DNA of 64,000 nt, from positions 11,160,001-11,224,000 of the forward strand of contig NC_064443.1 of the NCBI RefSeq assembly GCF_023343835.1. Direction: 5' to 3'. The position numbers and the translations under genes are program-made. Below the pieces are notes generated by a model. The model saw only the letters and a list, made by a program, of their open reading frames with translations. It searched no databases and was not told the DNA's origin. Origin of the DNA: Lagopus muta. Taxonomy: Eukaryota > Chordata > Aves > Galliformes > Phasianidae. Shown in pieces: positions 1 to 64,000 of this stretch (position 1 is its first letter; every line of letters begins with the position of its first letter).

Positions 1-3000
1 CATTACTTGCCATTACTGCCAAAATCTGACAGATCCACTAGAGACCACGCTAATCAATTTTTATTTCTAATTAAACTGAAGCCTGCAGTATGTTGGAGGA
101 AATACGAGCAGAAGGAACTACCCTATGTCAAGATCTTCTGCAATGAGGAGGCAGGGGAGGATTTACACCACGTGGTTGGTCTCTGGGGTAAGCCAAAGGC
201 GAGAGGCCATCTGTCAGTCAGCCAAGACGAGCTGCAGCTTGAGATGCCAAGTCTTTCTCTCATTCATTTTCTCCTACTCTCAGGCACCTCTCAGGACCCC
301 CACTTTGAAAGTCAGGTCTCTGAGCACTTGGTAAGCAAGGTTGAGGTTTAACAGACTGACTGGCTTGTCTGCATTGCTCACCAATGCTCACTAAGGGGCA
401 ACTCAAATTTCACTTCGATTGAATCTCAGACCAATTTTCCCCTGCCTGGAGATGAGCAAAGGGCTGTCCCTGGCTGGGGATACCCACCCCCTCCATTTGC
501 CTTAGCACAAGAGCCCTGGGCTCAGCAGAGGACCCTCTCTTTTATACCCATCACCATCATTGCCCATCTGCAGATGCCATGCCCTCTCCATCCAGGAGAC
601 ACTTCACAAGATTGTGCCCAGCTGGCACAGAAGGGGGCATCTGGAGCCACCAATTTCCCTGTTAACCCAAGCAAGAATTACTTGATTGACAACACCTCCA
701 GTAATGATGAAGGGAGGCAAAGTTAGGCAAACAAATCCCATCCTATGGCATTTCCATGTGGAGCCTGCCAACAGAGAGATTCTCCAACTGTCTGCTTAAA
801 CTGAAGTGTTAAGGAAAAATAAAGGAAGCCGAGAAGTAAATATTGCTGACAGCGAACAAGAGCTGCCAGTGTGGAGCAAACATGCAGCTGATGAGCTGAA
901 AGCAAGACGGTGTGAGAGATCTCAAAGCCTCACCAAAAAAGCAAAGGGGAAGCATTACTGGAGAGGTGGGAGAGCAGTGAGGTCCAGACAAGCTCAAGCT
1001 GGCTCTGCACTGGGAGACCAATGAAGATAAAGCAAGTGCACAGCAGACAAGAAGCCCTGAATGAAAAAAGAAAACTCCACACAAGAGGTCCATAAAGACC
1101 TTGAAAACATGAGACAAGTCACCAACACTCACTCAAACCCTACCAGGGGACGTAAGCAGTTGGCTGCAAATTCTCAATAGGGAAAGCACAGATTTTTTTA
1201 GTGCTAAATTTATGTTTCATTCCCTACTCCAACAACCAAAAGAAAAAAGAAAAAACCACGCACACACAAGCAGACAACCCTGAGAATTAAACAACCTGTT
1301 GCTGAGCTGCTTGCAAGGACTGATTGCAAGCTTTGCAGGACAGTTTATTTCAGCACTCAGGTGTGAGCTCCTCTTTTGCCTGTTGGCAATGCAGAGATTT
1401 GTGCTGCTGGGAGCTGCATACACTGCAGAGGCAGCACTCAGGAGTAGTTTAGGGGTGCTTTACTATTCTCTTTCTTCTTGGGTTTTTGGTGGGATCTCTG
1501 TTTTGCCTGGGACAGCCTATGCACATAGAGCCTCCTCTTCCTCACCAGTGCTGGAGTTGATCCCCTCCCACGTACACATTTGCAGTACCCAAGCAAGCAC
1601 TGACATCCCAGCAGGAACCCCACTGTTCAGCTCCCAGTGACCCCTCCTGCAGATGGGAGAAATGCACAGCCCAGGGAGCAGCTGCAGTTTGCTGAGCAAG
1701 GCTTGAGAACAAAGGCAGCATGACAAAACACAAGTAGGCACACGCTTGCCACAGCCATTGGGCTAAAGATTACACTGGCAACCAACAACCACTGCTGGAA
1801 AAGAGGATTTCAGGTTCACTATTGAGAGCTGCCTGTACCCACACAGGTAGTGCTGTGCCCATAACAGCACTGCTCCTTGGCAGTAAGACTGGCAGAAGAC
1901 TTCTGCTGCTCAAAGAAGTGCTTTAACCTGAACAAACACCAGGGTTTACATTCCACTGTCACTTACTGAAAGAGAAGAGCGACAGCCTCACAGGTGACTC
2001 AACAGCCTGAAAAAGCTGAATGGACACTTTCCATATGTAATTTGCAGGACTGCAAACCAAATAACTCAGTTTAGTAGATCTAAAACAGTGCAAGAAGTCC
2101 AAAGAGAAAGTTCCTCTTGTGCTATGTTGTACTGATTGGTATTCCAGTGGGTTTAAAGAAGTAGGAACTGAGCTAGCAGCGTGACAAAGCTTCTAGGTGA
2201 GGTGAAACAGAGGAGCCCTTTGGGAACATTGCTTCTCAATTCATTTCAGTTCCACACATAACCACAAGCTCTCAAAACTGAACTTGAGAGCCAACAGCAC
2301 TAAGGCCATGGAAATTAGCTAGAGGAAGTGTGTTGCTAACACTAACAGGAGGAGCTCATCTATCACTGCTGGGTAATCCCACACAACAGGGTCTTTGCAG
2401 TGAGCTGGGGGAGAAGATGGAGAGACGTTTACAGAAATGCCAAGGAAGCTTTAAACACCAAGGAAGGCAATAATGAGTTACAGCCCAAACATCACAGTCC
2501 TGGTCACACATCTCAAACCCTGACTTACTCAGGTTGCCATGATGGGGAAAGCTGCAGGCCAGACACAGAGCTCCTACAGCACCAGGAGATGCAGTACAGC
2601 AGCTTTGCTTGGAGCTGGTGAGCAGCAATGGAAACTGGCTGCCAAAATTGTGATGAACCAATAGCCAAATACCCCAGCACTCTCTTCTCTCCCACTCACA
2701 TCCACAGAGACAGCAGCACAGCAGAGACAGAAGGACCCAGTACTGCTTTGCACACTGCCACTGCCCTCCATTTAATTACAGTGCAGCCAAAAATTTGCTC
2801 CTGATGGCAGTAAGACTGCCCATACATCAGGCACTGCAGACAAGCAGACAGTCCCTCATCCAGGTGACAGCCATCTCCTGTAAACGCAGGTGTCTGCAGG
2901 CAAGGGTTGTAACACATTCATGTGCAGTGAGAGAAACCCCACTACTGCACTACTGATTCTTACTTCCAGCTGTGCAACGCTGAGACAGCTTCAGAAAACC

Positions 3001-3792
3001 TGTGGAGCTGCTGTTGGGGTGGGCATTTCTTCAATACTTCCAATCACCTGCAGCAGTCAGTTCCTCCTGGGAGCAAACAAGCTGATTTTTTTTTCCCCCA
3101 ATGAATTTTGGCTGAGAAATGCTTAAAAAAAAATAAAAGGAACAATATGACTGTTTTCTAGTTGGCAATTAAAGAGAAAAAAAAAAAAGAGTGTTCCAAG
3201 TTTCTCCCATAGAAATTAATTTTAAATGCACTTTTTTTTTCCTGTACTGTTCTGCTGTGTGTTGATACAAGTACAGCTAGCAGCATTTGGGAGTAAGTTT
3301 TCCTAAGAAAACAGTGGGGTGGGGTGGGCAATTGGTCCTTTATGTCATCGCAAATAGAACAAAGGAAATACTAAGATTTTCTAGAACAATTTGTTTCACT
3401 ATTAAAAAAACCAACGTTCCTAGGAAAAAAAATAGCCATGCCAAGAACAAAATTGCTGCATTACTCCCACTTCTTGATTTGAGGCAGCAGGTACCACGTT
3501 TCTAAAATAAGAAGTGTTGAGGTTTTGACTGACAAGCTGACTCCCAGGTCTGAATGACTCCTTGGTGCCCACAGGACTGGAATCATGGGGAAGGGAATCC
3601 CAGGAAACCCAGGAAGGGGGTCAGGAGCACAGACAGCTCAGCTTTTACATTTAGAACTTTAAAGGATCGGATAAATGCAGCTTCAAGATTTTGCTCCGTT
3701 TGATGCATCAATGAAAGACAGAAGTTTTTCAGCAACCCCACTCATCCTTTTCCCCCACCCTCTTCCCTTTAAGAACCAGTGAATATCAGGGG

Positions 3793-3808
3793 AAAAAAAA
3801 AAAAAAAA
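3793..3808 (+). repeat. Poly(A) tract, 16 nt
   Basis: This is an uninterrupted run of A within AT-rich sequence. No retroposed gene body could be recognised immediately upstream. Confidence 0.9.
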
Positions 3809-4154
3809 TGGAAGCCTTGATTCACACTTGTGGATAGAATTTGGTCCATGTATCCTTGATGTCTTCTGCTCCCTGTTTTCCCTATGAAGTCACATGAACC
3901 AGCACATTTTCCTGAAGGCATCTCTAGATATGTTCAAGCCTGTACTTCCCATCCATGCTACTGATGCTGCAGCAGCTGGCACCCTGGTGCTGCTTGGAAG
4001 CACAAGCAGGTCCTCCTTCCTTTCAGTGGATCATCAGTGGAAGTGTTGACTTGTATCAGACTCATGATAGTTTGGAACCTCAACCCATCTGGTTTTCTAT
4101 TGGCAACAAATCAGTGAAACTGGACTGAGACGAGCTTTCCAGACACCACAGAAC

Positions 4155-4420
4155 AGTGTCATAAAGCTTGGAAAAGCCTGCTGAGGTCTTTAAGTCCAGC
4201 CACCCACCTGACACCAAAACTGCCCACTACCCACATCCCTCAGTGCCACATCTGCTCGTTCCTTAAACACCTCCAGGGACGGCGACTCCACCGCCCTCCA
4301 TGCAGCCCATGCCAGTGCCTCACCACACTTTCTGAAAAGCAGTTCTTCCTAACCCCCAACCTGTACCTCCCCCAGTGCAACCTGAGGCATATTTCCTTCA
4401 CCCAACCTGCATTTACACAG
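4155..4420 (-). repeat. CR1 LINE 3' fragment
   Basis: The stretch carries the familiar antisense CR1 wording: a segment ending in 'aagtccagccacc', then 'gtgccacatctgc', then 'acacctccagggacggcgac', then a stretch on setting and failing of small text ending 'cccagtgcaacctgaggc'. It is a 5'-truncated copy with its sense strand on the minus strand. The 8-bp terminal repeats are degraded. CR1 is the dominant bird LINE family. Confidence 0.85.
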
Positions 4421-7400
4421 CTTGCCTCCCCTAACTCTTCAAAGCAGATGAAAGAAATTAGTATGAGAGTGAGCTCACACTGAGGGAGAGCGTTTCTGGT
4501 AATTTACAAGCTCAGTTTTACTCTTAGAGAATTGGCCAATATTTAATATATAACCTTATCTTAGCACCTCCACAGCAGAGCTTCATAAAAACACTGAAAG
4601 ATAACATTCGTAAAATTCTGAATACATAAATTACAGGCCCATAATGGGAGGTTTTAGTCTCCACTTCACATGAAAAAGAAGAGTAGCTATAAATTAGAAG
4701 AAATACCAGCTCCAGAAGAATACCTCTGTGCTAGATCTCACTTTATATATCTAGAATAATGTTCCATTTTAGAGGCAGATCTGTTCACTTATTTTCCTGA
4801 AAAACAGACGTCACAGTGTCTCAATCTAGAGCCCAATATATTATTTTTCTACCTGCCTTGCTATATGGCAAGGGCAACATAGTTAACATTAACCCCAAGG
4901 CCAACATACACAGCACCAACACACCAATGGACTGGAAGATTCACCACAGGTGTTTTGCTAAGAGCAGGAACAGCCACTTCACACAAGGATCCAGATCCTT
5001 GAGATCACTCAGCTGAGCCCTGTTAGGAACCCCCCCATCTCATCTCTGCTCTCCAAAGCCGTAACACTCCATGGCTCATGGAGAAATCAGTCATCTTGAA
5101 ATGCAAATAGTTTTAAAGCAACTAAATAGTTCAAACTCCCAGCAGGTGGAAAGAAAAAGTCATTATTTTATAGTGACAGAGGTGTCGAGGTGCTTCAGAG
5201 AGCAGGCAGAAAGGCACAGTCCCTCTAGACCTTGCAATCCAATTAACTTAATTAACCACGTTATTTCCCTAGTTCCTGGTAACTCCTTAAATCAATGAGC
5301 TAAGACTTAACAGTGAAGTACGTAACTAGGAGCTTTATTGATCATACCTGCATACAACACTGACTGAATTCCCAAAGTCATGGCTTGGCATAAAACCTAC
5401 GAAAGATGTTGGTAGCCAGCTTTCCCCTCGATTATCCCAAAGCCCCATGCAGGCACCAAAGACAGGAAAGAAGAGATGCAGAGCGTGGCAGAGGGCAGAA
5501 AGCCACAAACAACTCACCTGTAGTCAGTCAAAGGAAAGTACACCTAGAGCTGGACACAGCTGCTTGCAGGGACAGCAGAAAGCAAACAAACAGTGCCCAA
5601 CATACACAAGCTGCAAGGTAACGTGGAGACCCACAGGGAAAAGCCAAAGGTGCACTAGCAAACAGAAGCGACCCCAAGCGCAGTGGGGGTTCACTTCTAT
5701 TACACCATGCACATATTACACTATCAATATATTTTTGGCTTTCATCCACATGTCCTTTCTCTTCCCCCACAGACAAGCACCCGTGCACGCCAGCAGTCTC
5801 CTCACACAGTGCAGAATGCAGCAGGCATGAGGCTCCCAACCCCCCCCAATTCCCTTCCACCAGCTCTAGACCAGGATGATCCATTATCGACTCCTAATGA
5901 CACTGAGAGGAGGTTGTTCATTTTCAAATAGGTCAGTGACTCATCATTTTAACTCACTTCCCTCCACTAAAAATCAATGAGCTCCTGAAATAGGATTATC
6001 TGGGATGATTGGGGTTTTAATATCTCTCTCACAGGGAAGGCAGACCCTAGAGGTCCCTGCCAGTGCTGGGTCGTGTCCTTCAGCCAGGAAGCAGCCACCA
6101 ACTGGGAAGGGGACATCTTCCCACACAGGGTTTTTGCAACATTGGGCAAATCTTTGTGTTTGTTTCCTCTCCCAGCCAGATAGCAATATCACACGCCAGG
6201 AGAGCCACACTGTGCCTGGCCAAGACACAGGGAGCTGCCTCCATTCATGTGGCTGAATAAATGAGCTCTCTTGCTGCCCCTGCCCATCCCCAAATCATTA
6301 TTTATTGCTTCAGCAAGTTCAACAAAACAACACCCCCACTGTACGGGGGTACAGCTCTCGCACAGCTAGAAGAGATCTGGTGCCTACATAAGGGCTATGG
6401 AAAACAGCACTGCCACTGGAGTCACTCCACCCCAGAGTTAGATGCACATCAAAAAGACTGCACGCATTCACAGACAGGATATTTCTCTGAATAGAATATC
6501 ACGGAGGCCATCACCACCTGCCTCTGTAACACAAGAGCTGCTTTGTCAGCAGTTCTCCCTTACACTCTGCTGCAAACATCCCTGTTTCCACACAGGGGGT
6601 CGAGAAACCTGAGCACAAGGGATCTCCCAGCTGCACAATTCAGCACAGCTCACAGGATGCAGGAGGATGAGCTCCCACAGCCAGCTGCACACAGCTGGAT
6701 TTCTGTAAGCAGCTCACAGCTGGGACAAAGCCAACAGGTGAAAGAAGTTCCTCCACCACTGCACTCCACACCATGACAGCACCCAGAAGCAACACTGCAG
6801 CCTACCGTCAAACTTCACAACATGGTTTTGCAGGAGGGAAGAGCTAGGCAAAGGAAAACAGCACCTTGAGGACTTAGTGCTCACTAGGTCAGGGGCAAAG
6901 CAAGGAATCATAGCCAGGAATCTGCATCCCCACACCATGCTGGGCAGCCCCTAGAGGCTGTGGAGGGGGGAAAAGCAGATGGGTTACAGAAGATGGCATT
7001 CCTTGGCCTAAAGCCATCTGCTCTCCATTATTTAGAGGCAGAAACTGGATCATGTTCATCACAGTGCTGTCTGTCACTGAATTGCTCCGGGGCAACACGG
7101 GACCCTTGGCAAGAGGCAGCTGGCTGGCAGGAAGGGCAGCAGGAGCAGCACAGGCTCACAGAGCGTGCTACAGGCACGTGGATGCTGCTCAGTCCAGCTC
7201 TAAGTGAAGAGACACCACAGCCAGCAATCCTTACCTTATTGCAAGCCCCAGAGACAGAGTCCCAGCTAGCTTGCAAATTCTTGTTTCCAGCCCTCAGCCC
7301 ACTTATTGTGTAGCCCCCCTTGTGAGCCCAGTGACAGCATGGACTAAAGGAACAAAGAGTAAGACAGGATGTGCTAAAAAACGAAACAAACAAACAACAA

Positions 7401-8309
7401 AAAAAAGAAAAAGCCAATTGCAATGGCCAGACCAAATAAAACCAGAAGCTACCTCCATATGCAATCAAACACCCTTTGCAGATGGTAGAGGAGGAAAAGC
7501 AGAACAAATATGATTTAAAAAGCAAGAGCAACAGATGAGCTTTGTGCTAAGCTTAAATGGGTCCTCCAGAGGCTGGGGAAGCAGTGGGACCGATGAGAGA
7601 GAATTGTGACATCCCTCAAGCACTGCACATCTATCGCAGAGCAGAGATATACTCTTCATCATTTTTGGTCTTTTTCAAGGATGCTGCACAACTGCCATAA
7701 TTCCAGGTGTAAAGGTACTAAGCAGAGGAAGATGGCCATGAAGCTACATTCAGTAACTTCACTTTCGTATCTGTTCTGAACAGAGCATCACAACCTTCAC
7801 TACAGTCAGTACTCATCTTCCAGATGTGAAAACTGGGACATGCTGAGGTCAGCAGTCCTATTAATTTCAGCTGACAGAAAAAGCCTCCACCGCCCCAAGA
7901 AATCAAGCAATAACTTTGTCCAAAGCCACCCACAGGGCCAAAGGGACCTGCAGCTCCAACCCCAGCCAAACCTGCTGAGGAACACAGCAGCTATCTAATG
8001 CAACAAGGAGTTCACACAGGATGCAAAGGGACAGCCCATGAAACACAACAGGAGTAGCAAAGCACGACCAGTAAGCAGCACAGCCACAGCATCTAAATGC
8101 ACAGCTGGAGCTCTGCAGCCTGCCTGAGCCTACTTCTGTGTGAAGCCATTCAGAAGCAGCATGCAGCCCCACATGGGGACAGAGGTGGGTTATTCACAGG
8201 CACCTCCCAACCCACCAAGGAGCTCCCAGAACTTGTGGCTCCAGTGTTAAGGAACAGTTTAAGCCCTTCTACTAGCCTGAAGCTGTTTGCAAGTGTTATT
8301 TAACCACAG

Positions 8310-8336
8310 AAAAAAAAAAAAAAAAAAAAAAAAAAA
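8310..8336 (+). repeat. Poly(A) tract, 27 nt
   Basis: This is the longest uninterrupted homopolymer in the window. It could be a retroposition tail or a slippage tract, but no target-site duplication was identified. Confidence 0.9.
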
Positions 8337-9656
8337 GTGGTGTGTTCTAGTCTTACTCTTCAGCTGCTCATATTGATTTCTGCATTGCAGAGTTAAAGCA
8401 GCTCTTGCCTTGCTGTTACACAGCTCTGCTACTGGACCTCTGCTGGCTCTTCCTGGGACTGAGCACTACAATTCGTTCCTCTCCATCCCTCATTCCTTCT
8501 AATCAACCTGGAAGCACTTCCTGATGGAACAAAAAGCCTCATGTAGGTCCCAAGGGAAAAGGGGACTGACTGCAGTGCAGCACCATCCCCAGCCCTGCAT
8601 CACAAGAAAGATAAGACCAAGGATTAATGCAGAGTGCTGAGGAAAGCTGCTACAAATATTTACTAACTCATCCTCCCACTTCCTTGCTAAATCTGTCCCA
8701 TTGAGACAGCCCCAACACATTTCACTGAATTCCTGGTAGCCAAATGCAGTGGATCAGGGCAAGATGCTTTCATAACTGAGCCTCCACACCTGGAAACATC
8801 TTTGGAAAACACACAAAGGTCTGAGTCTGCATCATTAAAGCACACTGGGACCAAGCGAGAAGTGAGCAACTCAGCATCACCAATTGCTGTAAAACTGTCA
8901 TGCTGCCTGGCAGTTTGCCTCATCTTATTTTTCTGCTTATTTCTTCACTTCTTGCTTGTTGCTGAAGCTTCAAGGCTTCTGCTGCAAGGGGATGCAAATG
9001 AACAGCAACTGCCCCCTACAATCCAAGTCTATGGGGCTGATGGTACAGCAACAGCTTATCACCAAAGTGAGGCCAAAGGTAAGAAGGGCACAACACCCAG
9101 CACAATCCTGTGTTGGATACCATACCGTTACCTACGTTTTGCTTCAAGAACAGATTTCTTTTTGGATTTAAATGGAAAACAGGAAGGGAAGAAAGAATCC
9201 AGAGTTCAGAAGTGAATTTATTTTGCAGCCTCAGCAAGAGGTTTCCACCCGTCAGAAGAGAGCAGCATTACTGGCAGGGTCACTGACATTTCTGCTCCAA
9301 CACACAGACAAGACATGGATCTGACCACAGCTTGATGCATGGTGCTCTCTGTAGCCCCTTCTCTTTAAAGACAGAGTGGTCTCAGCACGAGGTACCTGAA
9401 GCCATCGGAGAGAAGCGTGTCTGAATGAACTGATTTCCCAGGGGAAAGCAGCATTCCCAGTGCTTGGTGGAATCAGCAAGTTCTGCCAGAGCCAAAAACA
9501 ATAATTCTGGCTCTAAAGTAAGAGCCAGTAATTACTAACTGCCAAATATCTAACATTAATGAGGGGGAAGTGAGAACTGTGGTGATCTCCCCGCTACTAC
9601 AGTTTGTTTGGGTTACTTTATTTGAATTTCTTCATCTTCCAAATAGAAAGAGGAAT

Positions 9657-9678
9657 AAAAAAAAAAAAAAAAAAAAAA
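9657..9678 (+). repeat. Poly(A) tract, 22 nt
   Basis: An uninterrupted A run follows an AATAAA-like string ('ggaataaaa'). That arrangement resembles a retroposed tail, but no source gene was recognised upstream. Confidence 0.9.
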
Positions 9679-12600
9679 GGGAGAACAGAGGAAAGGTAAT
9701 TGACTCTTGACAAATGAAAGCGCTGAAAAAAAATCATCCTACTTGAATTTTATATGAAAAGCTTCATTACTTTTCCTCTCAATGAAACAAGCCCATGGAA
9801 GATCAAGTGCAACCAGACAGAACACAGACCCAGCCGTGGGGAGGTGTGTTCACCCAGACCAAAGGCTGCAGAAAGGAGAAGCTACCATCTGCTATGGAGG
9901 CCATCATCACGGGATTTCTGTTTTGGACAAAATGCCCACGCTAAGAGCATGGAATAAGACTTCACTTACACCACGGTCAAGCTGCAGAAGTTTACTGGTT
10001 CCAGGAGCACAGAGAGCCTAATGCAGTGTAACCACATTCAGCCCAATGCACGCAGACAAAAGCACAGCCCATCCACAAGCCGTCCTCACCAGGACATGCT
10101 GCAGGAAATGCCAGGTTCTGGAAAACGAGACCACTGCAAAAAAGACGACAGTAAGGCATTTGTTTGTTTGTTTTTCCCACTTGCCCTAGAAGTTACACAG
10201 GTCTTCCAGGCCAAGATCACTGCTTTCAACTACAGGGGTTGGGCCTGGCTTAAAAAAATTTCAAAAAAGCCTGTTTGTGTGTTGTATAGCTATAAAACTG
10301 GCTGATTTGGCATCTTAGGCTCACCTACAAAGCTATGAGTTGGTAATTATTCCACTACAGTTACACCTCTGTAAACCTGCTTCTACTCCAAATAAGCAAT
10401 TTTATTCCATTATGATGAGTCAAGTAATGAACAATGCAGTCATTTTTAAACTAAGTCAGCGCATCCATAGGAAGGTCTGCAGTTTTAGGCCCAGAAAGAT
10501 AGCCTGCCATAGAGCACATGTACTGGGAAGAGCCCTCCTTTGGCCACCCCACCAGCAAGTCTGGCTGCAGGGACAGCTGAGCAGCTTCCCAGTGCTTGTG
10601 CCTACTAAGAAGGGATTAAACAGCAGTGAGCTGGAAAAAAACAACCACAGCCTGAACCCCAGTAACAAAACCATTCTGCAGAACCCTACTGGCTTTGTCT
10701 CTGCTCTTCAGAGATGAGTTCTCCAACAGCTGAAGCACGGGATCACATACAGCAGTGTGGATCCAGCGCGCCGTGACAGCGAGACAGCCAGTAAGGAGGG
10801 AGCAGGCAAGCACAGCAGCTACTGCTCCCTCATCTGATGGGCACCTAAATCCACATCAACATATTAATGAATAAAGAAGAGTCCATCAAAGTCTAGCAGG
10901 ATTTGCCCTGGCTGTCCCATCAGTTTGATGAATGAACATTATCCCTTAAGCACTACCACCACAGCCTTCAAGCGATCCTAATTCCCCACCATACTTCACT
11001 CGAGGGTCAGAACTGCTCTTCTTAAATTTTCTTTGAAAGCACTGGCCTGTAGAATTAGCACGACACCAAAACAGCAGCCCATAAATTCTTGAACACCATG
11101 CATGCCAGACCTCATCTCCAGCAGAGCTTGGATGCGCACTGTACAAGCATCACATGCAGGAGCATCTTAACACGTTGCATTCAGCACAGATCAAACAGCC
11201 CTTCAAGTATAACTGCACGCTAAGTGACAGCTATGGAGCTGAACTCCGTAGCTGAAAATTAAGAGCCAGTACAATAGAGCATGTTATCAGAGGTTTGGAC
11301 AAAAGGACTCTGTATGAAAGCTCAACAGACTCAAGCCAGCACTGAGAGATGGGTCTACGAAGCCTTGACAACTTCAGGAGCTCCCTTCTGAATGACTGTT
11401 ACTACTGATGTGGCAAGCACACCCGATTTTAAGCAGCAGAGTATTCCAGCTGATTTCAAATTACACACAGTACAGTTCACAAGATCAAAACGTTTATGGG
11501 TAAGTGAACAAAAGGCAATTCATATGATCTTTACAGTGAGCTCACTTGAGTTATTCTACACATTACCTGTGCATCTCAAAGAGCACAACAGCGTGAAAGA
11601 TCTCATTTTCTGCTAATTGGACAAAAGCACACAGTTTTTCTTTTTCTTATTGGGACATCTCTCCTTGATGCCCGTATTTTAATAATAAAAAGATTCCCAC
11701 CTCCAGCCATAACCACAATCCACAGCTCTGGAGCCAAGCACCCCGCTGCACCACCCTACGGACAGAATACAAAGGCTGACCTTACAGCCCAGCCATTACA
11801 GCCTCCCCAAGACAGACCGCCTCAATATTTTTTACCTTCCCACTACTAACGTTTAAATAACTCCACCAAAGCCACCAACCACCACCTTCCTGCTAAATGC
11901 TCCCTGGGGCCACTCTGCTGCCAAACTGCTCCTGCAGCAATGCCAGGACGGGGCATTTTGTAACTGGTGTTACTGTGTCACCTTTGTCCCACAACGCAGC
12001 CCACACTGCACCCCCTTTTCCCCACACACCATGGGACACTTCAGCCCACAGTGTCGGGGCTGCACAGCAGCGCTGTGCCCCTATATGCTCCTACAGCTGT
12101 TTCCAAGGTAACCAGTGCAGAGCCATATACAAGGGAAAGAAGAAAACAGCAGCAACACAATCCTGTGATATTTCCACTTTTTTGAGTTGCTGCCTCCCCC
12201 CCTTCCCCTCCAGCTGCCCTGTGATTCACGCAAGGGTCAGTAACTGGCTTCAGAACATCAGGCTTTCTTAAGGAGATGCCTAGATTTTAGAACTAAGGAT
12301 AAGGCATCATACCAGGGTTTTAAGGTATCAGTCAAATGTTCTGATTTTACTGAGGAAAACCACCCGGGGGAGGAATGGAATTGATATCAACAAGCTAAAT
12401 TTACACCCAAATCCTGCATTCCTTCATAGCCAAAGGCGGCAAGCGCGTCAGGTTCAGTACAGGGTGCCTGCCCACCACCGAGCCCCACGTTACACAAGTG
12501 TGTGCAGCCAGATAACATCTACTTCCATCAGCACGGATAAAAACATCGCTACTGCTCAGTCTGCAGACAGCTCATCCTTTCTGGGCATCCAGGTTCCACA

Positions 12601-14099
12601 TCCACTCAGATACACCAAAATCCCCAGAGATTCTCCCACCTGCCCACGTTTCCCAAAGCAGCGATCAGCCTGTGCTGCCTTTGCTACTGAAAGCCTGGGA
12701 GCAGCAAGGACACAGTCCCCCCAGCCTTAAAAGGAAGGCGCACAACCCATGCACAGGAACTGAGATGAATTAGAGAATGCAGCATTGCTGCACCCTGGTC
12801 AGCAGTCACTCCCCTCCCTTTACTGGAAGGAAGGTTTAAGGCAGAACACACGTGGAAAAAATCACTGGGGGTGGTGTTTTGAAACAGCAATCATCCTCAG
12901 TACAGCTCATGTTCATCCTGTGTTTTCCTATGGGATTTACCATGGCTGACCTTTTCAGTACCAACTGTGATTAACGAAGCTTCCAACCCAGCACTGAATG
13001 GCTGCAAATTGCAAGAGATGCTCATCACATTAACATGCAGTAAGTATTGCAGTCCTCAATGAGCACACGGATGGGACAGGGAGCATCTGTGGGGAGAAGC
13101 TCCCTGCCTCACATGTTTGGAGCAGAATTATCACATCTGCATAGCTAGGGAGATGCCAACGAGGCAGACCCAACTTGTTTTGAATAAGGAAAACTGGACG
13201 TCAGTATTTCTTTATAGGCTGGTTGGAGGTTGGCTTGCAAAACCTGGCAAACTGCAGAGATGCCCTGGCAGCATTAGGCATAACGTGATGCAAAACTTTC
13301 TCTAGAGTCCAGTTAAAGCTCATACTGTGCTTGTTAGTGCTGCAGTGCTACAACAGCCCAGCAAAGGACTGAACTATGTACTGCATACAAGCATCAAACC
13401 GGCTGCCTTGGGGGAAAGCAGGAAGTTCTCTACAAATAGAGCACATTCTTTAGCAGATGCATAGCTTCTCCCTTGGACAGAGCATCACCTTCAGTCCGTG
13501 AGATTTATCCACTCCAGAAAAGCCTCTCTGATTAACACTGACTTCCAACTATGCAAGCCACCCAAAGAAATCAGTGCAGTGCCACCAGGAAAAGCATCCA
13601 ACATACCTGAAGGGATGCAATGTGGAGACCAGTACATCGGTCAGAGATGTGCTGCAGTGCTGGGGCTGAGGTCAGTGCAAGGGAAGATGAGGAGGAAATG
13701 CATTACACAGACCCCAGAGATGAGAGCCAGTGCATATAAATCAAGTAACGTGGCAAACTCTACACAGCTGCACGTCAGGGCTCCCTGCTATACCTGTTCT
13801 GTAGAGCCCCCAGTCCAGCAGTGCAGGAGCATCCCTACGAACCGCAGCAGGGCAGCGTTACACAGCACTGCACCAGGGCTGAATTCACGCAGGCACGTCT
13901 CGGCTTGCGGAACAGGGGATGGATTTTCTCTTCCATAGGAGAAGACTTCTGATTCCTAACAGCGCTGTGCCTGGAAGCCGAGATCCCAGAGGGGTCGAAT
14001 ATCAGAAGTAAACAGCGTTCTCTCAAAGCCAGTGGGAGGGAGGAAACGGCGACAGAAAGACAGAGCAGCTGAACGACTCAGCCTCGACCCCGCACGAGG

Positions 14100-15520
14100 C
14101 ACCGAGCAGCACGGTCTCTCCGCGCTTACTAATCAGCAGGACCAGAGAATTCCCTGATCCGTGCATCGCTCACGGTGCAACAGTGCTGCTTCAGACCTTT
14201 ACAAAGTCTGCTTAGCACGGCAAGGCCTGGGGAGGCAGGTGGGGAAAGGATGCAAAAGAAAAAACTCAACTCCCTGTTAAACACTCGCAGCAACGGGCAA
14301 TAAAGCTGAGGCTCAGTGTGCTCGTGCCCGTCCCGTTCCCCGCACCTCCGTTTCAGGCGATTACGACAGAACCGCGCTTTCCGAGGCTGAAACTTTCCCA
14401 CCGCTGCCCCCGGCTCCACTCCGGATCCGCTGTGCGGGACTCGGGGCTCCGCCACGCGGTGGCACCCAGCCGGAGCCTTTTCCCGACCTCCCCGAGCCGC
14501 AGATCCGGCGTTCGTTTCACACACCTCGCTCCGCAGCACGTAAGCAAAATCATTCGCAGCCGCCGCAAGCAATAGTAAGCGGCACAATAGGAACGAGATT
14601 ATCGCCACGCGTCCTCTGTGCGATTCGCAAACCCGCTCATCCCCATCTTGGAGTTGAGCGCTGGGAAGAACCACCGGCTGAAGGCAGCAGCACCAGGAGC
14701 TCGAGAAGTTGGAGCTCAGAATGCCCCCAGCAGAACCGGGTAACGGGGCGGCCGGCTGCACTCGGGCTTTCTCCCACCGCTCGGAGAAAGAGCAGCGAGA
14801 CCGAGCGCCAGAGCTCACCCCCGCCCGAGGGCGAGAGGACAGATCGGCTGCAGCGAAGTTTAACGGCATTCAGACACCCCCCCGCCCGCGGAGCTCCGTG
14901 CCCAAGCTCAGAGACCCTCCCCTCCTACTCCAAAATAACGCTAATCAGAGCAAAAGACGGAGAAGGAGAACGAGCGCATCCCTCAGCCCTCCTTCCCCCG
15001 GCCGGCTCTCACCGTCCTCTTGCATCCGCTGCAGGCACAGGGCGAGGCTCTTTCTCCAGCCCGGCATGGCGGCGGGCAGCACCGCCGCCCCCCGGGGCAG
15101 CGGCACGACTCGGGGGACCCGGGGGGGGCTGGCGGGAGCGGCGCTGCGAGCGCTCCGGGCTCCCCGGCGCTTTATGGCCGGGCGGGGCGAACGGCGGGGC
15201 CGGGCCGGGAGCCACGGGAACCGCCCCCGTCTGCGCGCAGCGGCGCGGCCGAGGGGCGACGGTTGTTCGGCCGCCCCCGCGCCGCCGGTGCCCGGGAGGA
15301 CGCTCGGCTCATTTAACGCGTCGTTTCTCTTTCTGCTTCAACCCCGGCGCCTTTTGCAGCGAACGCCCAGCCCTGGCGCGGGCGCGCTCGTGGGTTCACG
15401 TGTTCGTGCCCGAGTTGGGCTTTGCTGGGAGGGAAGTTGCGCGACGGTCGGACTGCCGGGTTTCGTCTTTGTCATGGCTGCGTGCGAGCAGGTGAAGCCC
15501 ACGAGGGGGGCTGGATAGCA
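14100..15520. promoter_or_regulatory. GRIP2: CpG island, proximal GRIP2 promoter
   Basis: The stretch is densely CpG- and GC-rich compared with its flanks, and it surrounds the first exon at 15,013-15,067. On the minus strand an ATAAAG-containing TATA-like string lies at 15,171-15,176, about 105 nt upstream of the ATG. Long open frames on both strands here (for example 14,129-14,869 minus and 14,709-15,518 plus) are explained by base composition and match no family known to me. Confidence 0.7.
15013..15067 (-). CDS. GRIP2: GRIP2 proximal alternative first coding exon (palmitoylation-type leader)
   Basis: On the minus strand the exon starts at ATG 15,067-15,065, codes MPGWRKSLALCLQRMQED plus one base, and stops at a good donor (G|GTGAGA, intron from 15,012). 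GRIP2 (ABP) is a multi-PDZ scaffold binding the C-termini of AMPA-receptor subunits GluA2/3. The known palmitoylated isoform carries an 18-residue alternative leader with the modified cysteine at position 11, and the GRIP1 counterpart starts MPGWKKN. Length, Cys11 and opening residues all agree. Gene order also fits, because CCDC174 follows divergently, as in human. The PDZ exons are outside the window, so this is a partial gene. It could be the sister gene GRIP1 on leader similarity alone, but synteny argues for GRIP2. Palmitoylation would place the protein at membranes and spines. Confidence 0.8.
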
Positions 15521-18500
15521 TCTTTGTCATTTCTTCATATTCCAGAGGTTTCGGTGCTTTTATGCGAACACAAAGGAGATGTTTATTGTGTGCGCCGTGG
15601 TTGGTGTGCTTTTAATTTCCTGGGAGCAGCATATCTCTGTAATGACTAGCTGCTGCTTTTTGTTCTTTGTCGGGCCTTTCGTTATCTGCCTGGTAGGTCT
15701 CTGCATCTCTGCCTCCTTTTGCAAGAGCAATAACGTTATGTGCAACAGCTGCAGACCAAGTTGTCCTCGGGATAGCGTGAGCTAATTCCAGGGTCAGGAT
15801 GCACCTGGACCAGCACGGCAGCTGCAATGCCATCCACACAGAGATGCCTGCACAGACTCCAGCTTAGTTTTAAGAACAGTTTTTTTGTATTGCTATAGGA
15901 TAGGCAAGGGTCAGCCCTGCCCCTAGCTCACATCTGAGAAGTGTTTGCCATTTTGATTACGAGCACCCAGGTCTGCAGGGCACATGCCAGGCACTGGGCT
16001 CAGACACATTTCTGCAGCCTGGTGAAAGCTGTAATGCTATGGCAGGCCTGGGTGTGATCCTGCTCAGAACACCCTCCTGCAGCTCCTCTTTGTCTTGGAG
16101 AAAAGCAGCTTCAGTAGAAAGGCAGACCTACCAAAGTCTGCAGCAGAGCCTGAGGGGTGAGAATCCTAACAGAGGTGCTTGAGTTAAACAGCCACTGATA
16201 GATCAGCTGAGTATTTTTCATTCCTCCTCTCACAGATTCTTGAAGAGCAACTTAAGAGCTGGACTGGAGAGGACCTGTTTTGAAGTTGCCATCATTACAG
16301 TATTTTCCCTGCAGAGTCACACTCAGGTAATTGCAGCCCCGGGAGAATGGCTCTCTTCCTTTAAGCGTAAGAGTTTGCAGCACTGCAGACAGCGGTTTGT
16401 CACACCTGAGCACTGCACAGGAGGTTCCCATCACAGCAGAGGAGGTCACGCTGACTCCCCTCCATGATTCTGAGCAGGGAGTTACCCAGCAGCTTAGGCA
16501 GTGATTGGAGTGATGGTGCCTGCAGACTTATTGCAGCCAGCTGGAGCAAGTGCTTCCAGGAGCTTTCCTGAGGAGTAGCAGCAGCAGGAACAGATTGCTC
16601 AGCCCCTGCCCATCTTCTGCTAGCAGCACAGAAACAAGAAATCCTTCATGCAAAAATTCACAAAAACTTTTTTTTTTTAATTACCATATTTGTAATTCGA
16701 AGTAGAAATCAACTCCCCAGTCAGCCAGAACTTAAAGAGACGTGGGGACTGAGGTAGGTCAGGATGGGGGCTGCCTGCATTGCCGACCTGCTGCCATTCC
16801 TTCTCTCCTCTAAAGAGGAGCTCTCTTCTCAATGAGATCCTTTCATTAAATTGTGATGTTTTTTTCTGCAGATCACTTCCCAGGGGGAAACAGCCCTCTG
16901 CAATCTGATTGCAATGTATGTGGTACATTGGACTAGCAGCAAATCACAACTCCGTAGCTGGATTTGATCAGGGTACATCACACTGACACAGGAGGTTTGT
17001 GATGGGCACAAAACATTACAGCTGACCACGAAACTCCAAAACTTTTTTTTTTTTTTTAAGAGAAGAGGGAGGAGCCAGCACTTGATCAAGAGACAAAACA
17101 CAGCAGGTGGGGCCAAGTGTTGCTGGGCCCTGGTCTGCCTCAGCCCCCACACAGAATCACCGCCTGCCCTGCTGGGCCTTCGTTCCTCAGCTGTAATTTG
17201 TAATTGCTTGATGATGTGCAGGTTGTGTGTGTGAGAACGGGGTTCCCAGAGAAGTAATCATTATTGATCTAACGCTGCCCTCAGTAAAAGTTCTGAGAGT
17301 CTGAGGATAACAGGACAGATGAAGGCACTCCTAAAATCAAGGTCAAATTGACACTTTCTGTACCGAAAAGTTTGCCTGTGTTGCCATTTACACTGGCTGC
17401 TCTCATAAAAACCTTTCTGCCTTAACGCCTTTAGACCATCAACGCTACAACAGTGCTACTTTTAAAGAACATCAGTGCCACAGAAATAATTAAACATGAA
17501 AACAGCAAGCACAATACTAGTTGAAAATGTAGCCTAGGGCTTTTAGCAATTGAATTTAACACCTACATTATTGTAAAAAGACCTAAAGCTAGTATGGAGA
17601 GGCTCCCTAAAGCGCCCCCCATTAGCCTAACTTGAGCACTAAAGTGGGAAATTGAACCAGAGATAACAAAGCAGCTGGTCCTGAACAGCAGGATTGCTCC
17701 CAACAAGTTTGTAAAGAGCAATCTGTGCAGCTCCTCAAACACTGCACCTTCCACCCAGCAGCTTGCTTTGGCACACAAGGAAAGAGTTGGGCCAATTGTG
17801 CTTTAATTCCCATTGCAGCTGTAGGAGGGAAAGATGAAAGCACAAAGTTTTTCAATCTCAGGAGCTGGCTGTTGAGCAAAGGCTTGGGTCTGTTGCCAAG
17901 TGTGCAAACCAGGCTTTTCAGATCAGATCTGTTTATTGTCACTCTGTTGCACGCTGTGTGTGCAGAACAGTGAGCAGACACTGATATCACACCTTTTGTG
18001 AAAGGAGGTTTCAGATATAAAGCAAATCCCATTTTCCTGAGAGGGTTAAGGAAGGACATCCAGGCTTTTTTGCCTTGACCCGTTTGTCTCTAGGCTTCTC
18101 CAGCAAATTCTCCTGGCACATGCTCCCTTATCTTGCAGGTCACAGACTTTGTCAGCCCACAGTGACAATAAATTGACTTCCTGCAGCCAGGAAAGTTAGG
18201 GAAAACCAGACAGCTTTTGCTACCAGCCCCAAAGCAGTGATTTTAGAGGGCTCCTTTACCATTTCTGAGCCAGTGAGGAAGTAGCACTTGGGAGACCCTC
18301 AGGAGCAGCATTGCTGTCCACTCCCACCAGCAGCTTGGGCAAAGATGTACTGCCACTGAGGAGCATCCTCCAAGGTCACACTGCTTTACCACGGACGTGG
18401 CATCATGAAACACTCTGGGAAAATGGGAAGTACACCTCGATGCAGCTGGGGTTTCTGCTGTTGCAAATCTACCACCTTAAGCTATGGGCTTTGCCTCCTG

Positions 18501-20200
18501 TATTGATTTACAGCTACTGCCTGGCAAAATTCAATATTAAGATCAAGCTAGAAATTACTTTGACCTCTGCAATCCTACAAAAACAAGATCTACTTAGGTA
18601 TCTAAACTCATCTTCTCATTTCTCTCTCCCTCTTCAGCGCTTACTTTGTTAAGTAAGAGAGAAGTTCCCTTTCTCTGTCAAGGTTGGGCTGCTGTGAGTG
18701 CTGATGCAGTGCACCCTGTATCCCTGCAGCTCTGCATGGGACAGGCAGGGGACAACGGGCAGCCTATTTCCATCCCACAGTGACAGGTAAGTGGCACACA
18801 GCTACTTTAACAAAGTCTATTTTCACCTCCCAGGCACATAAAGTGGGGCTGGAGACAGAAGGATAAGTATGTCACAACACCATCAAGAGGGATTTGTTTC
18901 ACTCATGGATGCTACCTATATGCAGCAGTGTCCTGTAGCCCACAGAAGCAGTGAACAGGATTGAGATCATGGAATTTAGAAGTAATCCTGTCATGCTGGA
19001 AGGTTAAAGGCAGTTTTAAAATGGATTATTTTTGTTGCTTCCACCAAAGGTTGATCAATAGCAAATTCACCTATTAATCCCACTTGGTTCTGTTTTGCCT
19101 CCAACACAGACAGTACAAACAGTTTGAGTTTGATGTCTGCTTCTTGTTAGGAACTTCAAGGCACACTTTCATACTACAGATTTCTACAGAACTACTCACG
19201 TCAAATTAGGTTTGAAGGCTGAAAGCAGGCTGTCATTCCAACTTTCCTGGGTGATTCTCATGCCTCTGAAAAGCTGAGCATCTTTCAGAGAAGCAGAGCA
19301 TGTCTGTGGAATTCATTCACCCAAGAATAGACCCCATTTGTAAGCACCATGAGCGTGTGGTTACCACTGTGCTCTGTCCCTGCTGGAAGGAAACTCAGAA
19401 GGGCTTCTTGTTTCTGCCCCAGAGATGTGCTCAGAGATGAGCTCTGAAGCTGGTTCCTCGCATCTTTCCTTGCAAGTCACAGCACAAACACAAAGGAGCT
19501 CAGACCAGCCCTGCACCACTTTGCAGTCAGCCTCACTGCTCTGTCAGAAACATCAGCACTGAAACAAGACCGAGCTCTGTCCCTCCCTTAGAGGGATGCT
19601 CAGGGCCATGCAGCACTCAGCTCCACCACAGCTGCTGCACATTGATTTCCTGCCTGCTGAGGCAGGTTTCAGAAATTCAGGACCATGTTGCATGTTACTC
19701 TGCAGAGCTCCCAGCAGTTGGCACAGGGCCTGAAGTACTGCAGCTGATACAGTTCTTAACAGTATCAGTATTTGCTTGCCAATGTACAGTGTAAAGCAAC
19801 AGCCATTCTGACCGCGTCTAAAGCCTGGTTTGGTTGGGCAGCTGACAGCTTCATCTGGGTTAGAGTGAAGATGCCATGAGATCTGGACTGCTCTTTAGGT
19901 GGACCGCCTGAACTCAGTCACAGCAGTGTAAGAGCCACCTTTTAAATCTGATTGAAGATGCTGCTCTTGGAAACACATTCCTTTCCCTTCCAGAACTGCC
20001 TGCAGGTTTCCCTCCTTCCCTTTTTTTGCCTCTGTTAATTTCTGCTTTGTGCATACCATCTTTTCCCCCTAAACACACACATTCAATACTGCCTCAAAGT
20101 CTTTGATTCCAGGCAGCCAGATCACAATTTGCCTCTGGCTGCACAAGGTTTCACCTGTTCCCCACTGCAGAGGTGCCTCAGGAAGGATTCACCCAGATAA

Positions 20201-20262
20201 ACTAGAGGATCTGGATGATCTTTGAGATCCATTCCAATCCAAGCCATTCTATGATTCAATCA
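20201..20262 (+). repeat. CR1 LINE 3' end, short
   Basis: The string 'gatgatctttgagatcc', then 'ttccaatccaagcc', then 'attctatgattcaatc' is the terminal part of a CR1 element in plus orientation, cut to about 60 bp. Confidence 0.75.
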
Positions 20263-20929
20263 CTTCAGAAGGAAACCAGAAGCCGTTTAAATGAGTTTGA
20301 GGTGAGCTTCAGTTGTGCTTCAGTGGCAGATGTTTTGGCACATGAGAACAGGCTCAGGCCCACCATTCATTCCTGCAACAATCTCAGGCTCCCTCCTGAG
20401 TCTTCCTTAAATCAGAACTGGCATCACACTCTCATCTATTCCATTAAAGATGCTTCAAGCTACTGCCTTTGGTACTAAACAGGGAAACACCACCTATCCA
20501 TCTCTCAATCAGGACCATCCACACCGGCATTTCACAAAGACTAATATCAATGTTATCACAAGATTCAGTACTTCCCTTTTTTTCTGGTCAGTGAACAGAA
20601 GTAGTTAGAGAAGTGAACAGGAAGCAGAAAGGAATGCTACAGCTCCATTAAGGTATGTTAATAATCCTTACTGGGCCTGTGTTGCTTCCTTGTCCTTCTC
20701 ATGGCAAGCCAGCCCCAGCTGTCAGTAACACATTAATGACCTCAGTGCATTGCAGGTCAGGAAAGGAGGAGAAAGACAGTTATAAATCATTGCAATTGAC
20801 CTGTTAATCTTAATGGAATCACTTCATGTACCTGCAAATACATGCAGAGGGGATAGGAAAGAGGTAACGGTCACTACAGTGTTTTGCCATACGCTTTCAG
20901 AAAACAGAGCAGCTATTGGATATTCTGGC

Positions 20930-21008
20930 TCACCAGGTCAGGCTTAGGTGAGGTTGATAGATTTGATGATCTCAAAGGTCTTTTCCAACCTAAATGACTA
21001 TGATTTCT
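20930..21008 (+). repeat. CR1 LINE 3' end, short
   Basis: The stretch has 'gatgatctcaaaggtctttt', then 'ccaacctaaatgactatgat', the characteristic end of CR1 in plus orientation. The 8-bp end repeats are diverged. Confidence 0.75.
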
Positions 21009-23395
21009 CCCACACTAGCTAGCAAGAAAGTTAGTGCTTTGGGCAAGAAGTGGGGGGAAAAAAAGGAAAGCTGCCTTTACCTTCAAGGAGTGTAGGCCCC
21101 CTCCTCTGCTGTTTTATGAAGTACTGGCATTGCACACTTTGTACAGCTCCCTGCTGTAGATGAGGAGTTGCATGGCACTCATCAAGGCTTTAATAAAGCA
21201 ATCACTGGACTTGTGCCTGATGTAATTACTCATTTTGAAATATTATTCCACTTCCCATTCCACTTGTCTATATTTGACTAATGGCAGCAGTGCCACACAC
21301 ATTTCTATGTTCTCTATGTGCAGACACTCAGTATTTCTTTTCCCAATTATTTCTAAAATAACATCCATAATCACTGAGCTTTCTTTTGCAATCCATACAG
21401 CAACTCGTCAGTGCCTTCTGGGCTTCTATTTTAAGTAATCTTTGTATCAGGAGCTCCAGTCTGGGGACTGGAATCTGTTTAACAACAGGACAGGAACCAC
21501 TGAGGAAAAAGAAATGTGTTCCCCTTAGGAGTGAAAAGGTGTCTTAGTGTTCCTCCAAGAAGCAGCCTTTTTGGAGAATTCCTTACCTAAACAGCCTCAT
21601 ACTTGCAAGGGCACTGCCAGCTGTGAGTTTGACAGAGTGACAGCTGCTACACTCAAGCCACTTGCCATATAAGCACTCGTCCAATTTTTATTTCACAGAG
21701 CTGGGTAAAGCATAAGCCAAAACCCAAGGCCCACTGAGCCATGCACACTTTGAACTCACGACCTTTGAGAATCCAAAGGGAGTCCTCTTGAAATTCTGGG
21801 TTCTCCACTTGTGAAAAGTAGTGTGAGGAAACAGGACAAGTGAGACTGAAAGAATGGGGAGAGGCTGATGATTTGTTCCTCAAATGCTGGAGAGATGACA
21901 GAACTGCAGGGGGGAGACGGTCATTTATGGCAGGCTACCTCTGCAGAGTGCTCACAGTACCACAGAGAAATGAGCTATATGGCTGCAACAATAGTCTTGC
22001 ACTGCCCTCTGCTGCACTGAGATCCAGCTGCCAGCAATTCACCTCTGGGACTTGCTGCTGAGAGTGAGCCATCCACAGCTCTCTTTCTTCCTTAGACACA
22101 GGTTCCTTGTACTAGGAGGATTTTGCTATATCGCCTTCTGAGCATTTCTTCAGACATACACAACCAGAAAGACAACGTGCCTCTTCCACCCTGTGTTCTG
22201 GGGGCAACTCGGGGTGACAGATGGTGAAAGAGTACTTCATTCAGATAAATTGAAGCGATAAAATGAAGAGGAATTTGAACTAGAATGAATCAAAGTCTTC
22301 AGCCGCAGCGAAAAATGCAATCCTATGATTTTAGGACATCCAGCAGCAGCTTGCCACCACCAGAATAGTAGAGAAGGAATACAGAGTAGCTTTGTTTTTT
22401 CAAAACAAACAGCCATCGCTGCCACTCAGCCACCTAGACAGGCATGTGGTTGATAACTGCCAGGTAACCAAGGCCCATAGGCTGGAAAAGAACCATGCTC
22501 AATTATGCTGATTTACATCTCTCCAGTGCATCAAGGTAGAAGTGACTGTATGCCATCTTAAGTTCAAGTGTGCAGATTTAATCATTCCCATGCATTAGGG
22601 AATCACAAGCAGAGCTACAGTCTGCTCAATTACACCAGCCTGCCTCCTGCGCAGTGCCAGGAATCAGGCCCTCCATAACCACAAAGGGTTCTGTAGGGGT
22701 GCTAGGCCCTGTAGCACGTATTCCTGCCACCATGCCAAGTTAGGATACCAGAATTTGCTGCCACGAAACCTGTTGGTTTAAAATAATTCAACTTAAACCA
22801 TGGGATATAAACAGAATCATTTCACAGGCAGTGAAGGCGACATAAATATGGGTTACACTATCACCCTGACACTAAATGAACATAAATAACAGGGTTTCAA
22901 CTAAGAGCTAGAAAGCAGCCTCTGCAGAAAGTTACAGCCACAGTGTACATGTGTCTGTCTACCTGCCACGATCAATAACCAGAGATTTCTTTAAGAAAAA
23001 CAGAGCATGAAGCAGGTATGTGATCTCCTAAGACTCCAAGTGTTATGCTCTCATAGCGACCTTTTAACAGACACACAGCCTCAGCACTGTACAAAGCTAC
23101 ATCTGCTGGGCCGAGCTCAGAGTACAGGCAGGGCTGTAAGCAGAGCATGAATTACTGGCAGCATCTTCACAGAGATCTGGAACAGGGCTTTCAAAGAGAA
23201 ATAGATTGTAAGGAGAAAAATCTTAAAGAAAAGGGCAGAATTATGCTCTTGGGTCTTTTTGTTTGCTTCAAATAGCTGGCCAAATGTTTTGGGGTTTCCA
23301 GCAACATCAGTGGGAAGCATTGAGCCTAATTCCTTCCTGTGAGCATCCTAGATCACAGCCTCCCCCATCACTGTCGTATTCCCCTCTTGCCTTAC

Positions 23396-23450
23396 CTCCA
23401 TCCTGCATTTTCTGCAGACAAAGAGCAAGGCTCTTCCTCCAGCTCGGCAT
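23396..23450 (-). CDS. GRIP2: GRIP2 distal alternative first coding exon (second palmitoylation-type leader)
   Basis: On the minus strand ATG 23,450-23,448 opens MPSWRKSLALCLQKMQDG plus one base, ending at a strong donor (G|GTAAGG, intron from 23,395). It has the same 55 coding bases and the same splice phase as the exon at 15,013-15,067, and differs at 4 of 18 residues. Cys11 is kept. Either exon could therefore be joined to the same downstream exon, so the protein would start with one of two near-identical leaders. Unlike the proximal exon it has no CpG island; a TATA box lies about 85 nt upstream. I read it as a duplicated alternative first exon with its own promoter. It could instead be a decayed duplicate that is never transcribed, but the intact frame and donor argue against that. 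Confidence 0.7.
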
Positions 23451-23533
23451 CCCAGACCCAGCAAGAAAGAAATAAGTCCGTAGCCTCCTGAAAGGGCTTG
23501 CAGATGTGCAGCTAGAATAGAAAGCCCAGCTTC

Positions 23534-23539
23534 TTTATA
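23534..23539 (-). promoter_or_regulatory. TATA box of the distal GRIP2 first exon
   Basis: TATAAA in the context CTATAAAG lies on the minus strand 84-89 nt upstream of the distal ATG. A start site about 30 nt downstream would leave a leader of roughly 55 nt. An ATAAAG string also sits upstream of the proximal exon at a comparable distance. Confidence 0.5.
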
Positions 23540-23559
23540 GTGCTGTGCCTTGATAGGGC

Positions 23560-26500
23560 AGCAAGCTCATCTGTGCTTGCAAAGACAGGAAAACTTCAAA
23601 TGAAAGCCTGATTGCAAACCATCCAGGCTGCATCTTGCTGCAGGGATGAAGCAACTTCACATGACCACAGCAAAAGAAGCAGATGGCAAGAGAAGAGTGG
23701 ACAGATGAATGGGTAAAGCTCAAGGAACTGAGCAGTTCCTTAAAGGGCAAGTTTGTCTTCTATGCCAGCTGCATAGAAACTACAAATAACAAAACATTCA
23801 CCACACGATTGCATTCCAATAGGTTCAGGCACCTTTTCAGGGAGTGAGCCTATCACCCTGCCCACTACCAAGTGCCTTTGGAGCTTCCTTGCTTTGTACA
23901 CCACTAGTTCAGACAATTTGTATCTCTTGGTATAGGAAAGAAGAGAAACATGTTCGCCTCCTGAGCTGGCACTCAAAGTTTTTCTTATTTTTCAGATTTA
24001 AGAGCATTTACACATTCCCTGAAGAAGGAATCATCATTATGTCCATTCTCAAAGCTTGCTAAAATGTATATAAATCACCAGTCAGTAACAGCTTTCTAAA
24101 TTCATTTCACTTGCAATAACTATGGCCCTCCCACATGTGCTGTAGAAAAATGGCATTAAGCCCATTTCCAATCTAAGTTGTTATCTGCTTTCAGGGAATC
24201 CCTTTTTTCTGGCTGCATCAGAAGAATTACAGTCTGTTCCCAAGTACTCAACTCCCTTTCTCGTAATACTTGAGAAGAAAAGATGTTGTTGACACTAAAC
24301 ACAAATGAGCACCTTATTCTATGGAACTGGCATTTTATACGAGGCTACTTTAGACATGATTTCAGTTTCTCATCATCCAGCCAGAATTGTATTCTATACC
24401 TATTTTGTAGCTTGCAAGAGAAATAAGCTAGCACAAAAGCAGGCTGCACTGCAGCTTATGACACAAGCAGCAAAGAGCAGTAGAGCTGTGTACCAGGGAG
24501 ACATTACAAGCACTACTATCACCATTTCTGTCTTTGATTTTTCTGCCCAGGATCACACAAACACTTCAAGCATTTAATCAGTGCATTAAAATATTTCTCC
24601 TAACCCACAGCGCACATCTAGACTTATGAGCAGCAAAGTTTGGGTTTGTTTCATGTTCCCTCCACCTGTTCCTTTTCGCTGCACCAACTCAGCATTTCTA
24701 TAACTACAGTGCTAGCATACAAAAACTTAGGTTATTATTCAGGTTTCTTGTTCCTCGTGTTCCTTGAGTTATGTTCCTTGTGTCAAGTGGCCATGAAAAT
24801 GCATGAAGACGGTGTGCTAGCACCAACACATCACAAATATCCAACTGTTATTGGCCCACAACTTTATTTCATCTTAAAGCCGAGATGCAGAAAGTCAGTC
24901 AGGTTTCATCCTACCCCAGGGCCTTGATGTGCTTAGTATCTATGATAAGTAAATTTCTCCTCAGAAAAGCAAATTCCGCAGACATCAACATAATTTAGTT
25001 TTAGATTGTGGCAACCAGGCACAGACTCAGATGTGAATGATCCAAAATGTTTATTACAGGTTCTCACATCACTTCATATATTCACAAGTTTTCTTTTTTA
25101 TGAAGGCAGATGGGAAAGCTAACTTTCCCATCAACAAAGTACCCACAAACACTTCCTAAGGCGTTTATCCAAGCAGATCCATGAACCGTTCCTTCTGCTT
25201 TTCTCCTCTTCTAGAGATAACACTGGTTCTCAGCCTTTCACAAGCTGTTTGTCTTGCTCCACAGTGCCTGTTCTGAATAGTCTCTCGTATTCCCACATTG
25301 GATTCCTATTTAAACCCTTTTTTTTTGTATGGAGGAGACAGCCAAAATTTCCAAGTAATTTGTTTTGAGTTTGTGCAACATCTCTCACTAATCTTGCAAG
25401 TTGCTGAGATGCCACTGTTTCATGCAAAATCGCCTTCAAACAAACTGCTGTGACCCCCCATCTTTCTCAACAACAATAAACAAGCTTTTTGTGTTGATGC
25501 AGCTTTGTGGAAGTGAACACAATTAAGCCTCGTGCTAAAATGAGCAGCATACCAATAAGAGCTGAATCAATTATTCCCCAGGAATTCAAGGCTATCAGCA
25601 GATTTAGATCAGACACAGCAGCTTACACAGCATTCACTGATTCCCTGTAAGCATCACACAACTACACTGAATCTGTATTATACACACAGTTACCCTGCTT
25701 CCTCACCTCCTTTCTTTAGGTTAAGCTGGTTTTGCTTCCCACCCTTCTCATTCCAGCTCCCCCACTCTCATTCATATTTTATTAATGCCTGTAGGCTGGA
25801 TTAAAAAGAATCCCCAGATCAGCCTTCCACAAATTAGAGCCAACACCGAGCCCTTCTGAGGGAGCTATAGATGCAAAAACTTGTCAGGAAGCACAGGACT
25901 ACTGAACCACCGCTCAGGAAGCGCTCTGAACGCCACCTGCCTGGATGCACACTGAGTGCCAAGTCCCACACACAGGCAAGCACAGCAGCACACAGAGCAG
26001 CCCCACGTTTCTAGCAGGCAGGTGGGAGAGCCACACTGCATGTGTCTCTGTTCCTGCCTGCTGGCCTTGCTGATGTCAACTGGGGAAGAATGGAAGGTAC
26101 AGCTCCTCATCGCTTGAGCTCATCTTTTGTACAAAGCATCAGTGGCACTGATTGACTCATTCTGAGTCAGGCATGTCCAGGTAGAGCTTTACTACCCACA
26201 GAATCACTTGTTTCTTGCAAGCACAGAATCACCAGCTCTGTGTCTCATTCTACATGTGCTGCCCTTCATCTTTTAAGAGCAATTCTTTTTTCACATCCAG
26301 TCACCTAACCATTCAGTAGCACAGATTTTCCTTGCAATCCTGGCCATGCCATGAACAGAAAGGATCAGTTTTAGACAGATGCAGTCACCTCCAGAGCCCT
26401 TCTATCTTTGCATGTTCACTAAACCATCTGCATAATACCTGTGACATAGAGAGCTGCTGAAATACTGCTTAGCCATTTTGTGCAACACTCAAAGCAGGAA

Positions 26501-28240
26501 GAATGCTGTTCCAATGCAGCATCTAGACAGGTAAACACAAATAGCGTCAAGGAAGGAAGAAATACATCAAAGATGTTTTCCTTTTCCAAGTTTGCAAACT
26601 CACATTTTTAGCACTCGAAACAGATGGTTTTCTTGTAAGAATTGAAAAATCAGAATGGTGCAACAAGCAATGAAAAGATATGGGCAGGTCATAGAGGAAA
26701 AAAGAAGCAGCAAAGAAAGAAGGCAGCAAGGAGCTGCCTTAGAGGAGCCACAGGCTGTGCCAAGCAATAAGGGATCCCACAAGGTCTGATTCCAGACTTA
26801 AGAACAGGACAGATGACAGCGAGGTAGGAGTGGCTGCCAGAGTAGTGGCCTGAGTCAGCATTTGAATCATCTTTCCTTTCAGTCAGAAAAGACAAAGAAG
26901 CACTGAAGCACCTACAAGCTATTCAATATGACATTTCTAAAACCATTCATGTAAGATCCTAGAGCCTCAGACACTAAGCTTAGGAGGCAGTCACAGCACC
27001 CTACAAGTCAAGTTTTCAAGAAGTCAAGATGTCTTAGAATGTTTTTGCATCTGCAGTTACATGGGGAGATACAGGTCCAAGTCTGACTATCAGCTCTTCA
27101 GTTACACTTCACATTATGAGACTCCCAGGATAAAGAGGCTCTTGAGCTCCTGAAAGTACTTAACACCTACAGCATTAGCAGTCCAGAGGGATGAGCAAGC
27201 AAGTCCTATCACTGTAACATGGAGCATGAGCAACATGGAGAAGAATCCATGAACTTCAAGGGGGAAAAGATAAAAGTCAAAAATTACTAAATCAGAATCA
27301 AGCCTAGGTTGGGTTTGGGCTGTTTTTAATTCTCAGTATCGTCAGTAGGTGAGGTTTGGAAAGGCACTTCACACCTTTTGTTGGAGTGATATTTAACTAG
27401 AACAGCACAGATGTTTTCATTCCTTTGTTCTATTTATCAGCAGTGCTCATGTCTCTTCTTACACTGCAAATTAAAACAGGAATTCTTGTTGCTCTCCAGA
27501 GAAGGGTAGCTCATGTTAGATGTTGTCTCCCATCATTTCCCCTTATTTTAAGAAACCAAAAGGAATTCAACTTCACTAAAGCCACAGACAGCTTTTCTGA
27601 ACTACCTCTTTAATACTCATGGGCGTACAGGTGTAACTGCTTTAGCTACCGAGTATCTGTGTCAGTAATCTGCAATTCTGTGCCAATGAACTACCCAAGC
27701 ATGGGCTGGATCCGGCTTTCCAAACACAAAAGCAGCACATTTCAAAAAGCCAAAGAACTGCATGAGACATTTCTATCAGCTGTCACATTGCCAAGCAACA
27801 ACATCAGCACCGTATATTTTACCACTTTATTGAAGACAAGTGAAAGGCAGCTTCCCCTTGTAACTCTGGATAATTATGATCTGAATCACTCCAAAATTAA
27901 AACATATCAGCCAATCCTTTTATCTCACAGAGAGAATAAAGCAGATAACGAGCTACCCAGGGAAAGCACAGCAGCGACTCTCCGAGACCAGCCTCCACTC
28001 ATCTGAGGCTCCAGCACGCGCAGGGGGGTTTGTATTGGGGCGTTATGGACAGGGCTCAGTCCTCATCAGCTCACATCCCTCAGCACTGCCCCGCGAGAGC
28101 CAACGACAACGACCGCAATTCTGCTCAGCACAGCCTCAAGCAAGGCAGCGGTTACAAGGCTAAATCCACATCCAAGCAGCACTTCTCTCTAGCAGTCATT
28201 CACCAACTAAACCAGAACTGAAGTCACTTTTGCTATGTAA
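23560..28240. other. Divergent spacer between GRIP2 and CCDC174, no gene seen
   Basis: Neither strand shows a recognisable exon. This is the head-to-head spacer between the minus-strand GRIP2 distal start and plus-strand CCDC174. Short open frames (for example 27,659-28,006) have no family resemblance. Confidence 0.5.
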
Positions 28241-28368
28241 CCCCCCCACAATCCTTCCTTGCGCAGCCCCATACTCAGCACCTATGCCACGGAGACTCCA
28301 TCCTCCGCTTCGCCCAGCAAAGCGGCAGGGAAGTACCCATCAGCCCATACCAGCGCTGCCGTAACAGC

Positions 28369-28413
28369 GCCGCACTTTACGACCTCGCCGCACTTTACGG
28401 CATCGCCGCAAAG
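28369..28413 (+). repeat. 18-bp direct repeat in the CCDC174 promoter
   Basis: Two consecutive 18-bp units (28,369-28,386 and 28,387-28,404) share GCCGCACTTTACG, followed by a partial third unit (GCCGCAAAG). It ends about 50 bp upstream of the CCDC174 ATG. Confidence 0.8.
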
Positions 28414-28461
28414 CGGGGACGGAAGCGGCCGGCGGGAGGTTGCCGGGGAGCTCGGGCCGCC

Positions 28462-39124
<10,663 letters not shown>

Positions 39125-39136
39125 ACTGAGTAAAAC

Positions 39137-39142
39137 AATAAA
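39137..39142 (+). terminator. CCDC174: CCDC174 polyadenylation signal, proximal
   Basis: AATAAA lies only 13 nt after the stop codon TGA (39,122-39,124). This would give a very short 3' UTR. A second AATAAA at 39,874-39,879 offers an alternative of about 770 nt. Confidence 0.5.
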
Positions 39143-39873
39143 CAAGAACTGTGATTTAAAGATCTGGAGTAGAATTACCTTCTGAGCAAGAATGTTATCT
39201 TCCTATGTCTGGGAAAAATAAGGTTCTGTAAGTAGATGAAAATTTCCTGTTCAACTAAGCTACCTTACATCACAGCTGTACTTCTACCCTGCCTGTTTTT
39301 TTTTTCCTCTTTATTAAAACTATGTACTTTTTTGTCACTGCTTAACTAGCTTAGTATGCGTTCTTATTCTTTACCACTTATGCCTGTACTTTCGGGTATA
39401 GCTTCTGCTTTGAAGCTACTACAGGTTCAGTAATATCTATAGAAACAGTATTGAAATGGCAGACCTGCTGTTGCTAAGTACAAAAAGGTTTTAAGAAATG
39501 TTACCCACTTTATTACCCAACTTCAGGGACAGAGTGCAGCATATTAGCTAGCAAGCAGGTGTGGGGAGTGCTGTCTATGGTCATAATGCCTTCTGAGTTC
39601 CTGAAGTCTGTGTCTAACTTGTAATTCTGTGAAGCAGATCAGAGTTGGAGGAGGGCACTACGGAAAATGATAAATGATGATAAGACTAAGCATAAATGCT
39701 CCACTGAATTAGAAGCCTTGACACCTGAAATTACTGTCTTGCTGGTTTAGAAAATGCTTTCTTCGTTGATCAAGAACATTCCTGCATCATTCTATTATAT
39801 TTAAGGCTTTATTAATACTTGTTTCCGAAATCTGTGTATTGCAGTGATATATAAAGCAGGCTAACCCACACCA

Positions 39874-39879
39874 AATAAA
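39874..39879 (+). terminator. CCDC174: CCDC174 polyadenylation signal, distal
   Basis: This is a second AATAAA in plus orientation downstream of CCDC174. Which signal is used cannot be told from the sequence. Confidence 0.5.
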
Positions 39880-39899
39880 CTTACTGCAGTCTCAGTAAA

Positions 39900-42800
39900 T
39901 GACAGTTGTATTTAGTAACCGTTTGGAACATTTGGAATTGTGAAGGCAACTTAGGTACCTCTCATTTGTATTTTAATTGCTCACAAAAAGAAAAACAAGA
40001 AAAGTTGGTTAGAACAGGCAGTTGTGTACTTTCTGTAAAGTTGAAGGGCAGCGATGCTGAAGCGGTGAAAGGACAGGGATGTTGTGCTGCTCTGGGCTGC
40101 TCCTGTGGGACCTCGGACTGTTCTGACCTGAGCAGAACGCAGTCGCTGTCCGTCAACGTTTTTAACCTCAGCTATTAAGTACTTCTATTTCTCCTTTTTC
40201 TGCCATTGCTGACATGAGGAATACCACCCCATGCAAGCACCACTGGTAGCAGTTTATAGGCACAGAATTCTACAGTCTTGTATTATTATCAGATGGCTGT
40301 GGGACTGGAGATTTACAATAAGGTGGGGCTTCTGTTTCTCTGAACAGACCTAGAGTTTAAGGAGAGCAACGCAATGCCAGCATCCACCCGAAAGGTGCAA
40401 AAAGCATAGCTGCTGCTGTCCTGAACTTAGCTGGGCAGCGTGGCGCTAGAGTTTATACTTCTTCCTTTCCTTGAAACACTTCAGGATGAATAAAGAACCT
40501 GAAAACAAATAATGACTGTATACTAATGACTAAAAGGAAGAAGCTATGAATCTGTCTTTTTGCAAATGTAATGGTACGACGCTGTTTTCTTTCCTCTTTA
40601 GTTGGGTACAGTCTCAGGTTGTCAATATCCATGCTCTAATCTTACACATTTGCTCTGAGAAATCCTGCCAGTATGTATGAATTTACTGCTAGGGTTTTGT
40701 AGTAGTGCTGCAGATCTGATGATTCTGATCCTAGAGCAATTTTTCAAATGCTGTGTCACCTCACATTGAATTCTAAGTTTGAAATAGTTGCCCTATGCTT
40801 TAGGAGCTTCTGTAAAGATAAGTTCTCATAACACAATTTCAAGCAGAAAATGGGCTTAAATTTTTTGTGCATTAATTAAGACAACAGTAGTGGAAGTTTG
40901 ATGCTTGTAAGTCATTGTCTATGCAGTTCTGTTAGATGTGCACACAATTGTGGGATTGCTTGTCAGAATTAACTGCATTTGAATAGAAGTGAAGCATTTT
41001 AGGATGTTAGAGAAGTTTCATGTTGAAGACCTCACATAAATCAGTTAAGAGAGTATGACTCAGAGTAGGGTGTGATGTTCTTAGAACTGAAGTAACTCCG
41101 AAGAGTGAGCAAAACACTTTAAATTATTAGAGCAGGACTGGAGTTCATTATAGCAATCACATCCTTTAGTAGACGGCCATATAAACAACATTTCCATCTA
41201 TTCTGGTACTATTTTAATCATTTGCACTCATTTCCTTCTGCCCTCTGGGCTCTGTTTTCTCTCTGCCCTTCAGACTGGGGGTAATTTTATGTACATGTGT
41301 GATTTAAGAGCTATACAGTCTTCGCATTAGTTTAACACTGAGCTGCAGCTGTGCTAAGGAATGAATGTCATTCATAAAGTAGCATTATGTAGAAACATAC
41401 AATCAAAGTGCTCCTTTGTCAGCTTTATTTCCATAGCCTGATGTTAAACACAGGAGGACTCTTGGCCAGAAAGGCAGTTCAATGCCTATGTTAAACTAAA
41501 GCCTGCTGAGAACAGCTCTCACACAGCAGCGCTCTGTCACTTTGCCATTTGGTTTCCTCCCCTCTTGCCCTGGTTTCTGGGTGAAAACACTTGTGTATTC
41601 TCTCATGCTGTGAAGCATGTGTTTCTGTTCACTCTTTATTTCACTCTGGACCACCTCAGTAAATTTACCCTGATCAGCAACCTAATTCATTTCATTTAGT
41701 AATTCTTGGGTCAAACTACTGCTTACTTGATATACTATCAAGGCCCAATTCCTCTTCCCAATCTTGATGATGTCTCCCATTCCCTTTTCCTGCTCGTTTT
41801 AACCATCTCGCAGGATACCTACTTTGATGCTGAGGGAAAGCAGGTGTGCACTTGGGCTGTTTGTAAGGATCTGCTACCATACTTCAACCTATGACTGATG
41901 TAAATAACCTACCTAACCAGCTATCCTGCATAAAAAAGAATTCCACTTGTCATTTCAACCTTCTTTTCACCTAGCTCTGCTCAGAGTCATTTAGCATATT
42001 TTAGAGGTTTATGCTATCGGTACAACTGTGACTCCCCCTGGTAAGCATCTTCCTCAGTCTTGCCCCAGTTTACTGCTTCTCTCTCAAACACTTGTACCCA
42101 CAACTTCACCTCCTTTTCTGCATTGTTTGTGTGCACCTCAGGTTTGCTTATCAGCAAGAGCAAACATTATGTGGTTCAAAATAAACAGATAGGTAAAATA
42201 ATGTAGCCTCGTGTGAAGTAGGCTGCTAATATATAAGTTGTTTCCCAAAGCTCTTCCTCACTTTCAGAGGCATTTACAAACCCATTTTCAATTGTTTGGT
42301 GTTAACTGTGCTAGCCTTCACACTCAGAACTCATGATTTCCAGTGTTTTTGGTTCTCATGTGTCCTTTTTAGGTACAGCTAAAATAAAAAGGCTTACCTA
42401 CCAGAGAGAGGGAAAGCTGTCAGCACAGAAACCAAGCAGCCCAGGGAAGGTCGTTTCCCTCATAAGCACCCAGCTTCACTTCTGTTCTTGTGCAGCAAAT
42501 GTGAAGCTTCAGGGAAGCGTTCATTTCCTACAAGAGCCATTTTCACTTGTACTGGACTGAGGAATGGGAATAATAATGAAAATGGTGAAAATGATGATGT
42601 TGGTGTTGGGTTTGGACCAGCTTGTCCGTATCTTAGTGCAGGAGCAAGCGTGCTTTTGGAGCTTTGAACGTGGTACACACTGAGGGCAACCTGGATCCTC
42701 CTGCGATGCTGTGTGAGGTTACTGTGAGCTTTACAGCCTTGCTGTGCTTTCAGCTCAGGGCTGTCTGAACTAAATCCCATCTAAGTAGATAACAGACATC

Positions 42801-43040
42801 TCTGGCAGTGTGAAGAAGTCTCAGAACAGATGGGAATTACGCAAATACGAAATGCTTTCTCATGCTTGCACTGAGAGTTTGCAACCATATTTTCTTCATG
42901 TGTTGCAGGAAATTTTGAGCACCTTCAAACAAAATCTGAAGCAAGTTTGCTATCCTGCTAGCAGCTCTGTGCTTGCTCAGCCTTCCTGTTGCTTTGAATT
43001 TGCAGGATAGTTCATCTGTGCTTCCCAGCCTCCAACTGCA
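39900..43040. other. Spacer between CCDC174 and the unassigned CpG island, no gene seen
   Basis: The stretch is AT-rich, with short open frames only. I looked for ATRIP and TREX1, which follow TMA7 in human, and found nothing resembling ATRIP on the minus strand. The spacer is too small for a full ATRIP gene. Confidence 0.5.
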
Positions 43041-43049
43041 CGGGATGGA

Positions 43050-43500
43050 TTTTCATTGCCCAGCCATCAGCGTTTTGCTGCCGTGGAAGCTACTCCTGAG
43101 GTGGGCGCTGCTCTGAGGAGCCACCACGCAGCGCCCAACGGTCACCTCAGGGCGAGGCGGGAGCCGACCGGGCGGGAAAAGCCGCTACCAGCCAGCGCAT
43201 GCGCAGCGCGGCACTCACGCTCAGCCCGCAGTGGTGCAGACAGCAGCCCCCTAAGGCGAGAGGAGCATTGCGCATGCGTCAGCCACCCTTCTGCAGTTGG
43301 AGGAGCCGCGCGGACGTAACCAACGCGAAGCCTCGCGCGGCGGCCGGCAGGAGGGCACCACGCATGCGCAGCATAGCGCCAAGCGAGGGTCGGTGACCGC
43401 ACGATGGCGCCATCGCACCGCCAAGGCGCGCGGCTCCTGAGAGAGCTGCTGCTCCTGCAGCGCGGCTGGGCGGCGCGTAGGAACGGGCAGCGTACCGCGA
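43050..43500. promoter_or_regulatory. Unassigned CpG island with three NRF1-type palindromes
   Basis: The island is GC- and CpG-rich and contains GCGCATGCGC at 43,195-43,204, a one-mismatch version (GCGCATGCGT) at 43,270-43,279 and another (ACGCATGCGC) at 43,360-43,369. A perfect 12-bp palindrome GATGGCGCCATC at 43,403-43,414 contains an ATG on each strand. The plus frame (43,404-43,541, 45 residues) starts MAPSHRQGARLL. The minus frame (43,413-43,279, 44 residues) starts MAPSCGHRPSLG and contains an Arg/Ala/Leu-rich, acid-free stretch like a mitochondrial leader. NRF1 sites are typical of mitochondrial and housekeeping promoters. No downstream exons could be identified on either strand. The TMA7 3' end lies only about 130 bp to the right. 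Confidence 0.6.
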
Positions 43501-43644
43501 GCTTTTGTTCTGGTACCTGCAGTGCCTGTTTGTCGGTATAACCCCATCTTGGACAGCTGCAACTAAACCCGAGCATCCAGATTAACCTTGTGAAAAACAA
43601 AAGCTACAGTAAAGAGAGAAAATATCAGCTCTTAACAAAAAAGT

Positions 43645-43650
43645 TTTATT
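43645..43650 (-). terminator. TMA7: TMA7 polyadenylation signal
   Basis: AATAAA on the minus strand (TTTATT on plus) lies 111 nt past the TMA7 stop codon. Confidence 0.7.
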
Positions 43651-43760
43651 CTGACTAAACAAAATGTACAATGCTTCCCAAGTGCTACGGGTTCTCTTCG
43701 TCTTCTGAAGGCTGCAGATCCATTGAGGAAGTGGAAGGTGTCTTATCCTGCAGCTCAGAA

Positions 43761-47145
<3,385 letters not shown>

Positions 47146-48656
47146 GATGCCAGCACCGTTCCGCTCCGCTCCACACCGTTTCCGTCTGACCCCACACGGC
47201 CGCCGTAGCAATTCCGCAGTAGCACTTCCGCCGCTGCCACTTCCGCTTCCGGCGCCGCTCCTCGACCCTGCGGGCAGGCACGGGGGAGGGCGTTGTGTGA
47301 GGGGTTGCCCAGAGGCTGCTGCCACGTCAGGTAGGGCCCTGCTGCCGGGCTCGTCCGCCCCAGCGGTAGTGGGGAGCGAACGTCCCGCCGTAGCGCTGTC
47401 CTTGGGGTGGGGAAGCGCGCTTTCCTCGCGCTGGCGATGTCGGGGCGCGGCGCGGTTGCGCTGCCGAGAGAATAGCGCGGCTCCGTCAGTGTGAGCGCGA
47501 TGAGTCGCGTCGCCTTGGCGCGCGGTGAGGCCGTCGCGGAGCTGATGGCTGCTGTTGCTCCGTGCTGCGTATGTTTCACCGGATATAAGTGGGCCTTCAG
47601 GGTGAGGAGCCAAGTTAAAAAAGACCTCATTGCAGATGTCTTCCACTGGGGAAGCCGTTTGTGTTTGCACGCGTGTTGCCCCCAGCCGGCTAAAGTTAGC
47701 ACAGGTAACCGTTGCCAAATAAAGCAGAACAACTGCAGTAGTGCTCGAGGTTTCGTGAATGCTGTGGGTTTATAATATTGTTCTGGTCAAATTCTGACCT
47801 AGCCTTACCCAAACTGTATAAAAATTCATTGAGGCTTCATCAAGCTTCAGTGAGATTTTGCCTGTTTATGCAGTTTTCAGAGGAATGTGCTAAGCAGAAA
47901 ATAAAAGTTTTCCTTACACGTCACTGCTGGTGTTAAGCAGCAGCCAGTGTTGTTTCTGCAGGGTAAGCAAGGATTTTAAAATTCATTTTAAAACACAGCC
48001 ATAAAGATGTATTCACTGCCTGATGTCTGTATGAACACTTGGCTCCTCCTCGTAGCTCAGTTTTGCAGGAAGGTTCCCAGAAAAACCCATGTTCAGTTTA
48101 GCACTGCTGTGTTTTCTCTCTGCCCATTATATATTTGTCTTTCTACTCTTCAGTGCTTTGGTTGTCTGTAGAGTGTGAGGTACAGGGAATGATGAAAGCC
48201 CATTTCTTTCCCTTTTCAAGGTTCTTTTTTAATGCCTCTTTCTCATTTCTTTTCTTTTCCAGAATTGTTAGCACCTGTGATATTAAATGCCAAACTCAAA
48301 TGTGAAAGCTCAAAGCAAGCTGTCATATGGCGATCACACCTGTGCCGAAGCATTACATTACTCTGCAGCTACTCCTGCTGGTATCTGTGCACAGTCACTA
48401 TGCAGTGAGTTAATCAAGAAGTATGGCAGAAGTACTTAATTACAGCAGAAAAGCAGGGATCTGTGGCACAGCTGTCCTTTGATGAAAACTGGAAAGTTCC
48501 CTGTGTAAGTAATGGTGTAAAACTAGCGATGGTTTATCCATCTAATTGTGTTGGTATTTTTGGCATGTGTGTTTAATTTTAAGAGGCATTTACCAACCTT
48601 AGTTTAATAACTTTTTTCTTTTTGCAGCACTTTTCTTTGGTGACTGAGTACAAGAC

Positions 48657-51600
48657 ATGGGGCCAATGAAGTATAAATCAAGTGTGTCATCAGTGTCCTG
48701 TGGGTTGCAGTATCACCATTCTTTGATAAAGCAGAGTCAGAAAATGAATGTACACTTAGTGAGGACCTACTGTGCCTCCGGACCGAAGAGGCCCGAAGCC
48801 AAATCAGCCATAGAAACTGCTGTGGGTGTTCTGAACCGGATGGCAGAAGCTGGGGCTGCTGTGGGGAAAAACTCCTTACAGAAAATATCTGCAACTGGCA
48901 GGAACTGGTGGGACAAATACGAAGAGTTCGTTGGGCTCAATGAAGTTCGGGAGGCTCAGGGAAAAGTGACGGAGGTAAATGTGGAGATAATGTAAAAAAA
49001 TAAAATTGAAAATTATGATTATGCCATTAGGAGAACTGGCTGTGAGGCTGAAGAGAGCCTCCAAGGAGAACAGTGTCTTTTTTTCTGCTTTAACTGGCTG
49101 TGCAGGTACTGTGACAGAGCCCTAGCCTAGTAAGCTCAGCACACGTAGCGTATCCCCTGTGCTGTGATGAGTTGTCCCCTATATTGTGTTGAATTGTGTT
49201 ACTTTTATTTTCCTCCCTGAAATCGTATGACTAACAGTTTACATCTATCTGTTAATAAATCTGTTAATAAGTCTCTAAAACAAGTAATCTCTCTTCCCAG
49301 GCTGAAAATGTCTTTATGATAGCTCGAGGGATTGTACGACAGGCTCGTGAAAATGTGGAAGCCCAGCAGGTAAAGCTGAAGGAAGTTCGGGACCGCTTGG
49401 ACAGAGTCTCTCGGGATGACACCCAGTATTTAGAACTGGCTACGCTGGAACACAGATTGCTGCAGGTAATTTCCTGGTATCTGAATGCTGGCAAACACGA
49501 ATTAAAAATACGTGCTTTGTTTCTGTCACCAGTGACTGGTTCTGCAGATATGCATTAGTATATAAGTCCAGTAATCTGAGTTAATTTTTGTGATAGTTGT
49601 TTTAATTGAAGCAATGTGGGGGACTTGATCTGATGTGGAAATCATGTTCATCTTACAACAGGGTAGTGCATTTGGAGACAAAAGCTGAAAAACCTAGAAC
49701 GTTGTTTGAATGGTGACAGGTGCATGGAAAAAAAAATATATATACATATATATATATGGGATTCAACCAGTTAGTTTCCATATCATGAGAGAAGTGCATT
49801 TCCAGTTGTTAAGCCATCAAAGCCATTCCCGTTCACCTGGCTGCAGCCCCCACACAGTTTACTAAGGCTTTTGTCAGAGAGCAGTAAGAGCAAGGCTGCT
49901 CCATGAAGGAGAACAAGCAAGAAGATGAGGGGGACCTCAGCACAGGCAGGGGCAGTGTCCTGCACCAACAGAGTGCAGTCCTCATGCACCTTGTCAGAAG
50001 GAGCCAAGCAGGCTGGCAGTAGCAGCACAGTCATTCATAGTCCATCAGTCACAGATGAAAGCATGATAGCAGCTAAACTCCAGAAATCTGAGTGAAGCTG
50101 CAGGAAACAGGCTGGAAACTGGCACATCTATGGCAAAGCTTGGGCAAGTAATAAGTTAATAGCTATGCCTGAGCTTAAATGGATCTTCTGAATCAATAAG
50201 CAGAGCAACAGCAAAGAACTAAAAAGAGCTGTCCAAAAAACAGATCAGGTCTGTGTAGATGAGATTTCAAGAACAGAGCTCTGCATCAGTGTGGAGAAAG
50301 ATAGAACTAAAGTCATCACTGTATGGTGGTACTGCTGCCTTACAAAAGAAATACATGCTCAAAAGACAGATAGTTTGGGGAATGCAGTCAATTGACAGAC
50401 AGGTTCACTATCAAAAACAGTTTTTCCTTTGCTAAAAATTTTACTGCAGGAAAATAGCCATAAAGTTTCCACTGTTTTGCTGAGGTAAACTGGCCTACAG
50501 CAGGAACTGCCACACCAAAGCCAGGAGGGGCAGAAAAGGAAAACATATGTCTTTGAACAGGGGAAGAAAGAGAAGGCAGAGGAGTGAAAAGTGTATGTGA
50601 TCATGAGATGAGCCTTTCCAGGACATCCTTTCCAGGACTATTTTCAGTTCCTGTTTTAAGGGAATTACAACTGAGATGGAGAAGTGGGGTGGAGGTGGTG
50701 TTTGGAGAAGTATGCAGAGCCAGAGAAAGCTTTCTTTATGGGGAGGGAAAAGCTGCCCATTTGTAGCACTTTTCTATCATCACCATGTGACAGATTATGC
50801 TTTAGACAGTCTTCAAATGTAATTCTTGATGATCTTTTCCATGTCTTAGCTTTGACTTAAAATGATGCCTCACCAATTTAAGTGGGATTAATAAAGAAAA
50901 TCATACGTTTAAAAGAAAAATCTATGAAACAATTTCTGAAACAACTGATGGATGCACTTTTTTCTTTCTTTATAATCTGAAGTTACAAAATGGTGAAGTT
51001 ATAAAATCAAAGTGCTGTGTTTCTTGCAGGAGGAGAAGAGGTACCGAGCTGCCTACTTAAATGCAGAAGAATCTGAGCGAGAAAAATTTTCTCTCTTCTC
51101 CGCTGCTGTAAGGGAGAGCCATGAGAAAGAGAGGACAAGAGCTGAAAAAACAAAGAACTGGTCTATTATTGGTTCTGTGCTGGGAGCTGTTATAGGTGTT
51201 CTTGGTTCCACCTATGTTAATCGAGTAAGGCTGCAGGAACTGAAAGTCTTGGTGCTTGAAGCACAGAAGGGCCCAATAAATCTGCAAGAAGCCATCAAAG
51301 AGCAGGCATCCACCTATGACTTGCAGCAGAAGGATCTCAGCGATGTCATAGCAGACCTGAAAAACATTCTGCAAACAAGGACGTCGCAGGGAATAAAAGA
51401 AGGTGTTTTATTGGCAAGAGAAGACAGGAGTGACTCCATAAAAATAGATTCTCTTTTAATTCCTCTAAAAGAACAGCTTAACTACACTAAACAAGTCAGT
51501 TCATGTCTCGGGAGTTTACAGCAGCAGTTTACCCGTCTGCAGGAAAGCATAGCACAAATCATTGCTGAGGTGCAGAGCGTTAAACTTGCGCTTCATTCTA

Positions 51601-51806
51601 GACCTATGGAAAGAGTAGCAGCCAGGTCATCCGGGGAGAGTAAGGGCCAGGCTGCTGCTGTGAGAGATGTGATTTTAGAGCTGTGTGATACAGAGCGGAG
51701 ACTGGAATCGCAGATCAAGAGGAATTCTATGTACAGCACTGCACTGACATGTACTGTGTTTGCTGTTAGCCTGCCGGTACTCTATGTTTTACTGAAAGGG
51801 AACTGA
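48657..51806 (+). CDS. CCDC51: CCDC51 (MITOK), complete, 3 coding exons, 419 aa
   Basis: Coding exons: 48,657-48,974 (exon begins at acceptor 48,628); 49,301-49,465; 51,030-51,806, all phase 0. CCDC51 is a mitochondrial inner-membrane protein reported as MITOK, the pore-forming partner of ABCB8 (MITOSUR) in the ATP-sensitive K+ channel. The most conserved blocks are visible: [60 protein letters not shown] and [20 protein letters not shown]. Residues ~1-60 are basic and variable, as expected of a targeting leader. A coiled coil follows (~85-200), then TM1 at ~205-227, a soluble helical segment, and TM2 at ~396-416 with the family ending [11 protein letters not shown]. The human protein is about 411 residues. 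The ATG at 48,657 is the first in the frame; in-frame Met4 and Met30 are alternatives. Confidence 0.95.
49736..49757. repeat. AT dinucleotide microsatellite
   Basis: A short interrupted (AT)n tract lies in CCDC51 intron, between its second and third coding exons. Confidence 0.8.
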
Positions 51807-51811
51807 TCTCT

Positions 51812-51883
51812 AATAAATTGCCATCATTTACTAGATTAATCAAAGTAAACTTGCACTGTGCTTAGACTGTAACTCCAAATAAA
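51812..51883 (+). terminator. CCDC51: CCDC51 polyadenylation signals
   Basis: Two AATAAA hexamers follow the stop closely, at 51,812-51,817 and 51,878-51,883. The second is better placed for a normal 3' UTR. Confidence 0.7.
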
Positions 51884-51899
51884 TCTGTGCTAGCATTTC

Positions 51900-54800
51900 T
51901 CATGCCTTCTGCTGTGTGCTTGGGAAGCTTGTCAGGGCTGGCCATCTACTGCTGTAGGCTCCGTGTTAACTCTGTGCTAAGGCTTTGAGTGGCTGTGTGG
52001 CTTTTAACTCAAGTGAAAGAGAGTCCACTGTTTCATCTGTTGATTTAATTTGCTGATTGGCTCTTCCATTGTTTAATCTCATGTATTATGCCAGCCGGTG
52101 AGCTTCATCTGGAGCTTTATTTGTGGTTTTCAGTTCAAATGATTCTTTCAATCTGTCTGATCTGTTGATCAAAGTACTTCATGTGTAATCCTTTATAATT
52201 TCATTCCTGATTTAATAATTTTGCAGTTTGTCTGTACACAAAACATGAGAAGTCATTTTACCAATCAGGTAGAGATATTTTCTCCAATGTTTTTAGGGTT
52301 GGGGTTACTTATTTTGGGTTTTTTTTTTGTTGTTGTTGGTTTTTTTTTTACTCTAGGTGCAATAGTTTTCTATGTAACAAACAGCAGGAGTGAAACAGGC
52401 AAGGAGGACTGAAGCTATTGTGGTGTAACATACAGCTTCATGTGTCTGTACAGTCAGGTGGTTCCTTTAAAATATGTTTAAATCATATGTGATTACTTTC
52501 TGGTTACAAAGCTTCCAAAAGCATTTCTGGAACTGTAGCCACGTTACTGGCAAGAGCAGAGATGTGTTAAGTGCAGTGATTAAGTTAAGTTTATTCTGCA
52601 GGTACGAGTCAACTGTCCTTTCTCCACAGGCTCCTTGACCCATCGTTCCCTAGCTGCTTTGTGCTTGCAGTAAGCAGCTTTGGGAATCACTCTCTTTATC
52701 CCCAGTAGCTTGGAGTTGTTTTTAGTCATGTCCTGTCTGGAAATGCTGCTCTACAGCAGTATTTCTATGGTGGTATTTTATGGTAACGGTGCTGTGCAAA
52801 CTACTCCAAAACAGCAACTGGAAATAAGTGAGTTCCAGCTGTTTTTCTTGGAAGGGATGAAGAATGGCTGGCTGAGGAAAGACGCTGTCTAAACAGCTAA
52901 CCATGAGTGTCTGCACAGCCTGACACAGTCGTTGGTATTTGTCGGTATCATTTTCTCCCTGTGATGGTAGCAGATAAACAAACCAAACTTGGAGCTCAGG
53001 TTCTTCCAGGCTTCACTTCTGTGAAACCTTAGCAAAGCACTGACAACCTGACTTTGTGCTCAAATGCCTTTGTGTGAGCATTTCAGAATGACTAAGCTGT
53101 GTTTAGTACACAGTGATATGTGAAGCCTTTTCCAGTAACCATGGGAAAAGAGCTGGAGGTTTTGATTGTAAGCTTTCAAGGCTGAAAGTTGTTTGGGACA
53201 GCGGCATCTGCTCTGAGGCACCAACATCGTTTGGTAGCAATGGGTGCTATTATGACTGAATAAACAATGTTAGGAAAGGTCTGTGCTGATTCAGTACTTA
53301 GAAGATGAAATATGCAAAGGGTGGTTTTGGGAAGGATTTCTGCTGATTCCACTTGGAGTGTAGAGTTTGTTGGGGAAGCTGTTTGATCCGAGGGCTTGAG
53401 AGCTGGGATAAAAATTCCCATTCAGCTGCATATACAGTACATATAGAAGTACGTATACAGATCAGTGCAACTTTTCAAATCTGTAATATTTCATTTTCTC
53501 ATTTCACAAAGATTTCTACAGGTTATATTTCTTGCAGAAGCGCAACGAAAATCAGAGACAAGTGTGCAATGAAAGAAGAAGCGATAGCACAGCAGTTCTG
53601 TTTGTGTCTGAAATTTGAGCAGAGCTGCATGAGGCGATATGAATCAAGGTGAAAATAATGATCTCATCCTCTGTGGGGAGTTCAGAGATTCAGGAGTAGG
53701 TTGTGTGCATTACGTAAAGTGACAGCAGAATCATTACAATGAGGAGAACAGCAACTTGTAACAGCACTTGGGAGGACAGATGTGTGCTCCCTGCCTGAAT
53801 CATCACTCTGTTGTGGCAACGGTGTGCAGCTCGGTGCTCTGCCACACGTGCAGCCCAGAGGCAGAAGGTGTGACTGTGCACAGCTGTACCTGGAGCTGAG
53901 GGCAGTATCCAGGACGACAGCGGAGCACGGGCTGCACACCTCGTCTGGTCGCTCCTTCGTGCTAGTTCTCCTCATGGCAGCACAGCAGTAAATACACAAG
54001 TCTGAACAAAAGCAGCCCAGCTATATGCTGAAGTATTTATTGGAGTGCTCCCACCAGTGAGGTGTGTTTGCAGTACTGGCAGTGACTTACACTGCATACA
54101 GTGACATCTCCTTGCATTTCTCCTGGTGGTTCAGGCACAGCCAGGTGAGTGGTTTGTTGCTTGTGTTCTTCTGGGCTGTTCTAGCAAAAAATAACACAAA
54201 CCAAATAGCAGTGCTCTGTTCATACCTGTGGATTATTAACAGTTTACATTAGTTTTGCTTTTGGGAATGGGGTCTCTCAGCTGCAGCTTTCTTTGTGCAA
54301 GAGAATTCTGCCTGCTAAGCCCTTCAAGACTGACATTCTTGCACTCTGTGAGAGAAGTTCTCTCTGGGTAGGATGGCTCAGACAGCCGTGTTTCCCAGGT
54401 GCTCACCAGCTGAGATGGTGGTTGCAGTCCTTTTTGCAGGTGTTAATGAGGCCAAGGGCTGACCTGTGTGTCTGTAAGTCAGAGAAAGCCAGTGCAGTTT
54501 CATGTTATTTCTGCTGCTAACCAAGACAGAGAAGAGGGAACAAGTAACAGCAACAGGAAGCCTGTGAGTGGACAATGACTATAGAAAAATAAATGGCAGT
54601 TGTCTGAACTTGGCTCCTGCCAAGCTATTTTGAGTTCTTGCTGCTCCATGAGAAGCCATTCTTAAGTGCAGAGCAAACAGCCTAGCTAGTGGCTATGGAA
54701 AATACAAGGAATGAGATCACTGCTGCCTTCTAACAGTAGGTGCATTCTGAAGAGAACTTGCCATTTCTTCCACAGAGGAAAGGAATATCAAACATCACTT

Positions 54801-55690
54801 ATGAATACATAACAAAGGCGACTATATGTGGTATCACAATCAGTGTGTGTCTGTTTATTAGTACTTATGGTTTGGATGTTCAGACATCCTGACAATCCTG
54901 GTTGGAAGCTGCAGGTGTTCCTGTTGATCTGATTGTAACTATGTTTGGCAAAGACAGTTTCTTGCATAGAATACCTTCTAAAAACAAATACTTCCTTCTG
55001 TGTGGTGCTGAGGACACAGTTATAGAGCAGTTCTGCTTACTTCAGGAGAGGACTGAGATGTGCAGTAGGAGGGAGGATTGTGTACACACGTGTGGAATCG
55101 AATAAGACCCTAAAAGTATCACATTCACAACTATTTTTCAGAGTCAAATTTGTGCGGTGCCTTCCCAACCAGTTTTGAAATCCTACACAAGGTTAATTTT
55201 TAAGGCTGCTTTGCCCACTTCTGCTATAAACCTTTAATTTTCAATGGCTGCAGCCTACGGTGGCCTTTCTGTGAGTGCCTGAAGCAGGCTGCCCATTAAA
55301 GTCTATTTGATTTGAGTTTGGGAGCAGGCCCTTCAACACGGCTGTTGCAAAGGCAGAGGTGCTTAGGTGCAGGGAATGAGGACCATAGTGCTCTTTCTGA
55401 ATGTCCTGACAAACTGAAACCTTGAAAGCTGCAGGGCAGATGCAGCCAATGTTCTGCTGGTCCCTGAATTGCTGCTGGAGATGCAGTTCATGGCCAGGAG
55501 CTAGAGACAGGACTCACTCGTGATTTCCAAACCAGTTTCATCCCCTGCTCAGAGAGGAGGAAGAGCAAGAGAATCAAAAGGGGTATAAGCAGCTGCTGGT
55601 CTTGTGATTACCACAACGGTTACGTAAGAAACTCAGCTAACCTGCTTAGAAGCAGCAGCGAGCAGGGGCTTCCAGAGGGGGAGGATCCTG
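51900..55690. other. Intergenic spacer downstream of CCDC51, no gene seen
   Basis: No exon or repeat family was recognised with confidence. Two T-rich stretches lie near 52.32 and 52.34 kb. Short frames such as 53,353-53,652 have no family resemblance. Confidence 0.5.
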
Positions 55691-55702
55691 TGTGGATTTG
55701 AG

Positions 55703-56028
55703 TATATAAAAAGCCTTCTGAATAAATGGGAATCAGAAGCTGCTGAACGAACAAATTAGTGCCATGTTAGCTCTTTGTGCCGTGCCGTTCATAGCCCGAC
55801 AACCGGCTTTTATGGTTGTTCTGGGAGCAGGATCGCCGTGCAGAGCGACGGGAGCTCCTTCCTGCAGAGGGAGCGCGTTCCGCTGCACCGCCTGGGATGC
55901 ACCGTGGCTGCGGGGGGCCCCGAGAGGCGGAGGGCTGCAGCCCTCCAGCACGGCTCTCCGCGCCTCTTTTCCAGCGTGTTCTCCCGGCTGCGGGATGGGT
56001 TGGGTTGATGTGCTGCTTTTTAAATAAA
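55703..56028 (+). other. Compact TATA-to-polyadenylation-signal unit, possible microgene or solo LTR
   Basis: A TATATAAAAA box at 55,703-55,712 is followed by a locally GC- and CpG-rich stretch and then AATAAA at 56,023-56,028 with a GT-rich tract just after it. Together these form a complete-looking start and end of transcription about 300 bp apart. The first ATG past the expected start (55,764, G at -3) opens an 87-residue frame ending at 56,027, so its stop overlaps the AATAAA. The frame begins MLALCAVPFIA, hydrophobic like a signal peptide, and is Cys-, Arg- and Gly-rich afterwards. Two other plus frames are also open, so coding is unproven. An LTR gives the same TATA-to-AATAAA layout. 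No family was recognised. Confidence 0.35.
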
Positions 56029-57099
56029 GCTTTCCAGTGCGTGTGTTAGGGGGTGGTTTTCTTTTTTTTAGACAGACTGGAGGGGCTGCAGGTCGGGACT
56101 GGCTCTGGAGGAAAGGTAGGCAGGGGATTAGTGTCTTGAATCAGGAATGGGTTGGGGCAAAGGGAAAAAAAATAGTTTATTTTTACACTCTTAGTCACCA
56201 AAGCTGGATTTTGGTGGAAGCAGTGCAGGTTCAGCTAAAATGTCTGATTCTAAGATGATGATAAGTTGGGTGAACAAGCCCTAACCCCAACAGTGATGCA
56301 GAGCTGGGAGGGTGGCAATAGGATGGATTCCTTGGCCTGGGCGAGGAGCAGTAATGCTGTGTCCCCAGGGTGTCCCTGTGTGCAGTGAGCAGCTGGGCCT
56401 CCCTACAACCAGTCCTTCCTCTGCGGGACCGCACTCATGGACGTCATTTCTCCCTCAGAAAGCAGCAGTTTGTTGGATGGGAGTTAGAGATGGACAACAC
56501 AGCGTAACAAAGAGAGTGGATGTTCAGCGACGGGACGTGGGACTGTACCAACAGCGATCCTCTGAAATGTCAGCAATGCACGTGGGAGGGAAGCCGGCCC
56601 CGGCCCTTCAGAAAACAGCTTTGTGCCTTCAGTAGCTCTGTAGCTTCTCCCCCAGCAGAGAAGCGGGAGCGATGGGGACACGAAGCGCTGAGCACGCGGC
56701 TCGTTCTGTGCCCATTTCCTCCTCCCGTGAGCTTGCTGCGTCCTCCGTGCCGCGCTCAGGGCTGGGTGCTGCCGGCACGGCCCGTCCTTTGTGTGGCCTT
56801 TCCGCACATCTGCCCGTGGCTGCAGCAGACGCGTGGCCGTCGGCCTTTGTCACCGCTCTCGGTCCACCTGCAGCGCAGCGTGCCACAGCCAGCCGTTGTG
56901 TGGGGACGAGGGCAGGCAGCGCGGCACGGCCGGCACGCCTGGGAGCACAGAGGTCGCAGTGTAAGCCAGAAAAATGGGCGCATTAACGGCGAGTCCGTGC
57001 GGAGCCGTTACCGACGGAGGGCTTTGTGCCGCCCGGCCGTTCCAGCGGGGCGACGCGTGGGGCCCGCGGTCGAAGCGTGCCACGTTTCGTTTCCGCGCC

Positions 57100-58500
57100 G
57101 CCATCACCACCGGCTCCGGGCCGCTCTGGGGCTGCAGGTAACGGCGCTTTTGTTACGATCCCGGCTCCCTGCGCAGCGCTTCCCAAATACCGCGCGGGGC
57201 CGTGCGGCACCCCGGCCACCTGCCGCTGCTGCGGGCCGGCTCCTCCGGGCAGCGCTGCGTGCGGTGCCGCGCGGCTCCGTGCCGCGAGAGCCGGCACAAA
57301 GGTGACGCGGCCGACGGCGGCTCCGCCGCGCGCCCCTCGCTCGGGACGACCCGCGGCCCCTCCGCACCGCTCCTCGCTCGTCTCCACCGGCTCCCGGCCC
57401 GGCCCCCTCCCGTCGGCAGCCAATGGCGGTTCGGGGCCTCCCGAGGGCTCGGCGCCGCCGGCGGGGAGGTCCCGGCCTGCGCTCGGACCCCGCGGGACGG
57501 GAGAGGGGCGCGGCCTCGGCGGGCGGCGGGCTGCGATTGGGTGGGGGCGGGGCCGGCGCTGCGCGGCTCGGTGCGGGCGGCGCGGCTCGGCGGGGAGCGG
57601 CGCGGAGCGGGGCGGCAGGTGAGGGGCGGCGCAGCCGGTGGGGGTCGCGGTGGGGGGGTGCGTCACCGGTACGGCCGTGTCCGGGCCGGGGGCGGCGCTG
57701 ACGACGCGGGGCCGGGGGCGGTGGGTGGCGGCAGGTGCGGCCCGGGGGCAGCGCTTTGTCTCCGCGTGGGGGATGGGCGCGGCCCCGCGGGGACCGGATT
57801 GCGGTGGGGCCGCATGGGGACGTCCTCCGGGCGATGAAGCCCACCCCGGGTCGAGCCCGGCGCGCGGCGGCGAACCGTGGTCCTGGTGCGGTGGGAGAAG
57901 GGGCGGGGGGGACTCCGGTAGCGGACTCCCGCGGAGGGGGGCGGTAGCGGGGCGGCCCCAGAGGGAAAGGTGGGAGCGGGGCCGGGCCGGGTCGGGTCCT
58001 GGGCCGGGAGTTCCGCCCGTGTGCGGGGTGCCGGGAGCTTCCCAGCCCCGCTGGGCTATGTAGCTCGGAGGGCCAAAGCCGGCATCGCAGCTGCTGGAAG
58101 GACTCGAAGGGGCGCGGGTGACCCGGGCCCAGCAGATGCGGCGGCGGCTGGAGCGCTGAAGTCTCCGGCACCGCTCCTGGTACCGCCGTCCCGGCTCCGC
58201 CGTTAGACCCGTTTTGCTGACTTAGAGCCGCCTGAATCGCGAGCTGGGGGAGCTGAGCCGTCCGCCCCAAATCCCGCACAGCGCTTCTCCGGCACCGGTG
58301 GCACGCGGCAGGAGGCGGCTCTGTCACGGGCACCTCCGGTACGGGAAGTGTCGTGCCGTGCTGATGCTATTGGAGCTCTTCCCGTCGGAACTTTCTGCGC
58401 TCGGTGATGCCCGGCACGGCGCTGATCGCGGTGCGGTCGGTTCGGGAGTCGCCGTTTGAACGGAGGCGGCCGTGTGCTTTGTGTGTGAAATACGGGAATC
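57100..58500 (+). promoter_or_regulatory. PLXNB1: Large CpG island, probable PLXNB1 promoter and leader exon
   Basis: This is the most GC-rich part of the window, with almost continuous CpG from about 57.1 to 58.5 kb. A plausible noncoding first exon ends at the donor CAG|GTGAGG (57,618/57,619) on the plus strand. In human, PLXNB1 lies next to CCDC51, downstream and in the same orientation; here that predicts a plus-strand start at this place. No plexin-coding exon (sema, PSI or IPT) occurs before the window ends, so the identity is inference from order and orientation only. Long open frames on both strands (including 409 residues on minus, 57,104-58,333) are base-composition artefacts. Confidence 0.45.
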
Positions 58501-61500
58501 GGTGAGTGCTGCGTTAATGGGGGGCGTGTGGGTGCGTGTGTGAGGTGGGCAGCCGAGCTGGGGCTGGAGGTGTTGTTGTGGGTCAGGAGAAGGTCGGAGC
58601 ACTGTCCTGTGTTCTGTGAGGAATGGGTGCTTCCAGTAATGCAAACAGCACGGAGTCGTGCAAGTAGTAATGGGTCATTTTGGAGGCAGGGGTGTCTGGC
58701 AGAGCTGGGATCTGCAGGGCTGGGGCTGGGCTTGGGTGGCTGTGGGGCCAGAAAGCTCACAGATCGCAGGGCTACCTATGGAATTTTCTCTTGAAATATC
58801 TTCCAACATGTGAAAAGAGTTAGGTTAGTAATACGATTAACGATATTTAATCAGATTAAAATTACCAGCATAACTCTCTCAAGAAAGGTGAGCATGGACT
58901 GTCAGTGGCTGAGCTGTGCCCTCTGCTTGGTGCCGGGTTGAGGAGGGTCCTCCGAGTACTGTGCTGGTGGGACCCAACACACCCGCAGAAGGTCTGTGCT
59001 GTAGGATGCGGCTGCCTGCCCAGGGCTGCTGCCCAGCTCTGTGCAACAGAAAAGAACTGAAGCTGCACACTTCCCGGAGCGATGCTGGGTATGGGCACAG
59101 CATGCTTCATGCTGCAGGGTCACCTGCTGAGGGGACGTTCAGGTGGAGGTGAGGCAGCCCCAGTGCTTCCCGCTTCTCAAGCAAACCACAAGGACTACAG
59201 CTTCTCTTCCTCCCTCGTGCACCTGGACACAATAGGAGCAGAAGTGGAGCCTTCCTGTTGCTCTTTGGTGAAGGCCCGTGTTTGATGCTCATCTGTCTGT
59301 GGCTCCTTCATTACCTATTGCAGAATTACTGAATAGATTCATCTTTGGCTGCTCATCAAAGCCGTGGGGGAGCTGCTTCTACCTCGGCGGGAGCATGGCA
59401 GCTGGCTCTCGTTGTGCTGGTATTGTTTTCCTCATCCTGACATCTCAGTCATCTCTGACCTGGTGGCTGTGGTGATGTCTTTGCAGGAGGTTTGCATTGC
59501 TCTTTATCTGAGCATTGTCTCGTTTGCCCTCAGTGCTGGCAGGGAATCCTTAGAGAGCACAAGTACGTGCTTTTCGGGCTCTCCCCAGAGCCATACGGGC
59601 TTGGTGTTGGTGCTGTGCAGCCATCCCCCCCCACAGCCTGGGCTGCAGGCACCTGGCACTGCAGCATTGCTGAGGATGCACCGACCTGTGCCGACACGTG
59701 CTGTGCCACTGCCAGGAGAAGCACAGGGGTTTGCTGTGATCTCTGGATGTGCTGCTGAAGTAAGGACTTGTTTTCACTGCTAATAATTTAGATATTTTTT
59801 TAGCCAAGATTAACTAAGAGATCAGAGTGATTTTTGAGGTTACAGGAAGCAATTTAGGTCTCCATCTCGTTAACTACAAGCCGGCACTGCCTCCCGATGC
59901 TTGTGGAAAAAAGTGAAAGGAGCAGATGGTGTCAGCTTAGGTGGATTTTATTTTTGTCTTCCATTTGGCAGAAGTTAAACTCATTTTGATTCTGAATCGC
60001 TTTTAAAGTGACGATACAAGTTTCTAACCCCTTATGTCACCTCCTCAAAAAAGAAAAGGAGGAGAGAATGAAGCACAGCAGAGCTTTGTGTTGGCGTGAT
60101 CTGATAGGAAGGTCTTCGAAGTCAGTCGAAAATAGGAGGTGAATCTTCAAATGGTTCAGATCTGAAGGAAATTCCCAGATACCAGACTTTAATTGCACAT
60201 GAACTTTACTTGTTTGCTCACAGTATAAACACCGCGAGCGCTGCAAAGAGCGCTTCTCCTGTGCCTGGCAAGTGGGTGAGTCTCACATTGCTTTTGGCTT
60301 TGAAGTTTAACTTTGGAACGGCGCGGAGTGGGTGGGCTGAGCTCCTGCAGCCTCTGCTCTGCACCAGGGCTTCTGCTTTCAAAACCCCTTCTGCCCCATA
60401 GCAAGCCTCTGTTAGAAAATAGTGCTTGTTTCCTGAAGTGGATGGTATCGTTTTATCTTGCTGCTGCTGTCTGTTCCCATTCATCTCATGTCTGAGGTCT
60501 TTTGTCTGTGCCGGGGGCTGTAGGTGTCACGACTCAGGGTGAAGCTGTTGCAGCAGGACGCTGCTTGCTGGGTTCTGTGCTTCAGGGAGGCAGAGGAAGG
60601 CTGTGCCTGGCACTGCGGAGGGGGCTGGTTGTGTTCAGGCATCTGTGCTGCTGGAACGAGCTTTCTGGCCAAATTGCATTTAGCTCTATAAATAGAGTGG
60701 GTGTATTTGACGTCTTTCCCCACTGTAATCTTTCTGAAAATTACAGCGTTAGCAGAAGTGTGTTCAGCTTAAGGTTTCTACACATGCGTGCATCCAAAAT
60801 GATTTTTGTTTTGAACACTTCCCATAGCTCTCCTGTCTTGAGCCGTATTGCACTTTGTGTAGGTGACATTGCTGCTCTGTGTTGGGTCATGCAAAGAGCC
60901 AGAGGGCACAGGTCTGTGCTCTGCTCCTGGAGAAGTGTGCTCTTGGTATCAGAATCATTTGAGTCAGAAGAGATCCTTCAAGGCTGTCTGCTTCAACCCC
61001 CCTGTAATGAACAGGGACACCACAGCTCCATCAGGTGCTCATCCAGTCTGACAGTGGGTATCTGCAAGGACGGGGCACCCACCACTCTGCACAGCCTTGT
61101 CAGTGTCTCTGTGATCCTGCTACTGCTTCCCAGTGGCTGCCCCATACCCTGCATGGCACTGCGAGGAGTCCTGGGCTGCAGTCCCCATGTGGTGCCAGCC
61201 TCTGCGAACAGCTGGCTGAGCAAGCACAGGAGGAAGCTCCCAATAGTGCTCCCGAGTGCTCTGCCCAGATGTGCATCCTTGGCACAGGAATTTGAGATGC
61301 AGAAAGGAGCTGGGATGTCAGAGATGCACTTGTATGTAGTGGCCCAGACCTCATCAGAAGTCATGTTAGCACTGAAGGTGTAGTGTTTTAGATAGCTTGG
61401 GCTTAACAGCCTTGAAGCTACTTGTTAACACTTCCAGCTTTGATTTGAGCCTTACTGTATTGCATGTGCCCCCCTGGAAGTGCTGGAGAAAGCAGATCTG

Positions 61501-64000
61501 TGGATTACCGTGCAGGAAGTTTTCATGTGAGGGGGTTTGGTATCTTTTGGCATTGCCCCTCTGCTGCCTTCCCCACCCCAGAGCCCTGGGCTCCTCTCAC
61601 CCATAGCCAACAGATGGCCGGAGTGCCGGAGAACTGAAGCACAGAAGCAGCTCTGGGCTTCTGAATGCCACTGTCAATGTTCTGATCTCCATTTGCATGC
61701 TGTTCGGCTTCCCGCATGCAGATCGCAGCCCATTACTGATTGATTCTGCCCAACAGAATGGTAAAACGGGCGTGCGGCGGAATTAATTGTATGGGAGCGA
61801 TGCGTGCCGCTGCGGGGAACAGAAGTAGGAACTGGAGGCTCTGTTTATTTGCCAGCTCTTGTTTGCTGATTACCATTCCAAGAGAAGTTGCTGAGATGAA
61901 CTGTGGAAATGTTGAATACAGGGGGAGACTAATTGTGAGCTTCTATTCTGACCCATAGCTGGGATGCATCCTGGCTTGCATTTCGTATCAACCTGCAACT
62001 GTTAAGAGAGATTCAAAGCAAAGACCATGAGGACTTCTGGCTTTTGTCCTCCGCATGGGTGCAGCTTTCTTGTGGCTCCAGCTGAGTTGTGTTTTCATTG
62101 CTGGGCTTCCCAGCTGAGCTGAAGTCTCTGAATTAAGGCTTTAAAGAGTAGAAAGCATAAGCAAACTGGTAGCCACATTGCAAGCCCATGTTGTTGCAGA
62201 GCCGACCACTGAAAAGCACCCACAGCATCCTGCAGCATGGGCCACCTATAGCCCCAGCTCTTGCGGTAGATTAATGAATGCCAAACTCGTTAGCTACAGA
62301 CAAATAACATCTAAATAGAGGTTACCTTTTTGAGTTTCCTGCAGGGGGGTTGCGTGGGCTGTTAATGTACAGTTTGGTACTGATGATTTTTACCACCTAT
62401 TGACCTATAGGCAGATCTGTCTTCTGTTCCTCTCCAAGCTGGTCTTCTGCGTGTGAGAGATGTTGTCCCTTTGGCGTATTTTGGGCAGGAGGTTTGGAAG
62501 CTCAGGTGGGGGAAGGAGCATTGACCTTCTGACAGCTGTGAGGAAAAAAAAAGCACTACAGAACTTGCTTTCTGAGAGAGCAACACGGTTTCTTTGAAAT
62601 GAAAACTCATTGTGTATGTGAGTTAATTCCCTTTGTTTTTTGTGGGATGGAAAGGTCACTTTGTATCTAAACTATGACAAAATCAATAGTCTAATCAATT
62701 TCTAAAGTAGATTTAGTGTAATGACTTCTGTTGTGTGCTGTGAGCTTTGATGTGTGAACGTGTCCCAAAAAGCCACTAGAACAGTCAATGCAGAGCATCA
62801 CGGCAAATAACCTCACAGAATTTGCAGGAGAGTTTTCAGTCCCATTCACTGTGTCCACAGGGCTTTTTTTCCCCTGCCCAGTCCCAGCACGGCTTCCTCC
62901 TGCTGTTCCCACTGAAAGAATGGATCCCTGAGAGCAACAAAAGCAGTCACGCAGTTCACTTGAGCAGTCATGCATAAAGATGGGCAGACTTTTCTGCTGT
63001 GAAAACCAAAGGGCAGCCTCCCCTGCCACCAGTTTTCCATGGGTTCTGAGGAGGATGCTGAGGATCTTGCACAGGAGGACGGTGTCCCTAGCATGCACCG
63101 GGTGCTGCTGTTCCCCTGGGGCTGTCACAGCAGTGACACTAAGTGTATTGCTCTGCAAATAAAAAGGTAAGGTGCAATGATAGCCGTGCCTCGTCCCACG
63201 CAGTCAGCTCAGAGTTGCTTTATCTTGAGAGGTGTGAAGGGTTTGATACACGCATCTGTTTTCTAGTGGAACAGCAGCAGCAAGAGCTCTAGTCCTCATG
63301 GCATGGGGTGCATGGCCGATGTGCACAAAAAGCATTAATCCTTTGTGCACTTATCTTGAGTAACTGATCTCTGGTTTATGAGGGATAGTAATTGTTTTAA
63401 ATGTACGCTGAGGGTTCAGTTCATTGTCGGAGCGACTGGAAAGAGCCAGGTTGGAGCACGGCAGCAGGTGGCTGCATCCATGTGATGTGCTTCTTCAGGA
63501 GTTTGGCTTGGAGCTGTGCAGCAGTGTAAATAATTCATCTGTGCCAACATCAACAGCATGCCTCGTGATTATTTAAAAAAAAAAAAGGCTGATGCCTCTG
63601 AAATGGTGGGTTCCAGGGGATGTGTCAGAAAGTGAAATATTTCTAGTGCTTGTCCTCCGTGTCAGCGCTGCGCTCTGTATTGTTCAGGACTTGTCAGGCT
63701 TCCAGAAATTAAAGTAACTGCTAGCATTGGTTCAGCAGACAGTGTGATGGCAAGTCCAAAACCATGGCTGGATGTGACAGGTCTGTTGGGATTTTCTTGC
63801 TTGAAATCCTGAATAGTATGTACGTCTTGGGCAGAATGGGAATGGGGTAGATGAGTAGTAAAGGTTTCCTTAGAGCTACTGTAGAGATGCTTCAGTGGAG
63901 TCTGAGAAAGCTCCTTGCACTCCGATAACTGACTATTAGCTGGCTGATTTAATCTTTGCAGTCTGTGATTTCTGCAGTTCCCTCCGTTATTCTGCAAAAC
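58500..64000. other. Probable PLXNB1 intron 1, no coding exon seen
   Basis: No sema-domain or other recognisable exon was found up to the right edge. It holds a CR1 fragment near 60.95-61.13 kb, a 12-nt A tract at 63,575-63,586 and otherwise ordinary sequence. Intron status depends on the PLXNB1 inference. Confidence 0.4.
60945..61130 (-). repeat. CR1 LINE fragment, diverged
   Basis: In plus reading: 'tcagaatcatttgagtcaga', 'ttcaacccccctgtaatgaa', 'cagggacaccacagctccat', 'ggacggggcacccaccactc' and 'tgcacagccttgtcagtgtc'. This is the antisense of an older CR1 subfamily. It accounts for part of the open frame 60,502-61,383, which should not be called a gene. Confidence 0.8.

Follow-up and report, generated by a model that had tools for sequence, protein, structure and literature searches.

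Two homologous Cys11 leader exons of GRIP2 in Lagopus muta, with unlike promoter composition

GRIP2 is described as having two isoforms that differ by an 18-residue N-terminal variant, and Cys11 carries a lipid on the similar N termini of GRIP1b and of palmitoylated ABP-L (GRIP2), in the passages available from two papers (PMC7802216, PMC6502786). According to the excerpt of the first, palmitoylation of the GRIP2 leader decides where the scaffold sits, pABP-L going to the spine-head surface and the other form staying in the cell interior (PMC7802216). The name GRIP2b/pABP-L is used in a further paper, according to whose excerpt this form became palmitoylated in early vertebrates (PMC8634674). 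The mammalian form, as far as these passages describe it, resembles the locus reported here in having an 18-residue Cys11 leader, alternative to a second N terminus, on a common GRIP2 body, whereas one palmitoylated GRIP2 isoform is described there and here two such leader exons lie 8.4 kb apart, with promoters of unlike composition. Two Cys11 leaders of GRIP2 are mentioned nowhere among the literature matches listed, which are partial texts, and the leader peptides appear as text in no paper; genome annotation may hold both isoforms. Sets of variable first exons, each with its own promoter and all spliced to the same downstream exons, are familiar from UGT1A and the clustered protocadherins. 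Compared with those systems, the present one consists of two similar 18-residue leaders alone, and the difference between them is likely to lie in control and not in protein sequence.

Both exons, called b1 and b2 below, lie in the window, a stretch of 64,000 nucleotides (C14:11,160,001-11,224,000), b2 being upstream of b1 by ~8.4 kb. The coordinates, strand, peptides, coding length, splice phase and donors that an earlier note had given for the two were reproduced from the sequence (Table 1): each has 55 coding bases, phase 1 and a GT donor, and each peptide starts MPxWRKSLALCLQ, with Cys11. The copies agree at 14 of 18 residues, positions 4-13 (Cys11 and its surroundings) being identical; the note was right that Cys11 is kept in both and that the differences are Gly3/Ser3, Arg14/Lys14 and the last two residues. 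Both b1 and b2 thus have the 18 residues, the Cys11 and the alternative relation to an a leader that mark a b-type leader, and the pair is homologous, in tandem and of the same strand and phase, as duplicated first exons are.

The gene carrying both leaders is GRIP2, as the note had assigned it. One PDZ domain of the gene scores 182.2 bits against the GRIP2 structure 1x5r and 156.1 against the same domain of GRIP1 (1p1d); for PDZ1 the best match is GRIP1 2qt5, the 14 sequences listed including no GRIP2 chain. Outside the window, at C14:10.96-11.01 Mb and on the same strand as the leaders, lie exon 2 and the PDZ exons found; human GRIP2 maps there exon by exon. The GRIP2 body is thus ~167 kb downstream of the leaders, and a search of the window with a GRIP1 protein gave no convincing GRIP PDZ exon (best E 0.19). 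The leaders join exon 2 in frame: a lone base G ends b1, b2 and a third leader, a, and D-D-G-P-Y-S-K-G comes next in each. The frame stays open from b1 through exons 2 and 3, and from b2 and a through exon 2; the coordinates give first introns of ~167 kb (b1), ~175 kb (b2) and ~52 kb (a). Among eight proteins submitted to Pfam, six had no family (four were pieces of a neighbouring gene and one was the b1 leader with exon 2), the GRIP2 piece had PDZ, and window positions 50997-51803 had one match below the cut-off.

Table 1. Leader exons, second exons and promoter features of GRIP2 and GRIP1. Positions with two dots are those of the window; the others are contig positions.
Feature	Position	Strand	Description
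GRIP2 b1 leader exon, coding part	15013..15067	-	MPGWRKSLALCLQRMQED + first base of next codon; Cys11; donor ACG/GTGAGA
GRIP2 b2 leader exon, coding part	23396..23450	-	MPSWRKSLALCLQKMQDG + first base of next codon; Cys11; donor GAG/GTAAGG
GRIP2 a leader	C14:11,060,843-11,060,897		MFAVSLKCRLGVVRRRNK; without Cys11; 55 coding bases, same phase
GRIP2 exon 2	C14:11,008,295-11,008,375	same as leaders	starts AT GAT GGC CCT
GRIP1b leader exon	ATG at C1:34,203,282		MPGWKKNIPICLQAEQER; 55 coding bases, phase 1, Cys11
GRIP1 a leader	ATG at C1:34,045,874		MIAVSFKCRCQILRRLTK
GRIP1 exon 2	C1:33,996,402-33,996,479		
CpG island around b1	14001..15750	.	six overlapping 500-base windows, GC 0.57-0.74, CpG o/e 0.89-1.06
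CATAAA, TATA-like	15171..15176	-	starts 109 bases upstream of b1 ATG; putative function
TATAAA motif	23534..23539	-	starts 89 bases upstream of b2 ATG; putative function

The a leader, absent from the earlier note, lies closer to GRIP2 exon 2 than b1 or b2. GRIP1 and GRIP2 of this genome have b, a and exon 2 in the same order, GRIP2 with one additional b. Like the GRIP2 b leaders, GRIP1b is a phase 1 exon of 55 coding bases with Cys11, lying a long way upstream from both the a leader and exon 2; its promoter is CpG-rich like that of b1, and it is single by pattern search, against two b leaders in GRIP2. Over the whole genome the b pattern gave five matches, namely GRIP1b, GRIP2 b1, GRIP2 b2 and two that appear to be chance (C1:75.76 Mb and C59:70.30 Mb, with no GT at the leader end or with an earlier stop); the pattern requires an exact fit, so that more diverged b leaders would escape it and the single b of GRIP1 is a count by this pattern. 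A match of the a pattern at C1:103.73 Mb was likewise set aside as chance, with a stop at codon 13. A genome search with the DNA of b1, which is blind to copies this diverged, matched b1 itself alone and not b2. Since the pattern that finds both GRIP2 leaders gives one in GRIP1, the second b leader looks like a gain in GRIP2.

The composition of the two promoter regions differs sharply, in line with the different promoter types proposed in the note. CpG o/e is 1.01 at b1 (from ATG-500 to +200) and 0.105 at b2, with 0.893 at GRIP1b and 0.327 at the a leader. At -89 of the b2 ATG stands TATAAAG, a 7-mer with 13 occurrences on that strand of the 264 kb analysed, and no ATG intervenes between the TATAAA and the start codon. 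CATAAAG is found at -109 of b1 and at -136 of the a leader; the 160 bases of GRIP1b contain no TATA-like motif. A 1-kb segment surrounding b2 had no other match in the genome at E 0.001, which argues against a repeat-derived promoter at b2. Taken together, composition and TATA box suggest that b1 and b2 may be under separate control.

The note read the two exons as a tandem first-exon duplication. The part that stands is that homologous exons of the same strand and phase lie 8.4 kb apart, and from this position and orientation a tandem duplication appears to be the likely mechanism; the flanks lend it no support, showing no homology between b1 and b2 above that of random intron pieces from the same 264 kb. 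Gapless identity of the flanks was 29, 23, 27 and 18 of 100 in four blocks. Gapped alignment of 1500-base flanks gave scores of 300 and 263, against maxima of 290 and 256 in 100 local shuffles, and random pieces of the 264 kb reached those scores in 80/200 cases upstream and 80/200 downstream for copy 1 and in 169/200 and 193/200 for copy 2 (with strict gaps, 71, 39, 84 and 81 of 200). Because random pieces of the region score as high, we attribute the excess over shuffles to composition. The first base of the best local alignment is that of the ATG, and the alignment continues beyond the exon for 46 bases with loose gaps (score 196, against 163 for the exon alone) or for 37-38 bases with strict gaps (score 175); this extension of 37-46 bases was not counted as flank homology. 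A search for 25-base repeats found none linking the two exons.

The explanation that we favour is probable as a whole, with b2's own promoter and the timing included. GRIP2 would have three alternative coding first exons (b2, b1 and a), each of 55 coding bases and phase 1 and each spliceable to one exon 2; b1 and b2 would supply Cys11 leaders, predicted to be S-palmitoylated, and a would supply one without Cys11. The ancestral GRIP arrangement would have been b - a - exon 2, still present in GRIP1 of the same genome, and the b exon would have been copied ~8.4 kb upstream in the GRIP2 lineage. The CpG-island promoter would have been retained by b1, and a CpG-poor TATA promoter would drive b2, presumably in certain tissues or at certain stages only. 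Near-identical membrane-anchored GRIP2 would then come from b1 and b2, and since Cys11 and positions 4-13 are the same in both, the copy would likely affect the place and time at which the anchored form is produced.

Several other readings must be weighed against this one. That the likeness of the leaders is convergence or chance might be thought of for so short a peptide with flanks without homology; it is hardly credible given that b1 and b2, of the same length, phase, strand and gene, are identical at 42/55 bases, no other ungapped placement of one of them on either strand of the 264 kb exceeding 31/55, and that in a leader scan of the same 264 kb (each ATG with 54 open bases and GT at +55) they score 80 by BLOSUM62 against 27 for the best unrelated candidate. 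The homology claimed in the note is therefore well founded. It is also very unlikely that the duplication of b predates the split of GRIP1 and GRIP2, with a later loss of one copy from GRIP1. Such an early duplication would agree with a dS of b1 and GRIP1b (0.72 by NG86, 0.58 by LWL85) lower than that of b1 and b2 (undefined by NG86, 1.35 by YN00, which also exceeds the NG86 value of 0.96 for b2 and GRIP1b), but the order of dS follows composition, with GC at 16/18 third positions in b1, 16/18 in GRIP1b and 11/18 in b2. Residues tell otherwise: b1 and b2 agree at 14/18 and match GRIP1b at 10/18 (b1) and 8/18 (b2), and six residues (R5, S7, L8, A9, L10 and M15) are common to b1 and b2 and differ from GRIP1b. 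Judged by these six, b was most likely copied once GRIP1 and GRIP2 had separated; the order of dS and the shift in composition give no date beyond "old". As to which copy came first, G3 and E17 are common to b1 and GRIP1b and differ in b2, the reverse being found at no position, and base identity to GRIP1b (38/55 for b1, 37/55 for b2) hardly separates them. The CpG-rich promoter, together with Gly3 and Glu17, suggests that b1 is probably the older copy.

A relic, that is, an old b copy no longer transcribed and intact by chance, would fit the CpG-poor surroundings of b2, which lie outside any CpG island, and its flanks diverged to background. Under drift of b2 alone, at 0.1 and 0.2 substitutions per site the probability of four or fewer residue changes is 0.74 and 0.21, values compatible with a neutral b2, but at 0.3, 0.4 and 0.5 it is 0.034, 0.0056 and 0.0012. 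Against a relic, 8 of 10.3 synonymous sites differ between the copies compared with 4 of 18 residues, Arg14Lys and Glu17Asp are conservative, three of the four changes fall in the last five codons, and frame, phase, donor and Cys11 are all preserved; we regard it as quite unlikely. Counted by sites, pS is 0.77 and pN 0.11 (5 of 43.7 nonsynonymous sites; Fisher p 4.5e-5, 18 codons), and the retention of both copies implied by the note agrees with this, since both look constrained. A shift in composition accounts for some of the synonymous difference, third-position GC being 16/18 in b1 against 11/18 in b2, and the exit of b2 from the CpG island may explain part of the synonymous change. From the coding differences, in a test of 18 codons with base composition unequal between the copies, the duplication looks old, selection appears to have maintained both copies, and b2 looks functional. 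That b2 is a real, homologous and coding-competent leader exon is, judged by its sequence, very likely. It might nevertheless serve as an internal exon that follows a non-coding first exon further upstream, and not start from its own TATA promoter, a reading to which the pyrimidine-rich stretch TTTCTATTCTAG upstream of the b2 ATG (ending in AG and acceptor-like on inspection) and a CpG island at 28.0-29.0 kb, 4.6 kb further upstream, both lend something. However, the canonical TATAAAG starts at -89, a distance consistent with a short 5' UTR, and the island at 28 kb could also mark the start of a plus-strand gene, taken here to be CCDC174, so that the internal exon seems unlikely and a start at b2's own promoter is preferred.

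If the favoured explanation with two promoters is true, GRIP2 of this bird would hold a lipid switch under two separate controls, the proteins being nearly alike and the promoters diverged. Frogs have a germ-plasm role of GRIP2. In excerpts that leave the first exon unspecified, chicken GRIP2 is among the germ-cell-related genes with unequal expression between left and right female gonads (PMC5486120) and among the changed genes in the shell gland (PMC6347800), and the zebrafish maternal-effect gene hecate is grip2a (PMC4072529); these gonad, shell gland and maternal reports, partial as the texts are, make a non-neuronal GRIP2 promoter plausible. A bolder proposal, which we think unlikely, is that b2 is an old, bird- or reptile-wide non-neuronal GRIP2 promoter of the germ line or oviduct, which would place the anchored scaffold outside the synapse and link the maternal and germ-plasm roles of GRIP2 with its synaptic role through the duplication of a first exon.

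A CpG island at 28.0-29.0 kb of the window appears to contain the start of a plus-strand gene, presumably CCDC174, and this putative gene and GRIP2, on the minus strand, would be arranged head to head. The four pieces of it that were tried gave no Pfam matches. Two neighbouring tandem-repeat arrays with a 42-base unit (3.9 and 4.6 copies) lie in its final open stretch, where they are in open frame and each encode a peptide repeat. A second plus-strand gene with open stretches, presumably CCDC51, gave a single Pfam match, which fell under its cut-off.

Coordinates of the features described
Feature	Position	Strand
CpG island	window 28.0-29.0 kb	
Putative CCDC174 gene	window 28222-39121	+
42-base arrays	window 38645-39040	
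Open stretches of putative CCDC51 gene	window 48648-51803	+
GRIP2 a leader	C14:11,060,843-11,060,897	-

The a leader of GRIP2, a third first exon of this gene, carries a cysteine at position 8 (MFAVSLKC), as does the a-type leader of the paralogue GRIP1 in the same genome (MIAVSFKC), whereas the human GRIP2 a leader has Trp at this position. In Lagopus muta, an ATG immediately followed by TGA lies 33 bases upstream of the start codon of the GRIP2 a leader.
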